Source: Nitrospina sp. (GTDB lineage Bacteria; Nitrospinota; Nitrospinia; Nitrospinales; VA-1). From it: a DNA stretch of 64,000 nucleotides. A program made the position numbers and the translations under genes. A model generated the notes under the pieces. That model made no database searches and was not told the origin of the DNA. It saw only the letters and a program-made list of their open reading frames with translations. Below, one piece after another: positions 1-64,000 of this stretch. The stretch spans positions 1-64,000 of the forward strand of contig JABHBK010000044.1 of the NCBI GenBank assembly GCA_018673915.1, in the 5' to 3' direction. Position 1 is the first letter of the stretch. Each line of letters begins with the position of its first letter.

Positions 1-14
1 AACCCGACCAAAGA

Positions 15-91
15 TGGAGCGGGAAACCGGACTCGAACCGGCGACCCTCAGCTTGGAAGGCTGACGCTCTAGCCAACTGAGCTATTCCCGC
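15..91 (-). tRNA. tRNA-Gly (anticodon TCC)
   Basis: Reverse complement GCGGGAATAGCTCAGTTGGCTAGAGCGTCAGCCTTCCAAGCTGAGGGTCGCCGGTTCGAGTCCGGTTTCCCGCTCCA folds as a cloverleaf; TCC anticodon; 3' CCA encoded. Confidence 0.95.
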
Positions 92-117
92 AAGTTCATC
101 CAATCCTAAATTCAGGA

Positions 118-199
118 TGGGGAGGGGAGGATTCGAACCTCCGAAGGCTGAGCCGACAGATTTACAGTCTGTTCCCTTTGGCCACTCGGGAACCTCCCC
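118..199 (-). tRNA. tRNA-Tyr (anticodon GTA), class II long variable arm
   Basis: Reverse complement GGGGAGGTTCCCGAGTGGCC...CTGTAAATC...GGAGGTTCGAATCCTCCCCTCCCCA; long variable arm; CCA not encoded. Confidence 0.95.
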
Positions 200-301
200 G
201 TCTTTATGGGTAAAACATAGCACCCAACACACGGTCAATCGCTCAACCCAAATCTCCGTTGCGAGGCACCAGAATCCTTTTTCATACCCAGTCAAAAAAA
301 C

Positions 302-377
302 TGGAGCTGGCAAAGGGACTCGAACCCCCGACCTGCTGATTACAAATCAGCTGCTCTACCAACTGAGCTACGCCAGC
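302..377 (-). tRNA. tRNA-Thr (anticodon TGT)
   Basis: Reverse complement GCTGGCGTAGCTCAGTTGGTAGAGCAGCTGATTTGTAATCAGCAGGTCGGGGGTTCGAGTCCCTTTGCCAGCTCCA; CCA encoded. Confidence 0.95.
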
Positions 378-738
378 TCAGCAAATAAAAAACCCCCATA
401 TTACACTTTGAATTTCAAAGTTTCAATATAAATAGGAGGTTTATGGCTATTTCATTAGATTAACAGGATGAATTGCCGCGAAAGGGTGATAACAACAACA
501 CACCATAGCATGGCTATATGCTTTTTGATAGGAAAAAACACCACCCTTTTATTTCAAAGTGGTGAATTTTAACACCGAAAATTGATGAACACCAGAATTA
601 TTTTACTTTTATTACAGACTAAAGAAAAAACTGTCTGTTTTAATAAAAATCCCCCTCAGAAATGGTTTCAGATAAAACTTACACATGGGTTGTTGTCAAA
701 GAAGGCGAAAAAACCAAAATCTCTCATAAAAACAATGG

Positions 739-1215
739 CTAGTATCTGTTTCTCCCTATTCTTTGTTGCGCAATTTTCTTTCCGCGTTTCAAAGAATCAT
801 TCTTTTGGGAGTTTTTTTCCGACCCAAGCTTTTTTTGGGTGATCTGGAATTTATTTTTGCAGAAATGCGCCGTATATCGGAAATTATAATAGTCTACCGA
901 ATTTTGCGCATCTTGAAAAGAAACTATATAAGGAACTATTAGAGGAAAAGATATTAAATATATCCAGGCTTTCCGGGTCTCGCCAGTATACCATTGCCCG
1001 CCACCGGGAATCAACGAATACAACATGGCGATGTCTCGATCAAAATACTCGTATTCCTGATCACAGCCTTTCTGGATAAGTTTTTCCATTTCCATTTCCA
1101 TCACAGGAGTTATACGCTTAAAGAGCAGGGGCGATTTGCCTCCACCCTTGATCCCGCACGCGGAAAGAAAAAACACCATCCCCGCCATCCCAACAATTTT
1201 AAGCAATTTAGGCAT
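739..1215 (-). CDS. putative lipoprotein with a TM2-like hydrophobic segment
   Basis: N-terminal lipobox-like LSACG; 'SLIPGGGQWYTGETRKAWIYLISFPLIVPYI' resembles a TM2-like membrane motif. Confidence 0.6.
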   Translation of the reverse strand: MPKLLKIVGMAGMVFFLSACGIKGGGKSPLLFKRITPVMEMEMEKLIQKGCDQEYEYFDRDIAMLYSLIPGGGQWYTGETRKAWIYLISFPLIVPYIVSFQDAQNSVDYYNFRYTAHFCKNKFQITQKKLGSEKNSQKNDSLKRGKKIAQQRIGRNRY

Positions 1216-1301
1216 GCGACCTTAAATCAAATAATTCTTTTTATATCAATAGATTATACGAAAAACACTCGCCCCCGTCAACCATAGGCGAAATAGAAGT
1301 G

Positions 1302-2534
1302 CTAATTTGAAGAGTTGCTTGGTAAAAAAGTCTTAGGTCTTCCATCCAACATATAAAAATCTACCTCTTGGCGGTGGGATTCGAATGGGATATCTGACCA
1401 GGAACCTGAATAGGGCGGGGAAATTCGAAATCCAATTAAATCAGCCTTTTGTCCACAAGCCAGCTTGCCACATTGTAATCCCAGCGCCTCTGCACCACCA
1501 AGGGTTGCCATGGTGAGTATTTCCTTTCGACTGACATCAGGTAGAAGTTTATCTGCCATGCGCAGCTCTTGCAGAAAGTTTAGGGAATCATTGCTTGCCA
1601 GCGAATCGGTTCCCAAAGCAACACCAATTCCCCGATCCAACAAAGTGCGAACCGGCATAAAATCTTTTCGACCAAACCAATGGGTGCTCTTTGGACAAAA
1701 TACTGCGCTAACTTTTTTTAAGGCCATGACATCAAGATCGGCAGCAATAAAATTGCAGTGGATGGCTAGGAGACTCTCTAAAATGTTTAAAGAATTCAAA
1801 TATTCGATTGGGGATTTGCCAGGAGGTTTCCATTTAGGATCCCATGCAGACCTTTCCTTTAATAATTCTTCCAGCGAATCGTCTCCATTCTGGAGAAACC
1901 CGGACTCCTCCGGAATTTCCGCAACATGGCAGGAAAGCGGACAATCATATTGTTGCGCCAATTTCCCCAGAGACCGGAACAGATTGGGAGAAACAGAATA
2001 GGGAGCATGCGGAGCCAACCCCAGCCGGCTTAATGGTGAAAAGGGATCACCCTTTAAAGTTTCTTCGAGGTTCTTACAAATTGCCAACGCTTTTTCAGAA
2101 TGAAACCCTATTGTTTCCAAAAACAGCACCGACCTAAATTCCAACCCGCCCATTACTGGCAACAAGTCCGGCTCTGCAACATAATCTCCCAGTGCAGTAA
2201 CACCAGAACGTTTCATTTCTTCAGCTCCAGCACGAATTCCCCGCACCCGGCTCTCATCATCAAGACCAGAATTTATCGAGATTAATGCGCGAATCCAATC
2301 GGCAAAAGATTTGGCAGGAGAAAGTTTTTTTTCAAGGGCAGTCAAACCGAGATGGGAATGCGCGTTGACAAATCCCGGCATGAGTAAACAGTCGGAGAGA
2401 TCCAACGCCGTAGCATCATTCCCCTGTGATGTTGAAATCTCGACAATGTTACCCGCATCAACAGTCAACTCACCATTCTCAACGGTTTCTCCACACATTG
2501 TCAGTAGAGCTCGGAATTTTATTTTCAACGCCAT
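1302..2534 (-). CDS. amidohydrolase-superfamily deaminase (MTA/SAH deaminase or aminodeoxyfutalosine deaminase-like)
   Basis: Motifs NAHSHLG, APHAPYSVSP, CHVAE, IHCNF, GTDSLASNDSL typical of COG0402 amidohydrolases. Confidence 0.8.
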   Translation of the reverse strand: MALKIKFRALLTMCGETVENGELTVDAGNIVEISTSQGNDATALDLSDCLLMPGFVNAHSHLGLTALEKKLSPAKSFADWIRALISINSGLDDESRVRGIRAGAEEMKRSGVTALGDYVAEPDLLPVMGGLEFRSVLFLETIGFHSEKALAICKNLEETLKGDPFSPLSRLGLAPHAPYSVSPNLFRSLGKLAQQYDCPLSCHVAEIPEESGFLQNGDDSLEELLKERSAWDPKWKPPGKSPIEYLNSLNILESLLAIHCNFIAADLDVMALKKVSAVFCPKSTHWFGRKDFMPVRTLLDRGIGVALGTDSLASNDSLNFLQELRMADKLLPDVSRKEILTMATLGGAEALGLQCGKLACGQKADLIGFRISPPYSGSWSDIPFESHRQEVDFYMLDGRPKTFLPSNSSN

Positions 2535-2544
2535 AACCTGATTT

Positions 2545-3003
2545 TTAAAAAATTGTGGAGTTCTTATACTCTTGATAGGTAGGGCCCAATTGGTCCAACA
2601 AAACTTTCTCTTCAGCCCAGGCCCGAAAAATATTTAATGGGATCACCACCACCACGACATAGATCAGACAGGGTATCGAGCCGCAAGCTACAAACAATCC
2701 GGTCAACGTTAAAACAATTCCTATATATACCGGGTGACGAAAAATCCGGTAAACTCCTTTAGTGACCAGTTGATCAGTTCCTGGAAGAACAGCCAACGAG
2801 GAACCCAAACTCCACATGGCAGAAATCCACAATAGAACGCCTACCGCTCCAAAGGATAAGCCAACATAAACCAAACCGCGAAACCCAAAACCAAAATTTT
2901 TAGGACCGAAATAAGCCAGCACCAAAGGCAACAGGTAAGCCAACGGCACAACAATATTAAGCATAAAGCGCTGGTTTGAACTGAGGTTTTTTATATCAAT
3001 CAT
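2545..3003 (-). CDS. isoprenylcysteine carboxyl methyltransferase (ICMT/PEMT)-like membrane protein
   Basis: 'GVYRIFRHPVYIGIVLTLTG ... AEEKVLLDQLGPTYQEYK' motif; start moved from 3042 to 3003 because the upstream 13 codons lie in a palindromic intergenic repeat. Confidence 0.75.
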   Translation of the reverse strand: MIDIKNLSSNQRFMLNIVVPLAYLLPLVLAYFGPKNFGFGFRGLVYVGLSFGAVGVLLWISAMWSLGSSLAVLPGTDQLVTKGVYRIFRHPVYIGIVLTLTGLFVACGSIPCLIYVVVVVIPLNIFRAWAEEKVLLDQLGPTYQEYKNSTIF

Positions 3004-3009
3004 AATAAA

Positions 3010-3026
3010 CCCGCTTCCGTGGGAGG
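3010..3026 (+). repeat. dispersed palindromic repeat family A
   Basis: cccgcttccgtgggagg immediately upstream of the ICMT-like start. Confidence 0.55.
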
Positions 3027-3048
3027 GCGTGAAATTCGTCACTAATCT

Positions 3049-4134
3049 TCATGTCCCGAATGGGGTATCACGCTGGCGGGTGATTTGTTTGTTGAAGGTT
3101 TCACGCCCTTCCAAAATTTCGAGTTCAATCACCACTTTATAGAGGGGCAATGAAAATTTCATCCCCTTGAGTTTCACTGCGTCCTTTTCCGACACAAGAA
3201 GAAACCGAGCTCCCTCCTTTATGGCACGGGCTTCCAACTCTTTAATACCCTGTAGCGTATAAGAGTGATGATCCGGGAACGCCTTGAAAAATTTTAGTTG
3301 GACTGGTGAGTCCAATAAAATCTGCCGGAAGCCTTCCGGTTTCGCAATTCCACAAAACGCCGCGACCGGTTCATTTTTTAATATCTCCGCATCCCGAACG
3401 GCTTCATCATCCATGCTAATAATGGAATCCAGACGGAGGTGCGTTTTAATCTGAGGAATGGAGCCTAAGATAGTTTGATCGAATTCGATGGAACTGCGGG
3501 AACAGCGGGTAAAGCAGACCATATCCGCCCTTCTTGCTTCTCCAGCAGGTTCACGCAGTTCTCCTGCGGGAAACAAATGACCATTACCGAGCGGCCTGGA
3601 ATGATCAAACAGTAGAATGTCCAAATCCCGGTTTAAAGCCAAATGTTGAAAGCCATCATCCAGAACTAATGTATCTACATCAAAGTGCTCGAGCGCATAG
3701 CTTCCTGTCTGGTAACGGTCCGGGCCGGTCAAAACCGGAACGTTTTTAAGTTTTTCTGCCATCATGACCGCTTCATCGCCAACCCATTCCGGGGTAAGAA
3801 GCATTTGTTTTCCATCGCAGACAACATTGACCGGGTCTCCGGATTTCCCGCTATAACCACGGCTAAGAATGGCAGGCTTGAGCCCGTTACCTCTGAGTGT
3901 TTCTGCAATCATCATGACAAAGGGAGTTTTTCCCGTTCCCCCTAAGGTCAAGTTGCCAACACTTATCACTCTACAGTCTAGCTTTCGGCTGGGAAATATC
4001 CCCCACCTGTATGCCCATAGGCGAAAATGGTGACCTAACAAATAAAAGAAGGATATAAGTTTAAATATCCAAAATACTGGGAACCAGTACCATTTCCGAT
4101 CTGGAGATATGATTTTATAGAAAATTTCAGACAT
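3049..4134 (-). CDS. lpxK: tetraacyldisaccharide 4'-kinase
   Basis: 'VISVGNLTLGGTGKTPFV', 'LVLDDGFQHLALNRDLDILLFD', 'LLPAGELREP'-type motifs. Confidence 0.95.
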   Translation of the reverse strand: MSEIFYKIISPDRKWYWFPVFWIFKLISFFYLLGHHFRLWAYRWGIFPSRKLDCRVISVGNLTLGGTGKTPFVMMIAETLRGNGLKPAILSRGYSGKSGDPVNVVCDGKQMLLTPEWVGDEAVMMAEKLKNVPVLTGPDRYQTGSYALEHFDVDTLVLDDGFQHLALNRDLDILLFDHSRPLGNGHLFPAGELREPAGEARRADMVCFTRCSRSSIEFDQTILGSIPQIKTHLRLDSIISMDDEAVRDAEILKNEPVAAFCGIAKPEGFRQILLDSPVQLKFFKAFPDHHSYTLQGIKELEARAIKEGARFLLVSEKDAVKLKGMKFSLPLYKVVIELEILEGRETFNKQITRQRDTPFGT

Positions 4135-4243
4135 GTTTTCCGGCCAAACTTTTAATCGACATATCTAATCATTTGTACTTTCAAGTTTGGAAATACGCAA
4201 TTTTTAGAGGCCCTCTAATATTTTAGGAGTATACTCTCAGGCT

Positions 4244-5485
4244 ATGGGTTTTTTGTATAATATTCTTACAGGGGGGCTAATGCTTTTGGCTTCTCCTTTT
4301 ATTATTTTAAGGGCACTGGTTTCCTCCTCTTTCCGCAATCAAATTAAAGACAGGACGGCGGGAGCCCGCTCATTACCTGAATTAAAGGGCACCCTATGGA
4401 TTCATGCCTCATCTGTCGGGGAAGTGCGCCTGGCTAAAACCCTTATCGCGGGTCTAGTACAGGATGGAGAGTCTCGCCCCATCGCCTTATCCACTTTTAC
4501 CCCAACCGGTTTTGCTCTGGCCAAAGAAGAAAATCTTCCAAATGCTTTCCGACTACCTTTGGATTTTTCTATCTGGCTGAATCCTGTTTTTGAAAAGATC
4601 CAGCCCTCACAACTGGTTCTGATCGAAGCAGAATTATGGCCTTGTCTACTTCGTCAATGCAGGAGCAGAAACATTCCCGTAATCCAAGTGAACGGGCGGG
4701 TCTCGGAAAAATCGGTTCAGCGGTATGGAAAGTTTCCGGCCTTCTTTCTATGGATGGCAAAATCCATCAAACAGTTTTCCATGCGATCCCAAACCGATGC
4801 AGACCGGTTATTACAATTGGGCGTAGCCAGGGAAAAAGTCAGGGTTACAGGAAATATAAAATTTGATGTAACAGCCATCCAAAACGAGGACAAGCAAGAG
4901 TGGAAAACAGATGGTATGATTCTGGTGTTTGGGTCCACCCGGCCTGGCGAAGAAGGCCCGATAATGGAAGCGTTGCTGAAACTGCAACAAGAGTTTCCAA
5001 GTCTGACAGGAGTGATCGCCCCCAGACATATGGAGAGATGCCGCGAAGTCGAAGATTTGATTCGGGAATTCAAAGTAGAGTATACCCTGTTCTCTCAACT
5101 GGCTGATCAATCAAACTGGTCAGGCACCCTATTGCTGGTAGATAGCCTGGGGAAACTCAATTCCCTATATAGTAAAGCTACCGTGGCTTATGTAGGAGGC
5201 GGGTTCAACCCACGATTTGGCGGACATAATATTCTCGAACCAGCGGGATTAGGGAAACCCGTATTGTTCGGTAAGTACATGAACAATTTCGAAGAAGAAG
5301 CCAAACTTCTCACTCAATCTGGAGGGGGCATTCAAATGCAAAGCGAGGAAGAATTATATCCACACCTTATTCGCCTCCTTAAGGATTCGGCGGAACGCCA
5401 AAGACTCGGCCAGTCTGCAGAAAAAACAGTGAAGGCCAACAGCGGGGCCTTGCGCAGAAATATTGAACTGATTCGCTCGACATAA
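4244..5485 (+). CDS. waaA: 3-deoxy-D-manno-octulosonic acid transferase, copy 1
   Basis: 'LWIHASSVGEVRLAKTL', 'LVLIEAELWPCLL', 'YVGGGFNPRFGGHNILEPAGLGKPVLFG' motifs. Confidence 0.93.
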   Translation: MGFLYNILTGGLMLLASPFIILRALVSSSFRNQIKDRTAGARSLPELKGTLWIHASSVGEVRLAKTLIAGLVQDGESRPIALSTFTPTGFALAKEENLPNAFRLPLDFSIWLNPVFEKIQPSQLVLIEAELWPCLLRQCRSRNIPVIQVNGRVSEKSVQRYGKFPAFFLWMAKSIKQFSMRSQTDADRLLQLGVAREKVRVTGNIKFDVTAIQNEDKQEWKTDGMILVFGSTRPGEEGPIMEALLKLQQEFPSLTGVIAPRHMERCREVEDLIREFKVEYTLFSQLADQSNWSGTLLLVDSLGKLNSLYSKATVAYVGGGFNPRFGGHNILEPAGLGKPVLFGKYMNNFEEEAKLLTQSGGGIQMQSEEELYPHLIRLLKDSAERQRLGQSAEKTVKANSGALRRNIELIRST

Positions 5486-5491
5486 CCTTGA

Positions 5492-6778
5492 TTGATGATT
5501 TTTCTATATCACCTTCTATCCATTTTTTTGGCAGTCCTGCTAGTTCCCCTTTTCTCACTCACAGCCCTGTTTTCCAAATATAAGTGGAGAGGACTGGCCC
5601 ATCATTTTGGCTGGGTTCCTGCTAAAACAAGACCCAGCGAAAAAACCCTCTGGTTGCATGCCCTTTCGATGGGAGAAGTGGTCGCCGCTACACCGGCCCT
5701 CAAACAACTACGACAGCAAATTCCCGATCTCTATATTGCTCTTTCTGTCACGACTGACTCCGGTTATGCAACGGCTATCAAACTAGAATTTGTTGACAGC
5801 GTTTTTTTCCATCCACTCGACTGCCTGCCATTCACCCAACTGGCCTTGAATCGGATCGACCCAGACCTTTATGTCGTCACCGATACTGGATTTTGGCCCG
5901 GTTTGATTGATCTGTTAGATAAAAAAAAGATCTCTGCTCTTTTATTAAACGGTCGCATCTCCGAACGATCAACTCGGCGGTATCTTCGCTTTGGTTTCCT
6001 TTTCAAAGAAACCTTCCAAAAATTTAATCGGCTCTGTATGCAAAATTCCAATGGGGAAAAAGCCGCTCTGGCACTGGGTGTACAGCAAGATCAAATTGAA
6101 GTGATGGGTGATCCCAAATACGATGCCCTGCAACCGCTGAACAACGAGGAAAAAGAACAATTACGGCAATCTTTCAAACTAAAGTTAGAAACTCCCGTAT
6201 GGATAGCAGGAAGCACTCATGCCGGTGAGGAAGAAATTATCTTGAACGCACACCGGCAATTGACGACGAAACAACCCGGCCTGGTTTTAATTCTTGCGCC
6301 AAGAAGAATGGAACGAGTGGAAGAAGTGGCCACCCTTCTTAAAAGAAAAAACTTTTCTTTTACCCGCCGGTCATCGCTGGAACATGTAGAGTCTGCTTCA
6401 ATTATCCTCCTCGACACCATGGGGGAATTGGCCAGGGTTTATTCATTAGGGCAGATATCGTTTGTGGGCAAAAGCCTGATCCCGCCGGGTGGAGGCCACA
6501 GCCTGATCGAACCTCTATCCTATGGACTGCCTGTATTGCATGGACCCTATGTAGAGAATATCGGTCATGTCTCAGAAATAGCGAGCAAACAGGGGCTGGT
6601 CTTTCAGGTGGCAAACGCTGAAGAACTGGAACAGCAAGCCCAGACTTTTTTGGGAAATACTTCTCTCCGCTTTGATATCGCCGAAAAAGCAAAAACCTTC
6701 ATCGCCCAGCAACAGGGTACCTCAAAAAAGATGGCACAAGTCATCTCCCAATACCTGGACATCCCTGAACAGAACTAA
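5492..6778 (+). CDS. KDO transferase (WaaA/KdtA) family paralogue, copy 2
   Basis: 'LWLHALSMGEVVAATPAL', 'SFVGKSLIPPGGGHSLIEPLSYGLPVLHGP'; starts 7 nt after copy 1; E-x-E-L-W-P motif altered to D-T-G-F-W-P. Confidence 0.85.
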   Translation: MMIFLYHLLSIFLAVLLVPLFSLTALFSKYKWRGLAHHFGWVPAKTRPSEKTLWLHALSMGEVVAATPALKQLRQQIPDLYIALSVTTDSGYATAIKLEFVDSVFFHPLDCLPFTQLALNRIDPDLYVVTDTGFWPGLIDLLDKKKISALLLNGRISERSTRRYLRFGFLFKETFQKFNRLCMQNSNGEKAALALGVQQDQIEVMGDPKYDALQPLNNEEKEQLRQSFKLKLETPVWIAGSTHAGEEEIILNAHRQLTTKQPGLVLILAPRRMERVEEVATLLKRKNFSFTRRSSLEHVESASIILLDTMGELARVYSLGQISFVGKSLIPPGGGHSLIEPLSYGLPVLHGPYVENIGHVSEIASKQGLVFQVANAEELEQQAQTFLGNTSLRFDIAEKAKTFIAQQQGTSKKMAQVISQYLDIPEQN

Positions 6779-6985
6779 TATATTTACCCCCTACCTGCGC
6801 CAGAAATTTAAAACCTTGCCCCAATAAAACATATTGCCTCCCCCAAAAAAAGCCTTAGACTATATATAGTCCAAAGACCTTATACCCTGCCTCTTTCACC
6901 GGTTAATAAATGAGGAAGTTTCATCATTTCGGATTAAAAGTTTAAGGAAATTCAATTTTAATGCTCATATGAGAAGTCTCGATTT

Positions 6986-9340
6986 ATGAAAGTAAGCACA
7001 CGAATCATTTTAAGCTTTGTGATATTTAGCGTTTTCATAATTATCGCAAACTTTATGGGTATCCGGCCCATGGAAACCCAAATAAAGAAAATCAGCAGTT
7101 TTCAATCAGATTCGCTTTATTCCATTCAAAATCTTGGTGTGGCACTGACCGAAGCAGTAGAAGAAAGTTTTGCTTATGTGGTTTCCGGTGATACCCATGA
7201 AAAAGAAGAGTTTTTGCAATGGGCGGACCATTTTAAACAGGACGCAGAAATATTTTCACAACACGCCAATGAAGTTCTTGAGGATCTGAGTAGAGACGGG
7301 GAAGATGAAAAAATTCTTTATGAACAGCTTGTCTCCGGACAACTGGATTTGGTAAAAAAAGCCAAAGCCATGTTTGAGGAATACGAGAGAACCGGCAGCG
7401 TAACCCAAGAAACTTTTCAGAAATATGAAGACACCATTGATAAGACTATCACTACTTCAAAAAAACTTGTGGAAATCGAAAAAGAGGAGGTTGAGCAATA
7501 CCGCCTAATTGCTCTGGAAGAAATCAAGAAGTCCCAAATGGTAGTTTATCAAGTTTCGTTTATAACTATACTTCTGGCCATTGGATTAGGATTGTTTATA
7601 TCCAGAACCATTTCCGCCCCGCTATTGAGACTACAGCAAGCCCTAGCTGCAGTCGGGCGGGGGAAATTTGCCACCCAGGTTAAAACCTCGTCCCACGATG
7701 AAATCGGATCGTTGACCAATATCTTTAATAGGATGGCTAGTGACCTGGAAAAGACCACCGTTTCCCGGGATGAACTGGAATCTGCAAACCAGGCTCTTCA
7801 AGCCAAGGTCACTGAAAAAGAAGAAGCCGATAAAAAAGTTTACCTTGAGAGACAGAATCTTTACAACATGCTGGACTTTCTGCCCATGGCGTTTCATTTG
7901 CAAGCCTCAGACTATACCGTGCCGTTCGCCAATAAAGTTTTTCGTGAAAGATTCGGCGATCCACAAAAAAGGCTGTGCCATGACTTGATGCATAAACGCT
8001 CTAAACCCTGTGAGGTTTGCACCACCTTCAAGGTTTTTGAACACGGAAAAGATGAAATCACGGTCTGGGATGCACAGGATGGTCGCACTTATATTACGGT
8101 ATGCGCTCCTTTCACCGATGTGGATGGCAGTCCCCTGGTGATGGAAATGGCCCTCGACATCACCGATCAGGAGAACGCCAAAAAGGATGCCCTTCTGGCT
8201 AAGGAAGAGGCAGAAAAAGCCAGCCATGCCAAATCCGAATTTCTCACGAGCATGAGCCATGAGTTGCGGACTCCAATGAACGCCATCTTGGGATTCAGCC
8301 AATTATTGGATATGGATTTGGAGAATCCTTTGAAACCCATGCAGAAAAACAATGTTCAGCATATATTGAAGGCAGGCCAGCATTTGCTGGATCTCATCAA
8401 CGATGTTCTGAATCTGTCTAAGATGGAGGCTGGACATATACCCATTTCTATTGAGGAGGTTCCTCTCAATTCCTTGATCTCTGAAGTTGGCAATCTAATT
8501 CAGCCCATGCTGGATAATAAAAATTTAAGCTTTAAGATCATGTCTACCGAAATGACAGTTCTGGCTGACCCTGTTCGGCTAAAACAGGTGTTGCTGAACT
8601 TAATTTCCAACTCCATTAAATATAATAATCATGGAGGAAGAGTATCTGTTGAGTGTAAAAAGCTTAAGAACCACAATATTAAAATCAGCGTTCAAGATAC
8701 TGGCATCGGAATCAAACCGAAGGACCTAGAAGAAATTTTTAATCCCTTTCAGCGGATTAACTCTAAAACTGAAACCATAGAAGGAACCGGAGTTGGGTTG
8801 ACCATTTCCCGGAAATTGACCCATCTTATGAACGGTTCACTTGAAGCCCAAAGTGAAGAAGGGCAAGGTAGTTGTTTTTCTATAATTCTTCCTGAAGGCA
8901 ATAATATTTCCTCTATCAAGGAACCGGAACCCGCAACTTGGACAGATTCGGCCAGTTCTGAAAATAGTTTCAAGGTTCTTTACATCGAAGACAACCCTTC
9001 AAACATAGAGTTGGTCGCATCTATTTTGTTCCGCCAAAATTTGAAATTTTTGCAGGCACCCGATGCAAGATTGGGCATCGAACTTGCCAAGAGTCACCAA
9101 CCTGATTTGATACTGATGGATATTGAATTGCCGGGCATGAACGGGTACGATCCTTTAAAAGTTATAAGGGAGGAGCCGGCCCTTGATTCGGTTCCTGTTA
9201 TCGCCTTGAGTGCGAACGGTATGGAAACCGATATCCAAAAAGGCTTGTCAGCGGGGTTCACCGATTACATTACCAAGCCCATTAAAATTACCCCCTTTTT
9301 ACAAAAGGTAAATCAATATCTAACTTGGATACAACCATAG
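6986..9340 (+). CDS. hybrid sensor histidine kinase (TM-HAMP-PAS-HisKA-HATPase-REC)
   Basis: HAMP 'SRTISAPLLRLQQALAAVGRG', H-box 'SHELRTPMNAILGF', G box 'GTGVGLTISRKL', C-terminal receiver 'LILMDIELPGMNGYDPL...ALSANG...YITKPI'. Confidence 0.95.
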   Translation: MKVSTRIILSFVIFSVFIIIANFMGIRPMETQIKKISSFQSDSLYSIQNLGVALTEAVEESFAYVVSGDTHEKEEFLQWADHFKQDAEIFSQHANEVLEDLSRDGEDEKILYEQLVSGQLDLVKKAKAMFEEYERTGSVTQETFQKYEDTIDKTITTSKKLVEIEKEEVEQYRLIALEEIKKSQMVVYQVSFITILLAIGLGLFISRTISAPLLRLQQALAAVGRGKFATQVKTSSHDEIGSLTNIFNRMASDLEKTTVSRDELESANQALQAKVTEKEEADKKVYLERQNLYNMLDFLPMAFHLQASDYTVPFANKVFRERFGDPQKRLCHDLMHKRSKPCEVCTTFKVFEHGKDEITVWDAQDGRTYITVCAPFTDVDGSPLVMEMALDITDQENAKKDALLAKEEAEKASHAKSEFLTSMSHELRTPMNAILGFSQLLDMDLENPLKPMQKNNVQHILKAGQHLLDLINDVLNLSKMEAGHIPISIEEVPLNSLISEVGNLIQPMLDNKNLSFKIMSTEMTVLADPVRLKQVLLNLISNSIKYNNHGGRVSVECKKLKNHNIKISVQDTGIGIKPKDLEEIFNPFQRINSKTETIEGTGVGLTISRKLTHLMNGSLEAQSEEGQGSCFSIILPEGNNISSIKEPEPATWTDSASSENSFKVLYIEDNPSNIELVASILFRQNLKFLQAPDARLGIELAKSHQPDLILMDIELPGMNGYDPLKVIREEPALDSVPVIALSANGMETDIQKGLSAGFTDYITKPIKITPFLQKVNQYLTWIQP

Positions 9341-9655
9341 TGATTCTTTCCTCACTTTTATGGGCTGTAAGTAAACTCCGAGTCCTCCTGCGAAAGTTTC
9401 TTGCCATTCACCATAGCCAATACAGTCTATCTCTTCTCCTTGTCCACCATTCTTTACAAACCTCCTCTCATTATTTTAAATTTTTGGAATTCTGTTCTTT
9501 CTCAATAATTTAAATCGAATTTTATTGAAACATGCTTTATCTTTAAATAAGGGCACTCTTAAAGCTTTAGTTTTGGTGCGAACACACTCCATTCAAGCAG
9601 GTTGATACCTGTTCAAATTCTAAAAACATATAATATCGTTTCTTTATTACCAAAT

Positions 9656-10831
9656 ATGGAAGACAAAATCCTGAGATTCACAAAAGAAGAATTAGAAAAA
9701 CAAGTGCAGGTGCAAACCCATGAATTGGAAGAGCACAACCGCAAGCTTTTGAATGAAATTGCTGAACGGGAAAAATTTGAAGAGCCGACACCGAACATGG
9801 CTGTCTTCCCAGAAGAAAATCCCAACCCGGTTTTCCGAGTCTCCCTGGAAGGTAAAATTCTTTACGCTAACTCCGGCAGCAATTACATACTGGGAAAATG
9901 GGAAACAGGAAGAGGCAAAGTCCTCCCTGAAATGTTTTCCAAAAAAATCTCCTATGCTTTTGAGCTGCAAAAACCCTTGGAGGTGGAATATCAGGTTTCA
10001 GACCAGTTTTATTCCTTCGTTATCAGCAAGGTTCAAAACAAAGATTACGCCAACATTTATGCGCAAAATATTACCGAGAAGAAAAAAATCGAAGAAGCAT
10101 TGCTGAGCGCCAAAAATGAAGCTGAAAATGCGAACCAAGCCAAGTCCAACTTTCTCGCGAAAATGAGCCACGAGCTGAGAACCCCTCTGAATGCAATTTT
10201 AGGTTTTTCTCAGATTTTAAAAATGAATTCCGAAAACAATTTAACTCCGGTTCAGACAGGAAACGTAGATCATATCCTCAGCGCCGGAAATCATCTTCTT
10301 AACCTGATCAATGAAGTTCTCGACCTCGCGAAGGTAGAGTCGGGAAATGTTACCCTGAACTTCCAACCCATAAACGTCGTCAACTTGATAGAAGGTATGG
10401 AAAGTATCTTTCGATCAATAGCAAATGAATATGGCATTCGATTATCCCTGGTGCTGGATCCTTCCTTGATGCTTACTGCCCGAGCCGATAAAACTCGTTT
10501 AAAACAGATTCTTTTGAACCTTGTTTCCAACGCCATCAAATATAACCACAAAGACGGTTCCGTCACGGTGGCCTGCAAGCCTTTAAACAGGGAACGCCTT
10601 CAGATCGACATTATAGATACTGGGTTCGGTATATCTGTTGAAGATCAGAGCAAACTGTTCGAACCTTTTAACCGACTGCAGAATGAAAACTCTGAAGTAG
10701 AAGGCACAGGCATTGGCCTCACGGTAACCAAGGAGTTGGTCGAACTTATGGGAGGGTCCATTGGCTTAGTCAGCCAGTTAGGAGAAGGCAGTCATTTTTA
10801 TATCCAGTTACCCGTTGCGGAAAAACTTTAA
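9656..10831 (+). CDS. PAS-containing sensor histidine kinase
   Basis: H-box 'SHELRTPLNAILGFSQIL', N box 'NLVSNAIKYN', G box 'GTGIGLTVTKELV'; ORF open from 9602, likely start ATG at 9656. Confidence 0.92.
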   Translation: MEDKILRFTKEELEKQVQVQTHELEEHNRKLLNEIAEREKFEEPTPNMAVFPEENPNPVFRVSLEGKILYANSGSNYILGKWETGRGKVLPEMFSKKISYAFELQKPLEVEYQVSDQFYSFVISKVQNKDYANIYAQNITEKKKIEEALLSAKNEAENANQAKSNFLAKMSHELRTPLNAILGFSQILKMNSENNLTPVQTGNVDHILSAGNHLLNLINEVLDLAKVESGNVTLNFQPINVVNLIEGMESIFRSIANEYGIRLSLVLDPSLMLTARADKTRLKQILLNLVSNAIKYNHKDGSVTVACKPLNRERLQIDIIDTGFGISVEDQSKLFEPFNRLQNENSEVEGTGIGLTVTKELVELMGGSIGLVSQLGEGSHFYIQLPVAEKL

Positions 10832-10866
10832 TCAAATTACTGTTTATACTTTTTCCAACCGGGCAA

Positions 10867-12291
10867 TTATTTATTGGCGGTTATTTTGCTTACAAAATAA
10901 ATGGCCAGGGTAGCTAAAAGAAAAGCTGGGACCAATTCATAAATCATCGCATCGGACAATCCGGTTACTTTCCAGATAAGGGTTGTTAAAAATCCAACCA
11001 ACATTCCAGCGATGGCTCCCTGCCGAGTTAAATTTTTCGAGTACAAGGTAAATAAAATTAGCGGACCAAAGCTCGCGCCCAGTCCCGACCAGGCAAACAA
11101 CACAAACCAGAATATAACCCGAGTCTCACCCAGCGCAATAAGCATTGCTCCTATCCCCAAAAGCAAAACCGTTGCCCGGCTGACAAATAAAATTCTATCG
11201 TGCGAAAGTGTTTTCTTAAGTATTTTGGAATAAACATCATGCGCCACCGCCGAAGCGGCAACCAGAATCTGCGCCGATACGGTAGACATGATTGCAGCCA
11301 GGACTCCTGTTAGAACTACCGCCGTCAACAGGGTAGGCAATAATTGTTCGGCGGCTTTCGGGAACAAATGTTCGGGATCCTCCAACCCTGGAAACAAAGC
11401 CTGACCACAAATTCCCAACAGTATGGATGAAGAATAAACCATCAGACCCCAGCCCAAAGCAATCCAGGTTCCTTTTTTGATCGTTTCAGTATTTTTCGCC
11501 GCCATGTAACGGGTGATGACGTGGGGTTGACCCGGGTAGCCAAGCCCTATCCCTAACAAGCCGACCATAGACCCAAAAAATACCGCAGTAGATTTCCCTC
11601 CCATCCAAGTCAACGTTTCGGGGGAAACTTTGCCCACCTCCAACCACATCCCGGAAAAACCGCCCAAACTGGTCAATGCCACCCCCGAAAGAATGACCAG
11701 TCCTAATACCATAATGATTCCCTGCGCAAAATCAGTCCAGGCCACTGCCCTCACTCCGCCCATCATCGTATAAATCAGCACAATTGCACCCCCCACAGAA
11801 ATACTAAGGATATGCGGTATTCCAAAAACAGCATCGAAGGTTTTTCCTATGGCGGTGAATTGTGCCGCCACATAAGCCATCATGCAGGAAAAAATGATGA
11901 CCACCGAAATTATGCGTAGGATGTGGGTTTTGTCATCGAAATGATTTTCAAAATAGTCGGGAAGGGTGATGGAGTTGCTCTTTTCAGAATGTTTACGCAG
12001 TTTCTCAGCAATGAATAACCAATTAATAAGATAGCCCAGCAGGCAACCCGGCATGAACCAGATTGCCGACAAACCTTCCTTATAAGCCAGGCCCACGGTT
12101 CCCAGCACGGCCCAGGCGCTTTCTGAACTAGCAGTGGAAGAAATAGCGGTCACCCACGCCTTCAAGGACCGGTCGGCAAGAAAAAAATCCAGCGGAGAGC
12201 GTGTCATCCGGGAAGTCCACACACCAATACCCAACATGGCCAGCACATACAGGGTGAATACAACAGCAATGGTTCCGGAAAGTTCAGTCAT
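10867..12291 (-). CDS. sodium:solute symporter family (PutP-like)
   Basis: Multi-TM SSS family protein; 'YMMAKNTETIKKGTW'-like and 'GGVRAVAWTDFAQGIIM' motifs; start moved from 12357 to 12291 (MTELSG...) because the N-terminal extension lies in a palindromic repeat. Confidence 0.88.
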   Translation of the reverse strand: MTELSGTIAVVFTLYVLAMLGIGVWTSRMTRSPLDFFLADRSLKAWVTAISSTASSESAWAVLGTVGLAYKEGLSAIWFMPGCLLGYLINWLFIAEKLRKHSEKSNSITLPDYFENHFDDKTHILRIISVVIIFSCMMAYVAAQFTAIGKTFDAVFGIPHILSISVGGAIVLIYTMMGGVRAVAWTDFAQGIIMVLGLVILSGVALTSLGGFSGMWLEVGKVSPETLTWMGGKSTAVFFGSMVGLLGIGLGYPGQPHVITRYMAAKNTETIKKGTWIALGWGLMVYSSSILLGICGQALFPGLEDPEHLFPKAAEQLLPTLLTAVVLTGVLAAIMSTVSAQILVAASAVAHDVYSKILKKTLSHDRILFVSRATVLLLGIGAMLIALGETRVIFWFVLFAWSGLGASFGPLILFTLYSKNLTRQGAIAGMLVGFLTTLIWKVTGLSDAMIYELVPAFLLATLAIYFVSKITANK

Positions 12292-12293
12292 CA

Positions 12294-12310
12294 CCCACTC
12301 CCGTGGGAGG
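12294..12310 (+). repeat. dispersed palindromic repeat family A
   Basis: cccactcccgtgggagg immediately upstream of the symporter start. Confidence 0.6.
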
Positions 12311-12369
12311 GAATGAGACAAAGGCTCGTTGAGCCTAGACAACTTTTTGCTCCCCAAAAATAGTTATTA

Positions 12370-12406
12370 CCCTTCCGGGGCACGAAGGCTAAGGAAGAAT
12401 ATAACG
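12370..12406 (+). repeat. dispersed repeat family B
   Basis: cccttccggggcacgaaggctaaggaagaatataacg. Confidence 0.6.
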
Positions 12407-12515
12407 TGCTCGTTGGCTCGATGCCTGGTGGTTTGCAAATTGCCTCCCGCGCTAGCGGATGGTAGAATTCTTCTTTTATCATTGATTCACCTTTTTTTTG
12501 GATAGCGCTTATTCT

Positions 12516-15011
12516 ATGACCCCCTACGAACCCAATTCCATCGAAGCCAAATGGCAGGCTTACTGGGAAGAAAATAAAACCTTTCGAGTTGAACGAGATT
12601 CTTCTAAAGAAAAATATTATTTGCTAGAGATGTTTCCCTACCCTTCCGGGAGAATCCACATGGGCCATGTACGTAACTACACCATTGGCGACACATTGGC
12701 CCGGTTCAAACGCATGAAAGGCTTTAACGTCATCCACCCACTGGGTTGGGACGCGTTTGGAATGCCCGCTGAAAACGCCGCCATTAAAAACAATACCCAC
12801 CCCGCCCAATGGACGTTTGAGAATATACGCACCATGCGACAGCAGATTAAGGCCCTGGGACTCAGCTACGACTGGGACCGAGAGATCGCCACCTGTCATC
12901 CCGGCTATTATAAGTGGAACCAGTGGCTTTTTCTAAAGTTCCTTGAAAAAGGACTCGCTTATCGGAAAAACTCCACCATCAACTGGTGCGAAGACTGTCA
13001 AACAGTTCTCGCTAATGAACAGGTTGTAGACGGGTGTTGCTGGCGATGCGATAACGAGGTCCTGCAAAAACAACAAGAAGGTTGGTTCTTTAAAATTACA
13101 GCCTACGCAGACAGGCTTCTGGAAGGTTGCAAAACCCTTTCTGGAAAATGGCCGGAACAGGTACTGACCATGCAGAAAAATTGGGTCGGTAAAAGTTTCG
13201 GCGCAGAGGTGGACTTTAAAGTCCCTCAGAGTGACGAAGTAATTAAAATTTTCACAACCCGCCCTGACACCTTGTATGGAGCCATGTTTATGGTGTTGGC
13301 TCCCGAGCACCCACTCACAAAAAAACTGTCACGCGGAACGGAACAGGAAAAAGCCATTGATGCTTTCGTGCAGGAAGTAAAAAAACAAGACACTATCGCC
13401 CGGACCAGTGAGTCCGGAGACAAGGAAGGCGTATTTACCGGAGCTTACGCAGTGAATCCCTTAACGGGAGAATCCATCCCTGTGTGGACTGCTAATTTTG
13501 TTCTTATGGATTATGGTACCGGCGCGATCATGTCCGTTCCTGCTCACGATCAGAGAGACCTGGATTTTGCCCGCCAATACCAGTTACCTGTTCGAGTAGT
13601 CATTCAATCAGAAAATCATTCGCTGGATACTGATACGTTGACGGAAGCATTTACTTCCGATGGAGCCATGGTAAATTCTGGTAAGTTTGAAGGCTTAGTC
13701 GGTCAGGAAGCCCGCCGAAAAGTTTGCGAGTTTCTGGAGATAGAGGGGATCGGAAAAGCCACCATCAATTACAGGCTTCGCGATTGGGGAGTTTCCCGGC
13801 AACGTTACTGGGGAACACCCATTCCGGTTATCCATTGTTCTGATTGTGGAATCGTACCCGTGCCCGAAGACCAACTACCCATTGAGTTACCCCTTGATGC
13901 GCAATTAGGAGAAAAAGGCCAATCGCCTTTGCACAATCTGGAATCTTTTTATAAAACTTCCTGCCCAAAATGCGGGGCCAATGCCCGCCGCGATACTGAT
14001 ACGCTAGACACTTTTGTTTGTTCATCCTGGTATTTTGACCGCTATGTGTCACCCCGACTGGAAAATGCACCTTTTGGCAAAGAGGATAATAATTACTGGA
14101 TGCCTGTCGACCAATATATCGGCGGTATTGAGCATGCAATATTACATCTCCTTTATTCCAGGTTCTTCAATCTGGTATTAAATGATCTTGGGTTGACGCA
14201 GGTCCCCGAACCTTTCGCTCATCTTCTGACACAAGGTATGGTCATCAAGGATGGAGCAAAAATGTCAAAATCCAAAGGCAATGTTGTGGACCCAGACGAA
14301 ATCATCCGCACCTATGGCGCCGACACCGCAAGAATCTTTATCCTGTTCGCCGCACCGCCTGTGAAAGATCTGGAATGGAGTGACCAGGGTGTGGAAGGAT
14401 GCTCACGGTTTTTAAAAAGAGTCTGGCGCATTTTCGGCGAATTCGTCGAAGAAATCAAAACCGTAAAAATGCCTGAGAAATCTTTTACGACCGCTGTCCC
14501 TGAAATCAAAGCCCTTCGACGAATGACCCATATCACCATAAGACGGGTGACAGATGATATTGAGACGCGAATGCAATTCAATACCGCAATTTCCGCGATT
14601 ATGGAACTGGTCAACCACCTCTTCAACTTCAAAGAATGGTGGCAAAACAATAAAGATGAAGCAGCGCGTATGGCTGTACGAGAAGCACTGGAAACATTGA
14701 TGCTTACTTTGTCACCGTTCGCTCCACACATTACCGAAGAAATGGGATCTCGAATGGGACTATCTAAAACCCTGGATCAGTTGCCCTGGCCTCAATATAT
14801 TGAAGCGCTAACGCAAACGGATGAAACGTTGATCGTCCTTCAGGTCAATGGTAAAGTAAGACAGAAACTTTCTGTTGAATCTGATATCAGCGATGACGAT
14901 TTAAAAACCCGTGCTCTTGAAGACGCAAAAATTCAGGAGTGGACCCAGGGTAAAGAAGTCAAAAAGGTCATCGTCATTCCCAAAAAACTTGTAAATATTG
15001 TTGTCCAATGA
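12516..15011 (+). CDS. leuS: leucyl-tRNA synthetase
   Basis: 'FPYPSGRIHMGHVRNYTIGD' (HIGH), 'KMSKSKGNVVDPD' (KMSKS), editing and anticodon domains. Confidence 0.98.
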   Translation: MTPYEPNSIEAKWQAYWEENKTFRVERDSSKEKYYLLEMFPYPSGRIHMGHVRNYTIGDTLARFKRMKGFNVIHPLGWDAFGMPAENAAIKNNTHPAQWTFENIRTMRQQIKALGLSYDWDREIATCHPGYYKWNQWLFLKFLEKGLAYRKNSTINWCEDCQTVLANEQVVDGCCWRCDNEVLQKQQEGWFFKITAYADRLLEGCKTLSGKWPEQVLTMQKNWVGKSFGAEVDFKVPQSDEVIKIFTTRPDTLYGAMFMVLAPEHPLTKKLSRGTEQEKAIDAFVQEVKKQDTIARTSESGDKEGVFTGAYAVNPLTGESIPVWTANFVLMDYGTGAIMSVPAHDQRDLDFARQYQLPVRVVIQSENHSLDTDTLTEAFTSDGAMVNSGKFEGLVGQEARRKVCEFLEIEGIGKATINYRLRDWGVSRQRYWGTPIPVIHCSDCGIVPVPEDQLPIELPLDAQLGEKGQSPLHNLESFYKTSCPKCGANARRDTDTLDTFVCSSWYFDRYVSPRLENAPFGKEDNNYWMPVDQYIGGIEHAILHLLYSRFFNLVLNDLGLTQVPEPFAHLLTQGMVIKDGAKMSKSKGNVVDPDEIIRTYGADTARIFILFAAPPVKDLEWSDQGVEGCSRFLKRVWRIFGEFVEEIKTVKMPEKSFTTAVPEIKALRRMTHITIRRVTDDIETRMQFNTAISAIMELVNHLFNFKEWWQNNKDEAARMAVREALETLMLTLSPFAPHITEEMGSRMGLSKTLDQLPWPQYIEALTQTDETLIVLQVNGKVRQKLSVESDISDDDLKTRALEDAKIQEWTQGKEVKKVIVIPKKLVNIVVQ

Positions 15012-15532
15012 ATCGAAACTGGCTTTCGTTAAATTTCTTGATACTCCTGACCACTTCTCTTTTCCTTAATGGGTGCGGGTATCATCTAGTAGGAACTGGT
15101 TCCTCCCTTCCAACGCATTTAAAAACCCTATCAATATCTGTTTTCAGCAATACCTCCTCGGAACCGGAAATTCACCGAGAATTGACTAGCAACATTATTG
15201 ATTCGTTCATTACAGATGGCAGGCTTAAAGTTGTGCGGAAGGGTAGTGCCGATATGGTGATGAGCGGCACTCTTTATTATTATGATTTGAAAGCCGTCTC
15301 CTTCAGCTCCACAGATTTTGTCTCAGACTACATCGTAGAACTGGGCGTAGATGTTCAGGTAATCGACAAGGTAAATGACAAGCTGTATATGAAAAACAAA
15401 TTCAAAACCAAATGGGATTACAGAGCCACCTCCGATATTGTCAACACCGAATCAGCCCGGCTTGCCGCTCTTGAAGAAGCCTATAAAGAATTGGGAAATC
15501 GTTTGGTGAGCCTGCTCATTGACCAGTTTTAA
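15008..15532 (+). CDS. lptE: LPS-assembly lipoprotein
   Basis: Lipobox LNGCGYHL; 'LPTHLKTLSISVFSN', 'REL...', position between leuS and holA as in many bacteria. Confidence 0.85.
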   Translation: MNRNWLSLNFLILLTTSLFLNGCGYHLVGTGSSLPTHLKTLSISVFSNTSSEPEIHRELTSNIIDSFITDGRLKVVRKGSADMVMSGTLYYYDLKAVSFSSTDFVSDYIVELGVDVQVIDKVNDKLYMKNKFKTKWDYRATSDIVNTESARLAALEEAYKELGNRLVSLLIDQF

Positions 15533-15546
15533 TTATTTTTTCGACC

Positions 15547-16557
15547 ATGACTCCAGACAACATACTTCTAAAAATTTCCAAAGGGCAGATTGAACCTTTT
15601 TATTTTCTCTATGGCCCTGAAATTTTTTATCAAATTGAAGTTATCAAGGCCCTAAACCAAAATTTGATCACCGATGATAATCGGGACTTCAATCTTGAGA
15701 CCTTCGATGCTCGGGAAAGCACGGTGAATCACTGGCTTGGGTCGGCTAGCACCATTTCTTTCATGGGTGGAACAAAACTGGTCGTCGTACGCAATTTGCA
15801 CGATGCAATCCCAAAAGATCAAGACGCACAAATCCTTATTGACTACGCAAATTGCCCCATCCCTGAAGCTTGTGTGGTGATTACCTCTGACAAGGTAGAT
15901 CGCAAAAGAAAATTATTTAAAACCCTAACGAAGCTGAACACTGCAGTCGCCTGCGAAGCTCCCAAAGAAAACGAGTTGGCAAGTTGGCTCCGGAATCGGG
16001 CAAATGAAAAAGGGTATGCGTTAACCCCTGATGCAGCACGTTCTCTAATCAACCGAGTAGGTGCCCGACCGGGAATTCTGGCCAAAGAATTGGAAAAAAC
16101 TCTTCTTTATGCAGGAAAAAATAAATCTGTGTCGGAAAAGGATGTAGCTGAAGTTGTGGGAGAAACCAAGTTGGAAAATGTTTTTGCCCTTACCGATGCA
16201 TTGAAGACAAAAAACCCGGAAAAAGCTCTTCAACTACTCAATAACCAGATCGACCACGGAGAAGAGCCTATTAAAATCCTGGGTACCATAACCTGGCAAC
16301 TTAGAATGATCTGGGAAGTAAAACATTACCAGCAAAAAAACCTGCCATCCGGCCAGATTGCTAAAGCAATGGGAGCCAATCCTTATGTGGTCGAAAAAGC
16401 CTTGCAACACACTCGTCGATTCAGTATGCAACAACTGCGCAATGGGTATTTGGAGCTGGTAAAAACAGATAGAAGTCTGAAGTCCACCTCAATGGATCCT
16501 ATAGCGTTAATGCAAACGCTGATCCTTAACCTCTGCTACCAGCGTACCGCTGGATGA
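15547..16557 (+). CDS. holA: DNA polymerase III subunit delta
   Basis: 'FYFLYGPEIFYQ', 'NLETFDA', 'GARPGILAKELEKTLLY', context after lptE. Confidence 0.92.
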   Translation: MTPDNILLKISKGQIEPFYFLYGPEIFYQIEVIKALNQNLITDDNRDFNLETFDARESTVNHWLGSASTISFMGGTKLVVVRNLHDAIPKDQDAQILIDYANCPIPEACVVITSDKVDRKRKLFKTLTKLNTAVACEAPKENELASWLRNRANEKGYALTPDAARSLINRVGARPGILAKELEKTLLYAGKNKSVSEKDVAEVVGETKLENVFALTDALKTKNPEKALQLLNNQIDHGEEPIKILGTITWQLRMIWEVKHYQQKNLPSGQIAKAMGANPYVVEKALQHTRRFSMQQLRNGYLELVKTDRSLKSTSMDPIALMQTLILNLCYQRTAG

Positions 16558-16604
16558 GACGACCCATCGTTTTATCTAATTAACCGGAAGTATAGTATCT
16601 CACT

Positions 16605-16630
16605 GGCTTTTGTGCCCCGGAGGGGAAAGC
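16605..16630 (-). repeat. dispersed repeat family B (reverse copy), between convergent holA and rpsT
   Basis: ggcttttgtgccccggaggggaaagc matches the reverse complement of copies at 12370, 40987 and 59147. Confidence 0.6.
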
Positions 16631-16658
16631 GGCTCTTACCAAATAGCCACCCGCACTA

Positions 16659-16922
16659 TTAAGCAGTTCGATTGACTAAACGAGTGAGGCTGGAAATTTT
16701 TCGGGATGCGGCTCGAGAATGAAGAATACCCTTACCACCAACCTTGGCGATAACTTTCTCGGCGACCTTTAATTCTTTCTGGGCCTGCTCTTTGTTGCCT
16801 GCCTCAGCTTCAGTACGTACTTTTTTTGTTAACGTTTTGACCAAGGTACGATAACCCTTGTTCCTCTCGTTTCTTTTTTCATTTTGCCGATTACGCTTCA
16901 GTGCTGATTTATGATTAGCCAA
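16659..16922 (-). CDS. rpsT: 30S ribosomal protein S20
   Basis: MANHKSALKRNRQNEKRNERNK... GILHSRAASRKISSLTRLVN. Confidence 0.97.
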   Translation of the reverse strand: MANHKSALKRNRQNEKRNERNKGYRTLVKTLTKKVRTEAEAGNKEQAQKELKVAEKVIAKVGGKGILHSRAASRKISSLTRLVNRTA

Positions 16923-17062
16923 AAACTATTCCTTTATATTGGGCGTTTAATACACATCGCCTCTAAACGGGCGACAGACAATAGCGGATTGATTTTTATA
17001 CTGTATTCCTACTTCATTGTCAAGTTTCAGTCGGAAAAGTCCAAATTCCCAGGGAAGATGGA

Positions 17063-17428
17063 TTATCCACCCTCTGGAGGTGGCGGGAGAGAATTGAGAT
17101 ATTCCAGCAATCGCTTAAATTCTCGTCTGAAAACTTTATACAGCTGAGGTGCCTGGCTCAAGTCTTTATTTCGACCAGCCCGTTCCAAGTGGAGAGCGGC
17201 TTCTCGGACCGGTCCCGCACAGATATTGGAAGATGCCCCTTTTAGCGCATGTGCCCTTTCTTCTACCTCATGGGCATCGCCTGCCTCCAAGGCAAATAGC
17301 AGTTGCCGAGAATGCTCGGCCGCGTCTTCAAGATACGCCGCTACAATTTCGAGGAAAAGCTCTTCATCATCGTCGCAGAGTTCTAAAGCGGCCTGTTTAT
17401 TCAAAACAGGTTCCTGCTCACCCGGCAT
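17063..17428 (-). CDS. Hpt-domain phosphotransfer protein
   Basis: 'EERAHALKGASSNICAGPVREAALHLE' Hpt active-site helix; overlaps the upstream RR by 11 nt. Confidence 0.88.
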   Translation of the reverse strand: MPGEQEPVLNKQAALELCDDDEELFLEIVAAYLEDAAEHSRQLLFALEAGDAHEVEERAHALKGASSNICAGPVREAALHLERAGRNKDLSQAPQLYKVFRREFKRLLEYLNSLPPPPEGG

Positions 17429-17795
17429 TGTCTTGATCCAGCAAAGCTTGAATTTTTCCTATCAAGCGCTTGATATCCACCGGCTTAGTATCATAGTCAT
17501 CACAACCGGCCTTGATGGCCTTATCCCGGTCAGTAGTCATCGCATGTGCCGAAAGGCCTAAAACTGGAATGGGCTGGGTTTCAGGATTATCTTTCAATGC
17601 GCGAACGGCTTCCCATCCATCCATCACTGGCAAACTCATATCCATGAGAATCAGACTGGGCGATTCGGAACTAGCCTTATTCACGCCTTCTTGACCGTCC
17701 ACGGCAATGACTACCTCAAAGCCTTTACGCTCTAAGCGCCGGGATAGCATGTCCCGATTCATTTCATTATCTTCAACGAGAAGGATTTTGGTCAT
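17418..17795 (-). CDS. single-domain response regulator (REC only)
   Basis: 'ILLVEDNEMNRDML', 'LILMDMSLPVMDGWEAV', 'GLSAHAM', 'DYDTKPVD'. Confidence 0.93.
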   Translation of the reverse strand: MTKILLVEDNEMNRDMLSRRLERKGFEVVIAVDGQEGVNKASSESPSLILMDMSLPVMDGWEAVRALKDNPETQPIPVLGLSAHAMTTDRDKAIKAGCDDYDTKPVDIKRLIGKIQALLDQDNAG

Positions 17796-18032
17796 TTAAA
17801 AACTTTGATATCCCGTCTGTTAGGTTAAAAATCCTCTAAGATCAGAACACTGATTTTTTGAAGGATATTATAGGAAATTTCGCAGGCTTTGTCATGCCAG
17901 AGTTTATAATATCCTGCCCATGAACCCGATACAAGCCCCATCTAAAAACCTGACGGGGTGTCCAATTTGAAAGATAATAGGGAGGAAATGCTCCACTCTC
18001 TCCAATATTGGGTGAGCCGGCCCTAACATTCT

Positions 18033-18488
18033 CTATGGGAAAAGAACAACCGGTGACCAGAAAAGGCAAATTGCCTTTTTAAATAGCTCAATTTCCTGAG
18101 AACCTTCCGGTTTTTTTAAGTAGCTATTGGCACCATTTTCATAGGCATGCAAAATGTCTGTGGAAGAGGAGGAGGTCGTTAACATAATGGTAGGAAGCTT
18201 TTTCAAACTGGGCTCTTCTTTGATAATTTTTGCTACCTCCAACCCATTTTTTTTTGGAATTCTGATATCCAGAAAAATCAGGTCCGGATTAGGGTATAGG
18301 TCTTTATCCTCATATTTCCCTCTTTGGAACAAATAATCCAACGCTTGGTCTCCATCCTTCACCCATTGAACCGAAACTTTTTTACTACAGCTCTTCACGG
18401 TATCTTCTATAAACTCAAAATCATCAGCATCATCTTCCACCACTAACACTGATACGCTATCTTTAATGTTGGAAATGGCTTTAATCAT
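18033..18488 (-). CDS. Rcp1-like single-domain response regulator
   Basis: 'VLVVEDDADDFEFIEDTV', 'PDLIFLDIRIPKKNGLEV', 'TTSSSSTDI', 'YLKKP'; overlaps the upstream kinase by 4 nt. Confidence 0.93.
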   Translation of the reverse strand: MIKAISNIKDSVSVLVVEDDADDFEFIEDTVKSCSKKVSVQWVKDGDQALDYLFQRGKYEDKDLYPNPDLIFLDIRIPKKNGLEVAKIIKEEPSLKKLPTIMLTTSSSSTDILHAYENGANSYLKKPEGSQEIELFKKAICLFWSPVVLFP

Positions 18489-19705
18489 TGGCTGTGCCTT
18501 TCTTGTAGTTTTATAGTAAATACCGCTCCTGCCTGATCAGGCAAGCTTTTAACTTTAATCACTCCTCCGTGGCTGACCACAACTTTTCTGCAAATGGCTA
18601 AGCCCATTCCTGTACCTTCAATCTGAGGATTGAGCCTCTCAAAGGGCTGAAAAACCAAGTCTGCATATTCATCCTTGATACCAATGCCATTGTCCTCTAG
18701 GACAATACTTATAAAACCCTCATCTTCTAATGTGGAAGAAATGTTTACTACCGGAGGAACTTTTTCCTGTCGATATTTGAGAGAATTGGAAATGAGATTT
18801 TGTAATAACTGAACCATTTGGGTCTTATTGGCTTCAATGATCGGTAACGGCTCGGAATGAATCTCACCCTTTGCTTCCATTACCTCAAACGACAAATTAG
18901 CCAAAACCTCAGACAGAACATCGTTCAAGTTGACTCTTTCGAAAGTACTGGAATGGCCCGCTAATCTGGAGTACTCCAGGATATCGTCCATCAACAATCT
19001 CATCCTCTTGCCAGAATTAATAATTTTATCCAGCACGAATTTTTCATTTTCAGAAAAATGGGTATCGTTTTCGAGCAGCGATCCGGCAAAGTTAATGATC
19101 TTTCTGACCGGGGCCATCAAATCGTGCGAGGCAATGGTTGCGAAATTTTCCAAGTCCTGATTACTTTGTCTCAACTCCGCCAATTTAATATTCAGATAGG
19201 CATGCGTTTTATGTTGCTCTGCATGGGCTTCTTTCAATTCGGCCTCATCCTGCTCAATTTGCCAATTACGCTTTAGCAATTCTTGATTGGCATCATTCAA
19301 TTCTTGTAGCTTAATATTCAGAGCATTTTCGAGTTTTTTACTCTCAGTAACGTTTTCCCAATTAACCACATAAGCTTCTAACACGCCTGTTTCATCGTAA
19401 ACGGCATTAACAACAGTTCTTAAAATCACATCTCCAAATACAAAGTCCGCCTTATGAGGAAGAGCCAATGGGTTTTTTAAAATGGCTTCCACTTTTTTAG
19501 GGTCCCTGTGAAACCTGTGGATGGACCCACCTTGAAAAGCATCGACATTTAACTGAAACACTTCCTGAATTTCTGGTTCAATCGCTTCCAGGGTTTTCTT
19601 GGCGTGTGTATTCATATAAATAAGATTAAAATCCTTATCCGCAACAAAAACATTGGCCTGTAAATGTTCAATACAGGATTGCAGGTCGATAGGGGTCTTA
19701 ATCAA
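18485..19705 (-). CDS. PAS-HisKA-HATPase sensor histidine kinase (phytochrome-like DHp)
   Basis: 'FATIASHDLMAPVRKIINFAGSLLE' H-box variant, 'NLISNSLKYRQEKVPP', 'GTGMGLAICRKVV'. Confidence 0.93.
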   Translation of the reverse strand: MIKTPIDLQSCIEHLQANVFVADKDFNLIYMNTHAKKTLEAIEPEIQEVFQLNVDAFQGGSIHRFHRDPKKVEAILKNPLALPHKADFVFGDVILRTVVNAVYDETGVLEAYVVNWENVTESKKLENALNIKLQELNDANQELLKRNWQIEQDEAELKEAHAEQHKTHAYLNIKLAELRQSNQDLENFATIASHDLMAPVRKIINFAGSLLENDTHFSENEKFVLDKIINSGKRMRLLMDDILEYSRLAGHSSTFERVNLNDVLSEVLANLSFEVMEAKGEIHSEPLPIIEANKTQMVQLLQNLISNSLKYRQEKVPPVVNISSTLEDEGFISIVLEDNGIGIKDEYADLVFQPFERLNPQIEGTGMGLAICRKVVVSHGGVIKVKSLPDQAGAVFTIKLQERHSQ

Positions 19706-20045
19706 TGTCTAATCCTCCCTCACACATAAGTAAAGCCCTTCACCTAAATTTAAATCTCTCCAAAATTGCAAAAGCTAAACAAGGGCTGTATGAATTTTTA
19801 AGCAAGCATTATAATATATTATTTACAAATGGATACAGATATCCGTTTTTTTCAATGGTTTTTCAGTTATCCAAAATTTTCCGAAAATATGTTTTTTTTA
19901 AGTTTAGGCCCTATTTTGAAAGCCCCCGCTTGAACAAAACGATTGACGGATTAAACCTAACAATCTACTAATATTTATCATCTATCTTTCCCTCTACCTT
20001 TTTATAGTAAAAAGCTTAAGAAGCGAATACCTCCTAAAGAGTAAA

Positions 20046-20735
20046 ATGAATTATTTAGTTACGATATTTTCGATCTTTATCTTTTTCCCAAACCATTCCG
20101 GGGCCGACTCCTGTAATTTGCCCTGTGGCATAGCACCTGGGTTTAATTTTACCGATCCCTATACCCTGTCCTCCGGGAATAACCTTCTGAAAGATTGGCC
20201 TCCTAAAGATGAATCCGGAAATATCAATGCGGTAATAGAAATTCCAGCCGGGAGAACGGAAAAGTGGGAAGTGGACAAGGCAGAAGGAAACTTAAAGTGG
20301 GATTTTAAAAAAGGCCGCCCTCGGGTTTTAAAATATATCGGGTACCCCGGAAATTATGGAATGGTTCCACAGACTTTGTTGTCGAAAGAGTCGGGAGGAG
20401 ATGGCGACCCTTTGGACATTATCCTCCTTGGTCCGCCCATTGATCGCGGGGAAGTTGCGACAGCAAAACTAATTGGCGTGTTAAAACTTGAGGATGATGG
20501 AGAGCAGGACGACAAATTGATTGCTATTCAGTTTAACTCCCCCCTTAAAAAAGCCGATTCCATTGAAGAACTGGACGAACGTTTCCCCGGAATCAGCCGA
20601 ATCATGGAGCTATGGTTTACCAACTATAAGGGGAACGGCGAAATGGAATCCAAAGGATTTGGTGACCTTGAGGAAGCTGAAAAAATATTGAACAAAGCTT
20701 CTATGCAATACCAAAAATCTTTATCTAACAAATAA
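20046..20735 (+). CDS. ppa: inorganic pyrophosphatase (family I) with N-terminal signal peptide
   Basis: 'VIEIPAGRTEKWEVDK', 'RVLKYIGYPGNYGMVPQT', 'GDGDPLDIILLG'; N-terminus MNYLVTIFSIFIFFPNHSGADSC looks like a signal peptide. Confidence 0.9.
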   Translation: MNYLVTIFSIFIFFPNHSGADSCNLPCGIAPGFNFTDPYTLSSGNNLLKDWPPKDESGNINAVIEIPAGRTEKWEVDKAEGNLKWDFKKGRPRVLKYIGYPGNYGMVPQTLLSKESGGDGDPLDIILLGPPIDRGEVATAKLIGVLKLEDDGEQDDKLIAIQFNSPLKKADSIEELDERFPGISRIMELWFTNYKGNGEMESKGFGDLEEAEKILNKASMQYQKSLSNK

Positions 20736-20798
20736 TCAGCCCCCCTATACAACCTTAATACTTGAGCTGACCCCTGCCAACCGGTATGATCCCGTGCT

Positions 20799-21737
20799 AT
20801 GACTTCCGAAATAAAATCGGCGTATCTTGCGGCGGAGGGCCTGACAGAACCCCTATTAGATGAACTGGATGGGGTGATTGCTGTTCATGATCGGCTCATT
20901 CTCTCCAGCAAACCTTTCATAGATGCTCATTGGGCGCAGAATATCTGGCGCACTCCGCAGATCGTTCATATCGACTCCATCAATGACGCCGCAAAAAAAC
21001 TGAAAGCCATTCAGCGCAATTGGTGCCTGTACTCCTACCAGTTGCATCGCCGGGCAAAGCTCATTGAAGAAAATTTAAACACAAACCAGAAAAAACCAAT
21101 TATTTTTCCCTCCCTTTTATCGCCAGCCCCGCCAGGGAGCTTCGCCTTGCTGGATGAAAACACCTTGCTCGCATCGACAGAGTGTTCAAGTCCATTCCCG
21201 AACGGTGAAGCGCATTTTGTTGAAGACAAGGAGGGTCCGCCTAACCGCGCATACCTAAAACTTTATGAATCCCTGACTTTGGCAGGCACCAGACCGCAGC
21301 CTGGGGAATTCTGTATTGATGTAGGGGGTAGCCCGGGAGGATGGGCCTGGGTGATTCACCAATGTGGCGCTGAGGTTTTAAGCATCGACCGTTCTCCACT
21401 TTCTCCATCGGTCGCTAATCTGCAAGGAGTCTCGTTCCAGAAACGCGATGCTTTTTCCTTACTGCCTGAAGACTTTGAGCAAGAAGGTAAGACGGTCGAT
21501 TGGTTATTTTCAGATTTAATCTGTTACCCGGAAAAACTTTATGAGTGGATCCTGAAATGGGTAGAGTCGGGGAAATGTAAAAACTTTATCTGCACCCTTA
21601 AATTCAAAGGCAAGCCAGATCGTTCGATCATTGACCAATTTGCCTCCATTCCCAACAGCAAGGTCCAGCATTTGTTCCACAACAAAAACGAACTGACATG
21701 GTTCAAGCTGAGTCAGCCAGCCGGGTCAGGCCTTTAG
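20799..21737 (+). CDS. FtsJ/RlmM-like SAM-dependent methyltransferase
   Basis: 'FCIDVGGSPGGWAWVIHQCGAEVLSIDRSPL', 'VDWLFSDLICYPEKL', 'ICTLKFKG' pattern similar to RlmM/RlmE. Confidence 0.8.
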   Translation: MTSEIKSAYLAAEGLTEPLLDELDGVIAVHDRLILSSKPFIDAHWAQNIWRTPQIVHIDSINDAAKKLKAIQRNWCLYSYQLHRRAKLIEENLNTNQKKPIIFPSLLSPAPPGSFALLDENTLLASTECSSPFPNGEAHFVEDKEGPPNRAYLKLYESLTLAGTRPQPGEFCIDVGGSPGGWAWVIHQCGAEVLSIDRSPLSPSVANLQGVSFQKRDAFSLLPEDFEQEGKTVDWLFSDLICYPEKLYEWILKWVESGKCKNFICTLKFKGKPDRSIIDQFASIPNSKVQHLFHNKNELTWFKLSQPAGSGL

Positions 21738-22368
21738 CCGCACTCAGGATATCTGTTTTTCCCAATTGTTCTGCCAACGATACCGATTCATCCAGGCAGG
21801 GTTTTAGTTCACCCAAATTTCCAGTGATGAGATAAAGTGCGGAGGAAGAAAACAAGGGTTGCAAAATTTTTAAGGAGTCCTGAAGCTCCCGCCCCATCCG
21901 CACCCTATTCTTTAAAGTGTCTATGCCTCGGTCCAACGCTCCATACAAGGAAGTAAAGCGTTTATCCCTAATTTTTTCTCCATTGTGCGCGTCTTTTAAA
22001 ATTTCCAAAGCTTTCTCCCAATCACATTTTCTCCAGAAAGTGATACCCACTATTGAGAGAATGGCATAAATGCCCTGTTTGTCATCGATCTCCTTGAATA
22101 ATTTCAACGCTTCTTCAAAATGGTTGAGGGCTTTTTGCAATTGCGCTTTTTCCCAGAAAGCAGTTCCCAATGCGGTTTTTACCACAGCACGCAAACTCGT
22201 ATCCTCCTCCACATCGGGCAATATCTTATTCAGACAAGCAATCGCAGCCTCGTATTTTCTTACCTGCTGACAGGCATTCGCATATTCCACCGCCTTTTCT
22301 ACCGTCTCAAACTTATCGCCTTTTGAACGAACGGCTTCCAGGTTTTCTTGCAGTTGCGCTAAATTCAT
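21703..22368 (-). CDS. TPR-repeat protein
   Basis: Degenerate TPR helices such as 'AFWEKAQLQKALNHFEEALKLFKEIDDKQG'; 3' end overlaps the convergent methyltransferase gene. Confidence 0.7.
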   Translation of the reverse strand: MNLAQLQENLEAVRSKGDKFETVEKAVEYANACQQVRKYEAAIACLNKILPDVEEDTSLRAVVKTALGTAFWEKAQLQKALNHFEEALKLFKEIDDKQGIYAILSIVGITFWRKCDWEKALEILKDAHNGEKIRDKRFTSLYGALDRGIDTLKNRVRMGRELQDSLKILQPLFSSSALYLITGNLGELKPCLDESVSLAEQLGKTDILSAAKGLTRLADSA

Positions 22369-22490
22369 TTTGTCCTTACATTTAATAGAGAACTTTTTGG
22401 CCTACTCTTCATCTAACTATTGTCGGTTGTAAGATGCAAAAAATCGAAAAGCGAATTTAATTATTTAACCTGACAAAGGATACATCCAAA

Positions 22491-22781
22491 ATGTTTAAAG
22501 AAATTAATGCCCACAAGGTTCAGGAGATGGTTGAAGAAGAATCTGTGAATGTGGTCGATATCCGCGATCCAGGGTCCTATTCCGCTGGTCACATTCCCAA
22601 TGCCATATCTCTCAACGACAGCAATGTTAAAGACTTCATCGAAAAGACCGACAAGGAAAAACCGTTGGTCGTTTGTTGCTACCACGGTATCTCCAGCCGC
22701 GGTGCCGCCGAATACCTCTCGGAGAATGGATTTAAAGAGGTCTATAGTATGACTGGCGGATTCGAAGCCTGGCCCGACTAA
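22491..22781 (+). CDS. rhodanese domain protein (GlpE-like thiosulfate sulfurtransferase)
   Basis: 'VVDIRDPGSYSAGHIPNAISL', active-site loop 'VVCCYHGISSRGAAEYL', 'GGFEAWP'. Confidence 0.92.
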   Translation: MFKEINAHKVQEMVEEESVNVVDIRDPGSYSAGHIPNAISLNDSNVKDFIEKTDKEKPLVVCCYHGISSRGAAEYLSENGFKEVYSMTGGFEAWPD

Positions 22782-22798
22782 CCCACTTACGTGGGAGG
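22782..22798 (+). repeat. dispersed palindromic repeat family A
   Basis: cccacttacgtgggagg; hairpin CCCAC/GTGGG; between convergent genes. Confidence 0.6.
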
Positions 22799-22851
22799 CA
22801 GACAGCATCAATCCACCAAGCCATGCTCTTTGCTAGCCAGATAAATTGTTG

Positions 22852-23721
22852 CTATTTTCCTTCTTCTGGCAGGAAGCCTTTATCCCTATAACGCTGCAGG
22901 GCATCCGGGCAATTGCAGGTACGTTCGATTCCTTGCAAACTTTCAAATACCGTGCGGATTAACTCAGGAAATTTTTGTATCGCCGCATCGACTTGCTTTC
23001 GTTCTTCTTCTGTTTGCATGCCTTCAAACAATTCGCCTTTCTTGAACTCTCTGGGTTTTACCCCCTCAGCATAATTTGTCAGATAGCAAAACGGCGTGTA
23101 GCACATTTCCATTTCACGGGCGAGAAAAGCTTCCGGAGCAAGGGTCATACCGACTAGATCGGCACCCAGAATACGAAGTTTTCTGATTTCCGCCGGGGTT
23201 TCCAAACGCGGCCCTTCGGTACATGCATAGACAGCCTCTTCATGATGAGGCAGTTCACTCGCGTGCAGGGTATCGTGCAAGGCAGTAGCAATCTGCGGAC
23301 AAAAAGGTTGATTCTGGCGGATGAACCCTATTCCCGTATCTTTAAAAAAGGTGGTTTCTCGATTACGGGTTTCATCAAGGATATCATGCGGTATCACAAA
23401 ATCTCCCGGCCTGAAGGCTGTATTAATAATTCCCGGGCCAGACCAGGAAATGATCCGTTCGACCCCGCATTGTTTTAGAGCATGGATGTTAGCCCGGTAA
23501 TTAACAAAAGGAGCAGTGAGGGAATAATCCGTTTCTCCATGGCGGGATAAAAATAAAAATTCCTGGCTTGTAAAACTAAAACGGTGAATGGGAGCACTTT
23601 TACCATAAGGAGTGTCTAAAACCTCACAGTCCTTTTCCTGGCCCAGAGCCTGCCCGGTGAGAAGATGATAGGCTCCACTGCCACCAATCACTGCAATGGG
23701 AACCTTGAACGGGTCAGTCAT
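22852..23721 (-). CDS. S-methyl-5'-thioadenosine/thioinosine phosphorylase
   Basis: MTAP family: 'IAVIGGSGAY', 'FLSRHG', 'PFVNYRANIHALKQCGVERIIS', 'CTEGPRLETPAEIRKLRILGADLVGMTLAPEAFLAREMEMCY'; base-pocket motif TNYAEG. Confidence 0.9.
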   Translation of the reverse strand: MTDPFKVPIAVIGGSGAYHLLTGQALGQEKDCEVLDTPYGKSAPIHRFSFTSQEFLFLSRHGETDYSLTAPFVNYRANIHALKQCGVERIISWSGPGIINTAFRPGDFVIPHDILDETRNRETTFFKDTGIGFIRQNQPFCPQIATALHDTLHASELPHHEEAVYACTEGPRLETPAEIRKLRILGADLVGMTLAPEAFLAREMEMCYTPFCYLTNYAEGVKPREFKKGELFEGMQTEEERKQVDAAIQKFPELIRTVFESLQGIERTCNCPDALQRYRDKGFLPEEGK

Positions 23722-23726
23722 TAGCT

Positions 23727-24233
23727 TTAGTCGAGATAGGTTTCGATATCACCAACATAATTGGCGGCTGATTCGCGGATGCCGCGAATTTCTTCATCGG
23801 TCAATTCACGCTTTACTTTCGCAGGCGAACCCAGCACCAGACTTTTTGGTGGAATCTTCGTGTTCGGGGTGACCAATGAACCCGCGCCTACAATGGACTG
23901 ACCCCCCACTTCCGAACCATCCATAATAATTGCACCCATGCCAATGAGGCACTGCGAGCCAATGGTGCAGGCATGCAGAGTAACATTATGGCCCACCGTC
24001 ACTTCATCTCCAATAATCAAGGGGAGGGTTTTTCGTGCCACATGTAAAACACAGCCATCCTGAATATTGGTGCGCTTGCCAATACGGATATGATTCACAT
24101 CGCCTCGAATCACAGCATTGAACCATACGCTGCTTTCTTCACCAATATGTACATCACCGATGACCTGCGCACTCTCTACTACCAGAGAAGAATCGTCAAT
24201 CTTCGGCTTTTCGCCTTTAAAAGAGTGAATCAT
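23727..24233 (-). CDS. gamma carbonic anhydrase-like left-handed beta-helix protein
   Basis: Hexapeptide repeats; 'SVWFNAVIRGDVNHIRIGKRTNIQDGCVLHV', 'VTVGHNVTLHACTIGSQCLIGMGAIIMDGSEVG'. Confidence 0.92.
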   Translation of the reverse strand: MIHSFKGEKPKIDDSSLVVESAQVIGDVHIGEESSVWFNAVIRGDVNHIRIGKRTNIQDGCVLHVARKTLPLIIGDEVTVGHNVTLHACTIGSQCLIGMGAIIMDGSEVGGQSIVGAGSLVTPNTKIPPKSLVLGSPAKVKRELTDEEIRGIRESAANYVGDIETYLD

Positions 24234-24356
24234 ATTTAATCCTTTAGAAAAAGCGGAGAGTTTCCGCTGATAAACAACCGTCTCGTTGAGTCCCTGTGGG
24301 GCTAATGTACCGTCTTTTTGATTTTAATGTCTATCATAAAAAAAGGATAATGTAGA

Positions 24357-25103
24357 TTAACAATTTTTTTCTCTCACCACATCACGGATAGCCAGATAGC
24401 TTTTTTCTGCCAGAATATATCGCTCTAAGTCCGCAGGAATTTCTGGCAACACCGAGACAGTCGCTTTAAGCCGGACTGTTTTCAGCAAAGTAACAATATG
24501 GCTTAAAAAGCTTTCTCCATAAAATGCAATTGTTGGTTGGTGCCCATCATGATAGTGAATAGCCACAGGCACCACCTGCTTGCCTGCAAGAACCGCCGAT
24601 TCGAAAACCGCAGACTTGAAAGGAACTACATCGGCTCCATCAGTGGCTTGAGCTTCTGGAAAAAGGATTACAGAATGGTCAGCGTTTAACCTCTCCTCAA
24701 TTTCACGAATGATGGCTTTCACCTGATGGCGTTTACTCCTGTCAGCAAATATTGTCATTCCCAATCGAGCCAGCCAGTTGAATAAAGGCCAGTCGGCAAT
24801 TTCGGCTTTTGAGACGAAAAAACCTTTAAAACACGCCCCCAAAATAAAAATATCTGGCGAGCCCACATGGTTGGCAACAATCAGTGAACCTGGTTTTGCA
24901 TGGAGGTCTCCCTCAATGTGGATTTGGATATTTAAAACCATGCAGGTCACCCGGGCCCACCATTGTGTAAAATAAGTAATCCACTTCGATAGCCATAAGG
25001 GTGACATAAAAAATAAAATATGACCAAAGGCTCCGATGGCAACAAACACCACAAATACCACGATGTAAGCCCCTACTCGGATGACTGCAAGGCAATACCC
25101 CAT
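24357..25103 (-). CDS. 1-acyl-sn-glycerol-3-phosphate acyltransferase (PlsC-like)
   Basis: 'ANHVGSPDIFILG' variant of the NHxxxxD motif, 'ILFPEAQATDGADVVPFKSAVF'. Confidence 0.88.
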   Translation of the reverse strand: MGYCLAVIRVGAYIVVFVVFVAIGAFGHILFFMSPLWLSKWITYFTQWWARVTCMVLNIQIHIEGDLHAKPGSLIVANHVGSPDIFILGACFKGFFVSKAEIADWPLFNWLARLGMTIFADRSKRHQVKAIIREIEERLNADHSVILFPEAQATDGADVVPFKSAVFESAVLAGKQVVPVAIHYHDGHQPTIAFYGESFLSHIVTLLKTVRLKATVSVLPEIPADLERYILAEKSYLAIRDVVREKNC

Positions 25104-25174
25104 AAAAATTTCCCGGAAAAACTAATATTCTCTATTTTTAATGCCAACACTTCTTGAATGCAGGACAAAAAATC

Positions 25175-25948
25175 CTAAAAAAAATCTTTTGATTTTTTTA
25201 TGATCCTTAGCATATCAGAAACGATCAGGCGTTTGAGGTTGCCACATAAGGAGATCACCACGGAACCCAGCCCGATTTTTCCTGCAGGGACTACATCCAG
25301 CGCCAATAACATTTCATTTGCAACATAGGACCAGGCAATATGACTTTTCCACATGCTGAAATGAATTTTATCCATCCCGCTGTAGGCCCCCAACCCACTC
25401 AGCAAATGCACCCCTTCATTCTGATCTGATTTTTCCTGAAGATACTGATTCACTCTTTTTACTGATGAATCGGCCTGATCATATGTCACCAGGCTTTTTG
25501 GATAAAAAATGGCCTTCAATAATCTGAAGGATGTCTTTCCCAAATCCTTAGACACGTCCACATGGATAGAGGTCACAAATACTTCTGCATTCCACCGTAA
25601 TGCTTTTTCAATAAGAGTATCCAAACAATCAATAAGAGAAGTTTCAGAGACTCCATACATAATATCATTGCCGATATCGGTGATAAGTACTGCAACCCGT
25701 CCACCCTGTTGGACATGATCTTCTGTAAACTGCATGATTCTGCATTCACCAATTGGAGTATATGTAAAATTTAACAGCCCTCCTCTAACGCAATAACCCC
25801 GACCCGGTCCTTGCGCCGTTATACATTGCACAGAACTCTGAGAAATGCTTTGGGAGATATGCCCAGTCAATGCCGAATAACCCCTCGACAGGTTGCTGGC
25901 ACCAAGTAAGACAAAAAGAAAATCGGGGTCGGAATGTTCGCCTTGCAT
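25175..25948 (-). CDS. SGNH/GDSL hydrolase-like protein
   Basis: 'FVLLGASNLSRG' (block I), 'ITDIGNDIMYG' (GxND), 'DKIHFS' (DxxH); start moved to ATG at 25948. Confidence 0.65.
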   Translation of the reverse strand: MQGEHSDPDFLFVLLGASNLSRGYSALTGHISQSISQSSVQCITAQGPGRGYCVRGGLLNFTYTPIGECRIMQFTEDHVQQGGRVAVLITDIGNDIMYGVSETSLIDCLDTLIEKALRWNAEVFVTSIHVDVSKDLGKTSFRLLKAIFYPKSLVTYDQADSSVKRVNQYLQEKSDQNEGVHLLSGLGAYSGMDKIHFSMWKSHIAWSYVANEMLLALDVVPAGKIGLGSVVISLCGNLKRLIVSDMLRIIKKSKDFF

Positions 25949-25952
25949 AAGG

Positions 25953-26858
25953 CTAAAGGGAAGACCGGAAACGGTCTGGCAGACCAAATATAGATGCCCG
26001 GTTTTGCAATTTCTTGCGCAGGTCCTGATAGAAATCTACCGTCTTCTGCATATTCAGAGCTTTTACATGTCCCCGCCGTTTGAGGAATTTGGCGCGAGAA
26101 GAATAACCCTTGATGATTGAGTCATAATGTTCAAACCGGCCTTGCCACCAGTTTCCCGACTTTCCATCCCACGCCTGCTCGCCTTTAACCCGCGAAGGCT
26201 TCAAAGTGAGACGTTTATTGGTACGGTCAATTTCAAATCGGAAGTCTCCCAGAAAGCTCATTCCCAGTAGGCCATCAATATCCTTAATATGGCTGTTGAT
26301 GGACGCTTCAACCAACCTGGTTTGTGCTTTACCAATGGTAACCGTATCAAGCGCGACCAACGGCATCCACTCTTCCCCGCCCGCTGTGTTGAAAGGCAAT
26401 TGAGGAGAATCCCCGAACTGTGAAATTCCCAATTTACGGCCAATCTCTTCGGTCAAGGTAATGAGGGAGGCACCCGTATCCAACATTAGCCGAGCCTTGA
26501 CCCGACCATTGAGAACTGTATCGACTAAAAAATTTCCTCCACTTACGGGAATAAGGGGGATCTGAATTTCCTCGTTTCGTGCAAAAGACCCCGGAAGCTC
26601 TAAAGGGACAGAAGGGGTTGGTGTAGTACGATGTGCGCCTCGAGCCTCGCGATGCTGGCGGACGCCCTTTTCGCTCTGGCGATATTGTTTGGGAATCTTG
26701 GAAATGTCATCGGTAAAGTGGAGGGCACCCGCGTCATCCCGGTAAGAAAAAACTCCTGCGAATGTACCGACAATCTGTGTCGTGCAGCAAATAACAAAAA
26801 GAACCAGAGTAAACCGGAGTACAAGGAAAATCCTATTCAATTTCAATCGGGCTGACAT
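25953..26858 (-). CDS. DUF4124 plus retropepsin-like aspartic protease domain protein
   Basis: 'GVFSYRDDAGALHFTDDISKIPKQYR' (DUF4124-like) followed by 'ARLMLDTGASLITLTEEIGRKLGI' (clan AA protease). Confidence 0.82.
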   Translation of the reverse strand: MSARLKLNRIFLVLRFTLVLFVICCTTQIVGTFAGVFSYRDDAGALHFTDDISKIPKQYRQSEKGVRQHREARGAHRTTPTPSVPLELPGSFARNEEIQIPLIPVSGGNFLVDTVLNGRVKARLMLDTGASLITLTEEIGRKLGISQFGDSPQLPFNTAGGEEWMPLVALDTVTIGKAQTRLVEASINSHIKDIDGLLGMSFLGDFRFEIDRTNKRLTLKPSRVKGEQAWDGKSGNWWQGRFEHYDSIIKGYSSRAKFLKRRGHVKALNMQKTVDFYQDLRKKLQNRASIFGLPDRFRSSL

Positions 26859-29172
26859 AGACTTCACGGGGCTTGCCTCCATCAGATGGACCTACCACCC
26901 CTTCTCGCTCCATGGTTTCAATGATTCGTGCAGCCCTATTATAGCCTATTCTCAAACGCCGCTGAATATAAGATATAGAAGCCTGTCTGTCTTTAGCAAC
27001 GATAGCAAGGGCTTCATCATATTTTTCATCGAACTCCTCCTCCTCTTCCCCTCCACTTTTATCTTCCAAAACGACTGAATCGAAAATATCTTCCTGATAA
27101 TGTGGTTTAGCCTGCTTTTTGATGAAATCTACAATTCTCTGTATTTCATCATCGCTGACCATCACCCCATGCAGCCGAAGAAGTTTAGAGGTCCCAGGAG
27201 GCAGAAATAACATATCCCCTTTACCAAGAAGTTTGTCGGCACCCATGGCATCCAGGATAGTTCGCGAATCTACTCTGGAAGTAACTTTATAAGACATGCG
27301 CGTAGGGAAATTAGCCTTAATGATTCCCGTCAAGACATCCACCGAAGGACGCTGCGTGGCAACAATAAGATGAATGCCTGCGGCCCGCGCCATCTGCGCC
27401 AACCGGGTCAGCGAGTCCTCAACACCTTTTGAAGCTACCATCATTAGGTCAGCCAACTCATCAATAAGGATAACAACATAAGGGAGCTTGGCAGGAGGTT
27501 CCGGTATCATCGAATCATCCTCTTCTTCATCATCCTCATCCTTTATCGGTTGGATTCCTTTATTAGCTTTTTCTCGTTTTTTCAGCTCCACTTCATATTC
27601 TTTTTGAAGTTTCTCTGCCAGCTCGTTGAAACCGTTAATATTACGCACACCACATTCAGCCATCATTTTGTAACGTGATTCCATTTCGTTAACCGCCCAC
27701 TGGAGTGCGGCGGCGGCTTTTTTAGGATTGGTGACTACCGGAGAAATCAAATGCGGAATACCATCATAAATCGACAACTCCAGCATCTTCGGATCAATCA
27801 TTATCATTTTGACCTCATCCGGCGTGGCGTTCAATAGGATGCTGCAGATCATGGCGTTGAGTCCTACACTCTTGCCCGAGCCTGTCGAACCCGCCATAAG
27901 CAGGTGAGGAGTAGTCGCCAGGTCTTGCACCGCCGGTTCCCCGGTAATATCTTTTCCAATTACCAGAGTGAGATTGGACTGGGACTCCTGAAACACATCT
28001 GAAGTCATCACATCTTTAAAATAGATCGTCTCGCGCCGCAAGTTGGGAATCTCAATACCAACCACCGGTTTACCCGGTACTGGTGCCAGAATTCGGAGTC
28101 CCACACATCTCATAGCCAGCGACAAGTCATCCGCCAGAGATACGATTCGGCTAACCTTGATTCCGGGTGCCGGCTCATATTCAAATAAAGTAATGACAGG
28201 CCCTGGCAGAACCTGGACCACCCGCCCTTCAATACCAAAATCCAATAATTTTTTTTCCAGAATGGCACTGCTGGCAAGAATTTCTTCCCGGGCTTTATCT
28301 GTCTGCACTCCCTCAGTAGGGGGAGGGTCTACCAACAAAGAAAGCGGAGGAACCTGATATTTGCCAGACGAACTCATGAAAGCAAAATGATCCTGAACAA
28401 CAAATTCCTCTTTCACTTCCTTTTTCTTTTTATCTGATTTGTCAGCAGGCGCCAGCTCAGGCCGAGTGCGCGTTATAATCACGGGTTCCACAGCCAACTT
28501 CCTGATTTTCCGCGACTCCTCTCTCACCGTTTGAAATTTTTGGATCAAAGATTTAGTAGTCGTCAAAGCTTGCAAAAATAAATTTTTTATTCCACTCAAT
28601 CCCAGCATCAACCCCGCGCCCAAAGCTTTAAATATTTTCCCAACTCCTTCGACCAGCGCATTGACAGGAATACGTGTCATCACCAAAAAGGCCACGAGCA
28701 ATAAAGTAATCAGGGTTAACACCGCTCCGGAAGCATTCAACCAGACCACAAGAAATCCACCCAGACCATGACCCACCAACCCTCCCACCGGAGCCGAAGT
28801 ACCAAAAAATGGATCAACCTTGAATTGAATTGCTAACAGGGAGCACAGTCCTATCAAAAATAAAATTCCCGAACCTAAAATAAGCGGCCAGTTGTGGAAA
28901 TCTTTTCCCCGAATAAGAGCCCACCCTAAAAATGCGGTGATCACTGGAAAGAAAAAAGAACCACTGCCAAAAACACGGGCCAGTCCATCGGAAAAATAAG
29001 CACCGACCATGCCAGTGGAATTTGCCACATCCCCACCCGCAGTATTTTTATAGAAGGATGGATCGTCAGCTGAAAAAGTCATTAGCGCCATAAAGCTAAA
29101 TACCGTGAAGGCAAGCGCAACCACTCCAAAAAAGTCTCGGATCAATATAGGTACTGTTTTTTCTTCACTCAT
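26833..29172 (-). CDS. ftsK: DNA translocase FtsK
   Basis: N-terminal TM helices, Walker A 'MAGSTGSGKSVGLNAM', Walker B 'YVVILIDELADLMM', C-terminal gamma winged-helix domain. Confidence 0.97.
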   Translation of the reverse strand: MSEEKTVPILIRDFFGVVALAFTVFSFMALMTFSADDPSFYKNTAGGDVANSTGMVGAYFSDGLARVFGSGSFFFPVITAFLGWALIRGKDFHNWPLILGSGILFLIGLCSLLAIQFKVDPFFGTSAPVGGLVGHGLGGFLVVWLNASGAVLTLITLLLVAFLVMTRIPVNALVEGVGKIFKALGAGLMLGLSGIKNLFLQALTTTKSLIQKFQTVREESRKIRKLAVEPVIITRTRPELAPADKSDKKKKEVKEEFVVQDHFAFMSSSGKYQVPPLSLLVDPPPTEGVQTDKAREEILASSAILEKKLLDFGIEGRVVQVLPGPVITLFEYEPAPGIKVSRIVSLADDLSLAMRCVGLRILAPVPGKPVVGIEIPNLRRETIYFKDVMTSDVFQESQSNLTLVIGKDITGEPAVQDLATTPHLLMAGSTGSGKSVGLNAMICSILLNATPDEVKMIMIDPKMLELSIYDGIPHLISPVVTNPKKAAAALQWAVNEMESRYKMMAECGVRNINGFNELAEKLQKEYEVELKKREKANKGIQPIKDEDDEEEDDSMIPEPPAKLPYVVILIDELADLMMVASKGVEDSLTRLAQMARAAGIHLIVATQRPSVDVLTGIIKANFPTRMSYKVTSRVDSRTILDAMGADKLLGKGDMLFLPPGTSKLLRLHGVMVSDDEIQRIVDFIKKQAKPHYQEDIFDSVVLEDKSGGEEEEEFDEKYDEALAIVAKDRQASISYIQRRLRIGYNRAARIIETMEREGVVGPSDGGKPREVYVSPIEIE

Positions 29173-30832
29173 GGGTCACAATTCTCGGGTTGGTTTGAGT
29201 TATTAAACTATGGACGGTGGTCTGAAAGACCGTATCCTGTTTCCAATTCGTATCATCGGGTTCCGGGTGGTCGAGGTTAAAATGCAAACCGCGACTTTCT
29301 TTACGGATCATCGCTCCCTGAATGATCAACTGCGCCGTGATGGCGATGTTTCTCAGTTCCAGAGTGTTTTTAGTAATTTTAAAGTTCCAGTAATATTCCT
29401 GAATTTCTTCCAACAGAAGTTGAATTCTGCGCTCCGCCCGTTTAAGACGTTTGGTGGATCGAACAATGCCGACATAATTCCACATCAATCGGCGGATTTC
29501 GTCCCAGTTGTGTGACACCACGACCGATTCGTCACTGTCTACTGCGCTTCCAGGATCCCATTCCGGAATTCGATGGGCCTGGCTCACCCTCTTACTGCTA
29601 GAATCCTTAAACAAGGCAACCGCCTTCTCCACCGCTCGGTGCGAAAGCACCAGCCCTTCCAAAAGCGAGTTGGAAGCAAGGCGATTTGCACCATGTAAAC
29701 CGGAGAAACACACCTCTCCGCTGGCAAAAAGCCTTTTGATATTTGTCTGACCATTAACGTCCACCACCAGCCCACCACACATATAGTGTGCCGCAGGAAC
29801 AACGGGGACAGGTTCTTTCGACATGTCAAAACCAAACTTCAGACAGGTTTTATAAATATTTGGGAAGCGTTCACGAATGCGATAACCCTCAAGATGTGTT
29901 GCATCCAGCAGGACGTAGTCGTCACCGCTTTTTTTCATTTCGTAGTCGATAGCCCGCGCCACCACATCACGAGGGGCCAGGCAACCTAAGGAATGGTAGT
30001 TCTCCATAAACGTCTCGCCGTTTTGCAGACGCAGGATTCCGCCTTCACCCCTTACTGTTTCCGAAATTAGAAAAGACTTCGCTTTCGGGTGAAAAAGGCA
30101 AGTCGGATGGAACTGGAAAAACTCCATATTGGCGATTTTCGCTCCGGCTCGGTAAGCCACCGCAATGCCATCACCGGTCGCCGTATCTGGATTGGATGTA
30201 TAGAGATAAACTTTGCCTGCACCGCCCGTCGCCATGAGAATGACCCGGCCTTCAATCGTCTCCACCTTTTGGGTCTGGTGATCCAGGACGTACAATCCTA
30301 ACGCCTCGTCCTTATCGCTTCCTGGCTGAATATTCTCCTCAAGACGAGCCCGAGTGATAAGGTCAATAGCCATATGATGTTCAAAAATTTCTATATTATC
30401 TTGAGCATGGACTGCTTCAATGAGAGTGCGTTCAATTTCCCAGCCAGTGAGGTCGTTCGCATGCAGAATGCGACGTTTGGAGTGACCTGCTTCTTTTCCT
30501 AAATCAAATTCGGTTCCGCGACCACGACGGTCAAAATTAGCTCCCAGTTCGATCAACTCGCGCACTCTTGCAGGACCCTCCCCGCAGGCGATGCGCACAA
30601 AATCTTCATGGCAGAGTCCGCGCCCGGTTTCCATCGTGTCCTTGACATGCAAATCGAATGAATCGTCCTCTGCCATCACCGAGGCGATACCGCCCTGGGC
30701 ATATTTGGTAGCCGATTCTTCCAAAGCATCCTTGGTGATAATACCGACCGAGCCAAATTTGCAAACCTTCAGCGCAAAAGTCAGCCCTGCCACACCAGAG
30801 CCAATAACAATGAAATCCTTTTCAATAGACAT
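29165..30832 (-). CDS. nadB: L-aspartate oxidase
   Basis: 'FIVIGSGVAGLTFALK', 'KYAQGGIASV', 'EFFQFHPTCLFHP', 'AAHYMCGGLVVD', 'ANRLASNSLLEGLVLS'. Confidence 0.95.
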   Translation of the reverse strand: MSIEKDFIVIGSGVAGLTFALKVCKFGSVGIITKDALEESATKYAQGGIASVMAEDDSFDLHVKDTMETGRGLCHEDFVRIACGEGPARVRELIELGANFDRRGRGTEFDLGKEAGHSKRRILHANDLTGWEIERTLIEAVHAQDNIEIFEHHMAIDLITRARLEENIQPGSDKDEALGLYVLDHQTQKVETIEGRVILMATGGAGKVYLYTSNPDTATGDGIAVAYRAGAKIANMEFFQFHPTCLFHPKAKSFLISETVRGEGGILRLQNGETFMENYHSLGCLAPRDVVARAIDYEMKKSGDDYVLLDATHLEGYRIRERFPNIYKTCLKFGFDMSKEPVPVVPAAHYMCGGLVVDVNGQTNIKRLFASGEVCFSGLHGANRLASNSLLEGLVLSHRAVEKAVALFKDSSSKRVSQAHRIPEWDPGSAVDSDESVVVSHNWDEIRRLMWNYVGIVRSTKRLKRAERRIQLLLEEIQEYYWNFKITKNTLELRNIAITAQLIIQGAMIRKESRGLHFNLDHPEPDDTNWKQDTVFQTTVHSLITQTNPRIVTHE

Positions 30833-30958
30833 GCCTAGATTATATCGAATTACTCCTTTAATTTCAAATAGATAATAATCTCCCTTCTAAGAGAGAAGCC
30901 CTTAAATGACCTAGTGATTCTTCCTTTTGGGTTTTACTTTGTGTCTCGCGGTGACGGA

Positions 30959-31894
30959 CTAGGAAAGTTTCATTTCAGGGCCAAGCGGGATGAGACCTTC
31001 GGAATACTGTTCGCCAAACTCCGGGAACAGGTCGGGGTGGGTGCAATGGGCAAGGATTTCCAGCGAGTCCAGAATACGCGGACCGGGGCGATTGAAGTAG
31101 GAGTTTCCATCCACCAGATAAAACCGCGTGCCTAAACGAGTTTGCCATTTCTTCCAGGGAAGTTGTGCTTTCAATTGTTCCAGTTCTTTTACTGTCTGGT
31201 CCAGTTTATAGCCGCAGGGTTTTACCACCACCACGTCAGGCTCTATCTTTTCCAGATCTTCACGGCTGACTACCGGCGCAGGCTCCCCGCTCTCTGCAAT
31301 GCATACCTGTCCCCCGGCAATATGGATCATTTCGGGAAGCCACATACCACCAACATAAATTGGGTCGATCCATTCTATCGTCAACACCTTCGGCCTTTGT
31401 TGGGCCCAATCGGCAAGACGCTCACGTACGGCTTGGATCCGCATATCAACTTCTTCCTGAAACGCATGCCCGTTGTGTTTGACTCCTAGTTTCTCAGCGG
31501 TGCTGAGAACATCGTTCCAGATATCTCCCAGCCTTTTGGGTCTGAGAGAAATTATTTTGCAATCCAACAATTCCCGGCAGGCTTCTTCCACTTGCGAGAA
31601 GGAAACGGCACAGACATCGCACAAGTCCTGCGTCACGATAAAATCCGGTTTTAAGGATTTCAACAACTCCACATCGAGGTCATATACCGACACCGCGTTT
31701 TTCATTACTTCGAGAACGGAATTATGAATCCCCCTGCTATCAAGCTTGGAGTTGGCACGGGTGGACGTAAGACGGGGAAGAGATTGAACCTTCTCCGGGT
31801 AATCGCATTCATGCGACACCCCCACCAGATTTTTCTCCAACCCGAGTTTCACCAGAATTTCTGTTGCCGAAGGCAGTAAGCTAACCAGTTTCAT
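30959..31894 (-). CDS. cobalamin-binding BtuF-like protein without a signal peptide
   Basis: 'MKLVSLLPSATEILVKLGLEKNLVGVSHECDYP', 'VTQDLCDVC', 'WIDPIYVGGMWLPEMIHIAGG', 'NRPGPRILDSLEILA'. Confidence 0.8.
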   Translation of the reverse strand: MKLVSLLPSATEILVKLGLEKNLVGVSHECDYPEKVQSLPRLTSTRANSKLDSRGIHNSVLEVMKNAVSVYDLDVELLKSLKPDFIVTQDLCDVCAVSFSQVEEACRELLDCKIISLRPKRLGDIWNDVLSTAEKLGVKHNGHAFQEEVDMRIQAVRERLADWAQQRPKVLTIEWIDPIYVGGMWLPEMIHIAGGQVCIAESGEPAPVVSREDLEKIEPDVVVVKPCGYKLDQTVKELEQLKAQLPWKKWQTRLGTRFYLVDGNSYFNRPGPRILDSLEILAHCTHPDLFPEFGEQYSEGLIPLGPEMKLS

Positions 31895-34211
31895 AGGTTC
31901 TTCTTAATGGTTTGAAAAATAAAATTAGTAACAAAATAAATGCTACGCCACTGATGGAGGCACCCATTCTTAATCCTAACGGCTCATAAAAAAACTCTAC
32001 ACTATGATTCCCCGGCCCTAATTTTACCCCTCGATAAAAATGATTCGCCTGGTAAATTCGTTGCGGTTTTTCGTCGACCTCCACCTTCCAACCGGGAAAC
32101 CAGGTATCAAGCAAAACCAGAAACCCTTCTTCGTTTTGTTTGGTTTTAATCTTGACTCGGTTCGGGCTATATTCGATCTCCTCAATCTGACCAGAGAACT
32201 GCTTGCCTGCTTTCATTTCGACGGACTCTGTCAACAGGACTTGCTTAAGCGGATCGAATGCCGGGTCGTAATAAGTATTAAACCAATTCGATTCCAACAC
32301 CTGCCGGGATTCTCCGACCAAAAATGCGCGCGGCAGGGCATCTTCAAACACTTTCACTTTTTTAATTCCTCTTGGATACTGGGCAGAAGGCAACTGCTCG
32401 AAGTCTTCTGTTACCCAATATTTCACATTACTGCGTTTCAAAATTGTCTTTTTTATCGGGATATCAGATGATAGAAACAAGTGGTACCAGAGCAGGCTCT
32501 GATTCAGCTTCAGGGTGGCCTCTCCCTCGGCATAAGCTAAACCATAAATCGCCCCAAGGTTTGGATAGACTTGATCCCGCGTGGCCAGCTGGACACTCAG
32601 CAGATTAAAAAGAGGTTGATCGGACTGGGAAGAGGGTGTCTTCGATTCACTTTCGGGCGGATTGGAAGCAACCTTTTTTTTTCCCGGCTTATCCATCAGC
32701 ATTCCACTATAAACACGGAAAGAATCGGCCGTTCCCCCCAGGCGTTTGGCCAGCGGCGGAGGATCGGTATAAAACTCCCGGTCAATCAGAGGTATTAGCA
32801 TGGAGTTTTTCCCCATCAGGTCCAGCACCATCAAAAGCAAAAGAAGGCTAAAGAATCCCGACCGGTTCACCTTTTTTAAATGCAGGGCAAAAATGCCGAC
32901 TGCCAGGAGCAATAAGATCATCAGGCTCTCTAGTCCAGCCCGGTTGGCATCTATTCCAAACATTAACCCGACTCCGGCCGTAGTTACAAATAGGGCAAGC
33001 AGGAGTTTTTTCATTTCCCTTTTCTCATGAGGGATCGCTTTGACAAACCTATCGAGAGACCATGCAGACAAGAACACCATCGCAAAAGCGCAAAAGAAAA
33101 AGAATTTTTGCGGGTAGCGGAACATGCTGAACACAGGAACCCAATCATAAAACAAGAAGTAGATAGGATTGGAATCGCCCAAAGCAAAAAACACTCCCGC
33201 CCCAAAAACCATTAGCCAAAATCGGATAACTTTTTGCTCCCTACTGACCAATAAACAAGCGAACAAAATAAACATTGGGACAATGCCCATATAAATGCTT
33301 TGCACGAAATAATCCATTCCGCCGCCATCCTGTTCTAGAAAATGTGTGAAGTTCTCGGGCAGGAAAAGCCCAAGCAAAGCACTTGGCTCCAATGCCCAGA
33401 TGGTGCTTGCGGAGTAAGCTATGCCGGCACTGCGTCCTGTCTCTTTTAACAAATAATAGGTGGGTATCCATTGCAAAGCAGAAAGAGCCAGTGCTAGCCC
33501 CACCAATGCAAGTATAGCTAGAGTTTTATGTTTGAATCCTTTTAACCTCTCCTCATCTTTCGCCAGACAGAGCGAATGAGCATAAACCAGTAAGACAGAA
33601 AAAATCGCGTTTTCCGGCCCACCCCCTAACACCTGAAAAACCAGGAAAGCCACCGCACCACAGAAATATTTCATCCGGGCTTCAGCCATAAATTTCTGCC
33701 ACACCATAAGAATTAACGGAAACCATATGGCTGACTGAAACTGGTTATAGACCGAGGCCAGTGATAAAAAATATCCTCCCAGCAGAGCAGTCAGCGATGC
33801 ACAAAGAGACGCGGGAATAGATCTTTCCCAGTACCGACACAGGGCATATACCGATGTCATCAGAACTACATGGTGGAACAGAAAGTAAGTATTGAAGGCG
33901 AATGAAAAATCTTTCAATAAAAATAATAACGAAGGAGGATAGAATACTCCCGGATGCATCAAGGACATTAAAGGAATACCCTGCAATAGATTGGGGTACC
34001 AGTAGGGCCATTCTCCTTCCGCCCATACTCGGGCGAGGGCTAATTTCATGGGGTAGGCAAAATGATGGATGTCCCGAAAAAAGAAAGTCTTCCCTTCAAA
34101 CAGGACCGGGTAGAAAAACAGGGTAAAGACAAACAGGAGAAAACAGGTTGGCAACAAGGGCATCCCATAACGAGACAGGATGTTATTCTTCAATTTGTAT
34201 TCCCGAAACAA
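31881..34211 (-). CDS. YfhO-family multi-pass membrane protein (GT-C fold glycosyltransferase-like)
   Basis: Many TM helices, 'PNLLQGIPLMSLMHPGVFYP', 'FRYPQKFFFFCAFAMVFLSAWSLDRF', C-terminal 'LLDTWFPGWKVEVDEKPQRIYQANHFYRGVKLGPGNHSVEFFYEP'. Confidence 0.85.
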   Translation of the reverse strand: MFREYKLKNNILSRYGMPLLPTCFLLFVFTLFFYPVLFEGKTFFFRDIHHFAYPMKLALARVWAEGEWPYWYPNLLQGIPLMSLMHPGVFYPPSLLFLLKDFSFAFNTYFLFHHVVLMTSVYALCRYWERSIPASLCASLTALLGGYFLSLASVYNQFQSAIWFPLILMVWQKFMAEARMKYFCGAVAFLVFQVLGGGPENAIFSVLLVYAHSLCLAKDEERLKGFKHKTLAILALVGLALALSALQWIPTYYLLKETGRSAGIAYSASTIWALEPSALLGLFLPENFTHFLEQDGGGMDYFVQSIYMGIVPMFILFACLLVSREQKVIRFWLMVFGAGVFFALGDSNPIYFLFYDWVPVFSMFRYPQKFFFFCAFAMVFLSAWSLDRFVKAIPHEKREMKKLLLALFVTTAGVGLMFGIDANRAGLESLMILLLLAVGIFALHLKKVNRSGFFSLLLLLMVLDLMGKNSMLIPLIDREFYTDPPPLAKRLGGTADSFRVYSGMLMDKPGKKKVASNPPESESKTPSSQSDQPLFNLLSVQLATRDQVYPNLGAIYGLAYAEGEATLKLNQSLLWYHLFLSSDIPIKKTILKRSNVKYWVTEDFEQLPSAQYPRGIKKVKVFEDALPRAFLVGESRQVLESNWFNTYYDPAFDPLKQVLLTESVEMKAGKQFSGQIEEIEYSPNRVKIKTKQNEEGFLVLLDTWFPGWKVEVDEKPQRIYQANHFYRGVKLGPGNHSVEFFYEPLGLRMGASISGVAFILLLILFFKPLRRTYETG

Positions 34212-34227
34212 AAAAAACCATTCTCAT

Positions 34228-35178
34228 TCAACCTTTGAGATGCTTGTTGTTTTCCATATCAAACCACATGGCAAAAAGTAAAAACTGCAAGCCGGACATC
34301 ACCAGAAAAACCGAGAACAACGCACTAGTGGTTGAAACCGGTCCCGAAAAAATTCGGTACAGGAAAAGATAAAACCCCGTAAACGCACCGGCGGGAAAAG
34401 CGATCAAGCCCAGGGTGTAGAAAAATACCAGCGGATGAAAATCGCGGATCACGTATTTCTCAACAAGCCTGCGAAAAAAACAGTTGACCAATAATCTTGA
34501 GATGGTGATGACCACACGCGAAATGCGTATTTCGGAAACCTCTCCTATATTGTAAACAGGGCGAACCGGAACATCGCGCACAGAACAATCTACAATATTC
34601 AGCTTAACCAACAAGTCATTGGGCATGCCATATCGGGGATAGATGTTTTCCAGATCCACCAACTCCATCGCCCTTTTTGATATCGCGGTGTACCCGCATT
34701 GAGTGTCCGCCACATGCCAGTAGCCACTGGCAATCTTAGTTAGCAAAGATAAAATACTGTTACCGATATACCGGTGACGGGGAATGATGTCCCAGGCTTT
34801 TCCCTGAAACAGGCGGTTACCCTTGGCATAGTCCACCCCTTCCAGGGCCACAGGTCGTATGAGATTTTCAAGGTCTGCCGGATCCATTTGAGCGTCCCCA
34901 GCCATGACCACCGCAATATCGACATCATTTTCCAAGCTCGCTTTATAGCCGGTGCAAATCGCCGCTCCCACCCCTTGGTTTTTGTCATGGCGAATCAAAA
35001 CAATTCGAGAATCGGCTTCCATTCTTTCATGCACTTTATCTGATGTGGCATCCTGGCTATGATCATCGATAACAAAAATATGATCGATCCAGTCAGGAAG
35101 AGTCTGGAGCATCTTCTGAATCAATTTTTGCTCATTATGAGCGGGAACCACTACTGAAATCACTTTATCTTTATGCAT
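34228..35178 (-). CDS. glycosyltransferase family 2, polyprenyl-phosphate glycosyltransferase-like with C-terminal TM helices
   Basis: 'VISVVVPAHNEQKLIQKML', 'VIDDHSQDAT', 'VVMAGDAQMDP', 'ADTQCGYTAISKRAM', two or more C-terminal TM segments. Confidence 0.9.
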   Translation of the reverse strand: MHKDKVISVVVPAHNEQKLIQKMLQTLPDWIDHIFVIDDHSQDATSDKVHERMEADSRIVLIRHDKNQGVGAAICTGYKASLENDVDIAVVMAGDAQMDPADLENLIRPVALEGVDYAKGNRLFQGKAWDIIPRHRYIGNSILSLLTKIASGYWHVADTQCGYTAISKRAMELVDLENIYPRYGMPNDLLVKLNIVDCSVRDVPVRPVYNIGEVSEIRISRVVITISRLLVNCFFRRLVEKYVIRDFHPLVFFYTLGLIAFPAGAFTGFYLFLYRIFSGPVSTTSALFSVFLVMSGLQFLLFAMWFDMENNKHLKG

Positions 35179-35189
35179 TTTTGGCTCCC

Positions 35190-37393
35190 TTAAAAAGACC
35201 CCAGTTGTTGAAGTCGTTCTCGTACCTGCTTTAATTCTCCAAGCGTTGCAACCCTTGCCTGCGCCTCCACTAAAGACCGCTTAGCTTTTTCCGGGTTCCC
35301 CAAAGCTATCCAGATATCTGCCGATTCAAAATAAGGGCGAAATGCTTCTTGTTTTTTTTCCGCAGCGATCCTAAAAGAATTGAGGGATTTTTCCCACTCA
35401 CCTTCTTTACTTAGCAAGAGTCCTTCTGCTAAATAAGTTTCAAAATTTTCAGGAAAAAATTTTCTCATTGTTTTCAGTTTCGTCCGGGCCTCTTCCAGTT
35501 TTCCATCCAAGGTCAAGTTATCCACTACTTTTAAATACCAGTCAACTCCACCCTGGCCGAGGAACTCACGCATAACTATGAGAACTTCCATCTCCTCCTT
35601 ATAGTAGCCTGCCGAATGAAAATATGCGGCAAAAGAAGGGATAAAATAGGAAACCTTTAGGATCCACCTGGATTCATTCTGAATGCCAGGCACAGCCAGT
35701 TCTTCTTCCAGCCATTGCTTAAATTCCCCAAATCCTTTACCAGGATTTATGGGTTTGCTCACAGGATTTTCATCTTGAGGGCGGTAGCGCAGTAATAGGT
35801 TCTTGTCTGGGACTAACCTTTCTGCCAAGGAAAACTCGCGCAGAAAAGACAAGTTTTGTTCGATCAGCAAAGGCCGTTCCCTGGCATTTTGGTCGAAAAA
35901 CTCGGTCATATATAAATACGATTCTTCTCGGGAACCAAATCGATGGCTTTCCGGGCTCGGTAGTTTGAGATCAGGGTACCTTTTTTGTGTCATATAAAAA
36001 GGAGGATAGGAATCCAGGAAATCCCAGGCTTTCATAAAAGTGACATCATCCCTGAGTCTCATCACATCCTGATGATAAGCCGAATTGAACCAGGAAATTC
36101 CCGCCACAAAAATACTGTTATCGTCCAACGAAAGAATCATGCGTTGCAATAATGACTGAGCAAAATAATTTCCAGAACGGTCGACTTTGCCGTAGTTGGC
36201 GGAAGACAGCCACACCACGAATCCCACAAGAACGAGAGTAACTAATACTTGTTGGTTGCCTGCCCGCCGAGACTCCTTTTGTGTATTTGGGGAATTGCTT
36301 GACCCGTTTGCTCTGGCTACCTGGTTAAGCCAGAATAAAAAAGCCGATGTCCACAAACACGCCACAATGTAGGTGGGGAAATAACTCTCCTTTTGCCATC
36401 CCACAAAAAACGATGCATTAACCGCCACAATCAGCAGAAAGAAAAGAAATAATGGGCGATTCGCCTTAAAACAGAGTAGGGCGCCAGCAAAAAACCCGAC
36501 AACAATTACAGGTGTCAGTTGATTATTCAGGTCTTTGGCCAACATTCTTACAACATACAAGGTGTTTACCCCCAGCGAATTCAGACCCCTCCAAATTGTA
36601 TTGGTATTATCCGTTTTTTCTGCCAGCAAATCATCGAAATGGGTTTCCGCATGTTGCCGGTCTGTGATGTGATATATAAATTCCTGAATATTTTCCGGGT
36701 TCCCCCAATCAATGGTGGGTTCAGTAAACGAGCGGATTGGTAAATACAGATAGACCGAAAATCCTATTAAAAAAACCAAACTGGAGACGAGAAGATATTT
36801 AAAACGTGCCTTGCGCTCCCAGGCAAGAAACAACAATACGATGGCAGGTAAATAGAATGCCACGGTTGCATGGTTTCCTGCGCTCAACCCATAAAAAAAA
36901 GCCGCCGCGAAGAGGAAGCGCACATCTTCATTTATATTCCACCGCAGGAGCAAATAAATAATCAAGCAAGTAAAAAAAGAATGCAGGGTATAAACTTCTG
37001 CAACAATTGAGTGATACCAGAAGGGCTCGCTGAAGGCTAGAATCAGAACAGGGAACAACCCTTCAATGATTTTAGATTCTCCTGGTCCATGCAATATTTC
37101 CAAAAATAGATTGGCTGAAAGATAAAGAAAAACCAGGGTGAGACACGCAAAAACCAGCGAAAAAAGATTGACCTTGAATGCTATTGATCCCAGAGGCAAA
37201 AACGTAAAGGCTTTGACCAATAAATTATAGGTAGGAAAACCCGCCGGATGACTTACGCCTAAAGCAAAAGTGGTGTCGATGAATTCCGGGGAATCACGAA
37301 AATCAATGGAAGGAGCAAGAGTACTTAGATAAAAACAGGCGGGAACAAGGATTAAAAAAAAATTGTCCGAATCTTTGAGTGGGATTCTGTCAT
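35190..37393 (-). CDS. DUF2723 family protein (GT-C, O-mannosyltransferase-like) with C-terminal TPRs; reading frame interrupted at a homopolymer near the 5' end
   Basis: The called ORF 35190..37220 begins at TTG, but the in-frame sequence upstream encodes conserved N-terminal residues (...TLAPSIDFRDSPEFIDTTFALGVSHPAGFPTYNLLVKAF); an ATG at 37393 reads MTESHSKIRTIFF then stops at the T9 tract, and joins that frame if one T is added. Confidence 0.75.
37354..37362 (-). repeat. homopolymer tract (A9 on +, T9 on the coding strand) causing an apparent frameshift in the DUF2723 gene
   Basis: attaaaaaaaaattgtcc on the + strand. Confidence 0.85.
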
Positions 37394-37424
37394 CAGGGGT
37401 TTACCGAAATATTTAAAAGAAAAA

Positions 37425-37457
37425 TCCCCACCTCCCGCCTTAGGCGGCAAGTGGGGA
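37425..37457 (-). terminator. rho-independent terminator downstream of pilA
   Basis: tccccac ctc ccgcc tta ggcgg caa gtgggga nested stem followed on the minus strand by TTTTTCTTTT. Confidence 0.8.
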
Positions 37458-37479
37458 ATTCTCATTATAAAAAATCAGA

Positions 37480-37863
37480 CTAGCTTATATTACCAACAGA
37501 ATTCATGGTAAACGTTACACTACTCGCATCCGAGGAGTGAATCGACGTTGCAGCAAAGGTTGATTCTGCTCCATTAGTGATGGCAACGGTAACATTACCT
37601 GAAGCTACCCAACCATAAGAAGCCGCCGAGGCTAGGAGTGTTGTACAAGCACTCGTACCCGCATTATCCGCCCAGTAAGCTTTGCAGGCCAAATATATGT
37701 TATGCAAGTTGCCTTTTGCATCAGATTGATAAGCTCTGTTTTTGTAAGCACTAAATTGAGGAATTGCGATAGCCGCCAAAATGCCGATAATAGCGATAAC
37801 AATCAATAACTCAATAAGTGTGAAACCTTTTTCTCCTTTAACCCGCCTGAACTTAGATAACAT
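37480..37863 (-). CDS. pilA: type IV major pilin-like protein
   Basis: 'GEKGFTLIELLIVIAIIGILAAIAIPQFSAYKNRAYQSDAKGNLHNIYLACKAYW' prepilin signal; GAGGAG upstream favours the second ATG at 37863 over 37869. Confidence 0.93.
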   Translation of the reverse strand: MLSKFRRVKGEKGFTLIELLIVIAIIGILAAIAIPQFSAYKNRAYQSDAKGNLHNIYLACKAYWADNAGTSACTTLLASAASYGWVASGNVTVAITNGAESTFAATSIHSSDASSVTFTMNSVGNIS

Positions 37864-37932
37864 TTTCATCTCCTCATTATGATTAACAAAATAAACTTGG
37901 GATAGACGATATTAATGACTATCCACTATCTA

Positions 37933-37949
37933 GAGCAAAACTCATGCCT
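37933..37949 (-). promoter_or_regulatory. sigma-54 (RpoN) -24/-12 promoter candidate for pilA
   Basis: Minus strand AAGGCATGAGTTTTGCTC: GG and GC dinucleotides separated by exactly 10 nt, TTGC at -12, about 60 nt upstream of the pilA start. Confidence 0.65.
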
Positions 37950-38048
37950 TAAAATAATAATTATGATTATTTATTATAACCTCTTTTGTTTTAATGTGTT
38001 ATAAAAAAAAATTCTCACCGTAGGGATTCAAAATCTTAAATTATTCAT

Positions 38049-38071
38049 AAACTGACAAATATTGTCAGTTT
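38049..38071. promoter_or_regulatory. perfect inverted repeat (10-bp arms) in the pilA-nadD intergenic region
   Basis: aaactgacaa-ata-ttgtcagttt; a third TTGTCA half-site at 38084-38089. Confidence 0.6.
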
Positions 38072-38162
38072 TTATTGCCAAAAATTGTCAATTTGAAGAC
38101 TTTTGCGAAATGTTGCTATTTCATTATATCTTGCGCTATCCAATGGTTTATGAAACGATTTA

Positions 38163-38861
38163 ATGACTATGACTGACGAATTAAAACGTGTAGGTGTGCT
38201 GGGGGGAACATTTGATCCCATTCATAATGGGCATTTGGGCTTGGCCGCCGAGACAATGCAACTATTTGATTTACAAAAAGTTTTGTTTATTCCTGTCAAT
38301 CAGTCTCCCCATAAGCTCCATAATCCGCCCGCCTCTTCGAAACATCGAGTCGCCATGCTTGAACTAGCTCTGGCACAAGAAACCGCTTTTTCCATAGAAT
38401 TGATGGAAATTGAAAAGGGTGGCGTTTCCTATACCATTGACACATTATCCCAGTTAAAGGAAAGACATCCCGATTGGGAGCTTTTCCTGATTCTGGGAGC
38501 CGATGCTTTTATAACAATGGATACTTGGAAAAGCTATGAGGATATATTCAAACTTTGTGATGTGCTGGTTGGCACAAGGCCCGATGTAGAAATAAAACTT
38601 CCTACTAAGCTAGGTAAAATGCTTGGGCTTAAAAATATACCGCTTGAAAAAAATAATAATTCTTTACTTGCAACTTTGAACTCTGCTACAAGGAAAACCA
38701 TACGTTTATACCAAATTCCACCTCAGGATATTTCTTCCAGAGAAATCCGACAGCAGGTACAGGCTGGAAAAGAAATTAAAAAATTGTTGCCCCTTTCAGT
38801 TGATCATTATATTATGAAAAATCAATTATACCGGACTGAGTCCCCTCTAAATTTGGTTTGA
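38163..38861 (+). CDS. nadD: nicotinate-nucleotide adenylyltransferase
   Basis: 'GVLGGTFDPIHNGHLGLA', 'FIPVNQSPHK', 'ISSREIRQQV'. Confidence 0.95.
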   Translation: MTMTDELKRVGVLGGTFDPIHNGHLGLAAETMQLFDLQKVLFIPVNQSPHKLHNPPASSKHRVAMLELALAQETAFSIELMEIEKGGVSYTIDTLSQLKERHPDWELFLILGADAFITMDTWKSYEDIFKLCDVLVGTRPDVEIKLPTKLGKMLGLKNIPLEKNNNSLLATLNSATRKTIRLYQIPPQDISSREIRQQVQAGKEIKKLLPLSVDHYIMKNQLYRTESPLNLV

Positions 38862-39215
38862 ATGAAAGAAAAACTAAACGCTCTTCAACAGCTTGCCGTG
38901 GATTCTGCTGCGGATAAAAAAGCTTTTGATATTCTCATTCTAGACCTGAGGAATCGCTCAGACCTTACAGATTTTTTCATGATATGCAGTGGAAACTCTA
39001 AGGTTCACGTTCAATCTATCGTTGATGCCATTCTGGAGAGATGTTACCAAACCCACAATAAACCCTCTGCGGTAGAAGGTTACTCAGGAGGTATCTGGAT
39101 AGTCGTGGATCTAGGAGATTTAATTGTACATGTTTTTCATAAAGAAGCCCGCCTTCACTACGACCTCGAACGTCTATGGGGTGATGTTCCTGTTATCAAG
39201 GCAGTAGGCCAATAA
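38862..39215 (+). CDS. rsfS: ribosome silencing factor
   Basis: 'LRNRSDLTDFFMICSGNSKVHVQSIVDAI', 'WIVVDLGDLIVHVFHKEARLHYDLERLWGD'. Confidence 0.95.
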   Translation: MKEKLNALQQLAVDSAADKKAFDILILDLRNRSDLTDFFMICSGNSKVHVQSIVDAILERCYQTHNKPSAVEGYSGGIWIVVDLGDLIVHVFHKEARLHYDLERLWGDVPVIKAVGQ

Positions 39216-39245
39216 AGACTCCCCCTTTTACCTGAAACTGTAACT

Positions 39246-39638
39246 ATGAACAAAAAGAAAGCTGATAAATTTCGCTCTATATTGGAATCCATTCGGACCG
39301 AATTACTGGGAGATGTAGAAAAATCGAACCAGAATGTGAGAGCCAGTGAAACCGAACAAATGGCTGATATAAGTGATGATGCCGCTCGCACCTATAATCG
39401 GCAACTGGAAGGGGAGATTGGGAATCAAGAATGGCAAAGACTCAAGCAGGTTGACTTGGCCATCAAGAAGATTGAAGAAGGAGAATATGGTATTTGCTCT
39501 CAATGCGAAGAACCTATTCCAGAAGCCCGGTTACAAGTAGTTCCCTTTACAGAATTCTGCACCCAATGTCTGAGCGAAATGGAAAAAAACCCCAAGGCCA
39601 CCGATCTCAATGACGAAGAAACTTTTGAGGAGGCTTAA
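39246..39638 (+). CDS. DksA/TraR-family C4 zinc-finger protein
   Basis: 'YGICSQCEEPIPEARLQVVPFTEFCTQCLSEME'. Confidence 0.92.
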   Translation: MNKKKADKFRSILESIRTELLGDVEKSNQNVRASETEQMADISDDAARTYNRQLEGEIGNQEWQRLKQVDLAIKKIEEGEYGICSQCEEPIPEARLQVVPFTEFCTQCLSEMEKNPKATDLNDEETFEEA

Positions 39639-39640
39639 AC

Positions 39641-40846
39641 GTGTCTTTGAAGCAAATCATCATTTTTTTAGTATTCGCACTGCTCTCTATATACACCGCG
39701 TTTCTAAACCCTCATGATTCTATAATTCATATTACGCAAAGCCAATCGCTGGAGCTACCGACCGTTCTCTTGTTACTAGGGTCTATTCTTATCGGTGTTA
39801 TCATTACCGTTTTTCTGTTCTGGACTTTTAATTTTAAAAACGCTCTGACTCGTTGGAAAATTGGTTTTAAAAATAACCGGGTGAAAAAAAGGAACCTCCG
39901 AGTTGAAACCCAGTTCAAAAAGGGAGAAAACTTTTTCATCTGTGGAAAGACAGATAAATCGCAAGCCCTTATTGAGAAAGTCCTCGATACTTCCCCTGAG
40001 CATGTCGGTGCCCTCAACCTGATGGGCCGAATCCTGAGCACTACCGGTAAATTTGACCAGGCAGAAATTTTTCACAAGAAAGCTCTCGCACTTGAGCCGC
40101 AAAACATTCATGCGCTCTATGACTTGGCCCACACTTATTCCAAGACCGATCGCCAAGATGAAGAAATCGCACTTCTTCAAAAAATACAGGGGATGAACCC
40201 AGGAACTGCTGGCCCCATACTGCGTCTTCGCGATATTTATTTGAAGCACAAAGACTGGAAAAAAGTTTGCGTCCTTCAGAAAAAAGTTTTGCCTCTTTTA
40301 CGTGAGAACCTGGAGGAATGGAAAAAGGAACAGACAAATCTAAGCCTATACCACTTTGAGTTTGGCAAACAATGCCTGGAAAATAGTAACCAAGACGCCG
40401 CTATTTCCGCCTTCAAACAGGCTCTACGTGTCTCCGAACAATGCCTGCAGGCCTACTTGTCATTGGGAGATGCCTATTTGGAGTCTGGCAAACAAAAGCA
40501 GGCGTTGAAAACATGGAAAACTGGATATCAAAAAACTGGGAATAAATCCTGTTTGGTGCGTTCGCAAATCGCCCTCAGAGATTCCGAAAATTATCAGGAA
40601 CTTTTGCACACCTATGAAGAAACCCTGGAAGCATCGGAAGAACAATCCCTGCTTGTACTTTTATTGTCTACATTCTATCTGGAGCATGGATTGGAAGATA
40701 AAGCTCGACATCTACTGGAAAACAACTCACCTGAACATCCCCTGCTTCATTCCTTATTACTGGAAAGTGCCCAGCACTCAGGAAACGGTAACCAGCAATC
40801 CCATTTCGAACTGACCCGAGACGCAGTATTCGCCCTAACTCTCTAG
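39641..40846 (+). CDS. membrane-anchored TPR protein (LapB/YciM-like N-terminus, no rubredoxin-like C-terminus)
   Basis: Two N-terminal TM segments and multiple TPRs ('ALNLMGRILSTTGKFDQAEIFHKKALALEPQNIHALYDLA'). Confidence 0.75.
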   Translation: MSLKQIIIFLVFALLSIYTAFLNPHDSIIHITQSQSLELPTVLLLLGSILIGVIITVFLFWTFNFKNALTRWKIGFKNNRVKKRNLRVETQFKKGENFFICGKTDKSQALIEKVLDTSPEHVGALNLMGRILSTTGKFDQAEIFHKKALALEPQNIHALYDLAHTYSKTDRQDEEIALLQKIQGMNPGTAGPILRLRDIYLKHKDWKKVCVLQKKVLPLLRENLEEWKKEQTNLSLYHFEFGKQCLENSNQDAAISAFKQALRVSEQCLQAYLSLGDAYLESGKQKQALKTWKTGYQKTGNKSCLVRSQIALRDSENYQELLHTYEETLEASEEQSLLVLLLSTFYLEHGLEDKARHLLENNSPEHPLLHSLLLESAQHSGNGNQQSHFELTRDAVFALTL

Positions 40847-40986
40847 CGAGAGTCCCACTAGTAATAGCTTTTTCTGCTAACAACAATGCTCGCGGCTGAA
40901 AATGTTTTGTTGGAAAGCTTTAATGGACCCCTCTTTTTAAAGAGAGCTTTGCGTAAGTCGATAATATAGAAAAGCGAGATGCTTCT

Positions 40987-41023
40987 ACCCCTCCGGGGCA
41001 TGAAGGCATAGGTCAAATATCAC
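40987..41023 (+). repeat. dispersed repeat family B
   Basis: acccctccggggcatgaaggcataggtcaaatatcac. Confidence 0.6.
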
Positions 41024-41030
41024 AAGTGGG

Positions 41031-41606
41031 TTAGCGGTTTTTGTAGAGTTTATGACTGAGGATTTTGCTGTTTTTGGCAAAGACATGTGCCGCAACCAGC
41101 ATATTTGCTTTGAGAGAGAAATACATTCCCTTTTTAGGGTATTTGGCCAAGCTGGCATTCATAGACTGAGGCACTCCATACTTTTCAATCAGGGCAGTAA
41201 CCTTGACTCCTATTTTAATGCCTTCTAAAAAAATTCCCTTGAACTGAGGCAACATTTCCAAGGCCTCAACCCTATTTTTTCCGTTCAATGCATGCAAAAC
41301 AATACCATGATTGGCGTATTTAATGGAAACACTGTCGAACTTGGATTCAGTACCACGCTTGGTGCTGATGGCACCAGGGGTCCCCAGCAACTTGATCGCC
41401 TCTTTCAATGGCATACCTACTTTTAGGTTCTTGCCTATAACCAGGCCTTCTGGTTTTTTCTTTTTGGCTTCGGCAGGAGCTTTGGCTGCTTTCGTTTCTT
41501 TTTTAACGGGAGCAGCTGTCTGCTTATCAGTCGGTTTCGTTTCCGCCGCCACCACGGTTTGCGTCAAACAAAAGAAAAATAAAACTGCAAACTTCAGAAT
41601 GTTCAC
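41031..41606 (-). CDS. secreted protein of unknown function
   Basis: Signal peptide MNILKFAVLFFFCLTQTVVAA, Lys/Ala-rich linker, folded C-terminal region. Confidence 0.6.
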   Translation of the reverse strand: MNILKFAVLFFFCLTQTVVAAETKPTDKQTAAPVKKETKAAKAPAEAKKKKPEGLVIGKNLKVGMPLKEAIKLLGTPGAISTKRGTESKFDSVSIKYANHGIVLHALNGKNRVEALEMLPQFKGIFLEGIKIGVKVTALIEKYGVPQSMNASLAKYPKKGMYFSLKANMLVAAHVFAKNSKILSHKLYKNR

Positions 41607-41779
41607 CGATATCTCCTTTCAAAATCAAAAGGCCAACGATCTACCTCTCTGGGTACGAATGGTTGCTATTATTATAACCCCAAACCTTGAAAATTAAACA
41701 TTTATTTTCAACTAGTTAGGAATCTTTAGCCGATGAAGTAGAGAGTTTGTTTTTCCGGGGGTTTTACGATCGGGTATTC

Positions 41780-43090
41780 CTAAATATCATCCATTGAGGG
41801 AATATTTTTCCGGCGATCCCGTTTTGATTTGGTTTTTTCCTTCTGAAATTTTCGCCATTCAGACCTATCTTCTTTGGAAGGGATGGAAGATTCCTCCTCA
41901 TCCCAGATATCCAGCGATTTCACCTCTACCCGAGACGATTTTTTCGATTCTTTGGTCTGGCACCGTTTGCCTTCTTCAAACTCTTTGGCGGTCAGTGCCG
42001 CTTCCATATTGAATAAATCTTTTTGTTCTTTCTTTACGCGCCGGATAGATATAGCTTCTGCACGCAGTCGAATTTCCTTAGCATTTACCAGTCCACTTTT
42101 CCAGGTAGCAGGGAATTTATCGAACCCATAAAGCGCTCCAGTCCAAGCCCCCACCAAAGCACCCAACGTTTCTGTCTCCCTCCCGTGCCCCAGGGAATGA
42201 GTGAGCGTGGAAGCAAAACTCGAGTCGGGAGGTAAAAGCACACAATGCAAAGCCAGTGGAAGCAAAGTCAGCACAAAACCTTGTGAAGGATGACGAATAT
42301 CGAGTTTGGTATAGGCGTTGGCATATTCGCAGAGCCATTGCAAGAAATCCGGATCTTTAGATTTATCCGCTAAACCTTTTAAAGCTCCACTCAGGGCATT
42401 CAACTCTTTCCCATCCTCCGGGAACCTTTGCTGGTACTCCGCTTCCGCCTGCTGGCATATTTCTTCCGCCTCCCGCAAAATATCAGTAGAAGCTAGAGGA
42501 ATCTCTTCAGGAGATAAAGCCAGAAACCGTGTCACTAAAAATCCCGTTAAAACTGTTCCAACAACTTCAAACCGGTTTCGGCTCATCAGCAAACAGACTT
42601 CAAAACATTGTCGAGCCAAAGTTTTTGACCATTTACCCTGAAACAAAGCCAGAGGCACAGCCAGAATAGTAAACAAAGAGGTGAAGGAATTCTGCTCAGA
42701 GACTTGCCCTTCCTCCAGATCATCCAACAGATCCACCGCCCTCCACAGACAGGTAGAGTGGTTGCGGTAAACTCCGAAATAACTTTCGGGACCCGATTTT
42801 GCCAGCTCCTGAAAATTTTTCGCCGACTCCCGTAGAAATTGCTTTTTGTTATTTAACAAGGCATCTCCTACCGCAAGGGCGCATTGGGTCGGGGCACCAT
42901 ACAATCCTTTCATGCGATAGGTTTTAATACCTTTGCCTAAAATCGTGCGCACATCCTTGAAGTCATCCATCGCTCCAAAAATCTGGCGGATAGCGGCTGG
43001 CTTCAACCCTTTTGCAGATCGACCCATCGCATCGCCAACGGCCATTCCAAACCAACTGCCAATTATTTTGTCTTGACTGATATTGTTCAT
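41780..43090 (-). CDS. ADP-ribosylglycohydrolase (DraG) family protein with degenerate metal-binding motifs
   Basis: 'IIGSWFGMAVGDAMGRSAKGL', 'YGAPTQCALAVGDALL', 'GRETETLGALVGAWTGALYG'; charged C-terminal tail. Confidence 0.75.
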   Translation of the reverse strand: MNNISQDKIIGSWFGMAVGDAMGRSAKGLKPAAIRQIFGAMDDFKDVRTILGKGIKTYRMKGLYGAPTQCALAVGDALLNNKKQFLRESAKNFQELAKSGPESYFGVYRNHSTCLWRAVDLLDDLEEGQVSEQNSFTSLFTILAVPLALFQGKWSKTLARQCFEVCLLMSRNRFEVVGTVLTGFLVTRFLALSPEEIPLASTDILREAEEICQQAEAEYQQRFPEDGKELNALSGALKGLADKSKDPDFLQWLCEYANAYTKLDIRHPSQGFVLTLLPLALHCVLLPPDSSFASTLTHSLGHGRETETLGALVGAWTGALYGFDKFPATWKSGLVNAKEIRLRAEAISIRRVKKEQKDLFNMEAALTAKEFEEGKRCQTKESKKSSRVEVKSLDIWDEEESSIPSKEDRSEWRKFQKEKTKSKRDRRKNIPSMDDI

Positions 43091-43215
43091 AAACCACTAG
43101 GCGTCGGGTCAGGGTGCACGTGATATTCTTCTTCAGCTTTCAGAGGCAACGGCCTGTATAACCAAGAAACCGTCGAATTAGTCTTCATGACCTGCAAGGG
43201 TAAAATAAAGACATC

Positions 43216-44046
43216 CTAAATTTTGGCCGGGGAACAAAGAGGTATTAAAGGAGTGGGGTGGTTTTGCTCGGCGATGATCAAATTCGGTGTGCTTTGTCCC
43301 AGTGCTTGTTGGGCAGTGAGCCGGGCCAGGTCCGGGTGGTTGTTGGTCTCGCTCATATGCATCAATACAACGAGGTGCAACCCGGAATGCTTGACCGCTG
43401 ACAATATTTCTCCGCAGGATTCGTTGGAAAGGTGCCCCACGTCACTTTTAATTCTTCTCTTGGTGACCCAGGGATAGGGCCCGGCATCCAACATTTCCAC
43501 ATCGTGATTGGATTCGATGAGCAGGACATCCAGGTTTTGCAATTTACTTATGACCTCTGAAGTTGCTCTTCCCAGATCAGTAGCGAGGCCCAGTCGCAAC
43601 CCCTGATAATGAATAACAAAAGCCACCGATTCTTCTGCGTCATGGGGAGTGGCATAAGGTTCCACAACCAACTCGCCAAACTCAACAGGTTGGCCCGCTC
43701 GAATCGAATTAAAGCCAGGGAGTTTCCCCAAGGTAGAGCTCGCACGACTATAAGTTCCATCCGTGGTGTAAAGTTCAATTTGATGTTTTCTTAAAAGCGG
43801 ACCCATACCCCGGATGTGATCGGAGTGTTCATGGGTGGCGAACACAGCGTCCAATCCCTGTAGGGACCGACCAATACTAACCATACGTTGAGAGAGTTTT
43901 TTCTCACTTAACCCCGCGTCAATCAGAATACGTTTTCCGTCCGCCTCGATATAAAGCGAATTACCACCACTTCCGCTGGACAATATAGAGAACTTCAAGT
44001 CCTTCAGCAGAGGAGCCGATGGAACTATACCTTCGTGGTCGGACAA
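43216..44046 (-). CDS. MBL-fold metallo-hydrolase (YycJ/WalJ-like)
   Basis: 'FSILSSGSGGNSLYIEADGKRILIDAGLSEKKL', 'VFATHEHSDHIRGM', 'ESNHDVEML', 'GHLSNESCGEIL'. Confidence 0.92.
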   Translation of the reverse strand: MSDHEGIVPSAPLLKDLKFSILSSGSGGNSLYIEADGKRILIDAGLSEKKLSQRMVSIGRSLQGLDAVFATHEHSDHIRGMGPLLRKHQIELYTTDGTYSRASSTLGKLPGFNSIRAGQPVEFGELVVEPYATPHDAEESVAFVIHYQGLRLGLATDLGRATSEVISKLQNLDVLLIESNHDVEMLDAGPYPWVTKRRIKSDVGHLSNESCGEILSAVKHSGLHLVVLMHMSETNNHPDLARLTAQQALGQSTPNLIIAEQNHPTPLIPLCSPAKI

Positions 44047-44223
44047 ATGCCGTTGCGCTTCTGGAATTAAATTTATGGTTTCTCTCCAAGGATGAAAAAG
44101 TAAAAAACTGCAGGCAGTGGCTACTACAATGAGTAGCGGCTGGTGGTAAGAATACTAACACAGAAACAGCCAATATTTTAATAGGCCAAAAGAATCTCAA
44201 GATGTTTTTTTTAAAACGCTTCT

Positions 44224-45711
44224 TCAATCATCAATCTGGGCTTTTTGCAGACCACCGCTATAATCGATGAACACGGATTTCCATTCAGTGAAAATTTCCA
44301 GCGCAGTAGTTCCTGCTTCACGATGGCCATTGCCCGTTCCCTTGGTTCCGCCAAAAGGCAGCTGCACTTCCGCTCCAATGGTAGAGGAGTTAATATAGGT
44401 GATTCCGGTATCGAGTTTTTCGATGGCCTTGAATGCACGGTTCACATCTCGGGTATAAATTGCTGATGACAATCCAAACCTGGAATCGTTGACGATATCC
44501 ACGGCATTCTCCAGACTTTTGCATTCCAAAATGCTTAATACCGGACCGAATATTTCTTCCTGTGCAATTCGCATTTTCGGAGATACCCCCGCAAACAATG
44601 TGGGCTCAAAGAAAAAACCGTTCCGGCATATACCCTTTTTATATATATTTCCTCCGAACAATAATTTGGCTCCTTCTTCCACACCAATCTTGCAGTAACT
44701 CAAAATTTTCTGCCGCTGTGACTCGTTGATTATGGGACCCACATCGGTGGTTTTTTTGAGTCCATCTCCCAAGCGAAGCATTTTCGTGCGTTTAAGGAGA
44801 CGACTGGTAAATTTTTTAAGGACTTTTTTATGCACAATGACACGGCTACAAGCAGTGCACCGTTGTCCGGTAGTTCCAAACGCTCCCCATACTACTCCCT
44901 CCACAGCGGAGTTAAGATCGGCATCATCCATCACGATGATGGCATTTTTTCCTCCCATTTCCAGGGAATATTGTTTCATATTCCAGGCACATTTATGCGC
45001 CACTTGCGCACCCGTATCGGTCGATCCAGTAAAAGAAACCAGGTTGACGCTGTGATGCTCGATCAGGGGTTCACCCACTTCTGTTCCCGAACCGGTGACA
45101 AAGTTCAATACACCCGGCGGCAGACCCGCCTCTTCAAATAATTTTACAAAACGATAGGCTGAAAGAGGAGTATCACTGGCAGGCTTGAACACCACCGTAT
45201 TGCCACAAACCAAAGCGGGAATTAGTTTCCAGGAAGGAATAGCAATAGGAAAATTCCATGGCGTGATTGCCGCCACTACCCCCACCGGCATTCTGACCGT
45301 CATGCAAAACTTGTTATTCAATTCTGAAGGAACCGTTTCACCCAGCAGTCGCCTGCCTTCCCCTGCTGTGTAATAGGTAAGGTCGATCGCTTCCTGAACA
45401 TCACCACGGGTTTCGTTGAGAATCTTTCCCATTTCACGGGTCATGTCCTGCGCCAGAGATTCTTTATGCATGGTCAATAGTTCACCCACCCGGAAAAGAA
45501 TTTCACCCCGTTTGGGAGCGGGCAGGTTTCTCCATCCTTCCTGAGCCTTGACGGCGGATTTTATCGCTTTATTCAGGTCATTCGCGTTTGATTTTTGAAA
45601 ACGCCCGATGATTTCTTTTTTGTTGGCAGGGTTAATATTATCGAAGGTTTCGCCACTGGAAGAAGCTACCCATTTCCCATCAATAAAATTTTTGTAGGTT
45701 TTAATTGCCAT
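44224..45711 (-). CDS. aldehyde dehydrogenase family protein
   Basis: '[30 protein letters not shown]', '[12 protein letters not shown]', '[12 protein letters not shown]', '[10 protein letters not shown]'. Confidence 0.93.
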
Positions 45712-45832
45712 GGCTGAATCCTGTAGAAGTTAGAGAAAAACAATTAGAGCTGGGCGACCCAAAACATCTGCTCTAATCAATTTAATCCCGCTAATAAGGA
45801 TTGGCAAGGAAAAGGAAAATAAAAATGATCTA

Positions 45833-47182
45833 TTAAGTTTCTTGCCAGGAGAGGAGACTTACTTTATTACTTAAAACCGGGGCGACGATGTCGCCGTTAT
45901 AGGTAATGGTTACGCCTCCTTTAGCTGAGGATTCTGTTCCATTAACGGTGGTTTGGTCATTAGTTGTTAAATTATTTCCGATAATATATCCCGTCAAGTT
46001 TGCGCCTCCTGAAATGTCAAACTGGTCCTTACAGGCGATCACGCCTGTGGTATCCTGATCCATGCCAGAAATACTGATATCATTTTCCGCAATTAAAAAA
46101 AGGTTTTGTATGTCGGGTGTATGATCAGTATCCCCAGCCCAATTTTGAATTTCTGCGCTTCCCGTCCATTTGATACTTCCCGTAGCGACCAAAGTAATCG
46201 TCCACGGGTTGCCACTAGTACCAACACTCTGGCCTGTAAAATCCTCCTGAAAATAAAAGAAAGCGTCTTCAAGGTTAGGGGTACCTGACGTTCCCCAACC
46301 CTGGGGGCCATGGGTAAATCCGTTAAAAGTTCCAGTATACGCAGTGGTCCCCCCCCCTCCGGGGGCGGGTTCAACCTCCGTGAAGGTTCCAGGAGAAGTT
46401 TGCTGGTCAATGCTGCCATCAGCGCGAAAAACATAATCGGCATACTGTAGAAAGTCCGTAGGCTCAAGGACCGGAACAAACTCTTCTGAAGCTCCGGCAG
46501 TACAATCTGAACCTCCGCAAGACCCTGTTGCGCTTGCCCCTTCGTCAACGGTGGGATTCCCGGTCTGGGTAACATCGCTATTGGAATGGACGGCGCCGCT
46601 TGTTCCGGTAATCGTCGTTGAATTTCCGTTGATATCTATATCCCCTTCCGACAGGAGGGCATACTCAGATTTAAACTGGGGTCTATAAATATACGCTTCC
46701 AAGGTGGCTGTGACTCCACTTATAGTCCCGGTCGAAGTTAGAACGACAGTGTTGTCCGCATCCGTAGTCGTAGCGGTGCCATCGGCGTTATCTGCGATAG
46801 TTACCGAATAGGTTCCGCCTCCACTACCAAGCCCGATGCTGGTAAACGTCCCGGTTGGCCAATCGGCACCACCGACCAGTTCATCATCAAAGCCATTGTT
46901 CGCTTCCCCCGGACTATCACCGCTGGCATCATAATTGAAATAGTTTAAGGCCCTGTGGATTCCCGCTTCGGCTATATGAACTGCCTGACGAGTTTTGGTA
47001 TAATCTTTGGTCCGCTTGATATCCACGGAAGCGTATTTAATCGCTACCAAACTCAATACAGTCAGCACAACCATCAAGGCCAAGCCCGCAACAAGGGCAA
47101 TGCCTTTTTGATTGGAAAGATACCCCGAGCCTGCTGAGGTTTTCCGGTAATATCCATTTCGGAATCGATAAGTTCTTGTCAT
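45833..47182 (-). CDS. PilX-like pilus assembly protein with large C-terminal domain
   Basis: 'NQKGIALVAGLALMVVLTVLSLVAIKYASVDIKRTKDYTKTRQAVHIAEAGIHRAL'. Confidence 0.82.
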   Translation of the reverse strand: MTRTYRFRNGYYRKTSAGSGYLSNQKGIALVAGLALMVVLTVLSLVAIKYASVDIKRTKDYTKTRQAVHIAEAGIHRALNYFNYDASGDSPGEANNGFDDELVGGADWPTGTFTSIGLGSGGGTYSVTIADNADGTATTTDADNTVVLTSTGTISGVTATLEAYIYRPQFKSEYALLSEGDIDINGNSTTITGTSGAVHSNSDVTQTGNPTVDEGASATGSCGGSDCTAGASEEFVPVLEPTDFLQYADYVFRADGSIDQQTSPGTFTEVEPAPGGGGTTAYTGTFNGFTHGPQGWGTSGTPNLEDAFFYFQEDFTGQSVGTSGNPWTITLVATGSIKWTGSAEIQNWAGDTDHTPDIQNLFLIAENDISISGMDQDTTGVIACKDQFDISGGANLTGYIIGNNLTTNDQTTVNGTESSAKGGVTITYNGDIVAPVLSNKVSLLSWQET

Positions 47183-47186
47183 GATA

Positions 47187-47960
47187 TTAATTCCTTAAAG
47201 TGATATCCGTACTGAAATCCTGAGTAATATCCGTGTCTGTCGAGTCCTGCAAAGTGATGGTTATCCCAATCGTGCTAACCTGCGTTGTTTGCGTCTCGCC
47301 AAAAAAATCAAAGGCCAGGTCGGACACCTCCCCTATAAGGATCGTGGAGGTTCCTCCATCGACCGTTTTTCTAATATTTGTTCCATTTAAATCAATGACC
47401 ACATCATTATATTTATTTATGGTTACAAGTTTTGAGTTGGCTCCATAGGAGTAGGTATTGGTCAATCCACTTCCCAAAGGAATACTGGTGGATGAGGGTG
47501 TTCCGTCCACAGTATTTAATTCTGAATCTCCAAAACTGGGATTGTAGATAACGATTTTATCTCCATCACTGAATGTCGTTCCACTATCAACTACAGTGAT
47601 CGAAGTATCGGCTGCGCTTCCGCCACTTGATGCACTTGGAGGTGTTGAAGCGCGCACATCAAACAAATTGGAACGGTAAGTTATCGTCGAACCATTTGCA
47701 ACCGGTTCCGGAGCCACGAACCCCTCGTCGGGGGGCAGTCCAAATCCAATTTCTTTCATTTCCTGGGCAAGAACTTTAATCGCGTGACGCCCTTTGGCTC
47801 GTATATTAGTAGATGCGTTTTCTGTTTTTAAAACTTCCTCTTGTTGGCTGAACACATAAATGGCTACGCCCATAACAATGACCCCGAGAACCCCGGCGAT
47901 CAGAAGTTCAATCACGGTAAACCCTCGTTCATTAGAGAGAAATCTGGATTTATTCTTCAT
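47187..47960 (-). CDS. PilW-like minor pilin
   Basis: 'NERGFTVIELLIAGVLGVIVMGVAIYVFSQQE' prepilin motif. Confidence 0.85.
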   Translation of the reverse strand: MKNKSRFLSNERGFTVIELLIAGVLGVIVMGVAIYVFSQQEEVLKTENASTNIRAKGRHAIKVLAQEMKEIGFGLPPDEGFVAPEPVANGSTITYRSNLFDVRASTPPSASSGGSAADTSITVVDSGTTFSDGDKIVIYNPSFGDSELNTVDGTPSSTSIPLGSGLTNTYSYGANSKLVTINKYNDVVIDLNGTNIRKTVDGGTSTILIGEVSDLAFDFFGETQTTQVSTIGITITLQDSTDTDITQDFSTDITLRN

Positions 47961-47970
47961 GGCTTAACCA

Positions 47971-48408
47971 TTATTGAGAAATCAAAGTATCAAGGGTGAC
48001 TGTTTTACTCGTATCCCAGGAGACCGTAACCGATGCCGTATAAAAATTTGTCAACGTGGCATCAGTCGTAATCGTCCAAGTGCGGGTATATATAGAGTCG
48101 GCATTCCCCGTATCTCCTTCTGCGTCTATCACTTCGCCCCCAGTTGTGGCAGTCCAGGTTCCTGAAGATTCAGTCGGAGAATCCAGAGTATCCGCATCCG
48201 TCAAGGAAACTGTCAGAGCCGTATTTCTAATGGACTCCATTTTATCCTGGGCCAGAGTCGTAGCTACGGATTCTTTTTTACTTTGCGTATTCTGGCCGAC
48301 AACATTTCCCGAGGTCATAATGTAAGCAATCAAGCCCGCTGTAATAATCAAAGCGGCAACAAGAACCTCGACGAGAGTAAAACCGGAATTATTGTTTAAT
48401 CGTTTCAT
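47971..48408 (-). CDS. PilV-like minor pilin
   Basis: 'NNSGFTLVEVLVAALIITAGLIAYIMTSG' prepilin motif. Confidence 0.88.
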   Translation of the reverse strand: MKRLNNNSGFTLVEVLVAALIITAGLIAYIMTSGNVVGQNTQSKKESVATTLAQDKMESIRNTALTVSLTDADTLDSPTESSGTWTATTGGEVIDAEGDTGNADSIYTRTWTITTDATLTNFYTASVTVSWDTSKTVTLDTLISQ

Positions 48409-48481
48409 GATTTGAGTCATATCTATCAATCGATAATCGGCCTATTCTTTTAATTATGGAGGTAAAAGCCTAGCACGCAAT

Positions 48482-48513
48482 CCCCCAAATGAGGGGTATC
48501 CGTAAATACGGAT
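48482..48513. promoter_or_regulatory. two adjacent inverted repeats upstream of pilVWX-like genes
   Basis: cccc caaatga gggg and atccgta-aa-tacggat, side by side. Confidence 0.45.
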
Positions 48514-48820
48514 TAATGAGCGTTTCTTTCCTAATCATACGTAGCAAGATAAAGGCCAAAAATTAAAAAACGCGAGAGGCATTACAAGTATAGTTAATTT
48601 TTCAATGGTTTTCAGAAATTAAAAATATTTGGCGGGTGGAGTGTGAATGGTTAATTCGAAAATACTGTCACTAATTTTATTATCAAGATAACAAAATTTT
48701 ATACTCAGAGATAAGTGGGGGTTTTAACATAAAAGCCTACCCCTTTTTAATAGACGCTCTATTACGGACTCTTTGAAATACTATTCGGAATCCTTGCAAA
48801 GTTTATGATTCCAAGTCTGA

Positions 48821-49594
48821 TCAATAATTTCGTTTTTCTTTCTGGACAGGCTTTTCCAGTTCCTTCTCGCTAGAAGGTTCTACGCTGGATGTGGGTGGCA
48901 ATTCACTTACCGGTTTGACCTCTTTAGCTTTGGCGAGAGCTTCTGTCAGTTTTTCCAGCAACTGTTTTTCCTTCCCAGCTTCGCTCTTCAATCGGTTTGT
49001 CAACGCCTGAGTTTGGCGACGGGAGGTAATAGTAGTCGGTAAAACTTTCTGAGCTTGTTCGTCTTCAGTAATACTCGTTTTCAGAAACTCGGCAATTTCC
49101 TTGAACAATGGAAGGTCACTCGAGGAAACTTGACCTAATAGCGCCTGCTTTTGGGGAGTTGCCCCCGCAACAGCTTCTTTAAGCAGACGAAATTTGCTCC
49201 TGCTGGCTGGCCAGGAATTAAATTTTTCGTAGCGGGGTATATCTACATTCAAGAAACCAACGACTGCCTCAGCAGTCGAACGCTGGGCCTCAGTTAAACC
49301 TTCTTCACCTTCTTTTTTTTCAAGATCGGCAGGCTGATCCGTAACACTTTCTTTTTCGGTAACCTCTCCCTCTTCGCCAGACGCCTGCTTTTTCTTGAGC
49401 TCTGGAGTTTGGGCTTTGGGATTCCTTATAAAGGGCTTTTTTCGGAACGCTTCTGGAACCTTAGTGGGATCGTCCGTAAAATGGATTTTTCCATTTTTAT
49501 CTCTCCATTTATAAATAGCCGCGTCCGCATCCGCTAACCCTAAAAAGCCAATGACGAAAATAATCAACCCAAGGTTTGTTTTCCTGATTTCCAT
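48821..49594 (-). CDS. DUF4124 domain-containing exported protein
   Basis: 'ADAAIYKWRDKNGKIHFTDDPTKVPEAFRKKP' after an N-terminal hydrophobic segment. Confidence 0.8.
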   Translation of the reverse strand: MEIRKTNLGLIIFVIGFLGLADADAAIYKWRDKNGKIHFTDDPTKVPEAFRKKPFIRNPKAQTPELKKKQASGEEGEVTEKESVTDQPADLEKKEGEEGLTEAQRSTAEAVVGFLNVDIPRYEKFNSWPASRSKFRLLKEAVAGATPQKQALLGQVSSSDLPLFKEIAEFLKTSITEDEQAQKVLPTTITSRRQTQALTNRLKSEAGKEKQLLEKLTEALAKAKEVKPVSELPPTSSVEPSSEKELEKPVQKEKRNY

Positions 49595-49667
49595 GGTGAA
49601 ATCCCGACTGCCTTTTCAAAGTATTTTGAAATTTTTGTACTGGGGCAATAATTCTTATAAAGCTAAC

Positions 49668-50738
49668 TCAAAGCACTTTTATAATTTCCGCTTCTGATAT
49701 TTGGTCAACGATTTCGATAGACCCAATTTCTTTAACCAGGATAAATTTTATTTTATGATCCATGGTTTTTTTATCATGGTACAAGGATTCAATCACAGCT
49801 GAGGAATCCAATTCCGGCATTTCAACAGGAAGGCCCAGGTTTTTCAGTAAAGCCTCCAAGCGCCTTGGAACATCTTCAGAGCATTTTCCCATAGATTGAG
49901 ACAGCGCGGCCGCTCGCACCATACCTATTGCCACAGCCTCCCCATGTATGAACCGGGAGTAATTTGTCAATGATTCGATAGCGTGACCCAAAGTATGTCC
50001 GAAATTGAGAATCATGCGGTAATGGCTTTCCCACTCATCCTTTTCAACCACCTCTGCCTTAATAGCGCAAGAGGTCTCGATGATATAGGAGAGACATTGC
50101 TGATCAAGGTTTAATATCTCCTTGTATTGGGTTTCCAAAAACTCAAAAAGTTTAGCATCGGAAATCACCCCGTACTTGACTATCTCTGCTAATCCCGCTC
50201 GGTATTCATTTGAAGGAAGCGTCCTGAGTGTTTCCAGGTCTGCCAACACCAGTCGTGGCTGATAAAACGCGCCAATCATATTTTTTCCTTTAGGATGATT
50301 GACTGCTGTTTTTCCTCCAACACTGCTATCAACTTGAGATAGCAAAGTTGTGGGCATTTGTATAAATGGAATTCCTCTCTGATAGGTCGCCGCGACAAAA
50401 CCCACCAGATCTCCAATTACTCCTCCACCCAAGGCGACTAAAACAGATTTCCTGTCACAATTTAGTTCCAGGAGGCGGTCATATAATTTTTCCGCCTGGC
50501 CCAGGTTCTTAGAGGATTCTCCTTCGGGAACTTCAATAACATCGGTGGTCCATCCCTGGTCTTTGAAATTTGCCACCACCTCTTTGCCATAAAGGCTGTT
50601 GATGGAAGGGTGGGTAATTATCACAACCCGGCTGGGATTAAAGACTGCCTTGAGAAACTCACCCGCCCGCTTTCTTAAGCCAGAGCCGATTAGAATTTCA
50701 TAACTTCTTTCACCCAAGTCAATGCTTAAGCGTTGCAT
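49668..50738 (-). CDS. aroB: 3-dehydroquinate synthase
   Basis: 'VALGGGVIGDLVGFVAATYQRGIPFIQMPTTLLSQVDSSVGGKTAVNH', 'LNFGHTLGHAIE'; start at MQRLSIDLG. Confidence 0.97.
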   Translation of the reverse strand: MQRLSIDLGERSYEILIGSGLRKRAGEFLKAVFNPSRVVIITHPSINSLYGKEVVANFKDQGWTTDVIEVPEGESSKNLGQAEKLYDRLLELNCDRKSVLVALGGGVIGDLVGFVAATYQRGIPFIQMPTTLLSQVDSSVGGKTAVNHPKGKNMIGAFYQPRLVLADLETLRTLPSNEYRAGLAEIVKYGVISDAKLFEFLETQYKEILNLDQQCLSYIIETSCAIKAEVVEKDEWESHYRMILNFGHTLGHAIESLTNYSRFIHGEAVAIGMVRAAALSQSMGKCSEDVPRRLEALLKNLGLPVEMPELDSSAVIESLYHDKKTMDHKIKFILVKEIGSIEIVDQISEAEIIKVL

Positions 50739-50821
50739 AAATTTATTATTTTCTATGTGTGTGAGATTTTTGCGGGCAGACGATTTGTCCAACCTAATTT
50801 AAACAACCTAAAACTCAAAAA

Positions 50822-52831
50822 TCAATTTGTTTCAATGATGGTAGGAGTGATAAACACTAAAAGCTCAGTAATCGTGTCGGCATCCGCAAAACTTTTAAAC
50901 AAATAACCCAATATAGGTAATTTGGAAAAGAATGGGACCTCCTTTTTGTTTTCAGTGGACTCGCTTTCGTAAATTCCACCCAGCACCGTGGTATCTCCAT
51001 TACCCACTAAAACTTCGGTGTGCGTTTCTTTGGTGGTAATGGTCGGTACTGACCCCACTAACTGTGTAAAATCTGCAGCATTTTTAGTCGCATCAATAAT
51101 CATATAAACATTGCCATCGGAGGTGGCATGTGGAGTAACCGTAAGACTAAGCTCAGCATCTACAAACTCAATGGAGTTGCCCTCTGCCGAAGTAACCTGG
51201 TAGGGAATTTGCCTTCCGCTTCTTATTCTGGCTTCCTTATTATCCGCAGTTGTGACTCTAGGACTGGATAGAATCCGCCCTTTTCCCTGAGTCTCCAGAG
51301 CTTCCAACCTAATATTTATATCCGCACCTTTTAACAAGCTTCCCAGGGTTAGATCAAATCCAGCTAAACTTCCTGCCGTAATATTCGATGCCTGTGATAA
51401 ATCCACCAAAAAGTTTGAAGTTGCAGTTGAAGTTGTACCGGAAACTGCGTTTGTAATACTGGTTACAGAACCAGTGTCCGTCGGAGCAATAAATACTGCG
51501 TTGCTTGAGCTAACCAAATCACCCGTTAAACCCCACTGGACACCCAATTCTTGAGTAAAAGATTTACTGACCTCAACAATTTTTGCTTCAATCAAAACCT
51601 GAGGCGTGGGGATATCCAAAATTCTTATGGTATTCAGCATGTCATCCACATGCGCTCTAAGATCATTCAGAATTAATGTGTTGGTGCGAGTATCCGCAGT
51701 AATTCGTGAGTCCGGGCGTGCACTCCTTAGGGCGGTGAGACTTGTGACCAGTTCGCTAATATCTGCATTATCTACACGAACCACTTCTGTGACCAAGTCT
51801 TCTGCGTCCCGCTGAGTAGTTCTTTCACTCACCGCACGGGCTTTTTCAGCAACCAGAGCGGCGGCCTCATTCCGCAAAACCGCTTTAGCTGCAATACGAA
51901 CGATATTGTCCCCGAAGCATTCTCGTCCCAAGGAGCTATTCGTAAGAATTATTTCCATTGCCTGGTTCCATGGCACATCAATCATTCTGATATTTACAGA
52001 GCCTCCTACTTCAGGAGAAAGAATCACATTAAATCCACTGATCTCTGCGAAGATCCTAAAAAGGTTGCGAACATCCGCATTTTGAAAGTCCAAAGAAATT
52101 GTTTCTTTTTCTCCATACAACATAGGAAAACACGTATCTTCGGAAACCTCACTCGTCTCATCCATAATGGAATTCGCGCCTCGGAGGCCTTTTTTATCAA
52201 ATTCTTTTTTAATAGTAGTTTTATTGGAAGGAGCTGTTTCACTCATCATCGAAGGCGGAGACACTTTGGCCATTTCCTCTCCCGATATATCCTGAGAAGA
52301 TTGAAGACTTACGATTAATTTATTTTTCTGCGGCTTTTTAATTTCATAATCCGCAGACTGATTGAGAACGATTTCGAGACGCAACACTCCCGCCTCTTCA
52401 AAATGGATGGGACGGATAGAACTTATGATCCCTTTATCAACCTGAATAAGACTGGTTAAATTCCCTTGATCCATTCCAGGAAAATCGATCACCAGTCGGA
52501 GCGGATTAAGAAGTTTAAACGCGGTGTACTGAACAGGACGAGTAGACTCGATAGAAACCACAGAGCTTTGCCCTTCTTCTGCAGTATCGAGAAGCACGAT
52601 TTCCCCCAATGGCTCTTTAGAACTTCCCGCCTGGCTTTGGGCCAAAACTAATAATGGAACTGCCGGTTTTTGGCCCTGACTGGAAGCACCTTGCCCTTGA
52701 ATCAAAGAAATATCAAAATTCTGATCCAGAAGCAGGACTGCAGAATGAGCAGTCAGAGCAGGCCAACCCGTTAAAAGAACCAAAAAACACGCTATCTTTA
52801 AATGGGATTTTATGAACATTTGTATTCTCAT
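50822..52831 (-). CDS. pilQ: type IV pilus secretin
   Basis: AMIN-like N-terminus, 'ISLDFQNADVRNLFRIFAEISGFNVILSPEVGGSVNIRMIDVPWNQAMEIIL', secretin 'GKGRILSSPRVTTADNKEARIRSGRQIPYQ', 'VPFFSKLPILGYLFKS'. Confidence 0.97.
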   Translation of the reverse strand: MRIQMFIKSHLKIACFLVLLTGWPALTAHSAVLLLDQNFDISLIQGQGASSQGQKPAVPLLVLAQSQAGSSKEPLGEIVLLDTAEEGQSSVVSIESTRPVQYTAFKLLNPLRLVIDFPGMDQGNLTSLIQVDKGIISSIRPIHFEEAGVLRLEIVLNQSADYEIKKPQKNKLIVSLQSSQDISGEEMAKVSPPSMMSETAPSNKTTIKKEFDKKGLRGANSIMDETSEVSEDTCFPMLYGEKETISLDFQNADVRNLFRIFAEISGFNVILSPEVGGSVNIRMIDVPWNQAMEIILTNSSLGRECFGDNIVRIAAKAVLRNEAAALVAEKARAVSERTTQRDAEDLVTEVVRVDNADISELVTSLTALRSARPDSRITADTRTNTLILNDLRAHVDDMLNTIRILDIPTPQVLIEAKIVEVSKSFTQELGVQWGLTGDLVSSSNAVFIAPTDTGSVTSITNAVSGTTSTATSNFLVDLSQASNITAGSLAGFDLTLGSLLKGADINIRLEALETQGKGRILSSPRVTTADNKEARIRSGRQIPYQVTSAEGNSIEFVDAELSLTVTPHATSDGNVYMIIDATKNAADFTQLVGSVPTITTKETHTEVLVGNGDTTVLGGIYESESTENKKEVPFFSKLPILGYLFKSFADADTITELLVFITPTIIETN

Positions 52832-54288
52832 GAGTTCGTATCACCCTCGCTAGTTATACTCTGAAAAAATTCTATAACTTTCTGGTTTGTCAGGATTGTA
52901 CCGAGGTAATTCCTGAATTTTTCAACAACGATTATTTGTTCGTCCTGTATCTCATCCACATATCCATAAAAAGGACCAACCAGATCTCCTTGTCTCACTG
53001 CATAACCAGTGCTACCCACCTCAAATATAGCAACGACTTCAGTTTTTTTCCGGATAATTCCCGTCATTCGGAGAGAATCATATTCTATCTGCAGTGGGGA
53101 CTCATCCATTCTAATATCGGCCGCGCGCTCCAGAACATCACGATAACTATTTATGGTATTTGAATATTCATCATCCGCCATCGCTTCTAATTCTTCCCGA
53201 TTGTTAATTAAGCGTTCAAAGCGCCTCAACTCCCTATAAAGTTTGGGGTATTGGTCTTCAATTTTGTCATACACCGACAAGGCAAGCGGAGGAATGCTTT
53301 TCAGCTCATCGCCAAACGAACGGGTCGTATTTTTCAGGCTCACTTTCGAGAGGGCAACCAGCCCCTCCTTGTTGACCAGAGGTTGGAAAGGATCGCGTCT
53401 TCCTATCAACATATATCGTTGCCCGGGTTGAGCAATCTCTTGCAACAGAGGAAACTCTGGTCCGCCAGAATCAATTTCTTTTATCAAGTCATCTTGAACT
53501 TTTTCTGCCATAAATAAATTCTTTTTTATTCCTTTACCAAAGCCCTTCAAACTTGTTTGGCTGAACCAACGACCCGCCTTGGAATTTAAAAACTCGGCAT
53601 ATTTTTCAAGTTCTCTATCTCTAAGGTTTCTATAACTAAAGAGCAAACCCCGCAAAACAATTTCGCGCATGGGTTCGGTAATGCTTTCTCCCCAAATTCT
53701 CAGCATTTTACCGAGTCTCTTGCCTTGATTATTTTTATTAAAAGGGTACATCAATTTGACATATCCCAAATAAAGGCTTTTCCCGGCTTCCGTCATACGT
53801 AAAGAACCTTCAATCTTCTCTATCAAAAATATTCGCTCCTCGCTGGGAGGTGAGCTCAATAAATCTTCCACGAACAAATCCATCTCTGACCGAAGGCCAG
53901 GATTACTTGATTCATTTGTAAGCCTCAATATTTTTTTTCCCAATGAACTTTGATACCACTGAACCGTCGAATTAACATATTGAGACTTGTAATTTTCAAC
54001 AAAAGATTGCTTTTGTACCCCAAAAAATTTTTCATGCGAATAAGCATGCCGCATAATCCTCTTGGCAAATGCGCCCTGACCCGGCGCCAATGCATCCGCA
54101 TTAATATTTCCTGAAATTTCCAAAACAGATTCCATATTATCCAAAACCCCTTCAAGGCCACTAAGCCGAAATAAAGTATAGAGTTTTTGGTTGCTAGAAT
54201 GCAGGTCATCTTGTAAAGGTGGGGTCAGCGCAGAGGCTTGAAAAAAAGGCACCCCTAAAGCTATCCACAAGAACAATATAATTTTCAT
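52828..54288 (-). CDS. pilP: PilP-like pilus lipoprotein/periplasmic protein with long N-terminal extension (tandem DUF2059-like)
   Basis: C-terminus 'RRDPFQPLVNKEG ... LRMTGIIRKKTEVVAIFEVGSTGYAVRQGDLVGPFYGYVDEIQDEQIIVVE' is PilP-like and lies between pilO and pilQ; N-terminal ~270 aa with 'VQWYQSSLGKKIL' and 'YAEFLNSKAGRWFSQ'. Confidence 0.75.
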   Translation of the reverse strand: MKIILFLWIALGVPFFQASALTPPLQDDLHSSNQKLYTLFRLSGLEGVLDNMESVLEISGNINADALAPGQGAFAKRIMRHAYSHEKFFGVQKQSFVENYKSQYVNSTVQWYQSSLGKKILRLTNESSNPGLRSEMDLFVEDLLSSPPSEERIFLIEKIEGSLRMTEAGKSLYLGYVKLMYPFNKNNQGKRLGKMLRIWGESITEPMREIVLRGLLFSYRNLRDRELEKYAEFLNSKAGRWFSQTSLKGFGKGIKKNLFMAEKVQDDLIKEIDSGGPEFPLLQEIAQPGQRYMLIGRRDPFQPLVNKEGLVALSKVSLKNTTRSFGDELKSIPPLALSVYDKIEDQYPKLYRELRRFERLINNREELEAMADDEYSNTINSYRDVLERAADIRMDESPLQIEYDSLRMTGIIRKKTEVVAIFEVGSTGYAVRQGDLVGPFYGYVDEIQDEQIIVVEKFRNYLGTILTNQKVIEFFQSITSEGDTNS

Positions 54289-54357
54289 AAAACACCTGAT
54301 TCTCATATCCAATACCATCCCCCGCTAAGGAGGTTAATGACCTTTCTTTTGTTTTCC

Positions 54358-54993
54358 CTACTTCGAATCCTTTTTAGAAGCAGTTCGATTTTCAGCACCA
54401 TCCACAAACGAATACGTTTTTAGCGTTAAAACTGTAACCAGCGAACCTGTCCTCCCCGTCCCTTCAGAAAATTTTAATCTCTGAAACTTTAGTACCAGGT
54501 TTTCAAGACTCACCAGACGCAAAAGGTTTTGCATATATTCAATGAAATCGAGAGTCCCCCATATTTCACCATTCAATTGAATTTTCAAGGGAATTTCCTT
54601 ATAAAAATCCCCCACCACACCTTCATTCAGGGTGAGTGCAACCATTTTGATATTTCTCTGCTTGCCAAACGCCTCTATCTTTCGCATCAGGCCAGGAATC
54701 TCAGCCTGCCCAGGCATTTGACTTTTGAACGCATCAAACTTGCCTTTTACCTGAGCCATATTTTTTGCCACTCGATCTTCTTTAGCCACTATCGACTTAT
54801 ACAGCTTCAGAGTCCTTTGTGCGGCCTCTTTCTTCTTGGCTAGTTTTTCAAATTCCGCATTTGTGGCGTTGTGGAAAGTAAAAAAGTACCCAATAAAAAG
54901 CACAAATCCGATGCCCACTGCTCCAACAAGCATATGGGTAAACTGGACCCCATCAAGATCATCGTAAGGAATTTTATCGAACAATTTATCCAT
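54358..54993 (-). CDS. pilO: type IV pilus inner membrane protein
   Basis: Single TM then coiled coil, 'EIPLKIQLNGEIWGTLDFIEYMQNLLRLVSLENLVL'; position after pilN. Confidence 0.9.
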   Translation of the reverse strand: MDKLFDKIPYDDLDGVQFTHMLVGAVGIGFVLFIGYFFTFHNATNAEFEKLAKKKEAAQRTLKLYKSIVAKEDRVAKNMAQVKGKFDAFKSQMPGQAEIPGLMRKIEAFGKQRNIKMVALTLNEGVVGDFYKEIPLKIQLNGEIWGTLDFIEYMQNLLRLVSLENLVLKFQRLKFSEGTGRTGSLVTVLTLKTYSFVDGAENRTASKKDSK

Positions 54994-55005
54994 AATTTTT
55001 GTTGA

Positions 55006-55671
55006 TCAAGCCGATTTTTTCTTTTCCATTTTCGGCATATAGCAATAAATAATAAACTTATGAACCGCCTGGCCACCAATATAAGTCAGCGATGATTTAA
55101 AAAGAAACGTGGTCTTGTAATAAGGAATTTTCTGCAGCCTTTTCAGGTATTCAGCCACTCCATTTTCAGTGAGCGCATAACCAGAAATCTCCACAAACTC
55201 CTTGGGAGCTATTCCTTTATTCTTCCTCCTCCTTTTTTTCTTTTTCTTCTTCTTTGGATCTCCATACATAATATTGGGGACATTTTTTTTCTTCAGTTCC
55301 TTAAAATCTCTCTGCACGATCGAACCCAACCAAAGGTCATCTGGAATCATAAGGTTTAAATCGCTGACAATAGTGCTCGCAGGCATTTGTCTTTCCCTCA
55401 AACCTTCAATGCCTGCAATAATATCTTGCAAACGTTTTTTCTTGGCTTGCATGGCTTTGACTTTATCTACCTGACTTTTTAAACTCGCGACTTGGGACTC
55501 CAGTTTGCGTGTTTCAATGCCTAACGAATCCAACTGAGCCTGTTCTACCAAACCGAGTATTACGATAAGCAAGATTGCCATAATAACGACGGCTATACAC
55601 TTAACCACCCGCTTTTGGATCTCGATCTTCCTCAGTTCATCGCGATAATCATGGAGATTGATCTGAATCAT
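55006..55671 (-). CDS. pilN: type IV pilus inner membrane protein with polybasic insert
   Basis: 'MIQINLHDYRDELRKIEIQKR' then TM, coiled coil; insert GDPKKKKKKKRRRKNKG. Confidence 0.9.
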   Translation of the reverse strand: MIQINLHDYRDELRKIEIQKRVVKCIAVVIMAILLIVILGLVEQAQLDSLGIETRKLESQVASLKSQVDKVKAMQAKKKRLQDIIAGIEGLRERQMPASTIVSDLNLMIPDDLWLGSIVQRDFKELKKKNVPNIMYGDPKKKKKKKRRRKNKGIAPKEFVEISGYALTENGVAEYLKRLQKIPYYKTTFLFKSSLTYIGGQAVHKFIIYCYMPKMEKKKSA

Positions 55672-56813
55672 TTGTGGTCAAACCTCCTTGTAGCTAAGCC
55701 CAATGCCACCGTAGACAAACCACCCATTTCATCGATCAACGATTGGTCAAAGTTTTTCGGGTTGACTTTGATCCCTTGCATAGGATTAAAGCTCTCCACA
55801 GGAACCTTTAAATAATCGGCAAAAAATCCCTCTATTCCTTGAATCATGCTCCCCCCTCCGCACAATAAAACCTTCTCTACCTTGTTGCCGGACAGGGTGC
55901 CAAAATATTCAAAGGATTTTTGAATCTCTTCCAAAACCCTTTTATAAGCTTGGGTAATTATATTGATAACGTCTTCTTCTTTAATATCCGAAGAAAAGTT
56001 GCCCCGCTTTATATCAATAACCTGTTTAAAGGGAACTTTGAATTTGGACATGAGCATCTTGGTGCAATACCCTCCCCCGACAGGTATATCCCGCGAGTAA
56101 CCCATTTTCCCATCCTGAATGATATTGATATGAGTAAATGAATCTCCCAGATCAATCAGCGCAGTATTACCCGCTGACGTTAAATCATTAGTCAATTGGG
56201 CAGCATTCATCAAGGCAAACACATTCAGGTCAATAATTGCCGGCTTCAAACCTGCCTCTATAAGAATATCAGTCCTCTCATCGATGACCGATCTTTGAAC
56301 CGCTACCAGAAGAACCTCCATCATTTCCTCATCCGGTTCCTCATTTGAAGGTTCCCCTTGGCTTTGAGATTCCCCATCAAACTCACTGCCCTTGGAATTA
56401 TCGGACCCCTCAGCACTATCAGCCTTTACCGCACCTAATAGTTGAAAGTCGAGAGCGACATCGTCTATATCAAAGGGTATATATTGTTCCGCTTCCTGGG
56501 CTATCTTTTCAGAAAGTTCCTCTTCCGACATTACTGGAACTTTTATTTTCTTTATAAAAACAGCTTCTCCCGCAACAGCAGAAACCACATAGCGGCTTTG
56601 TATTTTTTCGGCAGTGATTAATTTCGACAGAGCCGCTGCTACCTGGTCGGGTTTTTTAATCGCTCCCTCAATGATGCACTCTTCATCAAGAGGCATCATG
56701 CCAAAATGGGTCAACTCAAATTCCCCTCCCTTAAGCTCAGACAATTGAACCAGCTTGATTGAAGAAGACCCGATGTCGATGGCCACTAATTGGGTTTTTT
56801 TCGATAAAAACAT
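55668..56813 (-). CDS. pilM: type IV pilus actin-like ATPase
   Basis: 'LVAIDIGSSSIKLVQLSE', 'QYIPFDIDDVALDFQLLG', 'TALIDLGDSFTHINII', 'VLLCGGGSMIQGI'. Confidence 0.96.
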   Translation of the reverse strand: MFLSKKTQLVAIDIGSSSIKLVQLSELKGGEFELTHFGMMPLDEECIIEGAIKKPDQVAAALSKLITAEKIQSRYVVSAVAGEAVFIKKIKVPVMSEEELSEKIAQEAEQYIPFDIDDVALDFQLLGAVKADSAEGSDNSKGSEFDGESQSQGEPSNEEPDEEMMEVLLVAVQRSVIDERTDILIEAGLKPAIIDLNVFALMNAAQLTNDLTSAGNTALIDLGDSFTHINIIQDGKMGYSRDIPVGGGYCTKMLMSKFKVPFKQVIDIKRGNFSSDIKEEDVINIITQAYKRVLEEIQKSFEYFGTLSGNKVEKVLLCGGGSMIQGIEGFFADYLKVPVESFNPMQGIKVNPKNFDQSLIDEMGGLSTVALGLATRRFDHK

Positions 56814-57132
56814 AAGAAAGTATCTGCAATATCAAGATTTATAAAGCTACTGAACCCTTAAAAAGCAAACTCTGTACCAAACTCGCCCATCAACCATAAC
56901 TCATTGAAATTCAACAATCTAACAATCCAAGATTGATTCCAAATTTATATACCGGTGAATGATTTTTTGTCACTTTCCATAAAAAATCATTCAGGTTCAT
57001 TCTGTCAACGGGTACAAGAAAGCACTCAAGTCCTTCCAACTTCTTCCGATAAGCGTTCTGGGACATATTAAACCTGGCATTTTGAGTATGCACAAACCAA
57101 TACCAACTCCTCAAACGCAAACCCAAAAAAAT

Positions 57133-57384
57133 TCAGTTTATTTTTGTCTTTATTTTTTTGGTTTCTGAAATAGAGTTATCATTTTCAGAATCAAAAATTC
57201 TTGTCCGATCTACAAGCTTGTAACCAAGAGCCAAAATGATTTTTCGCTTTGTATCAAGTCGGCAATCATTCCCCTTTTCAATACGATCAATCGTCTGAAC
57301 GGTCACGTCTGCCTTGCGAGCTAGCTCAGCTTTGCTCATCATTTTTGCCTCCCGGATTTGCCGGACGCTGTTGCTTTTGGCCAC
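57133..57384 (-). CDS. XRE-family helix-turn-helix protein
   Basis: 'VRQIREAKMMSKAELARKADVTVQTIDRIEKGNDCRLDTKRKIILALGYKL'. Confidence 0.85.
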   Translation of the reverse strand: MAKSNSVRQIREAKMMSKAELARKADVTVQTIDRIEKGNDCRLDTKRKIILALGYKLVDRTRIFDSENDNSISETKKIKTKIN

Positions 57385-57641
57385 TGTAATTCCCCTCTCT
57401 TAAAATGGTTCTGGCGCAGTTGGGCCTGCAAATTAAATACTTTTTATGGAATAGTATCGAGCTTATTTTAAATACATGGACTTGTCAACAAAATTCTTGG
57501 AATTTCCATTTACTTATACTAATTTGTTTAAATTTATATAAATTTAGTGTTTGGGCTCATAATGGATTGTATAAACTCATTAAATTGGCTCTGGCTAAAT
57601 GCCAGTTGCAAAGATCGAGAGATTCCCTTACAGTTTTCCCC

Positions 57642-58991
57642 ATGAAACAAGTCTATTTAGATACTTTTGGTTGCCAGATGAACGTTGCCGACACAGACAG
57701 AATGGAACTCATCCTGTTCCATTCCGGCTACCGGCGTACCCTGGAAAAAGAGGATGCAGATCTGATTCTGGTTAATACCTGTTCGATTCGTGAAAAAGCG
57801 GAGCAAAAAACTTTCTCTCTGTTTGGTGGCTTAAAGCCTTTAAAAATGGCCAATCCAGATCTGATACTGGGCTTAACCGGGTGCTTGGGACAACAGGATG
57901 GGAAAAAGCTACTCCAACGTATGCCCTATCTGGATTTCGTGATGGGCCCCGACCAAGTGGAAGGAATTGCTCAGGCCGTAGATCGGGTACGTAGCGCTAG
58001 CAAATCTTTTGTCTGGACCGGATTTGATCATGAAAAAGTCTACTCCATTCCCGAACTAGCCGGAGATCTGCCAAAGGCCCCTGGACCCAGCGCGTTTGTT
58101 AACATTATCAAGGGTTGCGATAAGTTTTGTACTTTCTGCATTGTTCCCTTCACTCGTGGAAGAGAAAAGTCGAGAGAACCGGCAGAACTCTTTGATGAAG
58201 TCCGTCACCTGGTGAGTCGCGGCGCAAAAGAAATTATTTTACTGGGTCAAAACGTTAACTCTTATGGCAAACGAGGACTGGAGAATCCCATGCCATTTCA
58301 TGAGCTTTTATATGGTGTCGCGGAAATTCCCGGGGTAGAAAGATTGCGCTTTACCACCAGCCATCCCAACGACTTTACTCGCGAAACCATTCGTGCTTAC
58401 CGCGATCTAGATATCCTGATGAATCATCTGCATCTCCCCGTTCAGAGCGGAAACAATCAAGTGCTTAAAGCCATGCGTAGAGACCATACGATTGAAGAAT
58501 ATAAGGATTTGCTGGCGGAATTGAAATCAGAAGTCCCGGATATTTCCCTCTCTACCGACATCATCGTTGGTTTTCCCGGTGAAACCGATGAAGCTTTTGA
58601 AGACACACTGAAAATTATGGAAGAGGTCGGCTACAGCAGCAGCTATATGTTTGCCTACAGTCCAAGACCAGGAACCCCTGCAAATGAATTGCCCGACTCG
58701 GTTCCAGACGAAACCAAAAAGCGTAGACTCCAGGAAGTTATAGCATTGCAACATAAGCAGTCCGAGAAATTAGGACAATCCTTTGTGGGAAAAGATATTG
58801 AGGTTCTGATCGAAGGAAGATCTTCTAAACCAGGCTATATGTTCAAGGGCAGAAATCCGCAATACTGGAACGTAAACCTTCAGGGGGAAGAGGGCATCAT
58901 CAAGGCTGGAGATACAGTAACCGTTCAGGTCGAAAATGTTACCGGCCATTCCCTCAACGGCACCACCAGGTGTCGGGCCAGCGCACAATAA
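57642..58991 (+). CDS. miaB: tRNA-2-methylthio-N6-dimethylallyladenosine synthase
   Basis: 'MKQVYLDTFGCQMNVADTDRM', radical SAM 'GCDKFCTFCIVPFTRGREKSR', TRAM domain; the 79 upstream codons in the ORF track are treated as non-coding. Confidence 0.96.
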   Translation: MKQVYLDTFGCQMNVADTDRMELILFHSGYRRTLEKEDADLILVNTCSIREKAEQKTFSLFGGLKPLKMANPDLILGLTGCLGQQDGKKLLQRMPYLDFVMGPDQVEGIAQAVDRVRSASKSFVWTGFDHEKVYSIPELAGDLPKAPGPSAFVNIIKGCDKFCTFCIVPFTRGREKSREPAELFDEVRHLVSRGAKEIILLGQNVNSYGKRGLENPMPFHELLYGVAEIPGVERLRFTTSHPNDFTRETIRAYRDLDILMNHLHLPVQSGNNQVLKAMRRDHTIEEYKDLLAELKSEVPDISLSTDIIVGFPGETDEAFEDTLKIMEEVGYSSSYMFAYSPRPGTPANELPDSVPDETKKRRLQEVIALQHKQSEKLGQSFVGKDIEVLIEGRSSKPGYMFKGRNPQYWNVNLQGEEGIIKAGDTVTVQVENVTGHSLNGTTRCRASAQ

Positions 58992-59044
58992 CTTCCACTG
59001 GCGAACAACCTTGTTCTCGGTACAATCAAGTCCTTACCCCATTA

Positions 59045-59061
59045 CCGCCCACGGGAGTGGG
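59045..59061 (-). repeat. dispersed palindromic repeat family A (reverse copy)
   Basis: ccgcccacgggagtggg. Confidence 0.6.
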
Positions 59062-59146
59062 CCACCAGGCACCAGCGTGATGCTGGACTCAACTGGCAAT
59101 AGCTTGTTAAGCCAAGATAACTCTTTTCCAGCCAGAGCAAGGTATT

Positions 59147-59184
59147 TACCCCTTCGAGGCACGAAGGCTCAGGAAAAATATCAC
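59147..59184 (+). repeat. dispersed repeat family B
   Basis: taccccttcgaggcacgaaggctcaggaaaaatatcacg. Confidence 0.6.
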
Positions 59185-59206
59185 GGCTATCTGCCGCTTC
59201 GCCGGG

Positions 59207-60652
59207 CTAATAGACCGCTAGGCGGGAATAAACTTCCTCTTCCACCATCGCAAGCTGAGGAAGCACTACCTTCAAGGCAACACGAATTTCCCGAACAAAT
59301 TTCAGGTCCGGCGGCTGATCTCGCTCTGCAAACTGGTGAAGCGCATCGGTACAAAAATGATCTAGTTCGATGATCTGGTTCAATAAGTCCGCAGGCAAAT
59401 CTTCCAAACCAACCTCTTGATCTTCCAGAAACCTCAACACCCCGACCAGGCTGAATTTGGTATCCACACATTGTTCCCTCAGGCTCGCTATTAATTGCGA
59501 TTCCCGGGTTTTAAGGTCTTCACAGATTTTGAACAAAAGTTCGCGTAGATGACCGTAAAAAACTTCATGCTGTTTTTTATCCTTAAATAAATCTCCCTGC
59601 CCTCCGAACAACAGGAAAAACACCGCCTTCAACTTATACTTGTCCGAAGCCATGACCGTATAAAGCATAGATTTAAACTCAGTCGCATCAAAGGCCAGTT
59701 GTAAATCCTGAAATATTTTATTCAGCGAACCCAACTCTCCCTTTACAGATATGTTGGCATTGGCGCGAATGAAAGGCCCTGACTCCGTTTGCCATGCAGG
59801 AACCATTTGCACTCCCCCCGCCTCACACCCGACTACGGTCCACTCTTTAAGAGATTCCAAAAAATCCGTAATAGAAAAAACTTCGACCTCTTGAAACACC
59901 TCTGAGTTCATGGAAAATAGAATTCGTAATAATTGTTTTTCCAGTCCGGCAGCACAAAATTTTTCATCCTGGCAGAGCGGGTCCATCTGCGTAGCCAAAG
60001 CAATATAAAGAGCCCGCATGCGTAATCGATCCAACCGGTATTGTCGCGAGGAATAAGGGCGAACCTGATAGATTCCCTTTTCATAATCAACAAGATCTAT
60101 CAACAGAGCATCCCCAGGTCGGGATGAAAAATTTTTGTATAGCGATTGCATGTCCCAGGCTGTAACCGTCATGCAACTTCTTCCTGGAATCCATTCATTA
60201 AATTTAATTTCTTCCGGGAAATGCGCGGAGTACTGATAGAAAGGAACAATTTCTTGAATAAAATAAGACTTTTTTAGCTTAGGAATTTCATTCCCCTCCG
60301 GATCAAGAAAAATCAACTCGCTTTCTTCCAGGTTGACCGGCATGAAAGGAATCAAACGGTGCCCAGGAATCAGAACACCCTGCTTCAGTTCCCAGACCCC
60401 CAATTGCAACGATAAAGATACATGGCGAATTTTATCGACCACCGCACGAAAGGGAACAAAATCACTTTCAGGGATCCCGATCAGCGAAGAATGGTTATGC
60501 AAAACTTTTTCAAGCCGTTTCATCGCAGCACCAGAAACTTCTTTCTGCCATCTACTTTCCAGATGCTTCGCAAAATCTTCCTTGTTGAATGGAGTTCTCG
60601 ACTCCTGAATGAGTGTTTCTGCCAGCCGATTGAGGGATATTCTATTTGTCAT
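59207..60652 (-). CDS. protein of unknown function, 481 aa
   Basis: Long ORF with normal codon and amino-acid composition; no family recognised. Confidence 0.75.
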   Translation of the reverse strand: MTNRISLNRLAETLIQESRTPFNKEDFAKHLESRWQKEVSGAAMKRLEKVLHNHSSLIGIPESDFVPFRAVVDKIRHVSLSLQLGVWELKQGVLIPGHRLIPFMPVNLEESELIFLDPEGNEIPKLKKSYFIQEIVPFYQYSAHFPEEIKFNEWIPGRSCMTVTAWDMQSLYKNFSSRPGDALLIDLVDYEKGIYQVRPYSSRQYRLDRLRMRALYIALATQMDPLCQDEKFCAAGLEKQLLRILFSMNSEVFQEVEVFSITDFLESLKEWTVVGCEAGGVQMVPAWQTESGPFIRANANISVKGELGSLNKIFQDLQLAFDATEFKSMLYTVMASDKYKLKAVFFLLFGGQGDLFKDKKQHEVFYGHLRELLFKICEDLKTRESQLIASLREQCVDTKFSLVGVLRFLEDQEVGLEDLPADLLNQIIELDHFCTDALHQFAERDQPPDLKFVREIRVALKVVLPQLAMVEEEVYSRLAVY

Positions 60653-60881
60653 ATTAAATTAGGGAAGGGGTCAATAAAAAAAGACTACCTAGAATAGGCG
60701 GTCGATGAGGCCTGATTAAACGGCAGTAAAGGAATCGTCTACCGCACTAATGAGCATAGCCTAGCATATTTTTTCTCAACTGTTAAGGCATGGATTTGCT
60801 ATTTGTTTGATTTTGGTATTTGGGAAAGTTAAAATTCTAGTATTCATTAATTGTAATACGCATCTTAGCAGGAGAAGTTTC

Positions 60882-61133
60882 ATGGCTCTAAATCTGGAAC
60901 CCGTATATCAGGAAATTTTTGCAAAATTTATAACACGGAAAAAATTCGTAATACGCTCCGTGGAGAAAAATATGTTAACCGTTGAACAAGATGAAGAAAT
61001 CTGCGGGCAAAAAGAACCAAAAGTTTTTGAGTTCAAAAGTCCCAAGGAATTTGAAGAATTCGTAAGGGTGGAAAATCAATTCGAAGCGGATATTGTTAAA
61101 CAATTGGAAGGCAACAAAATGCCTTACCGCTAA
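60882..61133 (+). CDS. small conserved-looking protein of unknown function (83 aa)
   Basis: ATG at 60882 preceded by AGGAG at about 7 nt; 'MALNLEPVYQEIFAKFITRKKFVIRSVEKNMLTVEQ'. Confidence 0.6.
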   Translation: MALNLEPVYQEIFAKFITRKKFVIRSVEKNMLTVEQDEEICGQKEPKVFEFKSPKEFEEFVRVENQFEADIVKQLEGNKMPYR

Positions 61134-61238
61134 CATGCTGGCGTGGGAGGCGGTCTATACTTTTTTATGCTGCCTAATCTCGTTGCGCTTCTTGAAATGG
61201 TTTAAAACCTCCCTCTGAGAAGGAGGACTGAGGGTGAG

Positions 61239-63053
61239 CTAGTCGAGTTCGAATTCTTCCTGCCAATTGTTATCCTCTTCCAGTGGTTTCTGGTCTTTTT
61301 TATCGAGCACAAAATTTTCCAGGACGAGAGTATCCATTTCCGTACGCATGAAACAACGAAAGGCTTGTTCCGGCGTACAAACAATGGGTTCGCCCCGAAC
61401 ATTAAAGGAGGTATTGATCACAACCGCGCATTGCGTGGCTTTTTCAAACTCGCGGATCAATTCATAAAACCGAGGGTTGGTGTCGGCGTGAACCGTCTGA
61501 ATGCGAGCTGAATAGTCCACATGCGTTATCGCAGGAATCTGTGATCGGGGGATATTCAACAAATCTATACCAAACAATTTCTTTTGCTCTTCGGTCATTG
61601 GAATACGCTTGTCTTCACGCACCCCAGCCACCAAAAGCATATAAGGACTTTCTGATTCAATATCAAACCATTCTTGAACCTTTTCTGCCAGAACCGCGGG
61701 AGCAAAAGGGCGAAACGATTCGCGGTACTTAATCTTAAGGTTCATCGTAGACTGCATTTTTGGGTTTCGCGGATCACCAATAATACTACGACCTCCCAGC
61801 GCACGCGGACCAAACTCCATAGCTCCTTGAAACAATCCGATCACCTTTCCAGCTTGCAAATCTTCTGCTAATGCCGGGGCTAGTAGATGTTCCTCATAAT
61901 GTTTATAAGGAATATTTTGACTATCTAAAAATTTTCGGATTTCATCTTCTTCAAATTTCGGGCCGAGATAAGCTCCCCGCATCGAATCTTTGCCATTGGT
62001 CACTCTTTCATTCCCCAACATCTGGTGCCAGATACTAAGCGCCACCCCCAAAGCACCTCCCGCATCGCCCGCCGCAGGTTGAATCCAAACCTTGTCGAAG
62101 ATTTTTTCTTTAAGAATCTTACCGTTACCCACACAGTTTAAGGCCACACCTCCCGCAAGACATAGATTTTTCATTCCAGTAAGCTCCCGGATGTGACGTG
62201 CCATTTTAAGCATGATCACCTCGGTCACTTCTTGCAGGGAAGCCGCAATATCCATCTCATTTTGAGTCAATTGAGTTTCTGACTTGCGCGCAGGATGACC
62301 AAAGACGGAAGCAAACTTGTCATTGGTCATGGTCATGCCACCCAGGTAATCGAAATACTCCATTTTCATTCTAAAGGAACCGTCTTCTTTCAGGTCTATC
62401 AAACGATCCAGAATGAGGTCCGCGTATTTGGGTTCCCCATAAGGGGCAAGCCCCATGACTTTGTACTCACCACTGTTGACCTTGAATCCGAGATAATACG
62501 TGAACGCCGAATAAAGTAACCCGAGAGAATGAGGGAAGTGCAGTTCTTGCAATAACTCTATATTATTATTCCTGCCTAGGGCGATGCTACTGGTCGCCCA
62601 TTCCCCAACCCCATCCATCGTAAGAATGGCCGCTTCTGGAAATGGAGACGGAAAGAACGCGCTGGATGCGTGCGACTCATGATGCTCGGTAAACAAAACC
62701 GGCCCCCTATAGCCTAAATTCTTGCGGATATTGGCCCGGGTCCATATCTTGTCTTTTAGCCAGACCGGCATCGCCGACAAATATTGACGCAGGCCCTTTG
62801 GGGCGATACTCAAATAAGTTTCCAGAATGCGTTCGAATTTGATGAAGGGCTTATCATAGAACCCGGCATAATCCAGATCAGAGGTTTGAATGCCTCCTTG
62901 CTTCAGGCAGAACTCCACCGCGTTTTTAGGAAAGGACGCATCATGCTTTTTGCGGGTAAACCTTTCTTCCTGAGCAGCTGATATGATTTTACCATCTTGC
63001 ACCAAGCAAGCTGCCGAGTCGTGGTAAAAAGCTGATATTCCGAGAATGTTCAT
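61239..63053 (-). CDS. carbamoyltransferase (NodU/CmcH/TobZ family)
   Basis: 'MNILGISAFYHDSAACLVQDGKIISAAQEERFTRKKHD', 'HHESHASSAFFPSPF', 'CLAGGVALNCVGNGKI', 'GPRALGGRSIIGDPR', 'VVINTSFNVRGEPIV'. Confidence 0.95.
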   Translation of the reverse strand: MNILGISAFYHDSAACLVQDGKIISAAQEERFTRKKHDASFPKNAVEFCLKQGGIQTSDLDYAGFYDKPFIKFERILETYLSIAPKGLRQYLSAMPVWLKDKIWTRANIRKNLGYRGPVLFTEHHESHASSAFFPSPFPEAAILTMDGVGEWATSSIALGRNNNIELLQELHFPHSLGLLYSAFTYYLGFKVNSGEYKVMGLAPYGEPKYADLILDRLIDLKEDGSFRMKMEYFDYLGGMTMTNDKFASVFGHPARKSETQLTQNEMDIAASLQEVTEVIMLKMARHIRELTGMKNLCLAGGVALNCVGNGKILKEKIFDKVWIQPAAGDAGGALGVALSIWHQMLGNERVTNGKDSMRGAYLGPKFEEDEIRKFLDSQNIPYKHYEEHLLAPALAEDLQAGKVIGLFQGAMEFGPRALGGRSIIGDPRNPKMQSTMNLKIKYRESFRPFAPAVLAEKVQEWFDIESESPYMLLVAGVREDKRIPMTEEQKKLFGIDLLNIPRSQIPAITHVDYSARIQTVHADTNPRFYELIREFEKATQCAVVINTSFNVRGEPIVCTPEQAFRCFMRTEMDTLVLENFVLDKKDQKPLEEDNNWQEEFELD

Positions 63054-63068
63054 ATATTAAATAAAAAA

Positions 63069-63536
63069 CTACACTGCAAAATTCATTGCGCTGAGCCATA
63101 GCAACCAGAGTCCGGCAAAAAGAACTGCCGCGTTCAACTTGACAGACAAAGAATGCAGTGTTTTAAATCGGGCTTCCAGATCAGGCTTTTCTGATTCGGG
63201 GGCAACTTTCAGTTTTTCTTTAAGGAGTTTTGCTTTAGGGTTCACTCCTAAACCGGCACTGACCGTACCCAGCATCATGATGCCCCAGGCACACCATTTA
63301 AGGCCCGCTGTTTCCGGGCCAGCCAGTAGAAGCACACCCAGCAGCAAAATGCCGCAGACATAACCGATCATATAGTATCTGGGGAAAATGATGCCAACCA
63401 GTTCCCCGGCTTTTTCCCGCTCCAGGTTTTTAAAAACCACAGGAGCAACAAAAAAAGAAAAAAATATAATACTTCCAATCCAGCAAACCAGGCTTAAAAG
63501 ATAAATAAAATTTAAAAATGTAGAATTCATTGGCAA
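63069..63536 (-). CDS. DUF4149/TMEM205-like membrane protein
   Basis: Four TM helices, 'WIGSIIFFSFFVAPVVFKNLEREKAGELVGIIFPRYYMIGYVCG'. Confidence 0.8.
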   Translation of the reverse strand: MPMNSTFLNFIYLLSLVCWIGSIIFFSFFVAPVVFKNLEREKAGELVGIIFPRYYMIGYVCGILLLGVLLLAGPETAGLKWCAWGIMMLGTVSAGLGVNPKAKLLKEKLKVAPESEKPDLEARFKTLHSLSVKLNAAVLFAGLWLLWLSAMNFAV

Positions 63537-63553
63537 TTATTAGTAATTAATTT

Positions 63554-64000
63554 TTATCGCTGGTTGGGAGTATGTGGGATTTCATCAATAATTTTTTGTG
63601 CCGCTTCTCTAGGATCTTTAGCATCGCGAATCGGTCTGCCGACCACAATAAGATCTGCCCCATCCTTTATTGCCTGTGCCGGGGTTGTGATCCTGCTCTG
63701 GTCATCGCCCTGCACAAAGGCCCATTGCGGACGGATCCCTGGAACTACTATTTTGAATTTATCGCCACATCGTTGCCGGACCACCTTTACTTCTTCCCCA
63801 GAGCAAATGACCCCGGCGCATCCAGAGTTTTTCGCCCGGATCGCACGATCCAAAACCAGGGCCGCCGCGTTAATATCTTCGCGAATACCCAGACTCGCCA
63901 ACGAGGAAGCACTCGTACTGGTAAGCACCGTTACAGCAAGCACTTCCAGCCCAGAATCTTTTACCTCTTCTGCCGTTTCAAGAATCACTTCCCCCTCTGT
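63554..64000 (-). CDS. pyrF: orotidine 5'-phosphate decarboxylase, C-terminal part (runs off window end)
   Basis: 'VLAVTVLTSTSASSLASLGI', 'GCAGVICSGEEVKVVR', 'KIVVPGIRPQWAFVQGDDQSRITTPAQAIKDGADLIVVGRPI'. Confidence 0.95.
   Translation of the reverse strand, partial: TEGEVILETAEEVKDSGLEVLAVTVLTSTSASSLASLGIREDINAAALVLDRAIRAKNSGCAGVICSGEEVKVVRQRCGDKFKIVVPGIRPQWAFVQGDDQSRITTPAQAIKDGADLIVVGRPIRDAKDPREAAQKIIDEIPHTPNQR

Follow-up and report, generated by a model that had tools for sequence, protein, structure and literature searches.

How does a marine nitrite-oxidizing bacterium of the Nitrospina group make a membrane glycosyltransferase from a gene whose start codon and main reading frame are in different phases? 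The gene lies on the minus strand of the window, the 64,000-nucleotide stretch of Nitrospina sp. DNA (contig JABHBK010000044.1) analyzed here, and its two frames meet at a run of nine T's. A sequence-only reading of the window proposed a phase-variable switch or a homopolymer error, and programmed recoding was absent from its readings. The comparisons below indicate that programmed recoding of one kind or the other very probably occurs at the tract, and that the T9 is likely to be an obligatory, start-proximal recoding site operating by transcriptional slippage. A stuttering polymerase is favored over a broken or switching gene because 18 related species keep the same "wrong" frame.

The glycosyltransferase gene is split over two frames

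The minus strand from position 37393 reads ATG ACA GAA TCC CAC TCA AAG ATT CGG ACA ATT TTT TTT TAA. This zero-frame ORF (37352..37393, minus strand; ATG at 37391-37393) consists of 13 codons, MTESHSKIRTIFF, and a TAA at 37352-37354. The stop comes directly after the T9 tract (37354..37362, minus strand; A9 on the plus strand), which is read in the zero frame as ATT TTT TTT TAA. The main frame (35190..37360, minus strand) encodes a DUF2723/TMEM260-like GT-C glycosyltransferase with a C-terminal TPR-like part. It opens directly after an in-frame TAA located 5' of the tract, its 720 downstream codons are intact in the window, and it would be entered only after recoding. One added nucleotide at the tract, or equivalently a -1 ribosomal shift, fuses the two frames, and the sequence-only reading had described exactly this split and the expected N-terminus that an extra T/U restores. 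The T9 sequence is identical in the window and in the genome assembly.

The earlier statement that the DUF2723 frame lacks a usable upstream start also holds. Scanning this frame in the window between the upstream TAA and position 37220 found no ATG, GTG, or TTG. The first canonical start is a TTG (minus strand) with its first base at 37220, which is unlikely to be the true start because TM1 and the conserved D-S-P-E-F loop would be lost. The main frame must therefore be entered from upstream.

A profile search matched the main frame to PF11028 (TMEM260-like) with E = 8e-33 and 114 bits against a curated cut-off of 24.2, and the match starts at residue 20 of the main-frame translation (P0001). 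The human TMEM260 structure 9rql was matched with E = 6.5e-22 in an alignment that begins at residue 5 of the main-frame protein, and the D-S-P-E-F loop near the N-terminus is conserved among the orthologues. These matches assign the main-frame product as a TMEM260/DUF2723-like membrane glycosyltransferase. Its likeness to the DUF2723/TMEM260 protein O-mannosyltransferases (PF11028) is one of sequence family, and O-mannosyltransferase activity is putative.

The phase of the split is conserved in two families

The search for orthologues covered 77 genomes of the phylum; Nitrospina sp. MAGs (isolates SI048_bin14, SI073_bin113, and SI073_bin146) are the closest relatives with a name. Intact orthologues with a tract at the homologous point number 18, with T9 in 14 and T10 in 4. 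They come from two families and nine genera (g1, g3, g4, g5, g6, and g8 of the window's family, f1; g12, g13, and g15 of family f4), range from 39 to 63% G+C, and cover 10.85 amino acid changes per site on the protein tree. An ATG is found 22-36 nt upstream of the tract in all 18, always in the same phase. The distance from the ATG to a main-frame reference codon is 32, 35, 38, 41, 44, or 47 nt, and all six values are 2 mod 3. Spacing changed at least five times on the tree and the phase was kept each time; the tract switched between T9 and T10 at least four times without any phase change, the flank being altered as well in the T10 orthologues. A productive ("ON") frame occurs in 0/18 of the intact tract-bearing orthologues, and the main frame downstream of the tract is uninterrupted in the other intact orthologues as well. 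With tract and frame relation found together in every one of the 18, the split at T9 exceeds chance by this comparison.

Three of the orthologues are MAGs with MEGAHIT-style contig names (k141_), which suggests short-read assemblies for these three. MAG consensus sequences report one tract length per genome and not within-population variation, and the N-terminal part of one orthologue (G016) falls inside a run of N. Leader substitutions by codon position were 16/18/16 over 50 pairwise differences in this short segment. The case for leader translation thus rests on phase and on likeness to in-frame N-termini, because there is no third-position bias.

Nine T's are retained under selection

In a ten-row alignment of the orthologues the nine T columns are invariant, and the surrounding DNA is about two-thirds identical. 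The codons TTT TTT TTA are kept in genes of 60-63% G+C, where TTA accounts for 1-7% of the Leu codons of the gene. The odds of this retention by codon usage alone are roughly 1e-17, a figure obtained by multiplying per-gene odds for one gene per genus, with the genera treated as independent and the encoded amino acids fixed. In-frame relatives vary at the homologous site, which encodes FCL, LLL, LFL, or FFL as TTT TTT CTG. Two tract-bearing orthologues (L008 and L040) have neither I nor V in the codon before FFL, and an extra TTT maintains the long run. The remainder of the 18 genes (38.9 kb) contains 33 T7, 14 T8, and zero T9 runs. The comparative data identify a tract of at least nine T's as selectively retained and the frame relation as conserved. 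On the same data, the ninth T distinguishes the site from tolerated in-frame T8 sites. In many genomes, selection against A/T runs sets in at a length of nine (PMC1088944).

A census of at least 91 A9/T9 tracts in the same genome (L043-L072 and L078-L137) was checked for frame junctions. Nine-tracts are not strictly avoided, because the tracts listed include in-frame A9 in about 35 genes and in-frame T9 in about six. The greater frequency of in-frame A9 would fit a stronger tendency of poly(T) to slip. In the window's coding DNA, T runs show a small, suggestive avoidance. Two further mechanical frame-junction candidates among the tracts listed were rejected: L086 reads as the end of one gene followed by the next, which by eye appears to encode methionyl-tRNA formyltransferase, and L058 seems to lie antisense to a long ORF. 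A second T9 in the window (38003-38011) is upstream of the pilin gene described below, in non-coding DNA that separates this gene from a divergently oriented NadD-like gene.

Relatives without the tract and broken genes

Nine orthologues belong to family f2. Eight have a readable 5' end and are tract-free with ordinary in-frame ATG starts; the ninth (L009) is cut off there. In-frame f2 N-termini such as MTQTTQLRPIFFLILF match what the recoded genes would give after the shift. One closed genome of the window's own family (G017) is also tract-free, with an in-frame start and an open main frame, and its tract loss maps to one secondary change on the tree. At this locus (L077, G017:C1:698000-703500) the pilin-glycosyltransferase order is kept and the in-frame start overlaps the terminator region, an apparent natural reversion.

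The only tracts in another register are two T8 runs. The G022 gene carries a second frame break, and the G011 gene is a relic that has lost most of its length. The register is thus maintained only in live genes, as T8 occurs at this site solely in the two broken ones. The G011 relic (L024, L030; about 2595-2919 of G011:C54) is a decayed glycosyltransferase between the pilin and GT2 genes in which the ATG and T8 are still visible, and the gene is being lost in that genus while its neighbors stay. Five genomes of the same genus that are at least 94% complete (G002, G003, G005, G009, and G012) gave no glycosyltransferase match, making presence patchy within the genus.

Probable transcriptional slippage and possible ribosomal frameshifting

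In the mechanism that we prefer, translation would start at the ATG 31 nt 5' of the tract, and on a faithful transcript it would stop after 13 codons. RNA polymerase would realign on the T9 to yield a fraction of mRNAs with one additional U (or two lost), on which the ribosome would continue through FFLIL... to make the full-length protein. Slippage would thereby hold enzyme output to a small, fixed proportion of transcription. We infer both that the polymerase rather than the ribosome makes the slip and how efficient the slip would be. Slippage genes are recognized by an A/T homopolymer, at least 8-9 long, where the frames join, and T9 or T10 occupies that position in 18/18 orthologues. For the RNA polymerase of Escherichia coli, slippage on T7-T8 is 5-10% and poly(T) is the preferred tract (PMC6260861), and values of 15-55% are given for known cellular slippage cases (PMC4256274).

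Programmed -1 ribosomal frameshifting, with the ribosome slipping back one base on U_UUU_UUU before the UAA of a faithful transcript, is an unlikely but credible source of the full-length protein. The heptamer is in zero-frame phase in 18/18 orthologues and the zero-frame stop directly follows it in 14/18, and ribosomal frameshifting may contribute because this perfect heptamer is present in every case. However, in-phase U_UUU_UUU occurs 21 times elsewhere in these 18 genes, at sites where slipping would be deleterious, and thus the heptamer alone is not avoided. Tract length in the intact orthologues is always 9-10 and never the 7-8 that would be enough for a ribosomal slip, and the extra TTT in L008 and L040 also argues against this mechanism. 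A -1 site combines a slippery heptamer with a stimulator, either an SD-like element upstream or a stem-loop or pseudoknot downstream; the heptamer was found, but no stimulator. No Shine-Dalgarno-like element was found 5' of the tract in the orthologues, pseudoknot-free folding of their sequences showed no conserved downstream RNA structure or consensus fold, and their genes showed no synonymous constraint downstream of the tract. An Rfam search returned no match, and single-sequence folds were ordinary except for L020 (z = -2.7) and, weakly, L004 (z = -1.5). Transcriptional slippage is placed above the ribosomal shift because of the heptamers elsewhere, the lack of an SD-like element, fold, or synonymous constraint, the ninth T, and the published slippage of RNA polymerase.

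Another explanation, that ribosomes reach the main frame by reinitiation or a non-AUG start and that the ATG ORF acts as a regulatory leader peptide, is very improbable. The short ORF does terminate at the tract, and most species have no SD before the ATG, but between its stop and the conserved loop the main frame has no conserved near-cognate codon, and the stretch examined contains none at all in two orthologues (L022 and L023). We reject this explanation for want of a conserved codon, and it would also leave the nine invariant T's and the fixed phase unexplained.

Phase variation, in which the T9 mutates by slipped-strand replication to turn the gene on and off, has the classical layout in its favor, since the gene is of the surface-glycosylation type with a homopolymer close to its 5' end, and A/T tracts are hypermutable. 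A phase-variable locus should exhibit both ON and OFF lengths among genomes, but the 18 genomes all share one unproductive frame, the T9/T10 differences are compensated in the flank and never change phase, and the phase-changing length occurs only in the dead genes. The description of the gene as switched off by its T9 is not supported: 18 species in nine genera share the non-productive phase and none has the productive one. The alignment of orthologues at the tract, a check suggested by the sequence-only reading, disfavors a fixed fault of a single strain, and on orthologue phase we reject both phase variation, for which there is scant probability, and the error explanation. Least probable of all is an error in sequencing or assembly, or a pseudogene produced by a recent inactivating frameshift. 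Although the genome is a draft of 75 contigs and the window gene has only one frame break, the same break recurs in 18 species with independent flanks and as T10 in four, the downstream frames are intact, and the two true pseudogenes look different.

The gene neighborhood suggests pilin glycosylation

A conserved type IV pilin (PilA-like) gene (37480..37869, minus strand) is directly upstream of the glycosyltransferase gene in the window and in nearly all orthologues. Between the pilin gene and the ATG is an intrinsic-terminator-like hairpin, CCCCACTTGCCGCCTAAGGCGGGAGGTGGGG, followed by ATTTTT (37422..37457, minus strand), and most orthologues have a similar hairpin (both by eye). The hairpin was rejected as a slippage stimulator because its distance of ~60 nt from the tract was judged too far for published stem-loop-stimulated slippage. 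A GT2 glycosyltransferase gene of the polyprenyl-phosphate sugar synthase type (34228..35178, minus strand) begins 11 nt downstream of the DUF2723 stop, and a gene for a YfhO/PgfM2-like membrane protein (31881..34211, minus strand) follows within a few bases. From this spacing the three genes probably form one operon, with a putative role in pilin/pilus glycosylation. Polarity would probably hold the GT2 and YfhO-like genes low too. The YfhO-like gene has an A9 in frame on its sense strand (32674-32682) that is not at a frame junction, and slippage there could truncate some of its product.

Discussion

A precedent in position is prfB (RF2), a cellular gene with a conserved, obligatory frame change near its 5' end, as proposed for the T9 site. 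The prfB frameshift is used in over 80% of eubacterial species (PMC3711429). It is ribosomal, in the +1 direction, and relies on an SD-like stimulator and stop-codon feedback, none of which was seen at the T9 site. Close mechanistic precedents are Shigella flexneri mxiE and spa13, in which a homopolymer likewise parts two frames and the functional long product comes from mRNA carrying one non-templated nucleotide; slippage of 20-30% for mxiE and 55% for spa13 is cited in PMC4256274. Unlike these genes, the glycosyltransferase belongs to another gene family and phylum, its slippage is predicted from sequence, and its tract lies ~7-12 codons after the start. Slippage would be obligatory here because the site is start-proximal and the faithful product is usually just a peptide of 10-15 residues. 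In Citrobacter rodentium tssM1 (A11), RNA polymerase slippage of ~20% (PMC4256274) restores the frame without ribosomal stimulators, but the tract is poly(A) and the late site yields two long variants.

Our literature search, mostly outside subscription journals, found no paper mentioning DUF2723, no description of recoding in DUF2723/TMEM260 genes, and nothing linking Nitrospina to recoding, and the novelty of the slippage case in this group is provisional. Conserved obligatory transcriptional slippage over large distances is rarely documented in cellular genes. Here it appears to be kept in a chromosomal glycosyltransferase over nine genera and two families of the Nitrospina group, with ready-made controls in the in-frame relatives, the one lineage that lost the tract, and the dead genes out of register. 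Automatic annotation likely miscalls these genes as truncated, as starting at an internal TTG, or as pseudogenes.

The case bears on why a cell gates a surface-glycosylation enzyme by polymerase infidelity. One speculative answer, which we consider doubtful, is that slippage acts as a metabolic sensor in which the productive mRNA fraction follows nucleotide pools or the transcription rate. If so, glycosylation of the pilin encoded upstream would be tuned to growth state across an order of marine nitrite oxidizers.
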